A stretch of DNA of 64,000 nucleotides from Woodsholea maritima DSM 17123 (GTDB taxonomy: Bacteria > Pseudomonadota > Alphaproteobacteria > Caulobacterales > Maricaulaceae): NCBI RefSeq assembly GCF_000382325.1, contig NZ_KB908056.1, positions 811,148-875,147 of the forward strand. The letters run 5' to 3'. The notes below the pieces were generated by a model. The model searched no databases. It saw only the letters and a program-made list of their open reading frames with translations, and was not told where the DNA came from. Of the stretch, positions 1 through 64,000 are shown piece after piece. Each line of letters begins with the position of its first letter. Position 1 is the stretch's first letter. The translations under genes and the position numbers were made by a program.

Positions 1-698
1 ATACCGCCCACACCCCAGCCCAGAACGGCCAGGCCATTGACCATGGTGGTGTGGCTGTCAGTCCCTACCAGCGTATCAGGATAAGCGTAGGTGACGCCGT
101 CTTCATCTTTGGTCCAAACGGTTTGGGCCAGATATTCCAAATTCACCTGGTGGCAGATCCCGGTTCCAGGAGGAACCGCGCGGAAATTATCAAAGGCACC
201 CGCCCCCCAGCGTAGGAATTTATAGCGCTCAGCATTGCGCTCATATTCACGCTCAACATTTTTCTGGAAGCTGTCTTCACTGCCGAAATAATCCACCATC
301 ACAGAGTGGTCGATGACCAAATCAACGGGGACCAGCGGGTTGATCGACTTTGGATCGCCGCCCAGCTTCGCCGTCGCATCGCGCATCGCGGCCAGGTCAA
401 CCACGGCCGGAACGCCGGTGAAATCCTGCATCAAGACGCGCGCGGGACGGTAAGCGATTTCGTGCTCGGATTTGCCGGTCTTGGTCCAGGCGGCAATCGC
501 CTCAATATCGGCCTTCGTGACAGTTTTGCCATCTTCGTGGCGCAGCAGGTTTTCCAAAAGCACTTTCAGCGTGTAAGGCAGCTTGGAGACGCCTTCCAGG
601 CCATTGGCCTCGGCTGCGTTCAGGTCGAAATAGACATAGGTCTCGCCATCGACATTCAGTTCGCGGCGTGACTTAAAACTATCAAGAGAAGCCATCAT
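1..698 (-). CDS. acnA: Aconitate hydratase A, N-terminal part (cut by window edge)
   Basis: Reading the minus strand from 698 gives an aconitase N-terminus ([19 protein letters not shown]) that stays open to base 1, about 232 residues. It includes the conserved [12 protein letters not shown] stretch of the AcnA/IRP1 family. The enzyme interconverts citrate and isocitrate in the TCA cycle with a [4Fe-4S] cluster; the cluster cysteines lie beyond the window. Two adjacent ATGs (698 and 695) could start it; AAGGAAC lies just upstream. Its divergent placement next to ccmA is common in Alphaproteobacteria. The 287 bp between acnA and ccmA must hold both promoters; beyond a 12-bp palindrome ACCCAGCTGGGT near 725-737 I see nothing definite there. 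Confidence 0.96.
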
Positions 699-985
699 GA
701 GGTTCCTTTTGCGATAGAGCCTGAACCCAGCTGGGTCAGGCGAAACGGACGGAAGGTCTTCACAGCCTGAGGGGTGGCCGTCAAAACGGGTCCAGAAAGA
801 AGGGTCTGACCCGCGTTGTAGCGCCGAGACTTCGCGCCTGCAATGCGTCTGACAGACTTATCTGCGTGTGAAGCACTATTTATCCCATATTCGGGGGCTT
901 TTACAGTCCATTCAACGCTGACACCCCCCGCGTCAGTCTGCCATTTGCACGAAATGAGACTTTATGCCTAAAAGGGTGTTTTCCA

Positions 986-1672
986 ATGCCCGAGCCCGGC
1001 CCCGTCATGTTTGAGACTTCCCTTATTCTTAAGGCGCTTTGCGTGGCCCGTGCCGGTCGGGTCTTGATGCGTGATCTTACGCTTAGCCTTGAACCGGGTA
1101 GCGCTCTGTTGCTGACCGGGCCCAATGGGGTGGGTAAAACCAGTTTATTACGAACACTGGCCGGACTTTTAGCAGCCCAGAGCGGTGAAGTGCATTATCA
1201 ACGCGCAAGCCTGCGCGAAGACGCAGCACATAACGCCAAACCCCAGGCCCAATCCCATGAAGATGCGGTGGCCTATCTCAGCCATGCCGATGGCCTGAAA
1301 GCGACAGAAACTGTCGCCGAAGCCCTGACCTTTTGGCGGACTTTACATGGCGCGCCGGACATCCCTGCGCGTCTCGTTTTGAAACAGGTAGGGATGGAGC
1401 GCTTATCCCGGCGGCCCTGTGCGCGTTTGTCTGCGGGGCAAAAACGCCGCGTGGCTTTAGCGCGGGTGATGATCAGCCATCGACCGATCTGGATCCTGGA
1501 TGAACCTGCCGCCCCGCTGGATACGGCCGGGCGCGCGCTGCTGGCCGATCTGTGCCAAGGCCATCGCGATCAAGGCGGTATTGTCATCGCCGCCACCCAT
1601 GTCGATCTGGGCTGGACCCAGGCTCAGAGCCTCGATCTCGTCCCACTGCAGGCAGAGGGGATCCGCGCATGA
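986..1672 (+). CDS. ccmA: Heme exporter ATP-binding protein CcmA
   Basis: This 228-residue ABC ATPase carries Walker A GPNGVGKT (residues 45-52), the signature LSAGQ (148-152) and Walker B WILDEP (169-174). CcmA powers the CcmABCD complex, which releases heme-loaded CcmE during cytochrome c maturation at the inner membrane. The short length and the ccmB gene overlapping its stop (ATGA at 1669-1672) fit the family. A second start at 1007 (MFETSL) is possible; 986 is kept because AAGGG lies about 10 bases upstream. First gene of the ccm operon. Confidence 0.95.
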   Translation: MPEPGPVMFETSLILKALCVARAGRVLMRDLTLSLEPGSALLLTGPNGVGKTSLLRTLAGLLAAQSGEVHYQRASLREDAAHNAKPQAQSHEDAVAYLSHADGLKATETVAEALTFWRTLHGAPDIPARLVLKQVGMERLSRRPCARLSAGQKRRVALARVMISHRPIWILDEPAAPLDTAGRALLADLCQGHRDQGGIVIAATHVDLGWTQAQSLDLVPLQAEGIRA

Positions 1673-2343
1673 CCTTTGTGGCGCTTTGGGCGCTCTTCAA
1701 ACGTGAAGCCAAGCTCGCCTGGGCGGGCGGGGGCGGGGCCGCGGGGCCAGCCGCCTTCAATCTCGCCGCGCTCGCGCTGGCACCCCTCGCCATGGGGCCC
1801 TCACCAGAGCTCTTAAGCCAGGCCGGTCCGGGTATTGTCGCCTTCTCACTCCTGCTATCGACCTTACAACCGGCTGAGCGTTTGTTTGGCGATGATGTCG
1901 GTGATGGCACGCTCGATCTTTATGCGTTGTGTGGACAGAGCCTCACCCTCATCAGCCTGGTCAAGACCTTGGCCTTTGCCTTCGCCGTCTTTTGGCCCGC
2001 CCCGATGATCGCCCTGATTGGCGGGCTTGCCTATGGACTTCCCTTTGAAGCGGCGGCGACATTGGCCTTCGGATTAAGCCTTGCCATTCCCGGCCTTGCC
2101 ATGATCACCGCCTTTGCCGGGGCGTTGGCGGCTGGGATCAAACGCTCCGGGCTGTTGATCGCCCTGATCGCCGCGCCATTGCAAACCCCGCTGCTCATCT
2201 TTGCGGCTGGGGCCGGGCGCGAAGCGCTCAACGCCACCGGGCGCGCCGATGCCAACCTGCTTTTGACCTTGGCGGTCAGTCTGATGCTGTTGGTCTTAAG
2301 CCCCGCCGGGATCGCAGCCGCGCTCAAAGCGCGCCTCGACTAA
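1669..2343 (+). CDS. ccmB: Heme exporter membrane protein CcmB
   Basis: The 224-residue product starts at the ATG that overlaps the ccmA stop (MTFVALWALFKREAKLAW). I count about six hydrophobic segments, matching CcmB, the membrane partner of the CcmA ATPase. The arrangement, size and the KREAKLAW-type start, in which an amphipathic stretch precedes the first membrane span, support the call. The reading frame extends further upstream inside ccmA, but that part is shadow. Translational coupling to ccmA is likely from the 4-base overlap. Confidence 0.94.
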   Translation: MTFVALWALFKREAKLAWAGGGGAAGPAAFNLAALALAPLAMGPSPELLSQAGPGIVAFSLLLSTLQPAERLFGDDVGDGTLDLYALCGQSLTLISLVKTLAFAFAVFWPAPMIALIGGLAYGLPFEAAATLAFGLSLAIPGLAMITAFAGALAAGIKRSGLLIALIAAPLQTPLLIFAAGAGREALNATGRADANLLLTLAVSLMLLVLSPAGIAAALKARLD

Positions 2344-2430
2344 TCTCCTCAAAATCGCCATGGTTATGCACCAAGCGGGCTTTGAGATGGCGCTCAATCG
2401 CGCCTGCCCGAGAACAAGGATTACGCTCTA

Positions 2431-3255
2431 ATGATGATGCGCACTGCGCTTTTGTCTCTTGGCCTGTTGGCACTTGGCGCATGCGAAGCCGCTGCGCCAG
2501 AGGCAACCTCACCCCCCGCCACGCCAAACTTGGATCAGATAGAAATTTCGCAGCGTAATGATGCCGGTCAGGGCGAAGCGCATTTTCCTGATCTTTCCGC
2601 GCACTTCCCCGGGCTTCATGCCTATCTCAACGATCACGAAACCCGCGCCGTCGGGCAATTCCTGGCCGAAGCCGAGCAAGCTCAAACCAGCCTTGCCGAA
2701 AACGATCCCGACTATCCCTTTATGACGTGGGAATATGGGGCCACTTATGAGGTGAGCTGGATGGATCGCGATTTCATCTCGCTCAACGTCCATCATTATA
2801 CATTCACCGGCGGGGCTCATCCCAATCCCGCCCTATCAGGTCGGCTATGGTCGAAAGCGGCGGGGGCGTTTATCGGCTTGGACGCGCTGTTTACTGATTT
2901 GAGCGAGCAATCCCCGGCCCGTCTGACCCTCGCTAAGGCCGTCTATGAGGCCATCATCGCCGCACGGTTAGAGCGCAATGGCGATGAAGCGATTGCGCGC
3001 GATCCGTTCTGGACCCGCGATCTGAACAGCGAGCATCTGACCGATTGGAGCTTCGTTCTGACCCCGGCGCGGGATGATCCCCAGAAGATCGGGGCCATCA
3101 CCTTTGTCTTTGGTCCTTATGTCGTCGGCTCCTACGCGGAAGGCATGTATCAGGCGCAAATCCCCCAAAGCGTCTTTCACGACTTTTTGACCCCCGCCTG
3201 GCAGGCCCGCTTTGGCGGCGAACCCGCAAGTGAGCCCCGCAACACCGCCCCCTAG
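2431..3255 (+). CDS. DUF3298/RsiV-like lipoprotein within the ccm operon
   Basis: The 274-residue product has a lipoprotein signal (LLALGAC, Cys near residue 19) followed by an acidic, soluble periplasmic domain. The segment HHYTFTGGAHPNP is the hallmark of the DUF3298/DUF4163 fold also found in the extracellular part of the anti-sigma factor RsiV, which binds lysozyme. It is probably anchored in the inner or outer membrane facing the periplasm. It sits between ccmB (87 bases upstream) and ccmC (72 bases downstream), an unusual place, so it is probably co-transcribed with cytochrome c maturation genes. Function unknown; a link to cytochrome biogenesis would be inference from position only. 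Confidence 0.85.
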   Translation: MMMRTALLSLGLLALGACEAAAPEATSPPATPNLDQIEISQRNDAGQGEAHFPDLSAHFPGLHAYLNDHETRAVGQFLAEAEQAQTSLAENDPDYPFMTWEYGATYEVSWMDRDFISLNVHHYTFTGGAHPNPALSGRLWSKAAGAFIGLDALFTDLSEQSPARLTLAKAVYEAIIAARLERNGDEAIARDPFWTRDLNSEHLTDWSFVLTPARDDPQKIGAITFVFGPYVVGSYAEGMYQAQIPQSVFHDFLTPAWQARFGGEPASEPRNTAP

Positions 3256-3327
3256 GATCTAAGCGTACAAGGGGGTGCGGCGCATGGACGCTTGCACCCC
3301 AACCCCACGCCGGTATATCACCGCCTT

Positions 3328-4062
3328 ATGTGGTCTTATTTTGCAAATCCTGATCGTTTTGATCATCTGGCGCGCCGGGCTCTGCCGATATGTGCGGGCG
3401 TGAGCTTTCTTCTCTTCGCCATTGGCCTACCTTGGGCGTTGATCTTTTCACCGCCCGATTATCAGCAAAGCGAAAGCGTGCGTATCATGTATGTCCATGT
3501 GCCCGCCGCCTGGCTGGCCATGTTCGCCTATGCCGGCCTTGGCGCATCCAGCTTTGTCTATTTCGTCTGGCGCCACAATGTCGCTGATGTCGCCGCCCAG
3601 GCCATCGCACCGCTTGGGGCCGCCTTTGCCTTTCTCTGCCTGGTCACCGGATCTCTGTGGGGTAAGCCAATGTGGGGGGCCTGGTGGGTGTGGGATGCGC
3701 GCCTGACCTCCATGCTGGTGCTGTTCCTGCTGTATCTGGGTTATATGGCGCTGCGCGGGGCCATCGAAGATGAGAAGCTGGCGGCACGCTCGGCCGCAAT
3801 CCTCGCCATGGCCGGGCTGGTCAATCTGCCCATCATTAAATTCTCTGTCGATTGGTGGAATTCCTTGCATCAAGCCGCCAGCGTCTTTCGCTTCGATGGG
3901 CCGACTATTGATGCCAGCCAGCTTTGGCCGCTTCTGATCATGGCGCTGGCCTTCACCTTCCTCTATCTCACCCTCACCTTGATGCGCATGCGCACGGTGA
4001 TCGTGGAAAAACGCGCCGCCAGCTTGGAGCGCCGTCTGGAAGCCCAAGGAGTAAATCTATGA
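3328..4062 (+). CDS. ccmC: Heme exporter membrane protein CcmC
   Basis: This 244-residue, roughly six-span membrane protein carries the tryptophan-rich WWD segment WGAWWVWDARLTS of the heme-handling protein family and the two flanking histidines (in VHVPAAW and WNSLHQAAS). CcmC loads heme onto CcmE in the periplasm. The start is placed at ATG 3328 (MWSYFANPDRF), the usual CcmC beginning; the frame could also start at a TTG at 3292, but that adds 12 non-family residues. No good Shine-Dalgarno sequence is visible before 3328. The stop overlaps the ccmD start. Confidence 0.95.
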   Translation: MWSYFANPDRFDHLARRALPICAGVSFLLFAIGLPWALIFSPPDYQQSESVRIMYVHVPAAWLAMFAYAGLGASSFVYFVWRHNVADVAAQAIAPLGAAFAFLCLVTGSLWGKPMWGAWWVWDARLTSMLVLFLLYLGYMALRGAIEDEKLAARSAAILAMAGLVNLPIIKFSVDWWNSLHQAASVFRFDGPTIDASQLWPLLIMALAFTFLYLTLTLMRMRTVIVEKRAASLERRLEAQGVNL

Positions 4063-4220
4063 GCACCTGGCTCGCCATGGATGGCTATGGGGTTTTCGTC
4101 TGGGCCTCTTATGGCCTAACCGCCGGGGTCACTGGCGCGCTGATCCTTCTCAGCATGCTACGTCACGCCAAGGCCAAGGCGCATCTGGCTGACCTTCAAG
4201 CCGAGATCGAGGGATTATGA
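4059..4220 (+). CDS. ccmD: Heme exporter subunit CcmD
   Basis: The reading frame from ATG 4059 encodes 53 residues (STWLAMDGYGVFVWASYGL...), with one membrane span followed by a charged helix ending AEIEGL. This is the size and pattern of CcmD, the small subunit that lets holo-CcmE leave the CcmABC complex. It overlaps ccmC by four bases at its start and ccmG by four bases at its end, so the three are translationally coupled. Confidence 0.92.
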   Translation: MSTWLAMDGYGVFVWASYGLTAGVTGALILLSMLRHAKAKAHLADLQAEIEGL

Positions 4221-4747
4221 GCCGCGTTTTACTATGGGCCCCGATTGCCTCTGTCCTGATCCTGATCGTGGTTTTTGCCCTTGCGCTGAACAACCCGCGC
4301 GAGGATGTGGGCCAAGATCCGTTGATCGGCCATCCCCTGCCCAGCCTGCCTTTAGAGGCGCTACCGGGTGGGCAAATCTTTGACCCGGCCACGATTGAGG
4401 GGCCTTATCTTCTCAATATCTGGGCATCTTGGTGTGCGCCCTGCCGGATTGAGCACCCCATGCTAAGCGAGCTGAATGACGCGGGCATCCCCATCTATGG
4501 CATTATCTATAAGGATAAACCCGAAACTGCGGGTGCCTTCTTAACCGAGCTGGGTAATCCCTTCACCGCCTTGGCTGCCGATCCTGAAGGACGCGCCGCG
4601 CTGGAACTGGGCGTCACGGGCGCGCCAGAAACCTGGGTGATTGATCAAAACGGGATCGTGCGCGCACGCTGGCGCGGGGCCATCACCCGCAATGTCTGGA
4701 ATGATTTCCTGGCCCCGCCCTATCGCGCGGCCGAGCGCGGGGAATAA
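4217..4747 (+). CDS. ccmG: Periplasmic thiol:disulfide oxidoreductase CcmG/DsbE
   Basis: This 176-residue protein has an N-terminal membrane anchor (about residues 5-24) and a thioredoxin fold with the motif WASWCAPCR, the redox cysteines being Cys73 and Cys76. CcmG reduces apocytochrome c (or its CcmH partner) so that heme can be attached. It is the last gene of the operon and is followed by a strong terminator at 4763. The genes ccmE, ccmF, ccmH and ccmI are not in this window and must lie elsewhere. Confidence 0.95.
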   Translation: MSRVLLWAPIASVLILIVVFALALNNPREDVGQDPLIGHPLPSLPLEALPGGQIFDPATIEGPYLLNIWASWCAPCRIEHPMLSELNDAGIPIYGIIYKDKPETAGAFLTELGNPFTALAADPEGRAALELGVTGAPETWVIDQNGIVRARWRGAITRNVWNDFLAPPYRAAERGE

Positions 4748-4762
4748 AATCAAAGACGGATG

Positions 4763-4790
4763 AAAAAGGGCTGGGATCAGCCCTTTTTCT
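4763..4790 (+). terminator. Terminator of the ccm operon, overlapping the 3' end of marR
   Basis: A perfect 11-bp stem, AAAAAGGGCTG (4763-4773) with loop GGAT and CAGCCCTTTTT (4778-4788), is followed by a long T/C-rich run on the plus strand. The marR stop codon (minus strand) lies in the loop and 3' arm at 4777-4779, and the run of Ts is the antisense of the marR lysine codons. On the minus strand the stem is followed only by ATCCG-like sequence, so it is mainly a plus-strand terminator. Confidence 0.85.
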
Positions 4791-5343
4791 TATCTTTCTT
4801 CTTTTTCTTATCTTTTTTCTTCTTGCCTTCGCCCTCATCTTCATCGGTGACGGCTTTGATGGCGGCCTTGGCCTTTTTGGCTTCGACTTTCAATTCGCCT
4901 TCATCCAGCTCCATCGCGCGGGCAATGCGGGTCAGAGCCTCCACGAAATTGGCGCGCTTGTTCTTGGGCAGCGCCGTTAAGATCGCCTCATCGGCGGCAA
5001 TCGCCCCAGCGCGCGCATTGGCCAGCAAAGCAGATCCTTCGTCCGTCAGACGCACCGCATTGGCGCGGGCATCGCCCGGCGCGCGCTCTCGCAGCAACAA
5101 CCCTTTCGAGGCCATGCGCGTCACCAATTCAGCCAAGGTCGAACGATCAATGCCGGTCGCTTGCACCAATTGGGTCTGGGTCAGGCCCTCTTGCGCGGCC
5201 ACGGCACTGAGCACCGCAAACTGGCGTTGGGTAATGGTCACCCCGCCGGTGGCATCTGAAAACCGGTCAGCGGCAAATTGCTGTGCGCGGTGGAGCAAAT
5301 GCCCCGGTGAAAGGGAAAGATCGAATACCAGCTCTTCACTCAT
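4777..5343 (-). CDS. MarR-family transcriptional regulator with poly-lysine tail
   Basis: The first ~140 of 188 residues form a MarR winged helix: TITQRQFAVLSAVAAQEG, then the recognition region TQTQLVQATGIDRSTLAELV and wing KGLLLRERAPGDARANAV. MarR dimers repress nearby genes until a ligand is bound. The C-terminus is unusual: an acidic linker DEDEGEG and a tail KKKKDKKKKKDKKKG before the stop. That tail could bind nucleic acid, or it may be a by-product of the ccm terminator's T-run being read in antisense. No obvious target operon; inverted repeats upstream (5364-5432) suggest autoregulation. Confidence 0.9.
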   Translation of the reverse strand: MSEELVFDLSLSPGHLLHRAQQFAADRFSDATGGVTITQRQFAVLSAVAAQEGLTQTQLVQATGIDRSTLAELVTRMASKGLLLRERAPGDARANAVRLTDEGSALLANARAGAIAADEAILTALPKNKRANFVEALTRIARAMELDEGELKVEAKKAKAAIKAVTDEDEGEGKKKKDKKKKKDKKKG

Positions 5344-5363
5344 CGCTTTCGCCTCGTTGTTTA

Positions 5364-5432
5364 CTCCGTATCATGGATGCATATTAGCGATATTTCTTCA
5401 GAATACAATGAAAAATCGTTCTGAATACGGAG
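5364..5432. promoter_or_regulatory. Nested inverted repeats upstream of marR (possible operator)
   Basis: Two nested perfect inverted repeats lie 20-90 bases upstream of the marR start: an outer pair CTCCGTA (5364-5370) and TACGGAG (5426-5432), and an inner pair TTCAGAA (5397-5403) and TTCTGAA (5419-5425). A further short palindrome GATATTGTAATATC lies at 5461-5474. MarR proteins commonly bind such palindromes in their own promoters; that this one does so is inference. Confidence 0.35.
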
Positions 5433-5616
5433 AGGATTGAGCATGCGCACAATGAACTGAGATATTGTAATATCAAAACAAATCGGAGGGCAGGTGAATA
5501 TTACTCATAAAATACTATCTACAAGGGAATAATTCATAAACCCAGTGCGCCATGCCACTCCATGATTACACACAGGCACGGAGCAATTCGAGGGCATGAA
5601 GACCAACCCCGCCAGC

Positions 5617-5970
5617 CTAGCTGTTGAACAGCACCAAAACGCGCTCGGGCGGACGGCCCAGCATGGCGCGCGCGCGATGGATCACGATAGGGCGTTCAAT
5701 CAATTTAGGCTCATCGTGCATAGCCTGGATCAAGGCGTCTTGATCGCTTACCTCGCCCAAGCCTAGATCTTTATAGGCGGCTTCTTTGGTGCGCATCAGC
5801 TGGCGCGCATCTTCAAAGCCCAGCTGGCCTAAAACCGTACGGATATCCTCCACGCTGGCCTTTTCCTCCATATAGAGGCGCACTTTAGGCTCAATGGCGT
5901 GCTGGCGTAAAAGCGCCAAGGTTTCGCGCGATTTCGAACAGCGTGGATTATGCCAAATCTCAGTCGCCAT
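5617..5970 (-). CDS. arsC: Arsenate reductase-like protein (ArsC/Spx-type thioredoxin fold)
   Basis: The 117-residue product begins MATEIWHNPRCSKSRETL with Cys11 in the RCSKSR motif of glutaredoxin-coupled arsenate reductases, and the conserved arginines in LMRTKE and ERPIVI follow. The enzyme would reduce arsenate to arsenite using glutathione/glutaredoxin. No arsenite efflux gene or ArsR regulator is adjacent, so its physiological substrate is uncertain. It sits 18 bases downstream of the CitE-like gene on the same strand and may be co-transcribed with it. Confidence 0.9.
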   Translation of the reverse strand: MATEIWHNPRCSKSRETLALLRQHAIEPKVRLYMEEKASVEDIRTVLGQLGFEDARQLMRTKEAAYKDLGLGEVSDQDALIQAMHDEPKLIERPIVIHRARAMLGRPPERVLVLFNS

Positions 5971-5988
5971 GAATGAGCCTTTCCCGTC

Positions 5989-6852
5989 TTAGGCGCGCGC
6001 GATCAGGCGCAGCGCTTGATGATAATGCATGGCTTCGACCATGCGGCCTTGATGGGAGATGGCCCCCTTGCCTACGTTTGCCGGATCTTCAAAGGCCGTG
6101 ACCAGAGCGCGGGCCGCCTCCAGCGCCGCCGCATCCGGGCGTAGTGCCGCGTGTACCCCCGCGATCTGATCGGGATGGATCAAGGTTTTCCCCTCAAAGC
6201 CCAAACGCAAGCCTTCTTGGGTTTGGGCGATCAAGCCCGCCTGATCGCGGAAATTATTATAAACCCCATCCAGGGCGATCAGGCCGAAAGCGCGCGCATG
6301 AAGGACAAGGGCCTGTAAATGCGCCACGATAGGACCGCGATCGCCATCACACAGACAATCCAGCCCCGCACACAGATCATTGGTACCCGCGATCAATCCG
6401 ATCAGATCAACATCCCCCGCGATCTCGCAAATCTCTTTCAGATTGACGATACCCAAAGGCGTTTCAATCACCGCCCATAAGGGCCCCGAGCATCCCAGCG
6501 TATTTAAATCCGCATGCGCCTCTTGAAGCGCTAACACGCTTTCAACCTTGGGAAGGGCGATGCCGTCAAAGCCCAGCTCTGCGGCCAGGGCTATATCAGC
6601 TTCAAACTCAGCCGTGTCGGGGGCATTGACCCGAAGCAATGTCTGAGAGGACGAGGCCCGCCAACTGGCAGCGGCAATGCGGGCATTTTCGCGCGCGGGC
6701 GCCTTTTGTCCTGGGCCAACCGCATCTTCAAGATCCAGGATCAGAAGGTCTGCGCCCAGATTTGGGGCCTTTTCCAGCGCGCGCGGCTTATCGCCGGGCA
6801 CATAAAGCGCACTTCGATGGGCCTTGTGACATTTTTGCTCTTCATTCGTCAT
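5989..6852 (-). CDS. HpcH/HpaI aldolase / citrate lyase beta-like (CitE) protein
   Basis: The 287-residue product shows the CitE-like TIM barrel: RSALYVPGDKPRALEKA, LILDLEDAVG with the acidic metal and substrate residues, PKVES, and IETPLGI. Free-standing CitE-like proteins cleave or make acyl-CoA thioesters such as malyl-CoA or citramalyl-CoA; which one here cannot be told. The start is set at ATG 6852 (MTNEEQK); the frame runs on upstream to 6939, but that would overlap the divergent pdxK gene. Only 25 bases separate the two starts, and no Shine-Dalgarno sequence is visible. Confidence 0.88.
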   Translation of the reverse strand: MTNEEQKCHKAHRSALYVPGDKPRALEKAPNLGADLLILDLEDAVGPGQKAPARENARIAAASWRASSSQTLLRVNAPDTAEFEADIALAAELGFDGIALPKVESVLALQEAHADLNTLGCSGPLWAVIETPLGIVNLKEICEIAGDVDLIGLIAGTNDLCAGLDCLCDGDRGPIVAHLQALVLHARAFGLIALDGVYNNFRDQAGLIAQTQEGLRLGFEGKTLIHPDQIAGVHAALRPDAAALEAARALVTAFEDPANVGKGAISHQGRMVEAMHYHQALRLIARA

Positions 6853-6877
6853 CGCGTTACGGCCTATATCAGAGTTT
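6853..6877. promoter_or_regulatory. Shared divergent promoter core between citE-like and pdxK-DUF429
   Basis: Only 25 bases separate the two divergent start codons. TATATC at 6865-6870 reads as a -10 element for the plus-strand gene, with the ATG 7 bases later. Its complement GATATA is a -10 for the minus-strand gene, with the ATG 12 bases later. Neither gene has a ribosome-binding site, so leaderless or near-leaderless transcripts from overlapping promoters are likely. Confidence 0.4.
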
Positions 6878-8437
6878 ATGCAGAACGCCATCCTTCTCAC
6901 TTCCCATGTCGCAGGATCACGTATCGGCGGGCATGTCACGCAAACCCTGCTTCACCAAGCCGGGATTGGAACGATCTTTTGTCCCACGGTTTTGTTTGGC
7001 CGTCATCCCGGTCGTGGAATACCCGGCGGCGGGGCCGTCAGTGATGAGACTTTCCTGGGCCTGATCGAAGGAATACGCGCCGAAGGTTGGAGCCATGAAT
7101 GCGATGCGATCTTTACCGGATATTTCGCCAGCACCGCCCAGGTCATGGCCGCCGCACGCCTGATAGATGAAGCCAAAAGCCTAAACCCCGCCGTCAAAGT
7201 CCTGGTCGATCCCATCATTGGCGATGGTCCAGCGAATGGGCAAGCGTCAGGCCATTATGTCAAAGCCGAGGTCGCCGAAGCGATCAGCCGCGAGCTGATC
7301 AAGCGCGCCGATCTGATCACACCCAATGCCTATGAGCTGGCCTGGTTGACCGGGCGCGCCATCGCATCCCCCTTTGATGGGGCCAAGGCCGCCGCTGAGC
7401 TAGGAAAGCCTTGTATCGCGACCTCCATCCCGGTGCCCAGTGGCAATGATCAGCTGGGCGTTCTGATCCATGCTGAGGGCAGCGATTTCCTAATCCAGAC
7501 CGATTTGCTCGCGGGGGCCCCCAATGGCACCGGCGATGCCTTCGCGGCCATCGTGCTCACCCATTGGCTCAACCGGGTCTCGCTCAAACGCTGCGCAGAG
7601 ATTGCCACCGCGCGCCTGGACCATCTCTTGAAACTCAGCCTAGAGCGCTATGCCCCGGACTTGATCCTTGATCGCGATGCCATGAAGACCCGCTTGCCTC
7701 GGATGCAAGCCCAAAGGGTGGGGGCCCAGCATCCGGCCTGGGTGATGGGCCTGGATGGCGCGCCGGGCGGATGGGTCGGGGTTTTGATTGATCTCAATGG
7801 TTTGGAACAGCCGCGCCGTTCGGCCTATGCCACGTTTGAAGGGGCGCTGAATGCGCCTGAACGCCCCCATATCATTGCGGTGGATATGCCCATCGGCTTT
7901 GATGCCAAGGCCGAGATTGGCGGGCGCCAATGTGATCGCCTGGCCCGAATGCGGCTAGGCCCGCGCAAATCCTCGATCTTCTCCGCACCCTCGCGCAAGG
8001 CCCTGGTGGCGACCAATTATGATGCCGCCCAGATCGTCAATAAGGCGGACGGGGGACCGGGGCTTTCCAAACAGGCCTATAATCTCTTCCCGAAACTGCG
8101 CGAGCTGGATAACGCCATGCGTCCCAGCCTGGAAGGCTGCGTGCATGAGGTCCACCCGGAGCTGACCTTCACCCTGCTGGCCGGCAAGCCCATGACCTAT
8201 AGCAAGAAAACGCGCGAGGGCCGCGCAGAGCGGCTTAAAATCCTCGAAGGTCATGGCCTGATGCGCGATGTGTTTGAGCCCCACCCCTTCCCCAGCACAA
8301 CCGCCAATAAGGATGATCTGGTCGATGCGGGGGCCTGTGCCTTAACCGCGGTACGCATCGCCGAAGGGCGCGCGCTAAGCCTGCCTGATGATCCGCCCCG
8401 CGATGCGCGCGGGCTTCGCATGGCGATCTTTGCTTAA
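6878..8437 (+). CDS. Pyridoxal kinase-like / DUF429 fusion protein
   Basis: This 519-residue protein joins two families. Residues 1 to ~270 are a PdxK/PdxY-type ribokinase-fold kinase (ILLTSHVAGSRIGGHV start, DPIIGD, LITPNAYELAWLTG, and the anion-hole motif GTGDAF), which would phosphorylate pyridoxal or a related B6 vitamer. Residues ~287-519 are a DUF429 domain, predicted to have an RNase H-like fold (MGLDGAPGGWVGV, VDMPIGF, CDRLARMRLGPRKSSIFSAP, VHPELTF). The linker is short and the frame is continuous, with no sign of a sequencing frameshift. The join suggests a functional link but DUF429 has no settled activity that I know of. Confidence 0.88.
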   Translation: MQNAILLTSHVAGSRIGGHVTQTLLHQAGIGTIFCPTVLFGRHPGRGIPGGGAVSDETFLGLIEGIRAEGWSHECDAIFTGYFASTAQVMAAARLIDEAKSLNPAVKVLVDPIIGDGPANGQASGHYVKAEVAEAISRELIKRADLITPNAYELAWLTGRAIASPFDGAKAAAELGKPCIATSIPVPSGNDQLGVLIHAEGSDFLIQTDLLAGAPNGTGDAFAAIVLTHWLNRVSLKRCAEIATARLDHLLKLSLERYAPDLILDRDAMKTRLPRMQAQRVGAQHPAWVMGLDGAPGGWVGVLIDLNGLEQPRRSAYATFEGALNAPERPHIIAVDMPIGFDAKAEIGGRQCDRLARMRLGPRKSSIFSAPSRKALVATNYDAAQIVNKADGGPGLSKQAYNLFPKLRELDNAMRPSLEGCVHEVHPELTFTLLAGKPMTYSKKTREGRAERLKILEGHGLMRDVFEPHPFPSTTANKDDLVDAGACALTAVRIAEGRALSLPDDPPRDARGLRMAIFA

Positions 8438-8488
8438 GCCACACATCCCCATCTTGCTTTCTTAGCGCGCGCTGGTTACCTCAGCGCT

Positions 8489-9637
8489 ATGAGCATAGAG
8501 ATCCATGGCCGCGTCGCCCCCGGGTTTGAGCCTGTGCGCGATGCCTTCGCAGACAATTTCGCCCGCACCGATGAAATCGGAGCTGCCTTCGCGCTCTATC
8601 GCGATGGTGAGAGCATTGTTGATATTTGGGCCGGTCACCGCGACCGCAAAAAGACCCTGCCCTGGCTGGAAGACACCATCGTGCCGGTCTTTTCCACCGG
8701 TAAAGCGATAACCGCGCTGGTCATGGCCTGGTTGGTGGATCAGGGTCGCTTTTCCTATGATGATCCGATGACGGAGTATTGGCCAGACTTTGGACAAAAC
8801 GGCAAGGACGCCATTACGATCGCTCAGGCCCTGTCCCACCAGGCCGGTCTCTCAGGCCCCGCCACACCGATGGAGCCCAGCCAATGGTTCGACCGGGAGT
8901 TTATTGAAAGCTATTTCGCTGCCCAGGCCCCGCTATGGCCACTGAGTAAAGGGTCAGGCGGTGAAGGATCAGGCTATCACCCGGTCAGTTTTGGGGTTTT
9001 GGCCGATGCCATCGTGCGCCGGACCGATCCCAAAGGGCGCACCATCGGTGCCTTATTGAAAGAAGAGCTTGCCGGGCCACGCGATATTGATTTCCTGGTC
9101 GGCGTGCCAGAGGATCAGCATGAACGCGCGGCCGAACACATGCTACCGCCCAAGCCGCCCTTCCTGGGCAAGATCAATCCGTATAGAGAAGCCGCCTTCT
9201 TAAAACCTTATTCCAGCCCCGGTCGACGCGGCGCGGCGGCCTGGCGCTCGGCTGAGCTACCCGCCGCCAATGGCCATGGCACGGCGCGCGCCATAGCCGA
9301 GCTGATGAGCGTGTTCGCCCGCGGCGGCCTCTTACGTGATGAACGCTTGATCTCAGAGGCCACCCTCGCTGAAGCTTTAAAAGTGCGCGTGAGCGGGGAG
9401 GATAAGGTCCTGCCCTTCGATCTCGCTTTCGCCGCCGGGGTGATGCTCAACCGGAACAGCGGCCATTACGGCCCCGAACCCCAAACCGTCGGCCATTACG
9501 GCTTTGGCGGCTCATGCGGATTTGCTGACCCGGTGCAGGGCCTGTCGGGTGCTTATGTCATGAACCGGCAAATGGATGTGCTGGTCGGCGATGAACGCGC
9601 CATAGCCCTCATCAATGCCGCCTATGGGTGTGTATAA
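8489..9637 (+). CDS. Serine hydrolase of the beta-lactamase/EstB family
   Basis: The 382-residue product contains the class C beta-lactamase SxxK motif as S69-T-G-K72, a tyrosine region YHPVSFGVLADAIV, and a C-terminal HYGFGGSCGF in place of the KTG box. These are features of EstB-type esterases and related hydrolases of the beta-lactamase family (Pfam PF00144). No signal peptide is visible, so it is probably cytoplasmic and an esterase or amidase rather than a resistance enzyme. The substrate cannot be inferred. It ends near a terminator that serves the opposing rarD gene. Confidence 0.88.
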   Translation: MSIEIHGRVAPGFEPVRDAFADNFARTDEIGAAFALYRDGESIVDIWAGHRDRKKTLPWLEDTIVPVFSTGKAITALVMAWLVDQGRFSYDDPMTEYWPDFGQNGKDAITIAQALSHQAGLSGPATPMEPSQWFDREFIESYFAAQAPLWPLSKGSGGEGSGYHPVSFGVLADAIVRRTDPKGRTIGALLKEELAGPRDIDFLVGVPEDQHERAAEHMLPPKPPFLGKINPYREAAFLKPYSSPGRRGAAAWRSAELPAANGHGTARAIAELMSVFARGGLLRDERLISEATLAEALKVRVSGEDKVLPFDLAFAAGVMLNRNSGHYGPEPQTVGHYGFGGSCGFADPVQGLSGAYVMNRQMDVLVGDERAIALINAAYGCV

Positions 9638-9643
9638 AGAATG

Positions 9644-9677
9644 AAAAAATTGGCCCTGGCTGAAAGCTAGGGCCAAT
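9644..9677 (-). terminator. Terminator of rarD
   Basis: The stem ATTGGCCCTGGCT (9649-9661), loop GAA and AGCTAGGGCCAAT (9665-9677) pairs fully with one G-U. On the minus strand it is followed by TTTTTT (9649-9644), so it ends rarD transcripts. Confidence 0.85.
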
Positions 9678-9681
9678 ATCC

Positions 9682-10710
9682 TTACACTTTATCCGCCGAG
9701 GATGATCGCTTCATCTTGCGCGCATAAAGCACCAAATCCCACACGAAGACCCCCAAGCCCAGCCAAATCAGGGCAAAGGTGATGGCATAGCTCCAGCTGA
9801 AGGCCTCACCATAGGCAAGCCCGGTTATGAATTGCAGGGTGGGGGCGACGAATTGCAAAACCCCCAGGGTGGCAAAGCTGACCCCGCGCGCGCCAATAAT
9901 GAACAGAAGCAGCGGCGCAACCGTCATCGGCCCGGCCAGCATCAACAAGATCGCCTGGCGCGGTCCTTCGAAAAAATGCCCATGGCCTTGGCTAAACTCA
10001 TAGCCCAGATAGAGGATGGACGGGATGGCAATGATCACAGTTTCCCAGAACTGACCCACCCGGCCATCCATTTTAATGGTTTTACGGATATAACCATACA
10101 GGGTGAAACTCGCCGCCAGGAACAGCCCGATCACCGGGATCTGACCCACTGCAATCACCTGATTGATCACGCCTAATCCGGCCAGGCTAACGGCCAACAG
10201 ACGCATCTTGCCAAAGCGCTCATGCGCGATGAACACCCCCACGGCCACATTCATCAAGGGATTGATGAAATAGCCCAAGGATACCGACAAAATCTTCCCC
10301 GCATTGATGGCAAAAATAAACGTCCACCAATTCGCGGCAATCAACACGCTGGTCGCGGCCAGGATCAACAGCGCGCGCCGATCGGCCAAAACGCCCAGCG
10401 CCTCTTTCCATTTTGACGCGGCGAGTAAGATTACCGCCAGGGTCGGCACCGACCAGACCGCCCGATGAAGCACGATCTCTGACGGGTCGGCAAAGGCCAG
10501 GAATTTATAAAAGATCGTGGACAGACCCCAGATCACATAGGCGGTAAAGGCAATCAAGCCCGCCTTTAAGGGGTCCATCCGATCACGGATCGCCGCGCTG
10601 ATATCGGGCGCGGGCACCGTCTTGGCCTCACCAACGCTGTGTTGCGCCCCGCTGTCGAGCGGTGTTTCGCCCGGCTGGAGCGGGTCATGGGGTAAGTCGT
10701 GCTCGCGCAT
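9682..10710 (-). CDS. rarD: RarD/EamA-type permease
   Basis: The 342-residue product has a hydrophilic N-terminus of about 45 residues followed by about ten membrane spans. The family sequence AYVIWGLSTIFYKFL, NWWTFIFAINAGKILSVSLGYF and PLLLFIIGARGVSFATLGVLQFVAPT identifies it as RarD, a drug/metabolite transporter relative often annotated as a chloramphenicol-sensitivity protein. The substrate is unknown. GAGGAG precedes the ATG at 10710; a start at 10578 (MDPLKAGLIAF) would give the usual family length, so the N-terminal extension is uncertain. Confidence 0.92.
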   Translation of the reverse strand: MREHDLPHDPLQPGETPLDSGAQHSVGEAKTVPAPDISAAIRDRMDPLKAGLIAFTAYVIWGLSTIFYKFLAFADPSEIVLHRAVWSVPTLAVILLAASKWKEALGVLADRRALLILAATSVLIAANWWTFIFAINAGKILSVSLGYFINPLMNVAVGVFIAHERFGKMRLLAVSLAGLGVINQVIAVGQIPVIGLFLAASFTLYGYIRKTIKMDGRVGQFWETVIIAIPSILYLGYEFSQGHGHFFEGPRQAILLMLAGPMTVAPLLLFIIGARGVSFATLGVLQFVAPTLQFITGLAYGEAFSWSYAITFALIWLGLGVFVWDLVLYARKMKRSSSADKV

Positions 10711-10806
10711 ACTCTTCTCCTCACCGCGAAAATGGCTTCGCGGTGTCTTGATCAGAGATCGGCCAGCCCCCCGCCGGTCGTCTATGGATTGGGTCTAGGG
10801 GCGCGA

Positions 10807-11832
10807 CTAGGCGCGAAGATGTCCCCGGTTCAGCAAAGTCTCAGCGATTTGAACGGCGTTGAGCGCCGCGCCTTTACGCAGATTGTCTGAGACGATCCAC
10901 ATCGCCAGACCGTTTTCAACCGTGGGATCATTGCGAACCCGGCTGACAAAGGTGGCAAATTCGCCCACGCTTTCAACCGGCGTGACAAAGGCCGGATCAT
11001 CATCATCGGCGCGGTCGATCAGCATCAGGCCCGGGGCCTCACGCAGCAGATTGCGCGCTTCATCCGGCTCCAAGGCCTCTTCCAGCTCCAGATGGGCCGC
11101 CACGCAATGGCCGACAAACACCGGAACGCGCGCGCAGGTCGCAAACAGCTTGATCGAGGGATCCAAGATTTTCTTGGTCTCCACCGTCATCTTCCATTCT
11201 TCCTTGGTTGATCCGTCTTCCATAAAGTCATCAATCTTGGGAATGACATTGAAGGCGATCTGCTTGGGAAAGACGCTCGGCTCGATCGGGTCATTGACAT
11301 AAATAGCGCGGGTCTGGGTCCACAGCTCATCCATCGCCTCTTGCCCACCGCCAGACACCGATTGATAGGTCGCAACCGAAGCGCGCTTGATCTTGGCGCG
11401 ATCGTGGATGGGTTTCAGGGCCACAACCGTCTGAATGGTTGAACAATTGGGGTTTGCGATGATGTTTTTCTTCTTCACGCCATCCACCGTTTCGGGGTTG
11501 ACTTCAGGCACCACCAGCGGGACGTCCGGGTCCATGCGCCAGGCCGAGGAATTGTCGATAACAATCGCGCCCGCGGCCGCAATTTTCGGCGCCCACACTT
11601 TCGAAGGCTCACCGCCCGCGCTCATCAACACCAGATCAACGCTGGAATAATCAAAGGTCTCAACATCTTTAACCTTCAAGGTTTTGTCCCCATATGACAC
11701 TTCGCGGCCCACAGATTTACGGGTCGCCAGTGCATAGACTGTCTCAGCGGGGAACATGCGCTCGGCCAAAATGGTCAACATTTCCTTGCCTACCGCGCCT
11801 GTAGCACCAAAAACCGCAACTTTTAAACCCAT
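10807..11832 (-). CDS. asd: Aspartate-semialdehyde dehydrogenase
   Basis: The 341-residue product starts MGLKVAVFGATGAVGKEML, an NADP-binding Rossmann start, and has the catalytic cysteine in NPNCSTIQ, the histidine in GHCVAAHLELE and the SVSGGGQEAM segment. It converts aspartyl phosphate to aspartate semialdehyde for lysine/diaminopimelate, threonine and methionine synthesis. ATG 11832 is preceded by GGAGG at a good distance; the frame extends to 11877 without support. It is a single gene here, not in an amino-acid operon. Confidence 0.97.
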   Translation of the reverse strand: MGLKVAVFGATGAVGKEMLTILAERMFPAETVYALATRKSVGREVSYGDKTLKVKDVETFDYSSVDLVLMSAGGEPSKVWAPKIAAAGAIVIDNSSAWRMDPDVPLVVPEVNPETVDGVKKKNIIANPNCSTIQTVVALKPIHDRAKIKRASVATYQSVSGGGQEAMDELWTQTRAIYVNDPIEPSVFPKQIAFNVIPKIDDFMEDGSTKEEWKMTVETKKILDPSIKLFATCARVPVFVGHCVAAHLELEEALEPDEARNLLREAPGLMLIDRADDDDPAFVTPVESVGEFATFVSRVRNDPTVENGLAMWIVSDNLRKGAALNAVQIAETLLNRGHLRA

Positions 11833-12082
11833 GGGAAACCTCCAACGCTTCATGCGCCTGCACCCTAGACCGCTCATATAAGCGCGACAACGCTTGTGCG
11901 CTGCAAGTCCCCGGGGTTTGGCAGAATCCTAGGGGTAAATGGCTCTGAGTTAAGGAGAGCCTTAACCTTAACTGCGTTTTCATTATATGTATGCAGCGAA
12001 TTGGCTTGGGATTCGCATGACACCGATGCGTGATCCTGTTTTGGGTCAAGTCCTTAAAAACGCGAACAAAGAGGTCGCGACT

Positions 12083-12553
12083 ATGAGCCGTAAGCCTGTT
12101 TCCATCCTGTTTATCTGCACCGGCAATATCTGTCGCTCTCCTTTAGCCCAGGGCGTCTGTCAAAAGCGCGCCGAAGATCTGGGCAAAGATGTCATTTTAG
12201 ACTCGGCCGCGACCGGGGCCTGGCATGAAGGCGAAGCGCCTGATCCGCGCGCCATCGCCGCCGCCAAGGCGCGCGGGATTGACATTTCACGCCAACGCGC
12301 GCGCGCCATCACGGATGAAGATTTTACCCGTTTTGACTATCTGGTCGGCATGGATGAAGGTCACCGGCGCTGGATGCGCCAGGCGCGCACCTCGCGCGGG
12401 CTGGGGGAAAAGCCGATGTCCATCCTCTTGGATTGGTCGGTGGGCATGGCCGGGCAAGACGTGCCTGATCCCTATTATGGCGGACCGGATGATTTTGAAA
12501 AGGCGCTCGATTTGATCGAAAAAGGGGTGGACGGCCTGTTACGGCGCATCTAA
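12083..12553 (+). CDS. Low-molecular-weight protein-tyrosine phosphatase
   Basis: The 156-residue product has the phosphatase loop C12-TGNIC-R18-S close to its start (ILFICTGNICRSPLAQ) and the general-acid aspartate in DVPDPYYGG. It dephosphorylates phosphotyrosine in the cytoplasm. ATG 12083 is chosen because the family begins only about ten residues before the catalytic loop; the frame is open to 11987. It is 24 bases upstream of the sirtuin gene, so the two deacylation/dephosphorylation enzymes are probably one transcript. Confidence 0.93.
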   Translation: MSRKPVSILFICTGNICRSPLAQGVCQKRAEDLGKDVILDSAATGAWHEGEAPDPRAIAAAKARGIDISRQRARAITDEDFTRFDYLVGMDEGHRRWMRQARTSRGLGEKPMSILLDWSVGMAGQDVPDPYYGGPDDFEKALDLIEKGVDGLLRRI

Positions 12554-12576
12554 GCCTTCCCCCAACGGGAGGGCCT

Positions 12577-13281
12577 ATGGCTGAGAATATCGTGATTTTA
12601 ACCGGGGCTGGGATTTCTGCAGAATCCGGGCTGGGCACCTTTCGCGATAAGGATGGTGCCTGGGCGAAATTTGACTGGCGCAAGCTCGCCAGCCCCGAAG
12701 GCTATGGCGAAGACCCGATCGCCGTTCATGACTTTTATAACGCCCGCCGTAGAGGCCTTTTGAAGGCGGAACCGCATGGCGCGCACCAGGCCCTGGCCCA
12801 ATGGGAAGCCGCCCATGAGGGCGAGTTCCTGCTGGTTACGCAAAATATTGATGATCTACACCTGCGCGCCGGATCGAAAAACCTGATCCCCATGCATGGC
12901 GAGCTGTTTAAAGCGCGCTGCAGCGCCTGCCACCATGTCTATGACTGGCGCGAGGATTTAAGCATCGAAAGCACCTGTCCGCGCTGCCAGATACGCTCTG
13001 GCCCACGCCCCCATGTGGTCTGGTTTGGGGAGATGCCGCTGGAGATGGAGCGGATTTATCGCGCGCTGGAAAGCTGCACGCTCTTTGTGGCCATCGGCAC
13101 ATCGGGCACGGTTTATCCCGCCGCAGGCTTTGTCCAAGACGCCAAAGCCGCCGGGGCCCACACGGTTGAGCTGTGCTTAGAACCCGGTGAGATCAGCGTC
13201 CTCTTCGATGAGGCGATTTATGGCCCGGCCAGTGAGGTCGTGCCCCACTTTGTCGAGACCTATCTGAAATCCCGTGCCTAA
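12577..13281 (+). CDS. cobB: NAD-dependent protein deacylase (class III sirtuin, CobB type)
   Basis: The 234-residue sirtuin has GAGISAESGLGTFR (residues 10-23), QNIDDLH, the catalytic His107 in MHGEL, and a zinc site of Cys115, Cys118, Cys134 and Cys137. Tyr54 and Arg57 (FYNAR) match the pair that favours succinyl- and malonyl-lysine in SIRT5-like enzymes, so it is likely a desuccinylase/deacetylase. GGGAGG lies upstream of its ATG. It follows the tyrosine phosphatase closely. Confidence 0.95.
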   Translation: MAENIVILTGAGISAESGLGTFRDKDGAWAKFDWRKLASPEGYGEDPIAVHDFYNARRRGLLKAEPHGAHQALAQWEAAHEGEFLLVTQNIDDLHLRAGSKNLIPMHGELFKARCSACHHVYDWREDLSIESTCPRCQIRSGPRPHVVWFGEMPLEMERIYRALESCTLFVAIGTSGTVYPAAGFVQDAKAAGAHTVELCLEPGEISVLFDEAIYGPASEVVPHFVETYLKSRA

Positions 13282-13380
13282 GCCCTAACACAGGCGTGAA
13301 GCGACGCGCCCGATTTGTGATCGCCATCCCTTAGCAAAATCGCGTATAGACTTCATGAAACCCTGACCCATAGAGGCCCC

Positions 13381-13872
13381 ATGTTAAAACGCGTTCTCTC
13401 CTTTGTGCCCCATATCATGGCCGTTTTAATGTCGGTGGTATTTTTGGACTCCCTGCGGTTCAAATTCACCAATCAACCCGAAACCCAAACCATTTTCGGC
13501 CTGTTAGATGGCTGGGCGGCTAGCCTGGGCGCACCGGGCCTGTTCGCGCAGACCGGATTGTTCTCGCAATATGTCATTGGGGGCGTTGAGCTGTTGGCCT
13601 CTGCCCTGTTGCTCATCGGGATCTTACCGCGTCTACATCGTTTGCAAGCCATGGGCGCTCTCGCGGGGCTTTTGGTGATGACGGGGGCGATTTCCTTCCA
13701 CCTCTTCACCCCATTAGGGATTGATCCCAATCAGGATGGCGGCGGCTTATTCATGGTCGCCTGTATGAATTGGATCTTTGCCATTGTGCTGCTCGGTGTC
13801 TTCCGGCGCAAAGAATTCATCGACTTTGTCACACGCTTCGCGGCTTTATTTGCCCCGGCAGCGAAGGCTTGA
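13381..13872 (+). CDS. Small four-span membrane protein, DoxX-like
   Basis: The 163-residue product has about four membrane spans (roughly residues 8-24, 58-82, 90-110 and 123-140). The overall pattern, including YVIGGVELLASALLLIGILPRL in the second span region, resembles the DoxX family of small membrane proteins. Function unknown. It has its own 99-base upstream gap. The DoxX assignment rests on pattern only. Confidence 0.8.
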   Translation: MLKRVLSFVPHIMAVLMSVVFLDSLRFKFTNQPETQTIFGLLDGWAASLGAPGLFAQTGLFSQYVIGGVELLASALLLIGILPRLHRLQAMGALAGLLVMTGAISFHLFTPLGIDPNQDGGGLFMVACMNWIFAIVLLGVFRRKEFIDFVTRFAALFAPAAKA

Positions 13873-13889
13873 TGTCATTGCATTGCGGA

Positions 13890-13975
13890 CACGCAATAGA
13901 GCGATCCGGGATCCATTAAACCCGCCCCGAACCTCAATAGATCCCCGATCAAGTCGGGGATGACAGGTAAGCGCG
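13890..13975. repeat. REP-like intergenic palindrome
   Basis: Between two genes lies ATCCCCGA (13941-13948), loop TCAAG, TCGGGGAT (13954-13961) followed by GACAG, with further GGGATCC/CGATCC sequence upstream at 13908-13918. Short repeats of the form GATCCCCG...CGGGGATGACA are scattered between genes in many Alphaproteobacteria. Only this one copy occurs in the window. Confidence 0.55.
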
Positions 13976-13992
13976 AGACACCCCTTGCCATA

Positions 13993-14007
13993 AAACAAAA
14001 AGTGAAC
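13993..14007 (+). promoter_or_regulatory. Possible LexA (SOS) box upstream of mmcB
   Basis: AAAC-N7-GAAC at 13993-14007 differs by one base from the alphaproteobacterial LexA site GAAC-N7-GAAC. It ends 11 bases before the mmcB start codon. In Caulobacter mmcB belongs to the SOS response, which makes the position plausible, but the match is imperfect. Confidence 0.35.
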
Positions 14008-14018
14008 ATAATGGGCGC

Positions 14019-14513
14019 ATGACGGATACTCAACCCTCCCATGCGCGCCATGATGGCGATCCGGCAAGCCTTGCCAGTGTCAGCAATCCCTTGATTGATG
14101 ATGCTGAGGCTTTGATGCGCGGGGCCCATCGCCTGCTGTATCAGCTGGGCTATAGCGCCATTCCCGAATTCAAGCTGAAAAACAATCGCCGCGCGGATTT
14201 ATGCGCCATCGGCCCCAAGGGCGAGATTACCATCATTGAAGTCAAATCGGGGATCGCCGATTTTCGCGCCGACTCTAAATGGCCGGACTATAAAGATTTT
14301 TGCGATAAATTTTATTTCTGCGTCTCGACGCGCTTTCCCGCGGACATCATTCCCGACACGGCCGGCCTGATCATCGCCGATGGCTTTGGCGCGGCGATTG
14401 TGCGTGAAAGCGCGATTGAAAAAATTGCCGCCGCCCGGCGCAAGGCCGTCACCTTGCGCTTTGCCCGCACCGCCGCCGATCGCGCGATGCGGGTTGAAGA
14501 GCGCGAGGATTAA
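14019..14513 (+). CDS. mmcB: MmcB-family DNA repair protein
   Basis: The 164-residue product belongs to the DUF1052/MmcB family, with the nuclease-like core EFKLKNNRRADLCAIGP and IIEVKSG that fits a PD-(D/E)xK arrangement. In Caulobacter this family is SOS-induced and aids repair of mitomycin C damage. The ATG at 14019 follows AGTGAACATAATGGGCGC with no clear Shine-Dalgarno sequence. It stands alone, converging with actR with three bases between the stops. Confidence 0.9.
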   Translation: MTDTQPSHARHDGDPASLASVSNPLIDDAEALMRGAHRLLYQLGYSAIPEFKLKNNRRADLCAIGPKGEITIIEVKSGIADFRADSKWPDYKDFCDKFYFCVSTRFPADIIPDTAGLIIADGFGAAIVRESAIEKIAAARRKAVTLRFARTAADRAMRVEERED

Positions 14514-14516
14514 GGC

Positions 14517-15071
14517 TTAGCGCGGCGCGCGCTTGGCCAGAATGCGCTGCAAGGTCCGCCGGTGCATGTTCAACCGACGTGCCGTCTCAGAGACATTATG
14601 CTCGCACAATTCAAACACGCGCTGAATATGCTCCCAGCGCACCCGATCCGCGGACATGGGATTTTCTGGCGGTTCAGGTTTTTCATCGGGTAAAGCCAAC
14701 AGCGCCTTAATAATGTCATCAGCATCGGCGGGCTTGGCCAGATAATCCACCGCGCCAGATTTGACCGCCGCCACGGCCGTGGCGATATTGCCATAGCCGG
14801 TCAGCATCACCGCGCGGCAATCAGCACGATGAGTGTGCAGCGCCTTCACCACATCCAAGCCATCGCCGTCTTCCAAGCGCAAATCCACCACAGCAAAGGC
14901 TGGCGGAGTGTTCTTGGCGATGTCCATCGCTTCGCTGACACTGCCCACGGCCGTCACCTCAAACCCACGATGGGCCATGGCCCGGCTCAGCCGGGTGCGG
15001 AAAGGGGCATCATCATCCAAAACCATCAAGGTTTTATCGGCGGGCAGATTTAAGTTTGAAAAATCGCTCAC
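14517..15071 (-). CDS. actR: Redox response regulator ActR/RegA/PrrA
   Basis: The 184-residue regulator has a receiver domain with acidic pocket Asp19-Asp21, phosphoacceptor Asp63 (FAVVDLRL) and Lys in YLAKPAD, followed by a Fis-type helix-turn-helix at the C-terminus (NVSETARRLNMHRRTLQRIL). Asp63 and the HTH are those of RegA/PrrA/ActR, which controls respiration, carbon and nitrogen fixation or photosynthesis genes according to redox state. Its partner kinase ActS lies directly upstream on the same strand, separated by 100 bases and a terminator. Confidence 0.96.
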   Translation of the reverse strand: MSDFSNLNLPADKTLMVLDDDAPFRTRLSRAMAHRGFEVTAVGSVSEAMDIAKNTPPAFAVVDLRLEDGDGLDVVKALHTHRADCRAVMLTGYGNIATAVAAVKSGAVDYLAKPADADDIIKALLALPDEKPEPPENPMSADRVRWEHIQRVFELCEHNVSETARRLNMHRRTLQRILAKRAPR

Positions 15072-15141
15072 GAACGCAAACTCCTCGTGGTGCGTGATTT
15101 TTTGATCACCTAGTTATAGGACTTATTTGCAAGTTCAAAAG

Positions 15142-15162
15142 AGCCCGACCTGTTATCGGGCT
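15142..15162 (-). terminator. Weak terminator between actS and actR
   Basis: AGCCCGA (15142-15148), a 7-base loop and TCGGGCT (15156-15162) form a 7-bp stem; on the minus strand it is followed by CTTTTG. It would end or attenuate actS transcripts before actR. Confidence 0.6.
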
Positions 15163-15171
15163 TAATCTGCG

Positions 15172-16560
15172 TCATTGCGCCGCGTCTTCATAAAGCGGGG
15201 GCAGATCGGTCGCGGGCTGCGGGCCGATTGCAGCGTCATAATAGGGATCAGCCTCTAGCTCTTTTCGCGGCAAGCGGATGGTAATCTCCGCCCCGCCGGT
15301 ATCGCGGGCATTGTCAAAATAGACCTTGCCGTGCAGCCGCTCGGCCAAGGTGATCGCAATAAAAACGCCCAATCCCATTCCGCCATAGCCCGGCTCGTGA
15401 CGGCGCGTAGTGACATAGGGCTCGCCGATTTTGGCCAGAATATCGGGAGGAAAGCCTGGGCCATCATCCTTAATCGTAAAGGCAATACTGTCTTGATCCC
15501 ATCGGGCGATGACGCTGACTTGCGTTTTGGCAAAATCCACCGCGTTTTCGATGAAATTACCCATGGCATAGATCAGTTCCACCTTACGCTTCAGCATTGG
15601 GTGATCAGGTTCATTATGATTGGGCTCAATCATCAAGGCGATATGCGGGCCTAAGCCGCGAAGCGGCGCTGCCGCCTCTTCCATCGCTTCACGAAGACCC
15701 AGGCGCGCATGCATTTTATCCGTGGTTTCATGGCTTTCAGACAGGCGCTTTAGAATATCGCGGCAGCGCTGGGCCTGAGAGACCAAAAGTTGGGCATCCT
15801 CTTTCATCTCTTCATCTTTGGCCATGATCGCCATTTCCTTGGCCGTCAACTGGATCGTCGCCAAGGGGGTGCCCAGCTCATGCGCTGCCGCTGCGGACAA
15901 GGCCCCCAGTGCGGCCAAGCGCTGTTCCCGTGCCAGAACATTCTGCGTCGCGGCCAGCGCGGTGCCCATACGCTGGGCTTCACGCCCGACCAGCCAGGCA
16001 TAGATCGCGGTAAAGGCGATGGCGATCACCAGCGCAATCCACATCCCCACCACATAGGGCAGGGGAAACACCAAAGCCTGGCCATCACCCCAGGGTAAAG
16101 GCAAATGAAAGCGCGCCATCGCCAAAGAGCCCAAAGCCGCAATGGAGGCCAGCGCAATCCAGTATTGTAAGGGTAAAGCGGCCACCGCGATCACCACCGG
16201 GGCCACCAACATCACCGAAAATGGATTGGTCATGCCCCCGGTCAGGGCCAGCAGGGCGGTTAATTGCAGCATATCATAGGTCAGCTGGCCAAAAGCTTCC
16301 CAGTCTTTGGCAAAGCGTTGGGTCGGTTGAGCCAGGGCGAGCCAGGCATTAAGCCAGGCACTCGCCGCGATAACGCCCAGACACGCCCCCAGCGGCAAAT
16401 CAAAGCCCAGGCCATAATGGACCAATAAAACCGTCAAAGTTTGTCCGGTCACAGCCAACCAGCGCAATAAAATCAGGGTGCGCAATCGTACGCGTCCGAA
16501 GAGCGGCGTCAGCAAACCATCATTCGCAGGCGTATCAAGATCAAAGTCTAAAGGGGTCAT
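15172..16560 (-). CDS. actS: Redox sensor histidine kinase ActS/RegB/PrrB
   Basis: The 462-residue kinase has about six N-terminal membrane spans, the quinone-site heptapeptide GGMTNPF (108-114), the H-box AAAHELGTPLATIQL with His227, the redox-active Cys266 in QAQRCRDIL, an N-box GNFIENAVD and ATP motifs DDGPGFP and GGMGLGVF. All RegB sensing residues are therefore kept: it should respond to the ubiquinone pool and cysteine oxidation and phosphorylate ActR. It is divergent from senC, as in Rhodobacter. Confidence 0.96.
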   Translation of the reverse strand: MTPLDFDLDTPANDGLLTPLFGRVRLRTLILLRWLAVTGQTLTVLLVHYGLGFDLPLGACLGVIAASAWLNAWLALAQPTQRFAKDWEAFGQLTYDMLQLTALLALTGGMTNPFSVMLVAPVVIAVAALPLQYWIALASIAALGSLAMARFHLPLPWGDGQALVFPLPYVVGMWIALVIAIAFTAIYAWLVGREAQRMGTALAATQNVLAREQRLAALGALSAAAAHELGTPLATIQLTAKEMAIMAKDEEMKEDAQLLVSQAQRCRDILKRLSESHETTDKMHARLGLREAMEEAAAPLRGLGPHIALMIEPNHNEPDHPMLKRKVELIYAMGNFIENAVDFAKTQVSVIARWDQDSIAFTIKDDGPGFPPDILAKIGEPYVTTRRHEPGYGGMGLGVFIAITLAERLHGKVYFDNARDTGGAEITIRLPRKELEADPYYDAAIGPQPATDLPPLYEDAAQ

Positions 16561-16753
16561 AACAAAAGTACTTTTTCACTTTACCAAAGCCGCAAAGCAG
16601 ACTGGACTATAGCCATGTTGTCGAGACCTATCGATGCCCTTTGTCCATCCCATGTCAATCGGGCGTATCGACGCGGGCCTCACGTAAATCGTGACTTGCA
16701 CACTTGGCTTGTGCGTCGCACCATGATCCTTAAAAAAGGGTTACGATAAAATT

Positions 16754-17389
16754 ATGAGCACCAGAAGACTGTTTATTGCCAGCTGCGCGGCCCTGATGGG
16801 TTTAAGCGTTTCAGCGTGCAATCCGGCCCAACCTGAAGACGCCACCGGCGTTCGCACCGGCGGGGTCAGAACCTCAGGTGAGGCTGCCATTGGCGGACCT
16901 TTCACCTTAGTCGACCATCATGGCCAAACCGTCAGTGATAGCGATTTTCGCGGCAAGGCCATGTTGATTTATTTCGGTTTCACCTATTGCCCGGATGTCT
17001 GTCCGATGTCGTTGCAATTGATGGGCGCGGCCCTCGATCAATTACCCGATGACCAGGCGGGTGAATTTCAGCCCATTTTGATCAGTGTTGACCCCGAACG
17101 TGATACCCCCGATCAATTGGCGAGCTATGTCAGCTCACCCAGCTTCCCAGACGGGCTTATCGGCCTGACCGGAAGCCCAGAACAGGTACGCCAAGCGGCC
17201 AATGCCTATCGGGTATACTATTCCAAGGCACAAACTGATTCTAGCGTTGCTGAATACTTAATCGACCATTCTTCCTTTATTTATCTGATGGATAGAGAAG
17301 GTCGCTTTGCCGATATTTTCCCTGACAATCTTGCGCCCGCACAAATAGCTGAGCGCCTGCAACACTTTCTAGAGGATCATCCCGCATAG
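16754..17389 (+). CDS. senC: SCO1/SenC/PrrC copper chaperone lipoprotein
   Basis: The 211-residue product has a lipobox (SVSAC, Cys22) and the SCO copper site Cys79-PDV-Cys83 with His172 (LIDHSSFIYLMD) in a thioredoxin-like fold. SCO proteins deliver copper to the CuA centre of cytochrome c oxidase in the periplasm. The gene is divergent from actS across 193 bases, which must hold both promoters; that is the known regB-senC arrangement and supports a joint role in control of respiration. Confidence 0.95.
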   Translation: MSTRRLFIASCAALMGLSVSACNPAQPEDATGVRTGGVRTSGEAAIGGPFTLVDHHGQTVSDSDFRGKAMLIYFGFTYCPDVCPMSLQLMGAALDQLPDDQAGEFQPILISVDPERDTPDQLASYVSSPSFPDGLIGLTGSPEQVRQAANAYRVYYSKAQTDSSVAEYLIDHSSFIYLMDREGRFADIFPDNLAPAQIAERLQHFLEDHPA

Positions 17390-17436
17390 TTGCGCGTTGA
17401 AAGACTAGACGAGGTGTGCGGTGGACAGGAGGTCCA

Positions 17437-18717
17437 ATGCTCTATTCCATGTACGAATTCTCTCGCGCTGCCCTGATGCCCTGGCGCACGGCAGCGAATA
17501 TGACCCGGCGCTCGCTGCGTGCGCCCTGGAACCCCTTCGGTGATACACTGATCGGACGCTCAACGGCGGCTGCGGCCGATGTGTTTGAATCCATCACCCG
17601 CAATTACGGTAAACCCCACTGGGAAATCTCCCCCCTGGAGCTGAACGGAAAGCTGGTAGAGATCAAAGAAGAAGCGGTCTGGGCCGATAGCTGGTGCCAA
17701 CTTCTTCACTTCAAACGGGATCGCGCCCAGCTGGCGCGTGCGCGCGGGATTAAAGTTGCTGAGATCCATGATCCTAAAGTCATGATCGTTGCGCCCATGT
17801 CAGGCCATTATGCCACCTTGCTGCGCGGCACGGTCGAGGCCTTCTTGCCCGATTGTGAAGTCTATATCACCGATTGGTCTGATGCGCGCATGGTCCCGAT
17901 CAGCGATGGTCGCTTCGATCTTGATGATTATATCGACTATGTACGCCGGATGATCCGCGAGATTGGCCCCGATGTGAATGTCGTTGCCGTGTGCCAACCC
18001 GGCCCGCCGACCCTAGCCGCCATTGCCCTGATGGCGGAGGATGAGGAGCCAACACGCCCCCTCTCCATGACCTTTATGGGCTCGCCCATTGATGCCCGCA
18101 AATCCCCCACCGTGCCCAATGTATTGGCCGAAAATCGCCCCTTCAGCTGGTTCCGCGACAATCTGATCCATACCGTTCCCCCGATTTATCCCGGCGGCAT
18201 GCGCCGGGTCTATCCAGGCTTTTTACAGCTGACCGGCTTTATCAATATGAATTTTGAACGCCATGTGGATGCGCACCAGCAATACTTTAACCAGCTGGTC
18301 TCCGGTGATGGTGAGGATGCGGAAAAACATCGCCGCTTCTATGACGAATATCTCTCTGTCATGGATTTGAGCGAAGAGTTTTACCTGCAAACCATCTCCG
18401 ACGTGTTCCAGAAACATAAGCTGGCACGCGGGGAAATGACCTGGGAAGGCCGCCCAGTGCGCCCCGAAGCCATCACCGATGTCGCCTTGATGACGGTTGA
18501 GGGTGAGAAAGACGATATTTCTGGGATCGGCCAGACCCAAGCCGCTCACGATCTATGTGAGAACCTACCCGATCGCCTGCGGGAAGACTGGGTACAACCG
18601 GGCGTGGGCCATTATGGCGTCTTCAATGGTCGCCGGTTCCGCGAGGAGATTGCCCCACGGATGCGCGCATTCTGGGATAAGCACGCCCAGCGCCAGATCA
18701 AGAAAAAAGCCGCTTAA
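17437..18717 (+). CDS. phaZ: Intracellular poly(3-hydroxybutyrate) depolymerase
   Basis: The 426-residue product starts MLYSMYEFSRAAL, typical of intracellular PhaZ enzymes, and carries the cysteine nucleophile Cys186 in VAVCQPGPP plus the histidine in GVGHYGVFNGRRFR. It hydrolyses stored PHB granules. ATG 17437 is chosen because AGGAGGT sits just before it; the frame is open to 17416. No PHB synthase gene is nearby in the window. Terminator at 18743. Confidence 0.94.
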   Translation: MLYSMYEFSRAALMPWRTAANMTRRSLRAPWNPFGDTLIGRSTAAAADVFESITRNYGKPHWEISPLELNGKLVEIKEEAVWADSWCQLLHFKRDRAQLARARGIKVAEIHDPKVMIVAPMSGHYATLLRGTVEAFLPDCEVYITDWSDARMVPISDGRFDLDDYIDYVRRMIREIGPDVNVVAVCQPGPPTLAAIALMAEDEEPTRPLSMTFMGSPIDARKSPTVPNVLAENRPFSWFRDNLIHTVPPIYPGGMRRVYPGFLQLTGFINMNFERHVDAHQQYFNQLVSGDGEDAEKHRRFYDEYLSVMDLSEEFYLQTISDVFQKHKLARGEMTWEGRPVRPEAITDVALMTVEGEKDDISGIGQTQAAHDLCENLPDRLREDWVQPGVGHYGVFNGRRFREEIAPRMRAFWDKHAQRQIKKKAA

Positions 18718-18742
18718 GGTTTCTTTCTCGGCACAAAAAAGT

Positions 18743-18775
18743 AAAGGGCGCCGGAGATCTTCTCCAGCGCCCTTT
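18743..18775. terminator. Bidirectional terminator between phaZ and a lipoprotein gene
   Basis: AAAGGGCGC-C-GGAGA, loop TCT, TCTCC-A-GCGCCCTTT (18743-18775) forms a long stem with one mismatch. On the minus strand it is followed by ACTTTTTTGTG; on the plus strand by ATCTT. Confidence 0.8.
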
Positions 18776-18799
18776 ATCTTAAATACAGACGCTTCAGCC

Positions 18800-20365
18800 T
18801 TATTCTTCAGGCGCTTCAGCCGTAATGGTCAGACCCCAGCTTTCAATGTCCGGCGTTTGGCCGCTTTGGCTTTCGCGTATAATCGCACCTATTGAAACAG
18901 GTTCGGCCGGATCCATCACGATATGGATCGAACCGCCATCCTGAATGAAATTCGCTAAGGCCTGGCCCACTTGAGACACCAACGGGCGTGGCAGCTCAGC
19001 CGGAGCCGCCGCCATACCGAAAGCCACCATGGCGGCCGCCTGTTGACGCATGGCGCGTGGGTCCATGCCGCCTTGCGCGGCAGCGGCGGCATTGATACCG
19101 CGTTCCAGCAAAGACTGGTCTTGCAAATGCATGGCAAAACCATGGATCAAAAGCGGATCATAGACTTCCGCAGGCAACATGCCGGTATCGCTCATCTCGC
19201 CATTGGCTATCGCAGCAAATTGCAAGTCCTGTGAGCGTAAATAACCAGAAATATCCTGTTCGACATCAATACGTACCGCATCTTCGATCAGGATATAATT
19301 ATCGCCCTCAGTCCGCGAACGATCGGTTTGCGGATCATAAATCGACTGACTTTCCATCGCGATATTAAGCTGCTCATAGCCCAGCATTTGCAGGCCCGTC
19401 GCCAACTGCGCCCCAACAGGTTGCGCATTATCAGCGCCCACGATCAGAGAAGGGATGGAAGAAACCAACTCATACTGCTCCCCCTTACGCTCTGCGGTAT
19501 AGGTCATTTGCGGCATTTGCGCGATCAAGCCGCCAATGTTGAAATCCATCCCAGTCATGACCATACGGTCAAGCGCTTCTGCGGGATTGAAGTTAAACTG
19601 AGCCGAAGACCCAGCCTCGTCCTCACCCTCACGCAGCATGGATGTCAGCGCCAGGCGAACAACCTCAGTGCCCAGACCTTCCAAGGCCATGCGCTCCAGG
19701 CGAAGCGTAATCAGGCCGGTCTCTTTATCTTCCCCCTCCAGTGAGAAGCCTTCAGCGGAAAACTCATCCAGTCCATTGGCCCCCAGATTATCGAAGGTCA
19801 AAGCAGCGAGCTTGACATCACTCGGCCCTTCAGGGTCCGAAGACACCATGTGCAGATCGGAAAGGTGAAAACGCTCCAGCCCAAAGCCCTCCATCACCTC
19901 ATCGGTGACGTCGCCGGAATACTGATAGTCGCGCCCATCGAACGCCGCCGTTACCGCTTCGGCCAGCATCTGACCAGGATGATCAATCTCAATATGCGCG
20001 ATGGTGAGCGTTTCCTCCCCATCCACACTCGTAAGACCCTCAATCGCGACACGGTCAAACACAATAGCATCAAATTCCAGACGCGGCGCAGCGATCACCA
20101 GGTTCGACAATTGCGTGTCGCCAACCTCTTCCCCACCCGTGATATGCACATTGGTGAAGGTGAAGACGCCATCTTCATAGGTGCGCGCATCCCAGGTCAC
20201 CTTGCCCTGATCCGCCAGATACATCCGGGCCAAAGCGGCAAGGCCTTGATCCTCAGTGATCTGAGTTTCGGCATGGGTGCTGGAGCGCACGTCTTCACTA
20301 GGATTGGAGCAGGCGGCGAGCACAAGAGCCAAAGCCCCGGTCAATACATAAGCAGATGCTTTCAT
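18800..20365 (-). CDS. Large predicted lipoprotein, unknown family
   Basis: The 521-residue product has a lipoprotein signal (ALVLAACSN, Cys near residue 19) and then a largely soluble, acidic region with many repeating beta-type stretches (FTFTNVHITGGEE, LSNLVIAAPRLEFDAIVFDRVAIEGL, HLSDLHMVSSD). I do not recognise the family. The pattern of short hydrophobic strands facing DNL/EGL turns resembles large periplasmic beta-rich proteins, but I cannot assign a fold. It would face the periplasm after lipidation. It is alone on its transcript, 108 bases from the PBP1A stop. Confidence 0.7.
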   Translation of the reverse strand: MKASAYVLTGALALVLAACSNPSEDVRSSTHAETQITEDQGLAALARMYLADQGKVTWDARTYEDGVFTFTNVHITGGEEVGDTQLSNLVIAAPRLEFDAIVFDRVAIEGLTSVDGEETLTIAHIEIDHPGQMLAEAVTAAFDGRDYQYSGDVTDEVMEGFGLERFHLSDLHMVSSDPEGPSDVKLAALTFDNLGANGLDEFSAEGFSLEGEDKETGLITLRLERMALEGLGTEVVRLALTSMLREGEDEAGSSAQFNFNPAEALDRMVMTGMDFNIGGLIAQMPQMTYTAERKGEQYELVSSIPSLIVGADNAQPVGAQLATGLQMLGYEQLNIAMESQSIYDPQTDRSRTEGDNYILIEDAVRIDVEQDISGYLRSQDLQFAAIANGEMSDTGMLPAEVYDPLLIHGFAMHLQDQSLLERGINAAAAAQGGMDPRAMRQQAAAMVAFGMAAAPAELPRPLVSQVGQALANFIQDGGSIHIVMDPAEPVSIGAIIRESQSGQTPDIESWGLTITAEAPEE

Positions 20366-20473
20366 CGTCTTTCCCCTTCAAAGGCGTGACAGATCATTGC
20401 GCCCTACATAACAGGCTTTTTTGAAAATAGCAGGGCAAAAGGATAATCTTCGCGTAAAAAGTTTTTAAATGAA

Positions 20474-22498
20474 TTAGCCGCCAAGGCTTTGAAGCAGCGA
20501 ACCAATTGGGTCGTTTTGATCTTCGTCTTCGCGCGGCTCGGGCTCGCGCTCACCCACCCCATCACGCGCCAGGATTGCACCGGTTAGAAGATCTTCCAAA
20601 CTCGAAGGCGCTTGGCGGACCGGCTCGGCCTCAGCCTCAACCCCTGGATAAATCGGGGCATAAGCGATAAAGCGCGAGAAGGCGCGCGCCGGGCCGGCCC
20701 CACCGACCCCATGATCGGTGGACGAGCCATCATCATTGCCCATCCACACGCTCGCCACGATGCCATCGGCCCATCCGGCAAACCAGGCATCGCGGTTATC
20801 ATTGGTGGTGCCAGTCTTTCCAAACACCGAACGCCCCTCAACCCGCGCCCCGCGCCCCGTGCCATGATCAACCACGGCCCCAAACAAGCGCCGCATATCG
20901 CGCTGGACCCGCGGGGCCAAGACGAGATCGCCCTGCATCATTGGGCGTTCATACAACACGCGGCCCTCTAAAGTCTCAATGCGCGTAATCGCATAAGCAG
21001 GCGTGCGATACCCGCCATTCATGAAGGGCGCATAAGCCGAGGCCATCTCAATCGGGGTAACTTCATAGGCCCCCAAAGACAGCGCATGAGTATTTTCCAG
21101 ACGGCTTTCAATGCCCAGGCGCTGCGCGGTTCTGAGCACATTGGCGCGCCCGATACTTTCTGCGACCTGAACCGCGATGGAGTTGGAGGATTTGGCAAAG
21201 GCCGTTTCCAAATTCATCAGGCCTTCGTATTTATCATTGTAATTCTGCGGGGTGTAAGTGCCAAAGCTGACCGGGCTATCAACATAAATGTCTTCAGGAT
21301 AAAGCCCGCCTTCAAAGGCCGAGGCATAGACAAAGGCCTTAAACGCAGAGCCCGGCTGGCGATGGGCACTGACCGCGCGATTATAGGGCGATGTCGCATA
21401 ATCACGCCCGCCCACCAGCGCCAAAACCCCGCCCGTCGTATCAAGCGCCACCAGCGCACCTTCTTGGGCCCCGCGCGCCAGATCACCTTCGTTGAGAACA
21501 CTCGACATCGCATATTCACCCGCACGCTGCGCATCGACATCCAGGGTGGTGTGAATGATCAAGTCCTGGGTCTGGGTGCCGACCTCCTCGCGCACCTGAC
21601 TGGTGATCCAATCGGCAAACCAGCCCGCACCGGGGCTGGACGCCCCGCGTGAAACCCGTATCGGTGTGTTCGCCGCTTCCAAGCGTTCGGCTTCGCTGAT
21701 CCGGCCGGTATCCAGCATCAAGTCGAGCACCACTGTAGCGCGCACCGCCGCGCGATGCGCATCCATCGCCGGGGAATAACGCGAGGGGGCTTTCAACAGC
21801 CCCGCCAGCAAGGCCGCTTCGCCGATGGATAAATCGCGCGCACCATGACCAAAATAGCGCCGCGCCGCCGCATCCGCGCCATAAGAGCCCGCGCCGAAAT
21901 ACACCCGGTTGAGATAGAGCGCCAAGATCTCATCCTTGGTAAAGCGACGCTCCAGCCACAAAGCCAGCAAGATCTCCTGCGCTTTACGTTTATAGGTCCG
22001 CTCAGAGCTGAGAAACAGGTTCTTGGCCAATTGCTGGGTAATCGTGGAGCCGCCCTGCACCACATAGCCTGCGCGCATATTGATAAAGGCCGCACGCGCC
22101 ATGCCGATGGGATCAATGCCAAAATGACTATAGAAACGCCGGTCCTCGACCGCGATCACGGCATCGGCCAAGCGTCGCGGCAAGGTATCCGCCGTCAAAG
22201 GCTCACCTATGCCCTGGCCACGCTGGGTAATCATCCGGCCCTGACGGTCCATCAACGTATAAGACGCCGTGCGCGGGGCCGCCACCAAGGCCGATGTATC
22301 AGGCAGATCGCGCGCCAACCCGATGACCACAGCGCCCACACCCAGCATGCCAATGATCACCCCACAGGCGGTCAAGCGTAGCCAAAACGCCCAGCCAAAG
22401 CGGGGTTTACGCACGGTTTTGGTATGGCGCGCGCCATGAGGCGGCGTTTTTCGCGAAGAACGTCGGGTCATTCCTGCCGGTCCATAGGCTTTGGCCAC
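20474..22498 (-). CDS. mrcA: Penicillin-binding protein 1A (bifunctional glycosyltransferase/transpeptidase)
   Basis: The 674-residue product has one N-terminal membrane span (about residues 36-60), a GT51 glycosyltransferase domain with [26 protein letters not shown], and a transpeptidase domain with the SxxK serine in [11 protein letters not shown] and KTGTT. It polymerises and cross-links peptidoglycan. It may start with GTG at 22498 or ATG at 22471 (MTRRSSRK); both have only weak Shine-Dalgarno sequences. The C-terminus is acidic ([13 protein letters not shown]). Confidence 0.94.
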
Positions 22499-22633
22499 AA
22501 AAGCGTGCCCTGCCTACAACACATCATTCCGGTTAAGGCCGCGTGAACCTTAATCAAAGGTTTTACACCTTTCGATGCTTGCGCTTTGGCCGGAAGATAG
22601 AGAGTATGCCCGCCAGATGAGGGGAATGCGATC

Positions 22634-22855
22634 ATGATGCATCTTTTAAACCGTTCACGCCGGGCGCTGGCCTTTGTTTTTATGGGCTTAGGCCTTGTCG
22701 GGTTGAGCGCCTGCGCCAATCTGCCCGATCACCCCAGCACGTGCGGCGATCGTGAAATGCGCGGCGGCAGCTGGCCTTATTGCACACCGGCAGAACCAGC
22801 CAGTTCCATTCCTGGTGATCAACCCATCGATCCACGCGGGCGCGGCGGGTATTAA
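22634..22855 (+). CDS. Small predicted lipoprotein
   Basis: The 73-residue product has a signal peptide with lipobox GLSAC (Cys27) and a short Cys/Pro/Gly-rich mature part (TCGDREMRGGSWPYCTPAEP). I do not recognise it. It sits between the divergent PBP1A gene and the glycerophosphodiesterase, with AGGGGAATG close before its start. Likely real because of the lipobox and the start signal, but no function can be proposed. Confidence 0.65.
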   Translation: MMHLLNRSRRALAFVFMGLGLVGLSACANLPDHPSTCGDREMRGGSWPYCTPAEPASSIPGDQPIDPRGRGGY

Positions 22856-22962
22856 GCGCTCCCATTCCTCATGACGTTTCAGCGACGGGGGCCGGAAAAC
22901 CCTCCCCCCCGCGCGCGGCGTGTTTTATGATCGCTTCTCAGACTTTGGTTCTGGGGGGTATC

Positions 22963-24015
22963 ATGACCGTTAAATTTTCTTGGGCTTTGGCATCGGGCTT
23001 AAGCGCCTCATTGATGTTGGTGGCATGCCATGCCCCACAAGGCGAAGCGCCCACTGAGACGGTAGATCACGTAGGCGCAGACAGCACCGCGCCGCACTGG
23101 CAGACCCTAAAGGGGCAAGCGCCTTTGATCATCGCCCACCGCGGGGCCAGCGGCGAACGCCCAGAACATACGCTGAGCGCCTATAAACGCGCCCTGGATC
23201 AAGGCGCGGATATTATTGAGCCTGATCTGGTGATGACCCGCGATGGGGTTTTGATCATCCGTCATGATGGCTATCTCTCTGACAGTACCGATGTCGCCAA
23301 TCATCCAGAATTTGCCGATCGTCGCCGCACCCTGTTTGATCATGAAGACTGGTGGGCGATTGATTTCACCCTGGAGGAGATCAAAACCCTGCGCGCGCGC
23401 CAAACCCGCCCCTCACGCGGAGAAGACTTTGATGGTCAAGATGAAGTCCTGACCTTTGAAGAGTTTTTGGACTTTGTCGCCAGCGAGCAAGCCGCATGCG
23501 ATTGTACCATCACCATCGAGCCTGAAGTCAAAGCCCCCGCCGAGCATGCCGCTGTGGGGCTCGACCCGATGGGGCCACTTCTCGCTGCCCTCCACGCCTA
23601 TGATTTGAACCGCGCCGATGCGCCGATCATCATTCAGTCTTTTGATCCGGAATTTTTAGAGCGTCTGAACGCTGAAAGCCCTGTACGCCTGGCCATGTTA
23701 GATGGCGGTGATCTGGCTGAACGCGGCTATGATATGGATCGCGTTGCCAGCTTCGCCGAGGTCATCGCGCCTTATAAGTATGCGTTATATAGCGAAGACG
23801 ATGGCTCACCCACCGGCTATGTCGAAGCCGCCCATGCGGCAGGCCTCTATGTCCACACCTGGACGGTGCGCGATGATGATGTCGGTGCGCCCTTCGTGAC
23901 CAGCGACGAAGAGTTTCGTCATATCTTTGGCTTGGGCGTCGATGGGGTCTTTACGGATTTCCCGGCCACGGGCCTGGCCGTACGCGCGGATATGAGCCAA
24001 GCTCAAGATAACTAG
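22963..24015 (+). CDS. Glycerophosphodiester phosphodiesterase lipoprotein
   Basis: The 350-residue product has a lipobox (LMLVAC, Cys22) and a GDPD TIM barrel: IAHRGASGERPEHTLSAY, EPDLVMTRDGVLIIRHD, TWTVRDDDV and DGVFTDFPATG. GlpQ-like enzymes hydrolyse glycerophosphodiesters from phospholipid breakdown to glycerol 3-phosphate in the periplasm. ATG 22963 follows GGGGGT; an earlier ATG at 22927 gives 12 extra residues and is less likely. Stands alone; the terminator downstream belongs to cspA. Confidence 0.92.
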   Translation: MTVKFSWALASGLSASLMLVACHAPQGEAPTETVDHVGADSTAPHWQTLKGQAPLIIAHRGASGERPEHTLSAYKRALDQGADIIEPDLVMTRDGVLIIRHDGYLSDSTDVANHPEFADRRRTLFDHEDWWAIDFTLEEIKTLRARQTRPSRGEDFDGQDEVLTFEEFLDFVASEQAACDCTITIEPEVKAPAEHAAVGLDPMGPLLAALHAYDLNRADAPIIIQSFDPEFLERLNAESPVRLAMLDGGDLAERGYDMDRVASFAEVIAPYKYALYSEDDGSPTGYVEAAHAAGLYVHTWTVRDDDVGAPFVTSDEEFRHIFGLGVDGVFTDFPATGLAVRADMSQAQDN

Positions 24016-24019
24016 CCCC

Positions 24020-24056
24020 AAAAATAAACGCGGCGCTCTCGTGAGAGAGCGCCGCG
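24020..24056 (-). terminator. Terminator of the cold-shock gene
   Basis: A perfect 12-bp stem CGCGGCGCTCTC (24029-24040), loop GTGA, GAGAGCGCCGCG (24045-24056), followed on the minus strand by TTTATTTTTGGGG. Strong rho-independent terminator. Confidence 0.9.
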
Positions 24057-24081
24057 CAAATCTGTGTCGTGAGGGCGAAGA

Positions 24082-24294
24082 TTAGCCGTTCACTTCCAGG
24101 TTAACAGCCTTTGGGCCTTTACCGCGCTTGTCTGGCTCGGTCTCGAAAGACACTTTTTGGCCATCGCTCAGCGCAGCCAAACCGGCAGCTTGAACAGCGG
24201 TGATATGAACGAAAACGTCCTTGCCACCATCATCAGGGGTAATGAAGCCGAAACCTTTGGTTTCGTTGAAGAATTTAACAACGCCAGTTGTCAT
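24082..24294 (-). CDS. cspA: Cold-shock domain protein
   Basis: The 70-residue product is a single cold-shock domain with RNP1 KGFGFI and RNP2 VFVHI ([18 protein letters not shown]...). It binds single-stranded RNA and DNA, acting as an RNA chaperone. ATG 24294 is preceded by AGGAC; the frame continues upstream to 24360 but the family starts here. It has a long upstream gap (see 24361-24800), as cold-shock genes often do. Confidence 0.95.
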
Positions 24295-24360
24295 GTTCAG
24301 TCCTAATACAGTACTGCGCTGCGTCCAGCGCGTCATCATGTCCCCAATTCTAGCGTCCAA

Positions 24361-24800
24361 AGAATTGGCATAACGGACGTCGATAGTCGGGGAAGGCTGT
24401 CCGCGAGTAAGCGAGATGACGCATAAGCACAGTATCAGTATTCCGCCGGGCCAAAGCTAGGCCGCCCGTACGCGGGAGAGTATGCCTTAACCCTTGAGGG
24501 GTCACAAGGCCTGTTCACCGAAGAGGGGCAAGCGACCTGCTTTTTTCCTTAAAATTGCAAATAGTGCGATAATTCAGCAACGCTAAATGCGCTCAATTAT
24601 AGATCTTAAGGGGCGTATAAACCCACTTCTCCAAATCATCCGACCATCTGAGTTTCAATAAAAAAATTAATAAAAACAATAGATTCACCTTTTGCTTTCA
24701 CTCAAACGCACCCACAAACCTCGCCCTGCACCTAATTTTCAATAGACTTATGTGCTTTTAAAACTTATCTGAGATGCGCGTCGATAAAGTTACAGCTTGG
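24361..24800. other. Gene-free stretch upstream of cspA, AT-rich middle
   Basis: Beyond the cspA start this stretch carries no convincing gene. It becomes AT-rich at 24540-24760 (including AAAAAAATTAATAAAAACAA near 24660-24679), and likely holds the cspA promoter and a long leader. I see no DnaA boxes, hairpins with T-runs or tRNA. The leader idea is by analogy with E. coli cspA only. Confidence 0.4.
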
Positions 24801-24804
24801 AGCT

Positions 24805-25040
24805 TTTTTGATGTCCGCACTCTCGACTTTCGCCCCGTTCGAGCGCCTGCATGCACTCGATGGGGTGCAACGGGCATGGCCTTCTGGCCCGTCCTTGGTG
24901 CCAGCCCCCTCCCGCCTTTGCCAAAATTTTCTTCGTCACCTACCTGTTTAGAATGAGTCTTTTTTTCCTGATGGGCGGCTTCATTAAAAACCGCTTGAGC
25001 CGGGCAACCCTACCGCTGATGATGGCGGGCCAAATTTACG
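24805..25040 (+). pseudogene. Remnant of an acyltransferase-3 gene
   Basis: Two pieces in different frames recall the start of acyltransferase-3 membrane proteins. From about 24811, ATGTCCGCACTC... reads MSALSTFAPFERLHALDGVQ, the usual RLHALD start before the first span. From about 24930 a different frame reads FFVTYLFRMSLFFLMGGF, the SFRMPLFFLLSGF-type second span, followed by RLSRATLPLM. The sequence between is shortened and frames are shifted, and nothing further follows, so this is a decayed 5' fragment. An intact gene of the same family lies at 53289-54446. Confidence 0.55.
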
Positions 25041-25104
25041 TTTCCGATCTGACCTACCCGGCGCAGTTCTGATCCAGCTCGCACGGCGGTGATAGGGTAA
25101 GCTT

Positions 25105-25410
25105 GTGAGCGGTATTTCCAAAATTGATGACGTTATCCATGGACGCATATGGCTGGGCGTTGTGACCTATCTCGCCAATGTAGAGGCGGCTGACTTTACT
25201 GAGCTTAAAACCGTGCTGGAAACCACCCAGGGCAATCTCTCCGTCCATCTTCGAAAGCTTGAAGATGCGGGCTATATCGCCATCGAAAAGCAATTCAAAG
25301 CGCGTAAGCCCTTGACCTTGGTAAGGTTAACTCAGACAGGCCGCGCGGCCTTGGCCGAATATATCACCGCGCTCGATGCCCTATTGGGTGGGGTCAAACC
25401 ACAACCTTAA
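25105..25410 (+). CDS. Winged-helix DNA-binding protein
   Basis: The 101-residue product starts at GTG 25105 and has a winged-helix pattern: DFTELKTVLETTQGNLSVHLRKLEDAGYIAIEK, a recognition helix (NLSVHLRKL) and wing, then RLTQTGRAALAEYI. This fits small MarR/ArsR-like regulators of the winged-helix type that often control a neighbouring membrane protein. Its neighbour upstream is the acyltransferase remnant, which may have been its target. Cytoplasmic DNA binding is inferred. Confidence 0.85.
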   Translation: MSGISKIDDVIHGRIWLGVVTYLANVEAADFTELKTVLETTQGNLSVHLRKLEDAGYIAIEKQFKARKPLTLVRLTQTGRAALAEYITALDALLGGVKPQP

Positions 25411-25438
25411 AGGCCGGATGATAACCCATCCGGCCTTT
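25409..25438. terminator. Terminator between the winged-helix gene and gyrB
   Basis: AAAGGCCGGATG (25409-25420), six-base loop, CATCCGGCCTTT (25427-25438), a perfect 12-bp stem overlapping the stop of the upstream gene. It lies where both converging genes end, so it may serve both. Confidence 0.75.
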
Positions 25439-25467
25439 ATGGTGTTTCAATTCAGCACACAGAGCGC

Positions 25468-27882
<2,415 letters not shown>

Positions 27883-28506
27883 CTACTTGATCAAAAGCAA
27901 ACCCGCCACGCCTAGCATCACAAAACCGGTGGCAAAATCGCCATAGCGCTTCACCTTGGGCTTCAGAAGATAATCGCGCGCTTTATGCGCCAGGCCCACA
28001 TAGACGATCACCCACAAGATAAACAATAAAAACATGATGATAACCATGGATAGATAATCCATCAGGTGCACCTGGCTTAAATCAAAAAAGGCCGGCAGAA
28101 ATGAAAGATAAAACACAATTGCCTTGGGATTGGACAGTGGCATGGCAATCCCGGTCATATAGGTCGCCAAAAGCCCTAATCGGCCTTTGATCAAAGGCGG
28201 CTTAATGTCCGCTTGTGGACGTAGAGCGCTGTGAAATGCGCCATAGGCCATCCAGAGCAAAAACGCGCCGCCAATGAGTTTTATCGCGATTGCATAAGGC
28301 CCCAATACATCACTGAGACTGGATAAACCCAAAACCGCCAAGGTCAGCCAAAAAATATCGCCTGACAAAATACCCAGGCCATAGATCGCACCATGGCGCG
28401 GCCCACTTTGCAAGGTGCGCGCGATCATGGCGGCGATACCCGGACCAGGGGTGAAGAACAGGACTAAAATGGCCCCGGCAAATAAAACGAGATTATGCAA
28501 ATCCAT
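27883..28506 (-). CDS. LysE/RhtB-family amino-acid exporter
   Basis: The 207-residue product has about six membrane spans and the family start FTPGPGIAAMIARTLQSG plus MPLSNPKAIVFYLSFLPAF. RhtB/LysE proteins export amino acids such as homoserine, threonine or lysine; the substrate here is unknown. ATG 28506 follows AAGGGGGT; a GTG at 28512 would leave no space for the ribosome-binding site. It precedes gyrB by 9 bases. Confidence 0.92.
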   Translation of the reverse strand: MDLHNLVLFAGAILVLFFTPGPGIAAMIARTLQSGPRHGAIYGLGILSGDIFWLTLAVLGLSSLSDVLGPYAIAIKLIGGAFLLWMAYGAFHSALRPQADIKPPLIKGRLGLLATYMTGIAMPLSNPKAIVFYLSFLPAFFDLSQVHLMDYLSMVIIMFLLFILWVIVYVGLAHKARDYLLKPKVKRYGDFATGFVMLGVAGLLLIK

Positions 28507-28595
28507 GTGCACCCCCTTTGACGAGCGGATATAAGTCTATCGCTTTGCCCGATTGAAGGGGGCCACTACACATGCGCGCACTTTTGGCTTGGGAC

Positions 28596-29360
28596 TTAAA
28601 CCTTGCTGATCGAAACACCCCCATCACAAAACAGCATTGAGCCGGTGGTGAAGCTGGAAAGATCCGAGGCGAGATAAAGCGCGCCCTGGGCCACTTCATC
28701 CGGTGTCCCCAATCGTTTCATGGCATGAAGGCCTTTGACAAATTCAATCATGTCGGGGGTATCGGCAAATTCACGCGCCATATCGGTGTCAATGCCGCCG
28801 GGCACCAAGCCATTGATGCGCAGGCCCTGCGCCCCAAACTCACTGGCCAGGCATTTGACTAAACCGCCCAAAGCCGCCTTCGCAGTACCATAGGCCGACA
28901 TATTGGGCATGCCATTGCGAAGACCCACAAAGCTGGAGGTGAAGATCAATGACCCTCCCTTTTCCTTTAAAAGATGCGGAATCTGTGCGCGCGCACCGTA
29001 AAAAGCGGAATCGAGATTATTCGCCAAAACCCTGCGCCATTCGTCCAGCGTCATATCCAAAAACGCCGGACGCTCACCCAGAATACCGGCATTGTTGAGC
29101 GCAATATGAAGATGCCCAAAACGGGTCGTCGCCAAATCAGCCAAGGCCAGACCAAAATCTGGATCGCTGGCATCCCCGGCCAGGGTTGCGACCTCTACCC
29201 CAGTGCTGCGCAGATCGCGCGCCAAAACCTCTAAGCGATCTTTCCCGCGTGCACCCAAGACTAAATTTGCGCCTTCACGCGCAAACAAGCGCGCACACGC
29301 CTCTCCAATCCCAGCACTGGCCCCAACGATGAGCGCGGTTTTGCCTGATAAATATCCCAT
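28596..29360 (-). CDS. Short-chain dehydrogenase/reductase
   Basis: The 254-residue SDR has the Rossmann motif GASAGIGEA, NNAG, and the catalytic triad Ser (TSSF) plus Tyr-x3-Lys in SAYGTAKAA. It oxidises or reduces an alcohol/ketone with NAD(P)H; the substrate is unknown. ATG 29360 follows GAGGAC; the frame runs on to 29414. It lies directly downstream of the TetR gene and is likely co-transcribed and self-regulated with it. Confidence 0.93.
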   Translation of the reverse strand: MGYLSGKTALIVGASAGIGEACARLFAREGANLVLGARGKDRLEVLARDLRSTGVEVATLAGDASDPDFGLALADLATTRFGHLHIALNNAGILGERPAFLDMTLDEWRRVLANNLDSAFYGARAQIPHLLKEKGGSLIFTSSFVGLRNGMPNMSAYGTAKAALGGLVKCLASEFGAQGLRINGLVPGGIDTDMAREFADTPDMIEFVKGLHAMKRLGTPDEVAQGALYLASDLSSFTTGSMLFCDGGVSISKV

Positions 29361-29449
29361 GACAGTCCTCCATACATAGCGATGAGGGGGCCTTCGCATG
29401 GACGAAAGGCGCAAAATATACGTTTATTGCGATTAAAAGCCTTAAAGGA

Positions 29450-30088
29450 TTAGGGATGAGGCTTAGCGCATACCGCCCCATAAACCGCGTTCGCCATAGC
29501 ATCTAAAAATGCCTCATCGCACAAGCTTAAAGCTGCCGCAGCGCCCTCATTGGGGTAGAGCGCTTTTTCAACGAGAACCGTATTCACCATATAGACCAAG
29601 ATTTCACCCGCACGCTCAACGGGTTGATTAATCTCGTCGGGGTAATTGTTGAGATAGGCAATTGCTGCGTCCCGCGCGGCCCGAAGCTTGCCATCCCATT
29701 CCTCACCCACCAGATCAGGGCGCAAACGCCCATACATATAGGCTGAACGCACCAAGGGGGTTTCACTGAGAATGAAGCGCCAATTGAGCTCCAGATTGAC
29801 TCGGATCGCCGCATAGAGGCCCTCAGCCTGACTATGAAGGTCTGCATATTGGTTATGAAAGGCGGCTAAGCGCTCCCCATAAAGTTCGAAAATAACCGGA
29901 ATGAAGGCGTCTTTATTCTCAAACCGGCGATACACGGTACCCACGGCGAGGCCTGCATGTGCGGCAATCTCACTGACCGTAAGATCATCAAAGCTTTTCT
30001 CACGCAGCAAATCACCGAACGCTTTTAAAAGCTTAGTCCGCGTTTCTTCGGATCGGGCCTGGCGGGCCGGTTTTATACCTTGACTCAT
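29450..30088 (-). CDS. TetR-family transcriptional regulator
   Basis: The 212-residue protein has a TetR DNA-binding domain (SEETRTKLLKAFGDLLREKSFDDLTVSEIAAHAGLAVGTVYRRFENKDAF) followed by an all-helical ligand domain. The start is set at 30088 (MSQGIKPARQ) since a longer frame would begin inside the operator palindrome at 30101-30134. It likely represses itself, the SDR downstream and perhaps the divergent CPBP gene. The inducer is unknown. Confidence 0.94.
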   Translation of the reverse strand: MSQGIKPARQARSEETRTKLLKAFGDLLREKSFDDLTVSEIAAHAGLAVGTVYRRFENKDAFIPVIFELYGERLAAFHNQYADLHSQAEGLYAAIRVNLELNWRFILSETPLVRSAYMYGRLRPDLVGEEWDGKLRAARDAAIAYLNNYPDEINQPVERAGEILVYMVNTVLVEKALYPNEGAAAALSLCDEAFLDAMANAVYGAVCAKPHP

Positions 30089-30100
30089 TTCATCTTTTCC

Positions 30101-30134
30101 ATAATTGTGAATGCGAATTCGCATTCACAATTAT
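30101..30134. promoter_or_regulatory. 34-bp perfect palindrome, likely TetR operator
   Basis: Two 17-base arms starting ATAATTGTGAATGCGAA on either strand meet at 30117/30118 with no mismatch and no spacer, centred on GAATTC. The palindrome lies between the tetR start (12 bases away) and the CPBP start at 30176. The core GAATGCGAATTCGCATTC has the size and symmetry of TetR-family operators. Confidence 0.75.
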
Positions 30135-30175
30135 CTTGAGGATTATTCTCCCCTTTGATGAAGGAAGTCCCCGTC

Positions 30176-30931
30176 ATGTCAATGCTCGACCTAAGCGCGC
30201 TCCTGCAACAGCCCAGCCTGGTGATCGGGTTAGGCCTCGTCACACTTTTCCTGGTTTTTAGCATGATCAAAGATTTGTTCACCCGCGCTCAACGCGCCAA
30301 AGGGGTCCAGATTGATCGGCTCAAACACTACAATAGCGCTATGGTTTTGCTATGGAGCCTTGCTCTGATCTGTCTCATCTGCTGGCATGTTTCTGATTTA
30401 AGTTGGGCTCAACTGGGCTTTCGTCTACCCACAGGGTGGCGCGCTTGGATCAGTTGGGGCCTGAGCGGCATGATTATTACATATCTCATCTATACCCTGA
30501 TCGCTGCGGCCCTGCATGCGCCGTCCCGCATCTCCATGCGCCAACAGTTTGAAACGGCCGCAGATCTCGACCTCATCCGGCCTAGAACTGAAAAAGACCA
30601 TGCCCGCTTTCAAGGCCTGTCTTTAACCGCCGGTATTACTGAAGAGATTGTCTTCCGAGGCTTTATGATTGGCGCTTTAGCTCTGATCGCACCGCTCTGG
30701 TTGGCCGCAATATTCGCTCTTATCTGGTTCATCCTCGGCCATGTCTATCAAGGACTGAAAGGCATGATCACGATCCTACCGATTTCAATCCTGCTCACCG
30801 TGATCTTTGTCATCGGCCAATCGCTATGGCCTGTGATCTTGGTCCATGTCTTGGTGGATATGGTCGCGGGAGGGCAGTTCAAATTAGTCGATGCCTTTGA
30901 AGAAAAAGATGCACAGATGAGCCCGGCTTAA
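30176..30931 (+). CDS. CPBP-family intramembrane metalloprotease
   Basis: The 251-residue product has about seven membrane spans and the CPBP motifs EEIVFRG, an H in WFILGHVYQG and HVLVDMV, the likely zinc ligands of this glutamic-type/metal protease family. Targets unknown. ATG 30176 is preceded by AAGGAAG at a good distance; the frame can start further upstream at 30155 or 30158. Divergent from tetR across the palindrome, so likely under TetR control. Its end overlaps the recF stop by four bases. Confidence 0.88.
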   Translation: MSMLDLSALLQQPSLVIGLGLVTLFLVFSMIKDLFTRAQRAKGVQIDRLKHYNSAMVLLWSLALICLICWHVSDLSWAQLGFRLPTGWRAWISWGLSGMIITYLIYTLIAAALHAPSRISMRQQFETAADLDLIRPRTEKDHARFQGLSLTAGITEEIVFRGFMIGALALIAPLWLAAIFALIWFILGHVYQGLKGMITILPISILLTVIFVIGQSLWPVILVHVLVDMVAGGQFKLVDAFEEKDAQMSPA

Positions 30932-32127
30932 AGCGCGCTCACACAGCCCTCATCAACCTTGAAGCGCTGGGCCCCTTCACCGAAGCCCGAAAACAGCGCC
31001 TCATCCACCCCGGTCATCCAGGCCTGGGCACCAATATCTAAAATCGCTTCGGCCAAGCCATCGCGGCGCGCCTGATCAAGATGGGCGCACGCCTCATCAA
31101 AGATCAAGATCGGGATCACGCCTTTGACATGGCGCAGTGCGCGGGCCTGAGCCAGGGCCAGACCCAGCACCAGCGCCTTTTGTTCGCCGGTTGAACATTC
31201 CGCGGCGGCTTGATTTTTTTCGCGATGGCGCACCGAAAGCTCAGTCCGGTGAGGCCCGCTCAAGGCCCGCCCCGCCGCGCCATCGCGCGGGCGAACCCGG
31301 GCCAGTTCACTCGCAAACCCATCTTCAACATCGCCGGCTTTTGCGCCTTCAGACAGCTGTACCTCTATCATACCATCCAGGCTGAGATCGGCCTTGGGAA
31401 AGGCGCTTTTGGCGCGCTGATCAATCTCACTTTGCAGATGAACCAAAGTCTCCAAACGCGCGGCCGCCATGGCAACACCGAATTCGGCCATTTCACGCTC
31501 TAGGATTTTCAGCCAATCACCATCGGCGCGCCGACCGGTTTCACGTTCGACATCCAGAAGCTTTTGGCGATTTTTCTGCGCCTTCTCATAAGCGCTGGCG
31601 GCCTGCGCATGGGCGGGATCGGCGGCCAAGACCATGCGATCAAAAAACCGCATCCGGTCACTACGCGGACCGGCCCAAAGGCGATCTTCGCGCGGGGTCA
31701 ACCACATCATGGGCAGAAGACGCGCGAGTTCAGATTGCGTGGCCGCTTCGCCTTCCAATCGGGTGCGCCGACGGCCCGGCTGATCAGGATCAGCGCCCGT
31801 GGCGACCCGCATCGCGCCATCACGGGTTTCAACCTCGGCATAAATGCCCCAGACGCCATAGGCATCTTCGCTATTGCGCATCACGGCCTGGGCCCCGCTG
31901 GCGCGCAGGCCCCGGCCCGGCCCCAGAAAGGAAACCGCTTCGACCAGATTGGTTTTCCCGGCCCCGTTTTCACCGATCAGACAGACCGGGCGCGTATTCA
32001 GCCCCAAATCAAGGCTTTCATAATTGCGAAATTGCGTCAGGCGCAAACGCGTCACGCCCGCCCTGGGGTGATCCGGGGCGGGCGTGAAAGAAGAAAGCGC
32101 GTCATCTAAGGCGTCATTCGCCATCAA
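30928..32127 (-). CDS. recF: DNA replication/repair protein RecF
   Basis: The 399-residue SMC-like ATPase has Walker A GENGAGKTNLVEA, signature STGEQKALVLGLALA and Walker B LIFDEACAHLD. RecF helps load RecA at gaps during repair and replication restart. Starts at 32127 or 32124 (adjacent ATGs). It follows dnaN by 16 bases, giving the classical dnaA-dnaN-recF order, here with gyrB about 3 kb further on. Confidence 0.96.
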   Translation of the reverse strand: MMANDALDDALSSFTPAPDHPRAGVTRLRLTQFRNYESLDLGLNTRPVCLIGENGAGKTNLVEAVSFLGPGRGLRASGAQAVMRNSEDAYGVWGIYAEVETRDGAMRVATGADPDQPGRRRTRLEGEAATQSELARLLPMMWLTPREDRLWAGPRSDRMRFFDRMVLAADPAHAQAASAYEKAQKNRQKLLDVERETGRRADGDWLKILEREMAEFGVAMAAARLETLVHLQSEIDQRAKSAFPKADLSLDGMIEVQLSEGAKAGDVEDGFASELARVRPRDGAAGRALSGPHRTELSVRHREKNQAAAECSTGEQKALVLGLALAQARALRHVKGVIPILIFDEACAHLDQARRDGLAEAILDIGAQAWMTGVDEALFSGFGEGAQRFKVDEGCVSAL

Positions 32128-32143
32128 GAGCGTCCTAAGGGGC

Positions 32144-33262
32144 CTAAACGCGTAGCGGCATCAGCACATATTCAGCGTCCGGATCACCGCTATCGGTGAC
32201 ACGTGTGGGAGAGGCTGAATCGTTAAATTCAAACACCACTTCATCCCCGCCAATCTGAGCGGCAACATCCAACAAATAGCGTGCGTTAAAGCCGATATGC
32301 ATCTCATCCGAGCTATAATCTGCGCTAAGCTCTTCGCTGGCTTGACCGCTTTCAGGGTTATTGACGGTCAGGACAACCTGGCCCTGGCTCATGGAGAGCT
32401 TGATCGAGCGCGATTTTTCCTGAGAAATCGTCGCGACCCGGTCCACAGCCTGAGCAAACGGTGCGCGATCTACACGCATCAACTTGTCATTACCGCGCGG
32501 AATGACCCGCTCATAATCAGGGAAAGAGCCATCAATCAGCTTTGAGGTCAGCACCGCTGCGCCAAAGCCAAAGCGGATCTTGCCTTCAGAGACCGAGACC
32601 GTGACATCGTCATTGGCATCTTCAAGCAGACGGCGGATTTCATTGACGGCTTTACGCGGCACGATAATCGCGGCCATCGCCTCAGCGCCGGAGGGTAATT
32701 GCATCTCAGCCAGCGCCAGACGGTGACCATCGGTCGCCACGGCGCGCAAGACCGGACGGCGATCACGATCAGCGACATGGATGTGAATACCGTTGAGGTA
32801 ATAACGCGTTTCCTCGGTCGAGACCGCAAAGCGTGTCTTATCAATCAGGCGTGCCATTTGATCGGCCGGGGCCTGGAACGTGACCGCCAGATCTTCACTC
32901 GGCATCACCGGAAAATCACTGGGCGGCAAGGCCGGAAGATTGAAACGCGAACGCCCAGCGGACAAAGACATACGCGGGTCATCGCTGGCCATTTCCAAGG
33001 TCACATCGGCCCCGTCGGGCAATTTACGCGCGATTTCATAAAGCGTATGGGCGGGCGCGGTGACCATGCCCTCACGATCCACGCGTGCGCCCGTGGCTTC
33101 GACAATTTCCATGTCCAGATCCGTAGCGGTGAAGCGGGCTTGATCGCCGCTGGCTTCAATCAGGACATTGGACAGAATTGGAATGGTATTGCGACGCTCG
33201 ACCACCGCCTGGACGTGACCCAAGGCTTTCAGGAGGGCGGCGCGCTCAATTGTCAGTTTCAT
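32144..33262 (-). CDS. dnaN: DNA polymerase III beta subunit (sliding clamp)
   Basis: The 372-residue clamp begins MKLTIERAALLKALGHVQAVVERRNTIPILSNVLIEA and ends VLMPLRV, both typical of DnaN. It encircles DNA and tethers the replicative polymerase. Normal length. Separated from dnaA by 132 bases holding the dnaA terminator. Confidence 0.98.
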   Translation of the reverse strand: MKLTIERAALLKALGHVQAVVERRNTIPILSNVLIEASGDQARFTATDLDMEIVEATGARVDREGMVTAPAHTLYEIARKLPDGADVTLEMASDDPRMSLSAGRSRFNLPALPPSDFPVMPSEDLAVTFQAPADQMARLIDKTRFAVSTEETRYYLNGIHIHVADRDRRPVLRAVATDGHRLALAEMQLPSGAEAMAAIIVPRKAVNEIRRLLEDANDDVTVSVSEGKIRFGFGAAVLTSKLIDGSFPDYERVIPRGNDKLMRVDRAPFAQAVDRVATISQEKSRSIKLSMSQGQVVLTVNNPESGQASEELSADYSSDEMHIGFNARYLLDVAAQIGGDEVVFEFNDSASPTRVTDSGDPDAEYVLMPLRV

Positions 33263-33346
33263 AAAAGAGCGCCTTCTTCGGACGGATTATGATCCCCAAG
33301 GGGAAAGGTTTGAAACAGTGGGTGATTACCATAGTGTTCAAATAGA

Positions 33347-33376
33347 AACGCCGCAAGATAGCGATCTTGCGGCGTT
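33347..33376 (-). terminator. Terminator of dnaA
   Basis: AACGCCGCAAGAT (33347-33359), loop AGCG, ATCTTGCGGCGTT (33364-33376), perfect 13-bp stem followed on the minus strand by TCTATTTG. It ends dnaA before dnaN, so the two are not one unbroken transcript. Confidence 0.85.
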
Positions 33377-33394
33377 CCAGTAACTTTTGGTCGA

Positions 33395-34858
33395 TTAATT
33401 CTGGAGCTGTCGCTTCACCGCCTCTATGTCGTCCATCAAGGTGGGATCATGAGGCAGGCGCTCAGAAATTTTGTTGACCGCATGGATCACCGTAGAGTGA
33501 TCACGCCCACCAAAACGCCGCCCAATATCGGGAAGCGAGCGCGTGGTCAGGGTCTTGGCCAGATACATCGCGATGTGGCGCGGACGCACAACGGTTTGGG
33601 TACGACGCTTAGAGGTCAAATCCGAGACGCTGATCGAGAAATGCGCCGCACACGCTTTTTGGATATCGTCCACAGTCAAACGCCGTTCGGTCTTCACGGG
33701 CAGCTCCCGCAGCACGTCTTCAACCGTATCCATCGTCACCGGCAGGCCCATATAGGCCGTGCGCACGATGACATTGTTTAAAACGCCTTCCAGATCGCGC
33801 GGAGAGGAGGTGACACGCGCCGCCAAGAAATCGCGCACCGCTTCGGGCACGTCGAGATCAGGGCAATGATGGGTGCGGGCCTGGGTGATTTTGCAATCGA
33901 CAATTTTACGGCGCAGATCCAAATCGGGCGATTGCAGCGGGCAGGCAAAGCCGCCGCGCAACACCGAGCGCAAGCGCTCATCGGTGATATTGAGCTCACT
34001 GGGGGTACAATGAGAAGCCAGCACGACCTGCTTATTCTCCGCGATCATCGCAAGCAAGGTGTGCAGAAACTCATCTTCAGTGCGCGGCTTACCCGCGATG
34101 AAATGCACATCATCGATCAATAAGACATCACAGGTGCGCACCTGATCTTTGAAGGGCTGAACATTGTTCTGACGCAAGGCCGAGCGAAAGCCATTGAGGA
34201 ATTCTTCGGCCGTCAAATACATGCACTTCTTGGCAGGCGCACAAGACGAGACGATCGCGCTCATCAAATGGGTTTTGCCCACGCCATAATCACCGTGGAA
34301 GAACACCGGATTGAAGGGGGGCTCTGGCGAGGTCGCAATGGCTTTTGCCGCCGTGGCCGCCATCACATTGGCCTGACCGACCATGAAGGTGTCAAACGTG
34401 AAGCGAGATGATTTTTGCTGCGGCTCAGGGTTCATGGTGGAGGAGTCCTGCACGCTGGGTGCGCCTTGAACGCCAACATTAGCACCTGATGCGCGATGTG
34501 CAGCACCCTGTCTTGTCTCGGCGGACAAATCACTCGACACAGGCAGGGCCTGACCGTCGACGCATAATTCAATCTCACGCGGGGTCTGATCATATTGCGC
34601 CCAAAGCGCGGCCAAGCGAGATCCAAGATTGTCTTCAACCCACGAGCGGCTGAACTCATTCGGGGAGACAATTAAAATACGCTGGTTGAGATCTTCGACC
34701 ACACGCAAACGTGCAATCTCTGCCGCGAAAACGGTATCGCCGTATTCACGACGCAGGTGAGCGCGCACTTCACGCCATACACCGCTGACCATGGAGCCCA
34801 TGGTGGTGGCAGGTGCGGTCGTGTCGGCCAGCGCATATACCGAGTTGTTCAAGCCCAT
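33395..34858 (-). CDS. dnaA: Chromosomal replication initiator DnaA
   Basis: The 487-residue initiator has the AAA+ motifs GDYGVGKTHL (Walker A) and LLIDDVHFIAGK (Walker B), and the DnaA-box-binding helix-turn-helix region RRFGGRDHSTVIHAVNKI near the C-terminus. It opens the origin and starts replication. Start kept at ATG 34858 with GGGGA just upstream; a start at 34801 (MGSMVSGVWREV) would drop 19 poorly conserved residues. A terminator follows at 33347. Confidence 0.97.
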   Translation of the reverse strand: MGLNNSVYALADTTAPATTMGSMVSGVWREVRAHLRREYGDTVFAAEIARLRVVEDLNQRILIVSPNEFSRSWVEDNLGSRLAALWAQYDQTPREIELCVDGQALPVSSDLSAETRQGAAHRASGANVGVQGAPSVQDSSTMNPEPQQKSSRFTFDTFMVGQANVMAATAAKAIATSPEPPFNPVFFHGDYGVGKTHLMSAIVSSCAPAKKCMYLTAEEFLNGFRSALRQNNVQPFKDQVRTCDVLLIDDVHFIAGKPRTEDEFLHTLLAMIAENKQVVLASHCTPSELNITDERLRSVLRGGFACPLQSPDLDLRRKIVDCKITQARTHHCPDLDVPEAVRDFLAARVTSSPRDLEGVLNNVIVRTAYMGLPVTMDTVEDVLRELPVKTERRLTVDDIQKACAAHFSISVSDLTSKRRTQTVVRPRHIAMYLAKTLTTRSLPDIGRRFGGRDHSTVIHAVNKISERLPHDPTLMDDIEAVKRQLQN

Positions 34859-35267
34859 AATTCCCCAACCTCTGCCTTTGCCTGTTCATTCTGAACGCAG
34901 TCAAAGTTTTGAATTTCGGAAAAGCCATCACGCTCAGCGCCACATCATAGGATGCGCCCGCTGCGGATTTCATGGTCCGTATGGAGATGACTACCGTCTG
35001 GAGTTCTTAGGTTACTGATCGAGCCTCGCGGGTCAACAGGATTAACCGTTCAAGACCCCCGAATCACGACTTGACATCCAAAAAATCTAACGGGGACTAG
35101 GCGTTGGAAAATGAAAAAAAATTAGATATTTTTTGTGTTCCTAAACCGTTCGATTTGTGACACTCAAAAAGCTGAACCGATTCAGTGTGACAGTTACGTG
35201 TATGTCGCAACAACTTCATTGAAATGGAGAAAAGAGATTGAATGCGTTCACTCGTTGTGTGTATACA
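34859..35267. other. dnaA-rpsT intergenic region with AT-rich patch
   Basis: About 410 bases without a gene between the dnaA start and the rpsT terminator. It holds the dnaA promoter region and an AT-rich patch at 35107-35136 (AAAATGAAAAAAAATTAGAT). One near-match to a DnaA box (TGTGTATAC, at about 35258-35266) is present, but no cluster, so it is not convincing as an origin of replication. Confidence 0.5.
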
Positions 35268-35306
35268 TAATAAAAAAAGCGCCCGCAGAGTTTCTCTACG
35301 AGCGCT
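35268..35306 (-). terminator. Terminator of rpsT
   Basis: AGCGCTCGTAGAG, loop AAA, CTCTGCGGGCGCT on the minus strand (35306-35278), a 13-bp stem with two G-U pairs followed by seven Ts and ATTA. Confidence 0.88.
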
Positions 35307-35332
35307 TCAATCTTCATCCGTTTAGGAATGAA

Positions 35333-35602
35333 TTAGGCCGTCGCCAACGCTTTAACGCGAGCATTCAGTCGCGAAATTTTGCGGGCCGCGGTATTCTTGT
35401 GAATGATGCCGTTAGACGCCGCATGCATCACTTCTGACTGAGCTGTCAAAAATGCTGCTCTTGCTTCATCTGCATTCCCGGCCGCAAGAGCGTGTTCAAC
35501 TTTCTTTACGAAAGTGCGCATCCGCGAGCGGCGGTTTTTGTTGATTTCCGTGCGACGCGCAATCTTGCGCACCATTTTCTTAGCCGACGCCGTATTCGCC
35601 AT
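35333..35602 (-). CDS. rpsT: 30S ribosomal protein S20
   Basis: The 89-residue basic protein [31 protein letters not shown]... with [19 protein letters not shown] matches S20, a primary binder of the 16S rRNA 5' domain. ATG 35602 gives the family start; the frame is open to 35638. The dnaA-rpsT neighbourhood is typical of Alphaproteobacteria. Confidence 0.97.
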
Positions 35603-35723
35603 GTGTGGTCCTGAACGTTTGTAAAACAAGCGCGCCACACCTTCACACCAAAGGCGGCGCTGGAAAAACCGTGAGGCGCGGCATATAGACGGGCCACGCC
35701 TTCACGTCAAGCGTATAACACGG

Positions 35724-36500
35724 TTAGCGATGTTTGAAATGCGCTGAACGCTTTTCAGCAAAGGCCGCCATGCCCTCTTTCTGGTCCTCAGTGGTGAACT
35801 GAGCCTGAAACACGCGACGCTCAAAACGGATACCCTCAGAAAGGCTTAATTCCTGAGAAATATTAATCGCTTCTTTGGTCATCATCGCAATGGGAAGAGA
35901 CTTGCTGGCGATCGCCTCGGCCGCTTCCATCGCGACATCCATTAGGTCATCGGCAGGGACTAAGCGCGAAACGAGCCCAGCGCGTTCGGCTTCTTCTGCG
36001 CCCATCATGCGACCTGTAAGACACATATCCATGGCCTTGGCTTTACCCACGGCCCGTGCCAAGCGCTGGGTGCCCCCGGCCCCGGGCATCACACCCAGAT
36101 TGATCTCGGGCTGGCCGAATTTTGCGGTTTCCGCGGCAATAATGAAATCGCACATCATGGCAATCTCACACCCACCGCCCAGCGCGTAACCGGCAACGGC
36201 GGCAATGATCGGCTTACGGAAACGCGCTACCGATTCCCAGGTTTTCGCGAACGGGTCATGCATATAAAGGTCGATATAATCGCGACCTTGTAATTCTTTG
36301 ATATCTGCACCGGCGGCAAAGGCCTTGGCCGAACCGGTCAAAACCACACAGCCGATATCACTGTCAGCTTCAAACGCGGCCAACGCCTCGCTCAATTCAC
36401 GGGTCAGATCATCGCACAAAGCGTTCAAAGCAGAAGGCCGATCAAAGGTGATAACCCCAACGCGGCCTTCGGTTTTGGTTTGAATATTTTGGTAGGCCAT
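35724..36500 (-). CDS. Enoyl-CoA hydratase
   Basis: The 258-residue crotonase-fold enzyme has ITFDRPSALNALCD, FAAGADIKEL (oxyanion hole), ALGGGCEIAMMCDFIIA with the catalytic glutamate, and PEINLGVMPGAGGTQRL with the second one. It hydrates trans-2-enoyl-CoA in fatty-acid beta-oxidation. Start at ATG 36500 (MAYQNIQTKTEG); the frame is open to 36527. Its place between rpsT and the mutM side is common in Alphaproteobacteria. Confidence 0.95.
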   Translation of the reverse strand: MAYQNIQTKTEGRVGVITFDRPSALNALCDDLTRELSEALAAFEADSDIGCVVLTGSAKAFAAGADIKELQGRDYIDLYMHDPFAKTWESVARFRKPIIAAVAGYALGGGCEIAMMCDFIIAAETAKFGQPEINLGVMPGAGGTQRLARAVGKAKAMDMCLTGRMMGAEEAERAGLVSRLVPADDLMDVAMEAAEAIASKSLPIAMMTKEAINISQELSLSEGIRFERRVFQAQFTTEDQKEGMAAFAEKRSAHFKHR

Positions 36501-36639
36501 AGGCCACTCCCGACTGACGCGCCACAAAGGGGGCGCAACTCATTTACGACACTCTAAACGCCTCAATAGCTCAAGTGCGCCGCCGGGTCGACACCCTGCA
36601 GCGCACAATCTCACCTGAAACGGTTAAGCTGGCTAGCCT

Positions 36640-37524
36640 TTAATGTCGAGTAACGTGAAGGCCTTGGGCTTCGAGGAGCGGCAAAATTCCATCCGCGCCG
36701 GTCATATGGCCTGCACCGACAACCACCAGAACATCTTCAGAACCCGCCAACGCCGCTTTCAAAGGTTCAACCCACATATGGTTACGTTGAACAATCAAAG
36801 CGTCATAAACTTCAGGAGAGTCTTCTTCCATTTCTTCAGCAATCAAGCGGTGAATGGTGTCGACATCTCCGGCTTCCCAAGCGGACACCATCTCTTCAAG
36901 GATAGAGCTCAAACGTTCAATACCATCAAGAGACTCGCCCACCATCTCCACCTGCACGTCTTGTGGGAGGTTGGCAAAATATCCAATCTGCTGCTGAGGC
37001 GTTTCGAGATAAGCGAAGGCTTTTCCCGCCGCAACTCCATCGCCATAGACCGTATGCTCAACGCCTTTTTCAGGGTCAAAGCCCAAAGCCTGCATATGGG
37101 TTACACCCAACATCACCGAAGCCAACCATGGCTTTAAGGGCTCCAACGCCGCCACGGGCAGGCCTAAGCTGGGCGCGACCTCAGAAAGCTTGGCCAAAGT
37201 CTCTTCATCCAGCTGTGAACTTAACGTCACGCCCGGCGCATTCAATCCCATCTGTGGGATCAAAGCGGCAACGGCTTGCTGACCTTCAGGACTATTCCCA
37301 TCGGTTTCAAAAATAATCGTTTCAGCATCGGCAAAAGCCGCTTCATAGGCCGCAGATTTCCACTCAACACCCTCAGGCAGCAAATGGAAGGAGCCGAAAA
37401 AATAAACGGTCGAATCCTCATCAGATATCGACCATAGGGCTGGATGGGCATCACTTTGCGCCTGAACGCTGGCGCCCATCAAACCTGCAACGCACATCAC
37501 GCTTGTCAGAACCGTCTTGATCAT
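36640..37524 (-). CDS. TraB/GumN family protein
   Basis: The 294-residue product has a signal peptide (cleavage near residue 22, SVQAQS) and the TraB/GumN features VYFFGSFHLLPEG, IFETDG, RNHMWVEPL and VVVGAGHMTGADG. Family members are thought to be metalloprotease-like; GumN of Xanthomonas has no clear role. It is predicted to be periplasmic. Placed between the hydratase and mutM, all minus strand, but with 96-139 base gaps. Confidence 0.88.
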   Translation of the reverse strand: MIKTVLTSVMCVAGLMGASVQAQSDAHPALWSISDEDSTVYFFGSFHLLPEGVEWKSAAYEAAFADAETIIFETDGNSPEGQQAVAALIPQMGLNAPGVTLSSQLDEETLAKLSEVAPSLGLPVAALEPLKPWLASVMLGVTHMQALGFDPEKGVEHTVYGDGVAAGKAFAYLETPQQQIGYFANLPQDVQVEMVGESLDGIERLSSILEEMVSAWEAGDVDTIHRLIAEEMEEDSPEVYDALIVQRNHMWVEPLKAALAGSEDVLVVVGAGHMTGADGILPLLEAQGLHVTRH

Positions 37525-37620
37525 AGTTTTTCCTTTTTTTAATCGACCTATCGCCCTACGCGCTTATCGTGTCTGTCAGGACGATATGTAAAGCAAGCTT
37601 GTCTCAACGCCTTTACCCTG

Positions 37621-38496
37621 TCAAGCGTCATTATCCCTTTGACAGGCCGGACAAAAAAATGTCGAGCGCCCATTTTGTACGATCCGCTCAATCGAAGCGG
37701 TGCACCCTTCTGCCAGGCACGCTTCACCCTCTCGCCCATAGACTTTGAAGCGATGCTGAAAATACCCTAAAGCGCCATCGACCCCCGCATAATCTTTTAA
37801 GGTTGATCCCCCCGCCTCAATCGCCTCAGCAATCACGGCGCGAATATGGGGCAACAGGCGCTCTACATCCTGGGGGATGAGACGCGATCCGCTCACTTCG
37901 GGATGAAGCCCAGCGCGATATAGCGCTTCACAGACATAGATATTGCCAAGCCCGGCAATAATGCGCTGATCAAGGAGCAGGGCCTTAATACTGGAGCGTT
38001 TCGCCAACAGCTTCGCCGTGAGATAGGCATCATCAAGCGCATTGGATAACGGCTCTGGGCCTAGATCCTTCAAGGCGGGATGGCGATCATCGCCGTCACT
38101 GGGATAAAGCATCATAAAACCAAAGCGGCGCGGATCATTATAACGCACCTCCACCCCGCCTTCGAGATGAAGGACGACATGATCATGCTTGGGGTTGGCA
38201 CGCGCGGCATAAACGAAATCACCGGGCTGCGCGGCGAGGTCTTCAGCCAGGATCGAAAAGCGCCCTGACATGCCCAGATGCGCCAGCAAAGTCTCCTCGC
38301 TACTCAGCCGGATCAGAAGATATTTTGAGCGCCGCTCGATCACCTCCACCCTCGCGCCTTCCAGACGCGCAGCCATATTGTCCGGAAAAGGAAATCTCAG
38401 ATCGGGGCGGTTAATCTCGGCGCGAAGTATGCAACGACCCACCATGGCGGGGATCAAACCGCGACGAACGGTCTCGACTTCTGGCAATTCTGGCAT
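37621..38496 (-). CDS. mutM: Formamidopyrimidine-DNA glycosylase
   Basis: The 291-residue enzyme must start MPELPEVETVRR, with Pro2 as the catalytic nucleophile, hence ATG 38496 rather than the ATG at 38499. It carries the helix-two-turns-helix region and a C-terminal zinc finger (CLAEGC...CPACQRD). MutM removes 8-oxoguanine and opened purines from DNA. Divergent from the unknown gene at 38540 across about 40 bases. Confidence 0.96.
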   Translation of the reverse strand: MPELPEVETVRRGLIPAMVGRCILRAEINRPDLRFPFPDNMAARLEGARVEVIERRSKYLLIRLSSEETLLAHLGMSGRFSILAEDLAAQPGDFVYAARANPKHDHVVLHLEGGVEVRYNDPRRFGFMMLYPSDGDDRHPALKDLGPEPLSNALDDAYLTAKLLAKRSSIKALLLDQRIIAGLGNIYVCEALYRAGLHPEVSGSRLIPQDVERLLPHIRAVIAEAIEAGGSTLKDYAGVDGALGYFQHRFKVYGREGEACLAEGCTASIERIVQNGRSTFFCPACQRDNDA

Positions 38497-38539
38497 CACA
38501 ATACTTTCTTAAGACATGACCATGAGGGGAAAATAGGCC

Positions 38540-39175
38540 ATGGGGGGACGAGGGGCGAGCTATCCCAGCATCGCACAGCTATCCCATGCGGTTCAAACCG
38601 CATTAGGCGAGCTTGCCTTGAGCCGGCGCGGTGTTGACCGGCCGAGCCTCTATGTGCGTGCGCCCCATCCGTGGACGGATAAGCTGGGCGGGCTTTTGCT
38701 GTCTCACTTTGGCACAGTGCTGGATGAAGAGATCTATACCAGCCAGTTGAGCGCACATCTGGGCTTTTCCCATCGCCTGCCGCTGCGCCATTTGCCCGAT
38801 CATATTCACATCACGCATCCTTGGATGAACGAGCTGGGCCTTAAAATCCTGGCCCGACCCAATTCCCATTTGATCGGATATCCGCTCGCCTTTGAAGCGG
38901 CCTGGTGCGGCAACTGGCCTCATATCATTGACCGCATCGACCGGCTGGCCGTCACGCGCGCCGACCTGAAAGTCCTGTGCGTCAGCGGTGATCCGCACCG
39001 CGATATGGGCACGATGACGCTGTCCCAAGCGCTCGCTTATCGCCTCTCGGCCGGAACGCCCAAAGGCCAAATGGCCCTTCTGGCCTTTTGGCAGGGCTGC
39101 GAAAGCCAATCGGGTGAAGAGGGCTTTAGCGTCTTTTCCTATCAAACCGGCGAGCGCGATCTGATCGCGCTTTAA
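38540..39175 (+). CDS. Conserved-looking hypothetical protein, unknown family
   Basis: The 211-residue product is soluble and has no membrane span or signal. I do not recognise it. It has pairs of histidines and tryptophans (HPWTDKLGG, DHIHITHPWMNELG, AAWCGNWPHI) that could bind a ligand or metal, and a segment VLCVSGDPHRDMGTMTLSQALAYR that looks like a nucleotide- or sugar-handling loop, but this is guesswork. Divergent from mutM and followed by ubiE 99 bases downstream on the same strand. Confidence 0.6.
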   Translation: MGGRGASYPSIAQLSHAVQTALGELALSRRGVDRPSLYVRAPHPWTDKLGGLLLSHFGTVLDEEIYTSQLSAHLGFSHRLPLRHLPDHIHITHPWMNELGLKILARPNSHLIGYPLAFEAAWCGNWPHIIDRIDRLAVTRADLKVLCVSGDPHRDMGTMTLSQALAYRLSAGTPKGQMALLAFWQGCESQSGEEGFSVFSYQTGERDLIAL

Positions 39176-39274
39176 TCGCCGCGCCCTGCCATCGCGCGCG
39201 GCTATGACCACTGGCCCTACCCGCGCTTTGGGCCTATGGTCGCGCCAAAATCATAGCGATCAGGATGATAGGCC

Positions 39275-40054
39275 ATGAGCGAAACCCAGACCCACGATCA
39301 GACCCGCACCGCGTCCTTTGGCTTTAAACAGGTCGATTGGTCGCAAAAGGCCGGCATGGTCAAGGGCGTGTTTGACAGCGCCGCACCCAAATATGATCTG
39401 ATGAATGATCTGATGTCTTTTGGCGTACACCGCGTGTGGAAAGACATGATGATCACCAAGCTGAACCCGCAACCGGGTGAGCATTTGATCGATGTTGCCG
39501 GTGGTACAGGCGATATTGCGCGCGCCTTCCTTGATCGTGCAGACGCAGTCCAGCGCCGGCGCGGCGGTCAACCCGCCAGTGCCATCGTCGCCGATATCAA
39601 TTATGAAATGCTGCAAGCCGGGCGCAAGCGCGGTCTGCGCGATCATATGGATTGGGCCTGCGTCAATGCGGAATGCCTGCCCTTTGAAGCGGCCTCGGCC
39701 CATGCCGTGACCATCAGCTTTGGCATCCGCAATGTTACCGACCGCGCCGCGGCCTTGAGCGAGTTTCACCGCGTTTTAAAACCGGGCGGTCGCTTTTTCT
39801 GTCTGGAATTTTCACGCCCCACCACGCGGGCCTTGGAAAAAATGTATGATCTATGGTCATTCAATGCCATCCCCCAGATGGGCGAATGGATCGTGAAGGA
39901 CCGCGAGAGTTATCAATATCTCGTGGAATCGATCCGCCGCTTCCCCATTCAATCGGCATTCGCGGCGGAGATTGAAGCGGCAGGCTTTAAAAACGTCAAA
40001 GTCACCAATTTCTCAGGCGGCATCGCGGCGCTGCATACCGGGTGGAAGATTTAA
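39275..40054 (+). CDS. ubiE: Ubiquinone/menaquinone methyltransferase UbiE
   Basis: The 259-residue enzyme has the SAM-binding motif [19 protein letters not shown] and RVLKPGGRF of UbiE. It C-methylates the quinone ring in ubiquinone synthesis. A short stretch ([10 protein letters not shown]) enlarges the usual loop after motif I. Followed by ubiB and coaBC, the standard alphaproteobacterial order. Confidence 0.97.
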
Positions 40055-40115
40055 TCCCCTCCCTGCCTTTCGCCCTCCCCGTCATGCCCTCAGCCCTTAA
40101 GACAGCATCACCCCC

Positions 40116-41657
40116 GTGTTTAGAACGCTCATTGATACCCTTCGTCTTCTTCGCGCCGGATGGACCCTGGCGCGTCATGACGCCATGTTCCCGGCCGAAT
40201 ATCAGGCCGCCATGCCCGCCCCGGCCCGCCTGGTCGGTAAAGTCGCGCGCCTGATTGCCATCCGCAACCGGGCGGACAATCCCGGCGAGCGTCTGGCCCA
40301 AGCCTTGGAAAAACTGGGCCCGGCCTATATCAAATTTGGCCAGGTGCTCGCCACGCGCTCTGACGTGATTGGCGAAAGCTTCGCCCAAGGCCTGATGCGT
40401 CTGCAAGACCGCCTGCCACCCTTTGATGACGATCTCGCCCGCGCGATCCTTGAAAAGGAGCTCCAAGGTCCGATTTCGTCCTATTTTGAGACACTGGGCC
40501 CGGCCATCGCGGCGGCCTCCATCGCGCAAGTACATAAGGCCCGCACCCTGGATGGGCGCGATGTGGCGGTGAAAATCCTGCGCCCGGATGTCGAGCGGCG
40601 CATTCACCGTGATATTCGCGCGCTGCGTTTGGGTGCCAAGCTAGCCCAAAGCCTCTATCCCAAGTCTAAGCGGTTAGAACCCCATGCCTTTGTTGAGACC
40701 GTCGCGCGCTCGCTAACTCTAGAGCTGGATTTACGCCTGGAAGCCGCCGCGGCTTCAGAGCTTTCAGAAGCCAGCGCCGCAGCGGATAATTTCTTCATTC
40801 CAGAAGTCGATTGGGCGCGAACCTCCAAACAGGTATTGACCACCCGCTGGATCGAAGCCCTGCCGCTGAATGACATCGCGCGCATCGATGCTGCGGGGGT
40901 CAACAAGGTGAAATTGGCCGCTGATCTGACCGATGCCTTCCTGACCACAGCGCTGGAACGCGGGGTCTTCCATGCCGATCTTCATGGCGGCAATCTGTTC
41001 GTGACCCCCACCGGACAGCTATGGGCCGTCGATTTTGGCATTATGGGCCGCTTAGGGCTGAGCGAACGGCGCTATCTAGCGGAAATTCTCTATGGCTTCC
41101 TGACCAAGGATTATGATCGCGCCGCCCAAGCCCATTTCGATGCGGGCTATGTGCCGCCCCATCATGCCAAGGCCGATTTTGCCAGTGCGCTGCGCGCCGT
41201 GGCCGAGCCGATCTTCGGTAAAGACGCCTCGAATGTGCATATGTCGCGCGTGCTTTTGCAACTTTTTGAAATCACTGAGCTGTTTGACATGCATCTTCAG
41301 CCGCAATTGGTCTTACTGCAAAAGACCATGGTGCAGGTCGAGGGGGTGTGCCGCTCGCTCTCAGCCGCTCACAATATGTGGACGGCCTCCGGCCCGGCGG
41401 TGGAACGCTTCATGCGCCGCGAGCTGGGCCCTGAGGGTCAGGTCATGGACGCGCTGGACGATTTACGGGCACTACGCGGGGCCATCCGCCGCCTGCCGCA
41501 CTTCATTGATGATATCTCAGATCTGGCCGAGCGCGCACGCGCCCACCCGCCGCGCGAACTACGAGGTCCGCTGCATTGGGGTTGGGGCATGGGGCTGGGC
41601 TTTCTTCTGGCCTGCGCTGTCGGCGGTATCGGATATTGGCTCTTACACACTCTTTAA
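40116..41657 (+). CDS. ubiB: Ubiquinone biosynthesis protein kinase-like UbiB
   Basis: The 513-residue product starts at GTG 40116 and shows the UbiB signature KLGPAYIKFGQVLATRSD, the alanine-rich loop AAASIAQVH, HADLHGGN and VDFGIMG of atypical kinase/ATPases, and one or two membrane spans at the C-terminus (GLGFLLACAVGGIGYWLL). UbiB supports coenzyme Q synthesis at the membrane. Part of the ubiE-ubiB-coaBC-dut run. Confidence 0.96.
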   Translation: MFRTLIDTLRLLRAGWTLARHDAMFPAEYQAAMPAPARLVGKVARLIAIRNRADNPGERLAQALEKLGPAYIKFGQVLATRSDVIGESFAQGLMRLQDRLPPFDDDLARAILEKELQGPISSYFETLGPAIAAASIAQVHKARTLDGRDVAVKILRPDVERRIHRDIRALRLGAKLAQSLYPKSKRLEPHAFVETVARSLTLELDLRLEAAAASELSEASAAADNFFIPEVDWARTSKQVLTTRWIEALPLNDIARIDAAGVNKVKLAADLTDAFLTTALERGVFHADLHGGNLFVTPTGQLWAVDFGIMGRLGLSERRYLAEILYGFLTKDYDRAAQAHFDAGYVPPHHAKADFASALRAVAEPIFGKDASNVHMSRVLLQLFEITELFDMHLQPQLVLLQKTMVQVEGVCRSLSAAHNMWTASGPAVERFMRRELGPEGQVMDALDDLRALRGAIRRLPHFIDDISDLAERARAHPPRELRGPLHWGWGMGLGFLLACAVGGIGYWLLHTL

Positions 41658-41745
41658 CATCGAACGCCCGCAAAAGAGACTTTGCCCCCGCGCCCGAGAC
41701 CTTGTAAGCCTAAGCGCACCCTATTGACCGTCATGGGAGGCCCAA

Positions 41746-42954
41746 TTGGCCGAAGCACGCATCCTCCTTATCATTTCCGGCGGCGTTGCAGCCTTCAAAT
41801 CGCTGGAGCTTATTCGCGCGCTCAAGAAAAAGGGTATCACCACCACGCCCATTCTGACCGAAGCGGCCAAGCAATTTGTCACCCCCATGAGTGTGAGCGC
41901 GCTATCCGGGCAGAAGGTCTATGACGACCTCTTCTCCCTCACCGATGAGGCGGAGATGGGCCATATCGAGCTATCCCGCTCCGCCGATCTCATCTGTGTG
42001 GTCCCCGCCACAGCCAATATCCTGGCCAAAGCCGCCCATGGCCTGTGTGATGATTTAGCCAGCACGACCTTACTGGCCACCGACACGCCCGTCCTGATGG
42101 CCCCGGCGATGAATGTGCGCATGTGGACGCACGCCGCCACCCAAGCCAATGTCAAAACCCTGCGCGCGCGCGGTGTTGAGGTGATTGAGCCGGATGAGGG
42201 CGAAATGGCCTGCGGCGAATTTGGACCCGGTCGCCTGCCCGAGATTGAACGCTTGAGCCAGATTATCGAAGCGCGCCTGAACGCCATCACCGCGCCTAAG
42301 CCGCTGGCTGGAAAGCGTGTGGTCATCACCGCCGGGCCAACGATTGAGCCTTTAGATCCGGTGCGCTTCCTGTCTAATCACTCCTCAGGTAAGCAAGGCT
42401 ATGCCCTGGCCGAAGCCCTGCGCGATGCCGGGGCGGATGTCATCCTGGTGTCGGGTCCAACGCAATTACCCAGCCCCTATGGCCTTAAAACCGAGCGCAT
42501 TGAAACCGCGCTCGAAATGTTGAGCGCGGTCGAAAACGCCCTGCCCGCTGACATCTTTATCGGCGTCGCAGCGGTCGCCGATTGGCGGCCGAAAGAAACC
42601 TCGGACAAAAAGCTTAAACTGGAAAAAGCCACCGTGGCGAGCCTGTCGCTCGCGGAAAACCCAGACATTTTGCGCGCCGTCTCGCAATTAAAAACCGATC
42701 GCCCCCGCCTGGTCATTGGTTTTGCCGCTGAGACCCATGAGGTTGAAAAGCTGGCCAAAGACAAACGCAAACGCAAGGGCTGTGACTGGATCATCGCCAA
42801 CGATGTCTCCGGCGATGTGATGGGCGGCAGCGAGAACGAAGCCTTGATTGTCGCTGAGACCTTCACCCGCCCGCTGGCCCGCGCCAGCAAGGCCGAGATT
42901 GCGCGCGACATTACCGCCGCGATCAGCGAACACTTCGCTGCGGCCAAAGCCTAA
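41746..42954 (+). CDS. coaBC: Phosphopantothenoylcysteine decarboxylase/synthetase
   Basis: The 402-residue bifunctional enzyme joins CoaC (N-terminal flavoprotein with [31 protein letters not shown]) and CoaB ([38 protein letters not shown]). It performs two steps of coenzyme A synthesis. The start codon is TTG at 41746, preceded by GGGAGG; no ATG fits. 23 bases before dut. Confidence 0.96.
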
Positions 42955-42977
42955 TCCATCATTATAAGGACTATGCC

Positions 42978-43424
42978 ATGCACGTACCCGTTCGCGCGCT
43001 CGATCATTTTTCTGGGTTGGAGTTGCCCGCCTATCAAACCGCTGGCAGTGCGGGCATGGATTTACGCGCTGCCGTCCCCCAAGACGCGCCCATCACCATC
43101 CCCAGCGGGCAATGGCGTTTAATCCCCACGGGCCTCGCCATGGCTCTACCCCAGGGTTATGAGGCCCAGGTGCGTCCGCGTTCAGGCCTGGCCGCCAAGC
43201 ATGGCGTGACCTGCCTCAACACCCCCGGCACGGTGGATGCGGATTATCGCGGTGAGATATTCGTCAATCTGATCAACCATGGGCCCAGCGATTTCGTGGT
43301 TCAACGCGGCGAGCGTATCGCCCAGATGATCATCGCCCCGGTAATTCAAATCCAATGGAGTCTGGTGGATAGCCTGGATGACACCGAACGCGGCAGCGGC
43401 GGCTTTGGCTCGACGGGCGTGTGA
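42978..43424 (+). CDS. dut: dUTPase
   Basis: The 148-residue trimer-forming dUTPase has [45 protein letters not shown] and GSGGFGSTG (motifs I-V). It splits dUTP to dUMP and pyrophosphate, keeping uracil out of DNA and supplying dTMP. Normal length. Last gene of the ubiE-dut run; the toxin-antitoxin pair follows 60 bases later. Confidence 0.97.
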
Positions 43425-43484
43425 TCGCTGGTATCTGGGGTAAGTTTCAGCTAAACTCTAGGGCTCGTGACCCGAGGTTTGTCT

Positions 43485-43733
43485 ATGAGCGTTCAAAAGA
43501 CCATCGCTTTATCGCCCCAGCATGAAAGCTGGTTAGAGCTGCAGGTAAAAGAGGGGCGGTACGGATCTTTAAGCGCGCTTATCAAAGACTTGATTGATGA
43601 GCGGCAAATCCGCGAAGCGGAAACTCAAGAGCATATCGAGGATTTGCGCCGTGCCCTGATTGAGGGTGAGGCCAGCGGTCGCAGCCCGCTTTGCCTGCAA
43701 GACATTTGGCTGGATGAAACGCAAAAGCGATGA
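43485..43733 (+). CDS. parD: ParD-type antitoxin
   Basis: The 82-residue product has the ribbon-helix-helix pattern of ParD antitoxins: SVQKTIALSPQHESWLELQVKEGRYGSLSALIKDLI, with the family motif EGRYGS. The C-terminal part binds and neutralises the toxin. GAGG precedes ATG 43485. Its stop overlaps the toxin start (ATGA), so it is made first and coupled, and it should repress its own promoter. Confidence 0.9.
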   Translation: MSVQKTIALSPQHESWLELQVKEGRYGSLSALIKDLIDERQIREAETQEHIEDLRRALIEGEASGRSPLCLQDIWLDETQKR

Positions 43734-44017
43734 CCCCCTTATGGGTCACGCGCGCGGCGGAAGACGATCTGCGCCAAATCGTGCGCTGGGGGCAAGATCA
43801 TTTTGGCCCGCAGCAAAGTAAGATATTCCGGGATAAATTAGACCAAGTCTTTCGCCGAATTGCACACAGCCCGACGATTTATCCACAAGTGGATTATATC
43901 CGGCCAGGCTATCGCCGCGCCCTGTGCGGACCTTATTCGATTTATTATCGCCTTTGCCCAGATGGCATCGAAATCATCAGGGTCTTAGGCCGCCAGCATC
44001 GTGAAACAACGCTTTAA
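43730..44017 (+). CDS. parE: ParE/RelE-fold toxin
   Basis: The 95-residue toxin has the RelE/ParE fold pattern: TPLWVTRAAEDDLRQIVRWGQDHFG, YIRPGYRRALCGPYSIYYRL, EIIRVLGRQHRETTL. ParE toxins usually poison DNA gyrase; RelE relatives cut mRNA, so the target needs testing. Overlaps its antitoxin by four bases and the opposing helicase stop by four bases. A perfect DnaA-box sequence TTATCCACA at 43879 falls inside it by chance. Confidence 0.9.
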   Translation: MTPLWVTRAAEDDLRQIVRWGQDHFGPQQSKIFRDKLDQVFRRIAHSPTIYPQVDYIRPGYRRALCGPYSIYYRLCPDGIEIIRVLGRQHRETTL

Positions 44018-45330
44018 CGCCCCAACAGCCCTTGAGGGAGCGGATCGCAATAGGCCTTCACATCAAACACACGCTGATCGATGATAATGTCTTGCGGGCG
44101 TAAAGAACGCGACAGCTCCAAGCCCTCAAGACTGCGCGCACGTGACAGGGCCACATAGGCCTGCCCATGGGCAAACAGATTGCGTGCGATATCGATATAG
44201 ACCTTATCCAAAGTCAGCCCTTGGGCTTTATGGATAGTCATCGCCCAGGCCAGGCGCAGCGGAAATTGGGTAAATCCCCCCACCGCATCTTTCGAGAGCG
44301 CCTTTTGCCCGGCATCATAGGCATAGCGATAGCGTTCCCATTTTTGCGGCTCGACCAGATGCTGGTCGTTGCCGATCTTGATGCGGATTTTATCGCCTTC
44401 GAAGCCCGCCACTTCGCCCAGCGAGCCATTGACCCAGCGCCCTTGGGGGTCATTGCGGATCATCATCACCCGCGCGCCCGCTTTCAACACCAAAGGATCT
44501 TCGGTGGGATAGGCGCGCTCTTCAAACTGACCTTCAACCTTGGCCCCAAAGACTTTGGGTGTGCCGGGAAGGCCTTCCAAGCGTTGATAATTGATATTAA
44601 ACGCCGCCTGATTGGTGGCGGTCAGCACGACATGGCTGGCGCTGGCTTCCAGACCCGAACGCCCGGTCACACGAGCATTTAACAGGCTGGCTTGATCTTC
44701 ACGCAGATCCCCATCGCGCACCCCATTCAGGACATTGACGAAATCGGGATCGGATTGGCGATAAACCTGTTCCAGCTCGACATAGCTAAAGCCCGCATCA
44801 CGAAACACCGGCGGGTGGAAGAAGAAGGGCCCGCCATAGGCCATGTCAAGATAGGCCCCTTCTTCGCCCTGAGCAATCGGAGGCAGCTGAGCCAGATCAC
44901 CAACCAGAATAACCTGCACCCCGCCAAAGGGTTCCTGGCGATTACGGTTGAGGCGCAGGCTGGCATCAATCGCCCACATCACATCTGAGCGCACCATGGA
45001 GATCTCATCGATCACCAAGGTCTCTAAGGCTTGTAAAGCGCGCGCATTGCGCAAGCGTTTGATGTCGGCAGGCTCAATCAAGCGCGGCGGCAAGCGGAAG
45101 AAGGAATGAAGGGTCTGGCCCCCCACATGCATGGCCGCAACCCCAGTGGGGGCCACCACGGCCGCGCGCGCGCCCGCCCGACGTAAAAACTCACGCAGCA
45201 ACGTGGTCTTGCCTGTCCCCGCCCGGCCCGTCAGGAACAGATTAGGCCGCTTATCAATCAGGAAATTGATTAAGGCGGTCTGGTCAGCGGCAAGCGCGGG
45301 GACATTGGGATCAGAGGCGAGCAGGGACAT
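44014..45330 (-). CDS. Pif1/RecD-like superfamily 1 helicase
   Basis: The 438-residue ATPase has Walker A FLTGRAGTGKTTLLREF, motif II VIDEISMV, motif III GDLAQLPP and the C-terminal MTIHKAQGLTLDKVYID and YVALSRARSLEGLEL motifs, as in Pif1 and TraA-like helicases (bacterial Pif1 homologues). It should unwind DNA 5' to 3', possibly at R-loops or G-quadruplexes. Solitary; tail-to-tail with parE. Confidence 0.92.
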   Translation of the reverse strand: MSLLASDPNVPALAADQTALINFLIDKRPNLFLTGRAGTGKTTLLREFLRRAGARAAVVAPTGVAAMHVGGQTLHSFFRLPPRLIEPADIKRLRNARALQALETLVIDEISMVRSDVMWAIDASLRLNRNRQEPFGGVQVILVGDLAQLPPIAQGEEGAYLDMAYGGPFFFHPPVFRDAGFSYVELEQVYRQSDPDFVNVLNGVRDGDLREDQASLLNARVTGRSGLEASASHVVLTATNQAAFNINYQRLEGLPGTPKVFGAKVEGQFEERAYPTEDPLVLKAGARVMMIRNDPQGRWVNGSLGEVAGFEGDKIRIKIGNDQHLVEPQKWERYRYAYDAGQKALSKDAVGGFTQFPLRLAWAMTIHKAQGLTLDKVYIDIARNLFAHGQAYVALSRARSLEGLELSRSLRPQDIIIDQRVFDVKAYCDPLPQGLLGR

Positions 45331-45420
45331 GGCGGGACCTAAACAAATCTAGAACACTACCATGGCGGGCTTCGCCCTAAAGCGCTAGGCCAAGATGTCA
45401 CTGCGGTCTTTAAAAGGGAC

Positions 45421-45461
45421 GGCACAGGAGGGCGTTTCACGCCGGTTAGCCCTCCTGTGCC
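45421..45461. other. 13-bp perfect hairpin downstream of a lipoprotein gene
   Basis: GGCACAGGAGGGC (45421-45433), 15-base loop, GCCCTCCTGTGCC (45449-45461) pair perfectly. On the minus strand it is followed by GTCCCTTTTAAAG, so it could be a weak terminator for the minus-strand lipoprotein gene. The lack of a tight T-run leaves room for a different role. Confidence 0.6.
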
Positions 45462-45465
45462 TTAA

Positions 45466-45538
45466 CCAGATCCCATCAACCCATTTCACAAGGGCTACCC
45501 CCCTCTTGATGATAGCGCCTTGCCCCGCGGGATCTGGC
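45466..45538. other. Nested inverted repeats, possible structured RNA
   Basis: CCAGATCCC (45466-45474) pairs with GGGATCTGG (45530-45538), and inside it CATCAA pairs with TTGATG (45506-45511). A further palindrome TCCTTGCAAGGA follows at about 45567-45578. Together with the 13-bp hairpin this suggests a folded element of over 100 bases. I cannot match it to a known RNA family. Confidence 0.4.
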
Positions 45539-45596
45539 TTATCGCATTATGCTTGTCGACATATAGTCCTTGCAAGGAACAAATTTCTTCATAGTC

Positions 45597-46046
45597 CTAG
45601 CGACGCTCTGGCGCGCGGCACGCCTCACCCTCAAAGCGGAAATCGCGCACATAGCCATCGGGGCTGATCACAAAGCGAGTTTCACACGGGGCCCAATAAT
45701 CACGCGGTGGTTCATAGACCACATCCTCAATGACTTCTTTGCGCTCGCGGCGATAGCCATCACTGTCGCGATACGTCACCCGGCGCTCGACAGGCACGGT
45801 ATAATGATGACCGGGAATATAGCGATATTCTTCGAATTGATAGACCCAGACCTCGCTGTCATCGCTCAAGGCATGACGGCGCAGAGGCGGGCCTAATTCA
45901 ATCACCAACATATCAGAAGTCTGGCCGATATATTGTTCCGTTTGCTGACGATAGCCTTCCGTCGTTGCACAGGCGCTGAGCATAAGACTGGTCGCCAAAG
46001 CCGCCAAAGCATAGTGTTTCAAAATGTCCCTCCCTACGTAAGTCAT
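45597..46046 (-). CDS. Small predicted lipoprotein, BamE/SmpA-like features
   Basis: The 149-residue product has a lipobox in SLMLSACATT and a central segment QYIGQTSDMLVIELGPPLRRHALSDDSEVWVYQF that resembles the SmpA/BamE and related small outer-membrane lipoproteins. The C-terminus has RFVISPDGYVRDFRFEGEAC, with a second cysteine pair (CETRF and EACRAP) that may form a disulfide. Start at ATG 46046 or 46055. Function unknown. The region downstream of its stop carries the folded sequence at 45421-45538. Confidence 0.75.
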   Translation of the reverse strand: MTYVGRDILKHYALAALATSLMLSACATTEGYRQQTEQYIGQTSDMLVIELGPPLRRHALSDDSEVWVYQFEEYRYIPGHHYTVPVERRVTYRDSDGYRRERKEVIEDVVYEPPRDYWAPCETRFVISPDGYVRDFRFEGEACRAPERR

Positions 46047-46136
46047 GGCATGCATGAAAGCATGAGGGGCGCTGCCTGAATGTAAGCTGAAGACGATCCT
46101 TAGCTTTTCGTCAAAAACATGAAATGCGAGTTATCC

Positions 46137-46880
46137 ATGTCCATTGATATTGAGCGTCATGCCCGACATATCTTGCTCAAAGAAATCGGGGGGCCGGGAC
46201 AGAACAAACTCGCTAGAGCCCATATCGCCCTCATCGGTGTGGGCGGGCTTGGCGCGCCTGCTGCGCTCTATCTGGCGGCGGCGGGCGTAGGAAAGCTGAC
46301 CCTTATTGATCCTGATTATGTCAGCTTAGATAATTTACAACGCCAGATTCTCTATACCACAAAGGATATCGGCGCCCCCAAGGCGCAGCGCGCCAAAGAT
46401 CGCCTCACCGCGCTTGATCCGCGCCTTCACTGTGACATTCACGCCGTCAAAGCCGATGCGCAGAACCTTCCAGCACTGCTTCAAGGTGTGGATGTGGTTC
46501 TGGATGGCTGTGATGATTTCGAGACGCGTTTCGCCGTCAATCACGCGGCGATCGCGGCGCAAATCCCGCTCATATCCGGGGCCTTGGGGCGCTGGGATGC
46601 CCAGGCGAGCGTCTTTGCCGGTCACGAGAGCGAGACCGCTTGCTATCAATGCTTCGTGCCGGACATTCCGCCCGAAGCAGAAACCTGTGAACGCGTGGGG
46701 GTCGTTGGGCCGTTAACTGGCATCTGCGGATCCCTGATGGCGTTGGAGGCGATCAAGCTGATCACTGGCGCGGGCCAGGTGTTAAAGAACCGGCTGTGGA
46801 TCTATGAGGGCTTAACGGCGCGCACCCGGATCGTCACTCTGGCCAAGGACCCGGCCTGTCCCAGCTGCGGGACGCTCTAA
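46137..46880 (+). CDS. moeB: ThiF/MoeB-family adenylyltransferase
   Basis: The 247-residue protein has the ThiF/MoeB/E1-like fold: HARHILLKEIGGPGQNKL, IGVGGLGAPAALYLAAAG, DNLQRQILY, and zinc cysteines in ACYQCF and CPSCG. Such proteins adenylate the C-terminus of a small sulfur carrier (MoaD or ThiS). The genes moaD/thiS are not next to it, so which pathway it serves is open. ATG 46137 (MSIDIERHARH) is chosen over 46119. Confidence 0.93.
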   Translation: MSIDIERHARHILLKEIGGPGQNKLARAHIALIGVGGLGAPAALYLAAAGVGKLTLIDPDYVSLDNLQRQILYTTKDIGAPKAQRAKDRLTALDPRLHCDIHAVKADAQNLPALLQGVDVVLDGCDDFETRFAVNHAAIAAQIPLISGALGRWDAQASVFAGHESETACYQCFVPDIPPEAETCERVGVVGPLTGICGSLMALEAIKLITGAGQVLKNRLWIYEGLTARTRIVTLAKDPACPSCGTL

Positions 46881-47117
46881 GGCGTGAGATCTGGCCCAGG
46901 CGAGATCCAGAACAAGTCCTAAAACCGCCCAGGGCGCAAAACCCAGGATCAGACCGAAGACCAAAGCGCCGCTGACGGCGACAATGATCATACCAATCAC
47001 CCCGCCCAGCACCAGACCAAGGGCCGATATCCAACCGGGATGCCAATGAGCCAGCACCCCCCAGGGGGCGCGATGCGAGGTCGAGGTCGTATCAAGGGGG
47101 GTGTTCTGGCTCATCAT
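46812..47117 (-). CDS. Small two-span membrane protein, unknown
   Basis: The 101-residue frame codes a polar start, then two hydrophobic stretches (about residues 28-50 and 53-72) and a polar tail. It overlaps the 3' end of moeB by 69 bases, tail to tail; the overlapping part codes only the polar tail. The membrane pattern favours a real gene, but there is no strong ribosome-binding site and I do not recognise it. Confidence 0.45.
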   Translation of the reverse strand: MMSQNTPLDTTSTSHRAPWGVLAHWHPGWISALGLVLGGVIGMIIVAVSGALVFGLILGFAPWAVLGLVLDLAWARSHALERPAAGTGRVLGQSDDPGARR

Positions 47118-47192
47118 AAGACCCAGACTAGACAGGGGCGGCTTTCCCGACCCTGTCCAAAGTCTGAAGTCTTTGTAATTGTGTTACGTGTC

Positions 47193-48101
47193 TTATTCGA
47201 GACGGCCGGTGATATCGCGATAGAGGGTTGTGGTCATGCGCTCGGTCGTGATGAAGCGCCAATTCCAGTCCTCATGGAAATCCGCCAAGGGATTGGCCTC
47301 TTGGATCTGGGCTAAAGTCAAGCCTTGATCGACCAGGGCTTGAACGCGGGCTTTACCCTCGCGCAGCATCGCCACAGACGCTTCCAGATCGGCGCGCGTA
47401 GAGAGCGGGCCATGGCCAGAGATGATTTTGGTATTCTCATCAGAGCGCGCAATGATCGCTTCCATACCGGCGATATAACCCTCAACTGTGCCCCCCGTAT
47501 CGAGGTCGATATAAGGGAACATGCCTGAGAAGAGGAGATCACCGGCGTGAATAACATTGGCCTCTTCAAACACGATGAAAAGATCGCCATCGGTGTGGGC
47601 GGTGGGGGTGTGGACGATGTCGGCCGTTTGCCCATTCATCGTGATGGTAAAATGATCGCCCAGATTAAGGCTTGGCAAAAACGCGCCGGCCAAAGGCTCC
47701 GCCGTAGATCCAAGGAGGTGCGAGGTCTGGGGATGGGTCAGGCGTTCACGCACGGTGTGATGGGCGGCAATCACGGCGCCACGTTCAGCAAAATAGGCAT
47801 TGCCCTGAACATGATCCCCATGCCAATGGGTGTTCAGCACCAGCTCCACATCCTGGCCTGAAATCTCGCGCTGGGCGTGATCAATCAGGGGCGCGAGGCG
47901 CTCATATTGGGTGTCGATCATAAAGACGCCATCTTCACCCACTAAAATGCCCACATTGCCCGCCTGATCGGTCGCAAGCATATAGAGCCCGTGACCCAGA
48001 TCGGTGGTTTGAACCTGAACATCGTCTTGTGCCAAAGCCATGCTGGGCACGAGTAAGCTGGTCGATAAGATAGTCGTTTGGATAAGCGTGCGGATCATCA
48101 T
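47193..48101 (-). CDS. Metallo-beta-lactamase-fold hydrolase, exported
   Basis: The 302-residue product has a signal peptide (TLIQTTILSTSLLVPSMALAQ), the metal motif NTHWHGDH, AHTDGD, GDLLFSG and SGHGP. It is a periplasmic MBL-fold enzyme close to the class of quinoprotein-relay or SoxH-like proteins; a true carbapenemase is not indicated. AAGGGG lies before ATG 48101/48098. Substrate unknown. Confidence 0.9.
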   Translation of the reverse strand: MMIRTLIQTTILSTSLLVPSMALAQDDVQVQTTDLGHGLYMLATDQAGNVGILVGEDGVFMIDTQYERLAPLIDHAQREISGQDVELVLNTHWHGDHVQGNAYFAERGAVIAAHHTVRERLTHPQTSHLLGSTAEPLAGAFLPSLNLGDHFTITMNGQTADIVHTPTAHTDGDLFIVFEEANVIHAGDLLFSGMFPYIDLDTGGTVEGYIAGMEAIIARSDENTKIISGHGPLSTRADLEASVAMLREGKARVQALVDQGLTLAQIQEANPLADFHEDWNWRFITTERMTTTLYRDITGRLE

Positions 48102-48265
48102 CAGCCCCTTCATCAAAATCTGATGCCTTGCATATAGGGACACTGTGATCGATCTTCAAAAAAAGCGTGCTAAATAAACCGAGTCAAAAAACACTGTTTC
48201 ACACTTCACTGAACCGTCCACCTCGTTAACGTCTGATTTACCAGTATGGGCGCACCCCTAAGTCT

Positions 48266-48814
48266 ATGATCCGTGTTTTAAGCCTTCTTCTGATCTGGAT
48301 ACTCATCGCCCTTCCTGCGGGGGCGCAGGCCCCGTCACGATCGACGGGATCGGACAGCGGCCTTCCCATTCCGCGCTATATGTCCTTGAAGTTTTCCAGT
48401 GTGAACGGGCGTTCTGGCCCCTCCACCGATCATCCGATTGCCTGGCATTATAAGCGCGCAGGCCTTCCCATCGAAGTCATTGCCGAAACCGAAAGCTGGC
48501 GGCGCATTCGCGACCCTGAAGGCGAAGAAGTTTGGGTGCATGAACGCATGCTCTCTGGGCGGCGCTCGGTCTGGGTCGTGAACCCCACCTGGCTGCGCAC
48601 CCGCCCGGATGCCGAAGCCCCGCAAGAAGCCCTGGCTGAGCCCGGTGCCATGCTATGGCTGGAGCGGTGCTTGTCGGGATGGTGCCGTTTAGAGGTTGAG
48701 GGCCAGCGCGGCTGGGCCCAGGCGCGCGATCTGTGGGGGGTTTATCCCCATGAATTGGGCACAGCCCCAACCTTGAGCCAGACCGAGAGCCATGCTACCG
48801 GTCCTTCCCTCTAA
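48266..48814 (+). CDS. SH3-domain periplasmic protein
   Basis: The 182-residue product has a signal peptide (cleavage near PAGAQA) and two bacterial SH3-like repeats: KFSSVNGRSGPSTDHPIAWHYKRAGLPIEVIAETESWRRIRD and VVNPTWLRTRPDAEAPQEALAEPGAMLWLERC. Bacterial SH3 (SH3_4/DUF1058-type) proteins bind the cell wall or peptides. Placed next to the fabA gene on the same strand, 98 bases upstream. Function unknown. Confidence 0.85.
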   Translation: MIRVLSLLLIWILIALPAGAQAPSRSTGSDSGLPIPRYMSLKFSSVNGRSGPSTDHPIAWHYKRAGLPIEVIAETESWRRIRDPEGEEVWVHERMLSGRRSVWVVNPTWLRTRPDAEAPQEALAEPGAMLWLERCLSGWCRLEVEGQRGWAQARDLWGVYPHELGTAPTLSQTESHATGPSL

Positions 48815-48912
48815 CCACGCGATTGGTTTGAATGATCCTCATGGACGCATTCAAACCCGACTGAGCAGAGCCTTAAAATTCTGAACGGTCGCAACCTTCG
48901 GGCTTAAGGCAA

Positions 48913-49446
48913 ATGACAAACCAACCCGACCATTATGATTATGATGGCCTGATCCAATCAGGTAATGCGCAGCTATGGGGCGATGGGAATGCTCAGCTTC
49001 CCTTACCGCCCATGCTGATGATGGACCGTATCACCAAGATCACCTCTGATGGCGGCGAATTCGGTAAAGGCCTGGTTGAGGCCGAGCTGGATATCAAAGA
49101 CGATTTGTGGTTTTTCCAATGCCACTTCAAAGGTGACCCTGTGATGCCAGGCTGTTTAGGTCTGGATGCGATGTGGCAATTGGTCGGCTTTTTCTTGGGC
49201 TGGTCAGGCGCAGAAGGGCGTGGTCGCGCGCTGGGCGTGGGTGAAGTAAAGTTCACCGGACAAATTACGCCTGACGTAAAAAAAGTTCGCTATGTTATCA
49301 ACCTTAAGCGGGTCATTATGAGACGTTTGGTCCTGGGCATCGCCGACGGACATGTAGAAGCGGACGGCGAAATCATTTATACTGCCAAGGACCTTCGGGT
49401 CGGCCTGTTCAAACCAGAAGCTAACAAGTCGCGAGAGTCTGAATGA
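48913..49446 (+). CDS. fabA: 3-hydroxydecanoyl-ACP dehydratase/isomerase
   Basis: The 177-residue enzyme has the FabA active site His71 and Asp85 in [30 protein letters not shown]. It dehydrates 3-hydroxydecanoyl-ACP and isomerises the product, starting the unsaturated fatty-acid branch. It overlaps fabB by four bases (ATGA), so the two are co-translated. No irr gene precedes it, unlike in rhizobia. Confidence 0.96.
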
Positions 49447-50657
49447 GGCGTGTAGTCGTTACCGGACTGGGTATTATTTCTTCCATCGGCGAGAACGCTG
49501 AGGCTGTGCAAAAAGCCTTGCGGGCTGGTCAATCCGGGGTCATCCAAGCCCCTGACTATCAAGAGCTGGGCTTTCGCTGCCAAGTCCACGCCAAGCCGAA
49601 TGTTAACGCGCAAGAGCACGTTGATAAACGCGCTTACCGCTTTATGGGTGAGGGTGCGGGCTGGTGCTATATGGCCATGGAACAGGCCATTAGCGATGCC
49701 GGGTTGAGCCCTGAAGAGGTCTCGCATGAGCGTACCGGCCTGATCGTCGGCACCGGGGGGCCCTCTACCGATGCCATCGTAAAGGCGGCTGACATCACCC
49801 GTGAAAAAGGTCCCAAGCGCATTGGGCCGTTCGCAGTGCCCAAGGCGATGAGCTCAACGGGCTCGGCCACCTTGGCGACCCCTTTCAAGATCAAGGGCCT
49901 GAATTACTCCATCTCATCGGCATGTACGACCTCTTTGCATTGCATCGGGGCCGCCGCCGAGCAGATCCAATGGGGTAAGCAGGATGTAATGTTTGCCGGG
50001 GGCGGTGAAGAACTACACTGGACGCTCTCCAACCTGTTTGATGCCATGGGCGCGATGTCCACCGGCTATAATGACACGCCAGAGCGGGCCTCCCGCGCCT
50101 TTGACAAAAACCGTGATGGGTTCGTCATTGCGGGCGGGGCTGGCATTGTGATCTTGGAAGAGTATGAGCGGGCCAAAGCGCGCGGGGCCAAGATCTATGC
50201 TGAAATCCTGGGCTATGGCGCAACATCGGATGGCTATGACATGGTTGCCCCCTCGGGCGAGGGCGCAGAGCGCTCCATGAAAATTGCCATGGCCGAAGCC
50301 AAGGGCCGCACGATTGATTATATCAATCCGCACGCGACTTCGACCCCGGTCGGCGATGTCGCAGAATCCAAGGCGATCCGCGCCACTTTCGGGGCCAATA
50401 TCCCAGCCTTCTCTGCCACCAAATCCATGACCGGGCACTCGCTCGGCGCGGCCGGTGTGCAAGAAGCGATCTATTGCCTCCTCATGATGCAAGGCGGCTT
50501 CATCGCCCCTTCCATCAATATTGATGAGCTGGATCCTGAGTTTGATGGCCTGCCAATTGTGCGTGAAACCCAAGCCGCAACACTCAATACCGTGATGTCG
50601 AACTCCTTCGGCTTTGGCGGTACGAACGGCACGATCATTATGGGGACACCGGACTAA
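49443..50657 (+). CDS. fabB: 3-oxoacyl-ACP synthase I
   Basis: The 404-residue condensing enzyme has the cysteine in [11 protein letters not shown], histidines in [11 protein letters not shown] and [10 protein letters not shown]. It elongates the cis-3-decenoyl-ACP made by FabA. Coupled to fabA, followed by a strong terminator at 50678. Normal length. Confidence 0.97.
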
Positions 50658-50677
50658 TCTGGCCCCCAAAGTCTAAC

Positions 50678-50714
50678 AAAAAAGCCGCCCCGGTCATCCG
50701 GAGCGGCTTTTTTT
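50678..50714. terminator. Bidirectional terminator between fabB and the desaturase gene
   Basis: AAAAAAGCCGC-C-CCGG, loop TCAT, CCGG-A-GCGGCTTTTTT (50678-50714) has one mismatch and is flanked by A/T runs on both sides, so it can end transcripts from either strand. Confidence 0.9.
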
Positions 50715-50732
50715 ATGCGAAAAGCTGGAACC

Positions 50733-51656
50733 CTATTCCGCAGCCGGCAGGCGCGGCTGGCTGATAAATTGCGGGGCGATCTTCAGATCTTTTGCCCATT
50801 TCAGCTTTTCAAAAATCAACAGCAAAGTGCCATTATAGTCAAAGATGCGATTGAAAAAGCCCTTGCGCGGCAAGTGAAGCGCACTCACAGGGTAATCATG
50901 ATGGTGATCATGGAAGGCTTCACCGCCGGTCAACAGGGCCAAGACATAATCAAACCAGAGCGGGGTTTTGAGATGACCAAAGACATTGATCCCCAAAATC
51001 GTGGCGTGAAATTGCACCCCGCGCGCAATGATCGCGGCCGAATGTAATAACAAGACCAGAATCACAGATCCGCCCAGCGCCCAGGTCGCCAGATAAATTG
51101 CCGCCGGAACAAACAGATGGATGGTCAAGGTCAGCCAGTTATAATGCTGATCGGTGATCTTCACGAAGGGAATATCGCGCAACCACATCGCCATCGGGCG
51201 CTTCAAATCATTGCGATCGCGGAAAAACAACCAGCCCATCCAGGCCCAGAGCTTTCCTTCAGCCGGATTATGCGGATCGCCTGGCTTATCGGACAGGCGA
51301 TGGTGTTGGGAATGATAATTGACCCAGTCTTTAAGCGTACCCTGCATCGCCAGAACACAGTTCAAAGCCGTGATGATCTGGGCGGGCCATTTCAATTCAC
51401 CGGCTTTATGTTGCCAGATGCGGTGCAGGACCCCAATGCCCATATTGCACGCCATCAAAGTGATACCCCCGACCATCATGGCCAACACGATATACCACCA
51501 ATGGAAAGTAATGGCGGGCAGGGCCAAGCCCAAAACCATAGCCAAGATCAAACCGATAACCCCAAGGCTGGGATAGATCACGGCCGCGAAAACGCTCGGC
51601 CAATCCAAATTTGACCATGATTTTTCAATGGATTGAGAGCGAGGTAGTGGAGCCAT
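50733..51656 (-). CDS. Membrane fatty-acid desaturase (acyl-CoA/acyl-lipid type)
   Basis: The 307-residue product has about four membrane spans and three histidine boxes: LHRIWQHK (box 1), YHSQHHRLSDKPGDPHNP (box 2) and GEAFHDHHHDYP (box 3). Such diiron desaturases insert a cis double bond, often at delta-9, using oxygen. It is divergent from fabI and back to back with fabB, so aerobic desaturation and the FabA/FabB route lie side by side. ATG 51656 is used; 51668 is also possible. Confidence 0.93.
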   Translation of the reverse strand: MAPLPRSQSIEKSWSNLDWPSVFAAVIYPSLGVIGLILAMVLGLALPAITFHWWYIVLAMMVGGITLMACNMGIGVLHRIWQHKAGELKWPAQIITALNCVLAMQGTLKDWVNYHSQHHRLSDKPGDPHNPAEGKLWAWMGWLFFRDRNDLKRPMAMWLRDIPFVKITDQHYNWLTLTIHLFVPAAIYLATWALGGSVILVLLLHSAAIIARGVQFHATILGINVFGHLKTPLWFDYVLALLTGGEAFHDHHHDYPVSALHLPRKGFFNRIFDYNGTLLLIFEKLKWAKDLKIAPQFISQPRLPAAE

Positions 51657-51925
51657 ATGTCTTTGCACCCTTATCTGTCATAACGCCCATCCCAAAGGGA
51701 CGGTGCGTTAATTTAACCCCTCAACCCCTTGCCCGCCTAGACCAGGTTTCAGTATGGAGCGGGAAAGTGAAGAGAGCGTGAGCGAAAGCCCACAGTGTGA
51801 ACGATCCGGTGCGCCATCTCGACGCGGGGTTAAAAACGCGTTATCGGATATGTCCTCTTAACGTTGTTCCTGTCGCTTGAGGGTTCAAGGCCTTCACGAC
51901 GATTTTCATCACGGAAAACGAAACC

Positions 51926-52750
51926 ATGACTGACACAAGCTTTCCTGCCGGTGACCTGTTAAAGGGCAAACGTGGCCTCATCATGGGCGTGGCGAACAAA
52001 AACTCCATCGCCTGGGGCATTGCCCAGCAATTGGCCGCTCAAGGCGCAGAGCTCGCCTTTTCCTATCAAGAAGCTCTTGAAAAGCGCGTGCGCGGTCTGG
52101 CCGAAAGCATCGGTCAGGACTTTTTGATCCCGGCTGATGTCACCAATGATGACGAAATGGAAGCCTGCTTCAAAACGCTTCAAGCGCGTTGGGGCACGAT
52201 AGACTTCCTGGTTCACGCCATCGCCTTTGCGGGCAAGGATGAACTTCAAGGCTCCTTCACCCACAACACCACGCGTCTGGGCTTCCAACGCGCCATGGAC
52301 ATTTCCGCCTTCTCTTTCGTTGATGCGGCAAAACGCGCCAGCGCGATCATGCCCTCAAAGGAAAATGGCGGCGGGGCTATGGTCTGTCTTACATATTTGG
52401 GCTCTGAGCGCGTTGTCCCCAATTACAACGTCATGGGCGTTGCCAAAGCCGCCCTTGAAGCCTCAACGCGTTATATTGCCCGCGATCTGGGCCCTGAAGG
52501 CATTCGCGTCAATGCGATCTCTGCCGGTCCAATGCGTACCCTGGCCATGGCCGGGATTTCCGGCGGTAAGACCTTGATGAAGACCGGTAAAGACTGGTCG
52601 ATGCTGAAAGAAGACACCACGATGGAAGGTGTAGCGGGCGCTGCGCTCTATCTGTTGTCAGACCTGGGTAAATCCTGCACCGGTGAAGTCCTGCACGTGG
52701 ATGCCGGTTTCCACGCGGTCGGCGTGCCTGATATTTCTGAAGACGAATAA
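51926..52750 (+). CDS. fabI: Enoyl-ACP reductase
   Basis: The 274-residue SDR-fold enzyme has GVANKNSIAWGIAQ and the catalytic Tyr157 (LTYLGSE), Tyr167 and Lys174 (NYNVMGVAK) of FabI. It reduces trans-2-enoyl-ACP in each elongation cycle; it is the triclosan target. Divergent from the desaturase across 269 bases. Terminator at 52772. Confidence 0.97.
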   Translation: MTDTSFPAGDLLKGKRGLIMGVANKNSIAWGIAQQLAAQGAELAFSYQEALEKRVRGLAESIGQDFLIPADVTNDDEMEACFKTLQARWGTIDFLVHAIAFAGKDELQGSFTHNTTRLGFQRAMDISAFSFVDAAKRASAIMPSKENGGGAMVCLTYLGSERVVPNYNVMGVAKAALEASTRYIARDLGPEGIRVNAISAGPMRTLAMAGISGGKTLMKTGKDWSMLKEDTTMEGVAGAALYLLSDLGKSCTGEVLHVDAGFHAVGVPDISEDE

Positions 52751-52771
52751 GTCTTTCAAAAACCGAAATGA

Positions 52772-52799
52772 AAAGCCCCGCTCGATTGAGCGGGGCTTT
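52772..52799 (+). terminator. Terminator of fabI
   Basis: AAAGCCCCGCTC (52772-52783), loop GATT, GAGCGGGGCTTT (52788-52799), perfect 12-bp stem, followed by GTATTTT. Confidence 0.88.
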
Positions 52800-52804
52800 G
52801 TATT

Positions 52805-53035
52805 TTAAGCCACTTCAGCCCTAAATGCGTCTGCGACACGGGCAGACGCTTGAATATAAGGTCCTGGACTATAGCTGATCCGCAATCCCCTGCCGCCTTG
52901 ATTCAGCGTCGTGAAGCCTTGGCGAAGGCGCAGCATGCGCCCCATTTCCCAGAATGTCAGGCCGAAATGGCGCTTGAAACTACGCCGCACCGTGGAGGGA
53001 TCACAGGCCCACCTGTCAGTGGTGTGCGTCGAAAA
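52805..53035 (-). pseudogene. ada: Remnant of an Ada-type regulator (AraC HTH part)
   Basis: The minus-strand reading frame (about 53035 down to 52805) contains DRWACDPSTVRRSFKRHFGLTFWEMGRM and QGGRGLRISYSPGPYIQASARVADAF, which match the second half of the AraC-type DNA-binding domain of Ada (the form DPSTVRRHFKRHFGMTF...GYESGSGFRDAF). The zinc/methyl-acceptor part before it and the OGT methyltransferase domain after it are absent, and the residues have drifted. It is a decayed fragment. Its N-terminal part as a frame is really the terminator at 53064. Confidence 0.55.
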
Positions 53036-53063
53036 TCGGGCAGGTATTGCGATGAACTGACAA

Positions 53064-53099
53064 AAAAACTGCCTCCCCCCTATGACGGGTGGGGGAGGC
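53064..53099 (-). terminator. Terminator of the acyltransferase gene
   Basis: GCCTCCCCC (53071-53079) and GGGGGAGGC (53091-53099) form a 9-bp GC-rich stem; on the minus strand it is followed by AGTTTTTTTG. It lies about 190 bases beyond the stop of the minus-strand acyltransferase gene and fits its end. Confidence 0.8.
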
Positions 53100-53288
53100 A
53101 TAAGTGCAGATTTAAAAGCGATGGTTGGAGGCAAATGCGCCTTTAAACCCAATACCTAAGGTCCAGACCATCAAGATGTCTGATGACAGAAGACCCTCTC
53201 TCTAACCCCAGGCATAAGTTTTTTATTGCAACTCAGACCTTAAAATCAAGCCAATTCTCGCTGCTTTGCAGCATAATTGCATATAAAA

Positions 53289-54446
53289 TTATTTTACACC
53301 AAATAATTCTCTGGCAAAAGGGACGTGACTGACGATTTCCGCTAAAATCCAACTTCCCAAAGCCGTTGCGACCAGCACCAGGCTAAACTCGCCAAGCTTA
53401 GAGGGGATCCAATCGTATTGCGCCAAGATATAAACCAGCACCACCGTGATCGTTTGATGAAAAATATAAAGCGCGAACACTCGCTTGTTTAAATATGTGA
53501 TGATCGCATGGGGGTTGGTGAACCAGATCCGCGCCCACGCCAACAGCGTGACAATCGCGCTCCACGTATAGACCACCCGACCAATGCGTGAAAGAAGCAA
53601 AACAGGACCGTCTTCTGCGGCCACCCAATCCCAATTAGACCAGGCAAAGGTCAAAATGACGCCCAATCCCAGGGTCAATACGGTCACCGGCCAGCGCACT
53701 TTATCAACCCCCAGCCAGAAGGGGCGATAGCGCGCCAGCGCCAAACCGCTGACAAACATCACCGCCATATGGGTCAGATTGGCCCAATCTGAAACCAAAT
53801 TATGCGTGGTTGGAAAATAGGGTGTCAGCCCCCAGCGCACCCATAGAAGAGGGATGAGGGGGATCACCACACTCCAGACTGCCGCGCGGGCGGGCTGAGC
53901 TTCAATCTCGCGCGTCTGGCTTGGGAATACGCGGTTAAAAAGCGCAACTATGCCTGCACCCAAGGCCGTGAGCAGGCAAAACACCCACAAATAAGCGACA
54001 TACCATAAATGGTTCCAGGTCGGGGTCGTAATGCCTTCGATCTTTGGGCCTTGCAGGTAATCGCCATAAAAGGCCCAAAAGCCTGGCTCAATCAAACCGG
54101 CCTGACGCAATTGGAAATAGGTCTGTGGCGCAACAATCGTCACCATGCCAAAGACCAGCGGCACGAAGAGCCGCCAGCCCCGCGACAGGCCAAATTTTGC
54201 CGCGCCCAGCTTGGCCAAGAGATAAGACGCGGCCACCCCAGAGATGAAGAATAACAGTGATAACCGCCAGGGGTTTAACAGCCGCATCAAGGCTTCACCC
54301 TGTTCGCTGGCAAAGCCGCTTTTGACATGCCAGTCCCAGCTCACATAGGCCATCCCGACATGATAAAAAATTAAAAGACCAAAGGCGATAACCCGAAGGG
54401 CATCCAGACTATGATGGCGTTGGAATGCGCCGTGATTGTGTGACAT
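53289..54446 (-). CDS. Acyltransferase-3 family membrane protein
   Basis: The 385-residue product has about ten membrane spans and the family start HSLDALRVIAFGLLIFYHVGMAYV with PWRLSLLFFISGVAASYLL. These proteins acylate sugars or glucans (OpgC, NolL, O-antigen acetylases). The donor and acceptor are unknown. GGGAGAG precedes ATG 54446. It is divergent, across 120 bases, from a LytTR membrane regulator at 54567. A decayed relative lies at 24805-25040. Confidence 0.92.
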   Translation of the reverse strand: MSHNHGAFQRHHSLDALRVIAFGLLIFYHVGMAYVSWDWHVKSGFASEQGEALMRLLNPWRLSLLFFISGVAASYLLAKLGAAKFGLSRGWRLFVPLVFGMVTIVAPQTYFQLRQAGLIEPGFWAFYGDYLQGPKIEGITTPTWNHLWYVAYLWVFCLLTALGAGIVALFNRVFPSQTREIEAQPARAAVWSVVIPLIPLLWVRWGLTPYFPTTHNLVSDWANLTHMAVMFVSGLALARYRPFWLGVDKVRWPVTVLTLGLGVILTFAWSNWDWVAAEDGPVLLLSRIGRVVYTWSAIVTLLAWARIWFTNPHAIITYLNKRVFALYIFHQTITVVLVYILAQYDWIPSKLGEFSLVLVATALGSWILAEIVSHVPFARELFGVK

Positions 54447-54566
54447 AGATCTCTCCCGCTATGATGTGGGGGAAGATGTCAGACCTCGCGTCCAAGTCAG
54501 TCAGTCTGGGCTCAACGCCATGACAAAGCCTATGAATTTCAAAGAACAGGGATAAGTGACAGCCCT

Positions 54567-55421
54567 ATGGGACACACATCAGCCCCTTCGCAGACCCCCT
54601 CAACCAATATGACCGCGCAGGTCGGTCTGCGCCGGGTGTTTATCGTCTTTACACTGCTGACTTTGGGCTTCTGGCTGGTGAATGTGTCCAGCGTGGCCAG
54701 CGAGCTGGCGCGTGATGGTCATGCCCAGGCCCTGCTGCAGGCCAGTATTTTAGAAACCTCCAGCACACTCATGCTGATCGCGCTGTTCTGGGCCGTGGCC
54801 GCCTTAGACTTCTATGTCCCGCTCAGTCGCAGCCAATGGCGTATACCCTTGGCGCTGTATCTTGTGGCGAGCCTTTTTTATTCCGCGCTGCATATCATGG
54901 GCATGATGGCGCTGCGCTTTACGATCTGGCCGTTCGCTTTTGGCGAGCCCTATTCGGCCTTTGACAATCCGCTCGATGATTTTCTCTATGAATATCGCAA
55001 GGATGTATGGAGCTTTATTCTCACCCTGCTCATCTTGCATATGGCCCGTCATCTTCATGAGTTGACGATCAGCGCTCAAGCTAGCCTGAAAGCGGCCCGC
55101 AAGGATCATATGCTCACCTTGCGTTCGGGCGGGCGTGAGCTGCGCCTTCCCATCTCCAATTTTCTCTATGCCAAGGCAGCCGGTAATTATGTGGAGGTGG
55201 TCACCGTGCAAGGGGGGACGCATCTTGTACGCCTTACTTTAAGTGAGTTGGAAACCTTGTTGGAGGAGGGTGAGGGCGAGCCTTGCCGCCTGCACCGCTC
55301 TTACCTGACGCGTAAATCCCTGGTGCGCGAGATCACATCCCTGGGCGATGGTCGTGCAGAGGCCCAATTGGTCGATGGCCAAATCCTGCCTGTCGGGCGG
55401 GCCTATCGCACCAGCATATAA
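54567..55421 (+). CDS. LytTR-domain membrane-bound regulator
   Basis: The 284-residue product has about four N-terminal membrane spans (residues ~25-155) and a C-terminal LytTR DNA-binding domain (about 185-284: LPISNFLYAKAAGNYVEVVT, HRSYLTRKSLVREIT, GRAYRTSI). There is no receiver domain, so this is a one-component, membrane-anchored LytTR regulator. Because it is divergent from an acyltransferase-3 gene, control of that gene is a natural guess. Mechanism of sensing unknown. Confidence 0.93.
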   Translation: MGHTSAPSQTPSTNMTAQVGLRRVFIVFTLLTLGFWLVNVSSVASELARDGHAQALLQASILETSSTLMLIALFWAVAALDFYVPLSRSQWRIPLALYLVASLFYSALHIMGMMALRFTIWPFAFGEPYSAFDNPLDDFLYEYRKDVWSFILTLLILHMARHLHELTISAQASLKAARKDHMLTLRSGGRELRLPISNFLYAKAAGNYVEVVTVQGGTHLVRLTLSELETLLEEGEGEPCRLHRSYLTRKSLVREITSLGDGRAEAQLVDGQILPVGRAYRTSI

Positions 55422-55464
55422 AGCCAGGCCCCCAGAACCTATGTCCTCAGGAGCCTGGTAAGCT

Positions 55465-56790
55465 TTAGAACCGTGCGGTCACACCCACAATGCCAACCTG
55501 CGATTGGACATTGGAGATAGAGACATCTTGAATGCCTACAAAGGGTTGGAAGCCTTCGTTCAGCACCAACTCGATACCCAGATCAAGATAAGGGTTGAGA
55601 TGGAATTCCGTGCTTAAAGTATGCTGGAAGACGTCATTGAACTCGGTATTATCCGGGCCCATCACCGATTGTGAATAGACCGCGGCCAAATCCGTCGGCA
55701 CATTAAAGACGCGGGTCTTATAGCGCCCCATCACACTTAACGCAGACAAGGGCCGTGTCCCGTCAAACTTAGCCCCGGTATGGGTATCAAAAGACGTCGC
55801 GATCCATGACCGGGTCGATTGGGTATATTCAACAGCCAGATCAAAGCGCGGGCTGGTAAATTCCGCCGCCACATCCATCAGACCCGTGCGCTTGGCAATA
55901 TAAACCCGCGGCGGCAAAGGCGCATGGGGCGGGGCCTGGCGATTGATCGCGTGAAGGGTATGGGCGGTATAGTTATTGTTATAGATGGTATCGTGGAGAT
56001 AGCTGGCCGACACGCGCAGCTGACGATCCGCGCCCAGATTGAAGTGGCGTTCAGCCTTCAGCGCGAAATTTGATCCCAGATCGCCTTCACGATCCGTGGT
56101 CATGCCCACGCGCAGCATGCGCTCGCCCGGTGCCAGCGTGCCAGAGACCCGCCAAGTCTCGCCGATATAGCCGACTTCCAGCACGGGTTCATCGGCCAGC
56201 GCCCAGAAGAAATGCTGATTAACGCTATGGGTGAAGGGGTTATAGCCAAATTGCTCGCCAAAATCGATGGACTTACGGCCATAGGCAAGATATCCGCCAA
56301 ACACATCCAGATTACCCAAAACCGCATAATATTCGCGCCATTGGATCTGATCATGATCACCAGTAAAGGTCACTTCGGAATATTCAACCTGGGCGTAAGC
56401 CGTTAGCCAATCGCCGACGCTGGCGATACCGCTTAAGCCCGCGACATTGATCACAAAGTCCTGATTGGATGTGCCCTTGCCATGCTGGAACGGAAAACGG
56501 CCCAATATGGGGTATTTTCCGGCCTGATCCGTGCTTTCATAATACTGACCGGCTTTGACAAAGCCGCCCAAGGTAAAGGTATTGGCCGCGACCACGCCAG
56601 ATTGGCGCGCCTTTAACAGATACACCGCGTCTTGCGTAATATGCTCTTGCGTGTCGGTCAGGATCGTGGTGACAGGCGTATTGAGTTTTAAAACCTCACC
56701 CAAAGGCGAGTATTCGCGCCCTTCCTGTGCCCATACAGATCCACATATGCTGAGAGCGCCCAATGCGCCCGCCCAAATCATTTTCATCAT
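55465..56790 (-). CDS. Outer-membrane beta-barrel porin-like protein
   Basis: The 441-residue product has a signal peptide (MKMIWAGALGALSICGSVWAQ), amphipathic strands throughout (FTLGGFVKAGQYYE, YAQVEYSEVTFTG, RQLRVSASYLHDTIY) and ends in Phe (VGVTARF), the usual mark of an outer-membrane barrel. Some features recall the LbtU-type siderophore porins, with low certainty. ATG 56790/56787 follows GGGGAC. Solitary. Confidence 0.8.
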   Translation of the reverse strand: MMKMIWAGALGALSICGSVWAQEGREYSPLGEVLKLNTPVTTILTDTQEHITQDAVYLLKARQSGVVAANTFTLGGFVKAGQYYESTDQAGKYPILGRFPFQHGKGTSNQDFVINVAGLSGIASVGDWLTAYAQVEYSEVTFTGDHDQIQWREYYAVLGNLDVFGGYLAYGRKSIDFGEQFGYNPFTHSVNQHFFWALADEPVLEVGYIGETWRVSGTLAPGERMLRVGMTTDREGDLGSNFALKAERHFNLGADRQLRVSASYLHDTIYNNNYTAHTLHAINRQAPPHAPLPPRVYIAKRTGLMDVAAEFTSPRFDLAVEYTQSTRSWIATSFDTHTGAKFDGTRPLSALSVMGRYKTRVFNVPTDLAAVYSQSVMGPDNTEFNDVFQHTLSTEFHLNPYLDLGIELVLNEGFQPFVGIQDVSISNVQSQVGIVGVTARF

Positions 56791-56958
56791 GTCCCCAAAT
56801 CTACAAACGCATCTCACCCACATTTCCGAGGGAAACTTGAATGGAGCTGCACGCGTGTCCAGCCAAGCCTTACGGACACCCCTAGCGAGCTACCCTTAAA
56901 TCTGGTTTAAACCAACTCTTCGATACGGATAAATCTGAATACAAAACATAATTGTGAC

Positions 56959-56998
56959 AAAAAAGCCGCCCTTGGACGATCCCAAGGACGGCTTTTTT
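56959..56998. terminator. Terminator between the porin gene region and pnp
   Basis: AAAAAAGCCG-C-CCTTGG, loop ACGATC, CCAAGG-A-CGGCTTTTTT (56959-56998), flanked by A and T runs on both strands; on the minus strand it ends pnp transcripts (pnp stops at 57026). Confidence 0.9.
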
Positions 56999-57025
56999 TA
57001 AAACGCTCAAGTCAGAATGAAGGAC

Positions 57026-59158
57026 TTATGCCTCTTCAGACGCCTCTTCTGCGATTTCTTCACCGGTTTCCTGATTGACCACTTTCATGGACAAACGGAC
57101 CTTGCCACGGTCATCAAAGCCCAGAAGTTTGACGTAAACTTCCTGACCTTCTTTGACGATGTCAGACGGATGATTGACGCGTTCAGCTTTCAGCTGAGAG
57201 ACGTGAACCAGACCATCACGCGGACCAAAGAAGTTCACAAAGGCCCCAAAGTCCATGACTTTGACAACTTTACCTTTGTAGATGTCACCTTCTTTTGGCT
57301 CTGCGGTCAGACCATAGATCCAATCGCGAGCCGCTTTGATCGAATCCGCGTCAGAAGAAGAAATCTTGATGACGCCGTCATCATTGATGTCCACTTTCGC
57401 ACCGGTTTCTTCCACGATCTGACGAATGACTTTACCGCCCGACCCGATCACATCACGGATCTTATCGGTTGGAATGGTCATGGTCTCGATACGCGGGGCA
57501 AACTGACCGACATCATCGCGGGCACCAGAAAGGGCCTTGTTCATCTCACCCAGGATATGCAGACGACCACCATTGGCCTGGGCCAATGCGGTTTTCATGA
57601 TGTCCTCGGTAATCCCGGCGATTTTGATGTCCATCTGCAGTGAGGTGATACCCACTTCAGTCCCGGCCACTTTGAAGTCCATATCGCCCAGGTGATCTTC
57701 ATCACCCAGAATGTCCGAAAGAACAGCCACACCTTCAGGATCTTTGATGAGACCCATGGCGATCCCTGAAACAGGACGGACCAAAGGTACACCGGCATCC
57801 ATCAGAGCCAGAGACGCGCCACACACGGTCGCCATAGAAGACGAACCATTAGACTCGGTGATCTCAGAGACCAACCGGACCGTATAAGGGAAGTCTTCCT
57901 GCGCCGGCAAGATTGCGCGCATCGCACGCCAAGCCAGCTTACCATGGCCAATTTCACGACGACCTGGTGAGCCCATACGGCCCGCTTCACCGACAGAGTA
58001 TGGCGGGAAGTTATAGTGCAGCATGAAGCGCTCTTTATAGGTGCCGGTCAGGGCATCAATAAATTGCTCATCTTCACCCGTCCCCAAGGTCGCAACAACC
58101 AGAGCCTGGGTTTCACCACGCGTGAACAAGGCAGAGCCATGGGTACGCGGCAGAATGCCAACTTCTGAAACGATCGGACGCACCTGATCCAGCTTACGGC
58201 CATCAATACGAAGACCGGTCTTGATGATGTCACCGCGAACGACAGAGGCTTCAACGCTTTTGAGAACGTCTTTAAGGACAATACCATTGATGCCTTCAGG
58301 GTTTTCTTCAGAAACACCCAGGGCCGCAACGGCCTTGTCTTTAGCAGCAGAAACAGCCGCCTGACGTGCGGTCTTATCCTTGATCTTGTAAGCCGCTTCG
58401 ATATCGGCCCCAACAAGCTCGCGAACTTTTGCGGCTTCCGCAGAACGATCCTCAGGCTCGAAATCCCAAGGCTCTTTCGCGGCTTTTTCCGCCAAGCGGA
58501 TGATCATGTCGATCACCGGTTGGAACGCTGCGTGACCGGCCATAACCGCGCCCAGCATCGTGTCTTCGGATAATTCTTTGGCTTCAGATTCCACCATCAT
58601 AACCGCATCGGCGGTCCCAGCGACGACCAGGTCCAGATCGGTATCTGCCATCTGATCTTCGGTGGGGTTGATGATATACTCACCGTCTTTATAGCCCACA
58701 CGCGCAGCGCCAATAGGGCCCATGAACGGTACACCAGACAGGGTCAGCGCCGCAGATGCACCCACCATGGCTACGATATCAGGATCGTTTTCCATGTCGT
58801 GTGAAAGAACGGTACAAACAACTTGGGTTTCATTTTTGAAACCGGGTACGAACAGCGGACGAATGGGACGGTCGATCAAGCGAGAAACCAAGGTTTCCTT
58901 TTCGCTCGGGCGCCCTTCGCGCTTAAAGAAACCGCCAGGAATTTTCCCGGCGGCAAAGTATTTTTCTTGATAGTTGACGGTGAGGGGGAAGAAATCCACC
59001 CCCTCTTTCATCGACTTGGCAGCGACCGCGGTCGCCAGGACCGTTGTCTCACCATAAGTGACCATAACGGCCCCGTCGGCTTGGCGTGCGACACGCCCCG
59101 TCTCGATGGTGAGCGGACGACCCGCCCACTCAATAGTTTCTTTGTGTATATCGAACAT
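57026..59158 (-). CDS. pnp: Polynucleotide phosphorylase
   Basis: The 710-residue enzyme has two RNase PH domains (catalytic region with [21 protein letters not shown]), a KH domain ([16 protein letters not shown]) and an S1 domain ([18 protein letters not shown]). It degrades mRNA phosphorolytically and can add tails. The start [11 protein letters not shown] at 59158 fits the family; the frame is open to 59242 but overlaps rpsO. Order infB-rbfA-truB-rpsO-pnp on the minus strand is the classical operon. Confidence 0.98.
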
Positions 59159-59189
59159 ATGATCTCGTAACGTACGGATGTCCCGGGCT

Positions 59190-59459
59190 TTAACGGCGCA
59201 GGCCAAGCTTCTCAATAAGCGCTTGATAGCGTGATTGCTCAATACGCTTCAAGTAATCAAGAAGACGGCGGCGCTGAGAAACGAGCTTCAAGAGACCGCG
59301 CCGGGAGTGGTTATCTTTTTTATGCGTCTTGAAGTGCTCGGTGAGGTTTGAAATCCGCTCAGTCAGGATCGCAACCTGCACCTCTGGTGAACCCGTGTCA
59401 TTGGCTTCACGGGCGTGTTCTTTAATGAGTTCTGCTTTACGTTCAGCAGTAATCGACAT
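59190..59459 (-). CDS. rpsO: 30S ribosomal protein S15
   Basis: The 89-residue product has the S15 pattern: [60 protein letters not shown]15 binds 16S rRNA early in assembly. ATG 59459 follows AGGAG at the right distance; the earlier TTG at 59465 is not used. Followed by pnp. Confidence 0.98.
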
Positions 59460-59468
59460 CGTCAACTC

Positions 59469-60425
59469 CTAGTCAATTTGAAACACACGTACAGGGGCAA
59501 ATTGACCTGCACGCGCTAAACCGATCGCCACGGCCCGACCTTCGAAAAATGCTACCGCCGCTCGGGAGAAATCCTTGTCCCCAATCATGCGGGGACGTCG
59601 AAGGGCGCGAAGCTCATCCGCTCGCCGGGCAGGCAGGACGATCGCACGACCTTGCCTCACATGAGCCACCTCATCTTGGGTAAGGGCGAGTGCCGGGATG
59701 TCGTCCAGCGCCGTCTCTACCGGTTTGAGAGCCTCATATAGCTGGTCCTTATGGCCTAAATCCGCCAGCGCGTCCAGCGTTACGGCGCCGTCCAGTGTAA
59801 AGGGGCCAACTTGGGTCCGGCGCAGCGCCGCAACATGGCCCTCTGCACCCAAGGCCATCGCCAGATCGCGCGCCATGGAGCGCACATAAGAGCCCTTCCC
59901 GCAAACCATTTCAAAAACGGCCAAATCCGCATTGGGGCAGTCCATCAGGCGCAGATCATCCACCTGAATTTTGCGCGCCTTCAGCTCCACCTCATGGCCC
60001 GCACGCGCCAAATCATAGGCCCGCTCACCATTGACCCAGATCGCGGAAAACGCCGGCGGCACCTGATCAATCTCACCGATAAAGCGCGGGATGACCGCTT
60101 CAATCTCGCCCTGGCTGGGGCGCACATCGCTTTCGCCCGTGCTCGCACCTTCCCCATCCAAAGTGGTGGTCGAGCGCCCCCAGCGCACGGTGAAGCGATA
60201 GGTCTTGGTGCCATCCTGGGCAAAGGGCACGGTTTTCGTGGCCTCGCCCAGGGCGATTGGCAAAATCCCGCTGGCCAAGGGATCGAGCGTCCCGGCATGA
60301 CCGGCCTTTTGCGCGTTGAATAAATAGCGGATTTTTGCAACGGCCTGAGTGGAGGTCATCTCCAGCGGCTTATCAAACACCACCCAACCATGCACAGGGA
60401 TCCCGCGCGTTTTTCTGCGTCCCAT
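59469..60425 (-). CDS. truB: tRNA pseudouridine-55 synthase
   Basis: The 318-residue enzyme has the catalytic aspartate in [15 protein letters not shown], plus [10 protein letters not shown] and [12 protein letters not shown]. It converts U55 to pseudouridine in tRNA. The spacing to rpsO is 9 bases, so they are co-transcribed. Normal length for the bacterial type with a C-terminal PUA-like part. Confidence 0.97.
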
Positions 60426-60477
60426 ACGCCTTATCCTATGCTTGAAGGCTCACCAGACAGAGCCAAGCCCCACGGGC

Positions 60478-60852
60478 TTAGTTCTCACCCAGATCGCGGC
60501 GAACAGTGGCGCGGTTCAAGACATCATCAATATGGCTCGCCTCTTCAAAACGGGTATCTTCTTCAAAGCGCAGCTTGGGCGTGAATTTCAGATCCACTTC
60601 TTTGCCGAGCGCGCGTTGCAGATAGCCCGAAGCATGATTAAGCGCCTCGGCGATGGCTTTGACATCTTTACGCCCCAGCGCCGAAATAAGGCAGGTCGCA
60701 TGCTTTAAATCGGGTGAGCATCGCACTTCGGTCACGGTGATCGACACACCGGCCAGGATCGGATCGCGCAGATAGCCTTCCTTTAAAATGTCAGACACGG
60801 CATGGCGAACCAGCTCCCCGGCGCGCAATTGTCGTTGGGATTGAGCTTTCAT
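60478..60852 (-). CDS. rbfA: 30S ribosome-binding factor A
   Basis: The 124-residue protein has the KH-like RbfA pattern: RQLRAGELVRHAVSDILKEG, ITVTEVRCSPDLKHATCLISALG, LRFEEDTRFEEASHIDDVL. RbfA assists maturation of the 16S rRNA 5' end and cold adaptation. Between infB and truB as usual. Confidence 0.95.
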   Translation of the reverse strand: MKAQSQRQLRAGELVRHAVSDILKEGYLRDPILAGVSITVTEVRCSPDLKHATCLISALGRKDVKAIAEALNHASGYLQRALGKEVDLKFTPKLRFEEDTRFEEASHIDDVLNRATVRRDLGEN

Positions 60853-60954
60853 GAGTGATCTCCCTCTCGCGGGCTCGCGTCTCAGGCTGGGCCATCAAAG
60901 CCCCACGCTAACGCGAGAATGAATAAGAAACTGTAGACGCCTAAAACTGGAAAA

Positions 60955-60982
60955 AGCCCAACCCAAATATGCGGGCTGGGCT
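60955..60982 (-). terminator. Terminator between infB and rbfA
   Basis: On the minus strand AGCCCAGCCC, loop GCATATTT, GGGTTGGGCT then TTTTTCC (60982-60950). It would end part of the infB transcripts before rbfA. Confidence 0.8.
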
Positions 60983-61026
60983 CTTGCCATGGCGTGTCAG
61001 GGATAGAGCCTATCCCGTGATGAGGA

Positions 61027-63705
61027 TCAGAGCTTACGCTCGATCTCTTCGACTTCGAAGCATTCGATCAGATCGCCTTTTTGTAGATCCGAATAGTTCA
61101 CAAAGCCCATGCCGCATTCCATACCCATATGGACTTCTTTGACCTCGTCTTTGAAGCGTTTCAGGGTTGACAGCTCGCCTTCGTGCAAAACCGTGTCATT
61201 GCGCAGCAAGCGGACACCACAACCGCGCTTAACGACACCTTCAGTGACCTTACAGCCCGCAACCTTACCCACTTTGGTGATGTTGAAGACTTCCAGAATT
61301 TGGGCGTAACCGATGAAGGTTTCGCGTTTTTCTGGGGCCAGAAGACCTTCCAGCGTGCCTTTAACGTCATCCAAAATGTCATAGATCACAGAGTAATAGC
61401 GGATCTCGACGCCTTCTTTCTCCGCCAGTTCACGTGCTTGCTTGGAGGCCCGCACGTTAAAGGCGAAGATCGGCGCAGATGAAGATTTCGCGAGCAGAAC
61501 ATCAGATTCGCTCACCCCGCCTGGGGCCGCATGAATGACTTTCGCACGCACTTCTTCGTTGCCGATTTTCTCAACCGAGTGGGTGATCGCTTCCGCAGAG
61601 CCCTGAACGTCCGCCTTCACCAGGATCGGCAATTCTTGGACTTCTTTCTGCTGCAAACGCGCCATCATCTGCTCGAGCGATGCGGTTGCCCCGCCCACCG
61701 GAGTATTTGAGCGCTCACGCTTCAAACCAATACGGTAGTTGACGATGTCGCGAGCACGTTGCTCGCTATCGACCACCGCAAAGGGTTCACCCGGTTCTGG
61801 TGCCCCATCCAGGCCCAGAATTTCAGCGGGTTCAGTCGGTCCAGCTTCTTTCATTTGCTGGCCGCGCTCATTGACCAGCGCGCGCACCTTACCCCAGTGA
61901 CTACCGGCCACGATGATATCACCGCGCTTCAAGGTCCCTTTGCCGACCAGAACAGTGGCCACAGGCCCGCGGCCCTTATCGATCTGAGATTCAATCACGC
62001 TACCTTCCGCAGAGCGGTCAGGGTTTGCGGTCAATTCTAGAACCTCAGCTTGAAGGATGATGGCTTCGGTCAGTTCTTCCAGGCCCATACGGGTTTTGGC
62101 AGACACTTCAACCACCTGAACATCACCGCCCATGGCCTCAACCACGACCTCATGCTGCAGCAAAGCCTGCTGAACACGCATGGAATCGGCGTCGGGCTTA
62201 TCCATTTTATTGACAGCCACGATCATCGGCACATTGGCCGCCTTGGCGTGATTAATCGCTTCAATGGTTTGCGGCATGATGCCATCATCACCCGCCACCA
62301 CCAGGATGACGATGTCGGTGACTTGCGCCCCGCGTGAGCGCATGGAGGAGAAGGCCGCATGGCCCGGCGTATCCAGGAAGGTGATTTTGTTACCGGATTT
62401 CAATTGAACCTGATAGGCACCGATATGCTGGGTAATCCCGCCGGCTTCGCCGCCCGCCACATCGGTCGCGCGCAAGGCATCGAGCAGCGAGGTTTTACCA
62501 TGGTCAACGTGACCCATGATGGTCACCACAGGAGGACGAGGCTGTTTGCTGTCTTCAGCATCATCTTCAGAGATGAAGCCTTCTTCCACGTCGGCCGCGG
62601 ATACACGCTTAACGGTGTGGCCAAATTCTTCCACGATCAGCTGGGCGTCATCGGCGTCGAGCGAGTCGACCGCGCGCACCATTTGGCCTTGCTGCATCAA
62701 GAATTTCACAACGTCCGCAGCGCGTTCCGCCATACGGTTGGCCAGTTCACCCACGGTGATCACTTCCGGGATCACCACTTCGCGCGCAACTTTCTCACGC
62801 GCTTGAGTGCCTTGACGGCGTTGCTTTTCACGCTCACGCGCCCGGCGCATAGACGCCAGAGAGCGCTGACGATCTTGATCATCTTCAACCAGGTTTTGGA
62901 TGGTCAGCTTGCCCTGACGGCGCTTGGGTTCGGACTTATTGCGCGCAGGCGCTGCAGCCTTGGCCTGATCGCCGGGCTTATCAAGATTATTAGGCCCGCC
63001 TTTTTTCTTGACCCGTCCACCCAACTCTTCAAGGGCAGTCATGGGCTCAGCAGGGGCCGCCGGCATATCACGGTTCGGACGTGGACCCCGCGCAGGGCGA
63101 TCATCACGCGCACCGCGATCCGTACGCTCACCGCGTTCACGCTCTCGGTCGCGGCTCTTATCCGCAGCCGGAGCCGCTTTGCGCGCTGGCTTACCATCTT
63201 CTTGAGCCGCTTTTTGCTTGGCTTCAGCGGCTTGAGCCGCAGCCAGGCGCGCGGCCTCTGCTTCCTCAACCTTGCGCTTAGCGTCTTCTTCAGCTTGTCG
63301 ACGCGCGTCTTCTTCACGCTTACGCTGGTCTTCTAAAGCCTTGCGCTCTTCTTCCTGGCGCTGGGCGCGCTCTTCATCTTCGCGCTTTTTGTCGGCTTCG
63401 CGACCTGCAGCCTCAGCGCGCGCGCGGGCAATCGCGCGCTGACGCTTGATCAGCTCTTCTTCGGATAGACCGAGTTTCTTGGCGGTGGCCGCCAACAGGT
63501 TTTGGGCCTTGGTTTTACCATCTGACGCCCCTTTGGCGCCGTCTGCTCCATCCTTACCCGGACCGCCCGCGCGTTTGCGCTTTTTCTCTACCACGACCTG
63601 CTTGGAGCGGCCGCGTGCAAAGCTTTGTTGCACCGTTCCTGATCCAGGCCGATTCAAAGAGAGGGGCTTACGGCCCGAAGGATTACGTTCGTCAGCGTCG
63701 CTCAT
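61027..63705 (-). CDS. infB: Translation initiation factor IF-2
   Basis: The 892-residue GTPase has a long, charged, low-complexity N-terminal part (Ala/Glu/Lys/Arg-rich coiled coil, about residues 90-190, then a Arg/Asp/Gly-rich stretch), the G1 motif [22 protein letters not shown] and NKMDKPD, and C-terminal domains II-IV. It brings initiator tRNA to the 30S subunit. Normal alphaproteobacterial length. Its upstream neighbours (usually nusA and a YlxR gene) are not evident within the remaining 295 bases. Confidence 0.97.
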
Positions 63706-63834
63706 GCACGTCTTTCATCGCGGCCTAAGTGTGAAACGGTACCGACCAGATCGCCGCAGATCTGATCACCGTCCTCTACGCATCTCGATTTGGGCAAGAT
63801 CAACATAAGGTCCATCAGGACCGAATGTGCCTAT

Positions 63835-63856
63835 GCCCCCCTTGGTGCAGGGGGGC
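63835..63856. other. Hairpin upstream of infB
   Basis: GCCCCCC (63835-63841), 8-base loop, GGGGGGC (63850-63856) form a strong GC-rich stem about 130 bases upstream of infB. No T-run follows on either strand, so its role is unclear; it could be part of the infB leader or a weak terminator. Confidence 0.4.
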
Positions 63857-63902
63857 TAACCTAGCTACCCTGCATAGGGATTCAAGCACTCTTGGACACC
63901 CA

Positions 63903-64000
63903 TCACCGTAAATCGGCTTTGGATGCGTCAATTTGGTCATAGACCGCGCAAAAACCCGAGAGTTTCTGCAAAGTCTCTCTTAAACCGCGCGCATCTGATC
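63903..64000 (-). other. Possible 3' end of an upstream gene at the window edge
   Basis: From the right edge the minus strand is open for 31 codons in one frame (DARGLRETLQKLSGFCAVYD...) to a stop at 63903-63905. It may be the tail of the gene before infB, but I do not recognise it and the stretch is too short to be sure. A second frame is open for about 20 codons. Treat as unresolved. Confidence 0.2.

Follow-up and report, generated by a model that had tools for sequence, protein, structure and literature searches.

The DUF429 domain is spread over bacteria and archaea, and one activity has been reported for it, that of an RNase HII in the RelZ protein (MS_RHII-RSD) of M. smegmatis, whose DUF429 domain reportedly cleaves RNA:DNA hybrids (PMC4429107, PMC7591505). 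In RelZ the domain is N-terminal and fused to a small-molecule phosphotransfer enzyme, a (p)ppGpp synthetase, and interdependence of the two domains was reported (PMC7591505). DUF429 has been placed in the RNase H-like superfamily, and it also occurs in DUF429-NUDIX proteins, where it is likewise paired with a phosphate-ester enzyme, in that case without a kinase (PMC3985635). A combination of DUF429 with a phosphomethylpyrimidine kinase domain was mentioned in 2011 for a handful of bacteria (PMC3153485), in a wording that follows the Pfam name and hence points to thiamin.

In the window analyzed here (the whole stretch of 64,000 nucleotides from Woodsholea maritima DSM 17123), a single frame running from ATG to TAA without interruption encodes a protein of 519 amino acids (Table 1), of which the 3.1-Mb genome contains one full-length copy. 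As in RelZ, DUF429 is joined to a small-molecule phosphotransfer enzyme, but here it is the C-terminal part, its partner is a different enzyme, and nuclease activity is reported for RelZ only. Pfam recognizes Phos_pyr_kin at residues 74-251 (E 2e-11) and DUF429 (PF04250) at residues 291-507 (E 1.3e-54; positions 1-213 of the 214-position profile; 185.6 bits against a gathering score of 23). By profile matches and predicted folds, the N-terminal half is an intact PdxK/PdxY-type kinase and the C-terminal half an intact DUF429 domain of RuvC-like fold. A sequence-only reading had described one continuous frame joining a PdxK/PdxY-like kinase to a full DUF429 domain, both with their core motifs; Pfam, NCBIfam and the open frame bear this out, as do the GTGD, NxxE and DPxxGD motifs of the kinase and the Asp tetrad and full profile of DUF429. 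The same reading called the pairing unfamiliar, which stands for its vitamin B6 identity but not for the combination as such, given the mention of 2011. The open literature searched yielded no paper dealing with the B6 identity, with the operon, with a dehydratase link or with a lost metal site.

Table 1. Features of the fused gene and its neighbours (positions in the window)
Feature	Position	Strand	Basis or conservation
Fused gene, B6-type kinase and DUF429, 519 aa	6878..8437	+	Open frame; Pfam; kept in 35/137 family genomes
Kinase half, PdxK/PdxY type, residues 1-270	6878..7687	+	NCBIfam, PDB sequence and fold matches
GTGD anion-hole/catalytic motif, residues 217-220	7526..7537	+	
Junction, residues 271-287, predicted ordered, pLDDT 94-97	7688..7738	+	
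DUF429 half, residues 288-519, RuvC-like RNase H fold	7739..8434	+	Pfam; AlphaFold2; fold matches
D293, first putative metal ligand (GxDG)	7754..7756	+	Present in 47/49 DUF429s; lost in L010, L186, L097
D336, second putative metal ligand (VDMP)	7883..7885	+	Present in 49/49 DUF429s
D480 and D483 (DLVD), putative metal ligands, RuvC-like DxxD spacing	8315..8326	+	Each 48/49
CitE-like (HpcH/HpaI aldolase) gene, divergent neighbour	5989..6855	-	Pfam; beside kinase in f1, f8, f41
Serine beta-lactamase-family gene, downstream neighbour	8489..9637	+	Conserved in most f1 loci
EamA transporter gene	9682..10710	-	Same neighbourhood in kinase-only f1 relatives
Aspartate-semialdehyde dehydrogenase gene (asd)	10807..11877	-	Kept in f1, f8 and rhizobial pdxY loci

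Identity of the kinase half

The best NCBIfam matches of the kinase half are PdxY (141 bits) and PdxK (123 bits). Since these scores lie below the equivalog cut-offs (292 and 342, respectively; for TIGR00687, 94.6 against 144.5), the enzyme was filed as PdxK/PdxY-type, with the exact vitamer left unassigned. Among PDB sequences the best matches are E. coli PdxK (2ddm; E 1.9e-21) and other pyridoxal kinases, and in a fold search of the PDB pyridoxal kinases are also the nearest relatives of the ribokinase-like fold: the best 40 of 50 matches are PdxK/PdxY-type kinases (Z 31.7-36.8), two of these 40 being annotated as phosphomethylpyrimidine kinase. The match to Salmonella PdxK (5zwa) reaches Z 36.8, with an rmsd of 1.7 over 258 residues. 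With 2ddm, 5zwa and E. coli PdxY (1td2) the kinase half has in common the fold (Z 34.8-36.8, 24-28% identity), the three motifs named above and Tyr82; it differs from them in its scores below the NCBIfam cut-offs, in Asn216 where E. coli PdxK has a Lys (residue 229), and in the C-terminal DUF429 domain. We read this Lys, which Asn216 faces in the alignment, as the counterpart of the PL-bound Lys233 of Salmonella PdxK (named in the title of 5zwa). The adjoining GTGDAF motif spans residues 217-222. The catalytic GTGD, NxxE and DPxxGD residues are all present in the 519-residue protein and are retained in the other fused proteins where covered; the kinase catalytic positions inspected are invariant across all fused proteins covering each position.

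A thiamin (HMP-P) kinase, as the literal Pfam name and the label of 2011 would have it, was rejected, as PdxY and PdxK far outscore ThiD and the second, weak match in the genome is located elsewhere. PdxJ and PdxH, the enzymes of de novo PLP synthesis, are encoded in the W. maritima genome, which argues that the kinase half is a salvage enzyme.

Fold and metal site of the DUF429 half

The whole-chain structure prediction proposed in the sequence-only reading was made with AlphaFold2 and gave a pLDDT of 96.7 and a pTM of 0.92 with an ordered junction; the DUF429 half alone was predicted with a pLDDT of 97.4. Together with the ordered junction these values indicate that kinase and DUF429 hold fixed relative positions, as one predicted rigid unit, although a pTM is indirect evidence for how domains are arranged. 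The nearest solved folds of the DUF429 half are RuvC proteins (Z 8.5-8.7), and its best 14 VIA matches are all RuvC or MOC1/chloroplast resolvases (Z 8.0-8.7), in agreement with the published placement in the RNase H-like superfamily. The Foldseek match was weak (E 9e-3), and a profile search of PDB sequences found no DUF429 relative with a solved structure. A defence gene was also considered and rejected, there being no PADLOC family match at E 0.1.

The acidic metal-binding tetrad of the RNase H-like/RuvC superfamily is complete in the 519-residue protein. Its four residues, D293, D336, D480 and D483, are the likely metal ligands of DUF429, judging from conservation and DxxD spacing rather than from superposed coordinates. 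The RuvC/MOC1 Holliday-junction resolvases likewise carry an Asp tetrad, its DxxD located in the last helix; unlike these, DUF429 has extra helices, invariant R, K, E and H residues, and metabolic neighbours. Invariant charged residues include R350, R357, R373, D411, E424, H426, E428, R452 and D509, and K443 is present in 48 of 49 sequences.

The tetrad is intact in almost all stand-alone DUF429 proteins and in all full-length fused proteins, that of W. maritima included, apart from two lineages in which the kinase half is intact. In one of them, which comprises the sister species G004 and G1020 (loci L010 and L186), both D293S and D483N have occurred, and a sequencing error is excluded because two species share these changes; in the other (G435, locus L097) the replacements are D293A and D480N. 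For the single species pair G004/G1020, dN/dS is 0.054 in the kinase half and 0.087 in the DUF429 half, so that both are still under purifying selection. Judged from these substitution rates, loss of the metal site need not entail loss of the DUF429 domain, at least in this lineage. Two other invariant residues of DUF429 are lost in G337, another member of family f8 (H426Q and D411N). In G1022 (L188:326-1816, + strand) the fused frame breaks off near residue 463 and the remainder of DUF429 lies in another frame, which reflects either decay or a sequencing error.

Distribution and history of the fusion

The full-length fusion is found in 35 of the 137 genomes of the family sample, W. maritima counted, which represent 7 genera and include several single-contig genomes; the sample includes Glycocaulis profundi (L032) and Marinicauda salina (L033), both Maricaulaceae. 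The 34 further full-length family fusions show 38-57% identity. The same arrangement of domains is seen in fusions of 543 and 563 aa from family f8, which belongs to another taxonomic order, and in fusions of 529 and 502 aa from f262 and f251, families of a Hyphomicrobiales-type order. An assembly error, chance or a local frameshift was rejected, the fusion being common to 35 genomes. The fusion is genuine and old, and it recurs.

Phylogenetic trees show repeated shifts among fused, split and kinase-only states, and all three are found within genus g7: the genes are fused in G931 and G183 and separate but overlapping in G044 and G063, and G083 and G932 have the kinase only. The junction DNA of G044 and G063 lacks part of the linker, which places a TGA stop beside an ATG/GTG start, and both halves have stayed intact and overlapping after the split. 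The comparison suggests that a linker deletion in a fused ancestor gave rise to these split genes. The sequence-only reading had allowed that the fusion might be a local product, made by a base change between genes that close relatives keep apart; the 35 fused genomes speak against this, and the separate genes of G044 and G063 probably descend from a fused one. The kinase of G083 ends in the linker residues ALEHAKP, as in fused G931, and this remnant implies that DUF429 was there deleted from a fused gene. Since the kinase persists in some relatives that have lost DUF429 (G083, G932 and g3), it does not depend on that domain.

As to the order of fission, the alternative in which the fused crown is held monophyletic, with the split pairs of G044/G063 outside it, was not formally rejected (AU test, p = 0.124). 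On a single fusion event for all fused proteins the trees differ: the f8 and f1 fusions group together in the concatenated tree but not in the single-half trees, all of which were built without the f262 and f251 fusions.

Kinase-DUF429 gene pairs and their neighbourhood

In a search of 149 genomes of the Hyphomicrobiales-type order of G749, many of the kinase and DUF429 matches were direct neighbours. Among 40 DUF429 loci picked from the match list, so that the fractions do not describe a random sample, the kinase lies directly upstream on the same strand in 33, usually with a 4-bp overlap of the ATGA/GTGA type; two loci are fused, and the remaining five, all from f253, have no kinase. The sequence-only reading had advised looking in related genomes for the same fusion or for adjacent separate genes, and both were found (35 of 137 genomes fused in the family, 33 of 40 loci adjacent in this order). 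Comparison of the gene sequences shows that kinase and DUF429 form a conserved, usually overlapping alphaproteobacterial gene pair, fused in several lineages. By coordinates the two genes are unlinked in G1032, G655, G701, G479 and f174.

An old neighbourhood of CitE-like gene, kinase and asd is common to f1 and f8, and is partly present in f41 (CitE-like gene) and in rhizobial loci (asd), in each case with or without DUF429.

Association of DUF429 with PLP-using enzymes

In five f253 genomes the gene located 3' of DUF429 encodes a PALP-family serine/threonine dehydratase, a PLP enzyme (NCBIfam serine/threonine dehydratase, above cut-off). The same gene follows the fused kinase-DUF429 gene in G1046 and the kinase-DUF429 pair in G1048, G1093, G1078 and G1051, and lies slightly further on in G1071 and G1120. 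Kinase-DUF429-dehydratase gene runs occur in f262, f264, f248 and f267; these runs, or DUF429-dehydratase without the kinase (f253), are represented by loci L195, L201, L205, L208, L216, L218, L226, L229, L230 and L231. In eight f74 genomes (G910, G1249, G1158, G1270, G1286, G1239, G1280 and G1261) DUF429 and the dehydratase are a single open frame; one such frame of f74 lies at L128:517-3147 (- strand). The two are side by side in many more f74 genomes. By fusion or adjacency to both the kinase and the dehydratase, DUF429 is tied to a PLP-making and a PLP-using enzyme.

Two further neighbours were observed. A PLP-dependent gene of the O-acetylhomoserine sulfhydrylase type adjoins DUF429 on the opposite strand at L096, L099, L102 and L109, and a NUDIX hydrolase gene is directly 3' of DUF429 in four f74 genomes (L092, L125, L127 and L130).

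Proposed function and alternatives

The sequence-only reading held that the fusion could point to a role for DUF429, and the recurrent fusion and the pairing with the kinase support a role in B6 metabolism. We think it likely that kinase and DUF429 work together and, given that the PLP-dependent serine/threonine dehydratase is likewise coupled or fused to DUF429, that the role of alphaproteobacterial DUF429 lies in PLP supply. That the fused gene encodes a two-domain vitamin B6 salvage protein is the best overall explanation, to which we give about an even chance.

The main rival to a role in PLP supply is that DUF429 acts as a true RNase H/RuvC-like nuclease, as in RelZ, with the fusion coupling R-loop or other nucleic-acid processing to cofactor supply and nucleic acid modulating the kinase. 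The RuvC-like fold (Z 8.5-8.7) and the D/D/D/D tetrad with DxxD spacing agree with it, as do the reports that the RNase HII activity of the RelZ DUF429 domain needs the partner domain in cis and that its partner enzyme is inhibited by ssRNA, and the location of haloarchaeal DUF429 genes near DUF262 and 7-deazaguanine genes. We nevertheless consider a nuclease somewhat unlikely, since the alphaproteobacterial partners are metabolic (kinase, PLP-dependent dehydratase, NUDIX), tetrad residues are lost in two fused lineages, of which the one amenable to testing still conserves the domain, and the many invariant charged residues look to us more like a small-ligand pocket. The tetrad losses with intact kinase motifs (L010/L186 and L097), together with the low dN/dS of the L010/L186 pair, could also mean that DUF429 now serves the kinase only in a structural or regulatory way, its catalysis being irrelevant in fused proteins; this we regard as quite improbable, because a tetrad intact in all other full-length fused and almost all stand-alone proteins implies that catalysis is selected in most lineages.

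The association might instead be one of inherited gene order only, an old kinase-DUF429(-asd) neighbourhood in which small deletions fuse and split overlapping genes without functional meaning. Kinase, CitE-like gene and asd do keep their old neighbourhood whether or not DUF429 is present, fission and loss of DUF429 have both occurred within one genus, and in f54 DUF429 adjoins asd without a kinase. Against this, the kinase-first order and the 4-bp overlaps are retained in many families despite changing flanks, several lineages have acquired fusions, which join DUF429 to a partner at either end, and the G044/G063 halves are intact and overlapping after fission; fusion on both sides and the overlap kept after fission weaken this neutral explanation, and we deem it unlikely.

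Within the preferred reading of a B6 salvage protein, our proposal for the chemistry is tentative and has a rather less than even chance: the kinase half would phosphorylate pyridoxal-type vitamers, and the DUF429 domain packed beside it would take on the phosphorylated product. Using its Asp-bound metals, DUF429 might then clear PLP that is adducted or in surplus; alternatively, it might bind PLP and govern how this is released to a client enzyme. A part in binding or regulation would account for purifying selection in the lineage that has lost the metal ligands. In its most specific form, which is doubtful, DUF429 would be a PLP-handling protein (a carrier, release switch or PLP-adduct repair enzyme) standing between a PLP-making kinase and a PLP-using enzyme, the fusions on both sides would mark a PLP supply line, and a RuvC fold would have been recruited for a cofactor role. 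The link to PLP-making and PLP-using enzymes would give DUF429 a concrete role in one large bacterial class, and it bears on the question of how reactive PLP stays low and reaches its enzymes; the lineage that retains the domain without metal ligands is a natural experiment parting catalysis from binding.

DUF429 outside the vitamin B6 context

DUF429 without a nearby B6 gene is frequent and was found in f5, f54 and f70 and on haloarchaeal and Comamonadaceae plasmids. At six annotated plasmid loci outside Alphaproteobacteria there were no B6 neighbours of DUF429, and its B6 link is so far specific to Alphaproteobacteria. The haloarchaeal plasmid genes (L240 and L238) adjoin DUF262 and 7-deazaguanine synthesis genes, unlike the B6 context. 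In small f54 genomes (1.4 Mb; L098, L100 and L105), DUF429 occurs without the kinase between asd and sdhCD-like genes, convergent to asd and overlapping it by a few bases.
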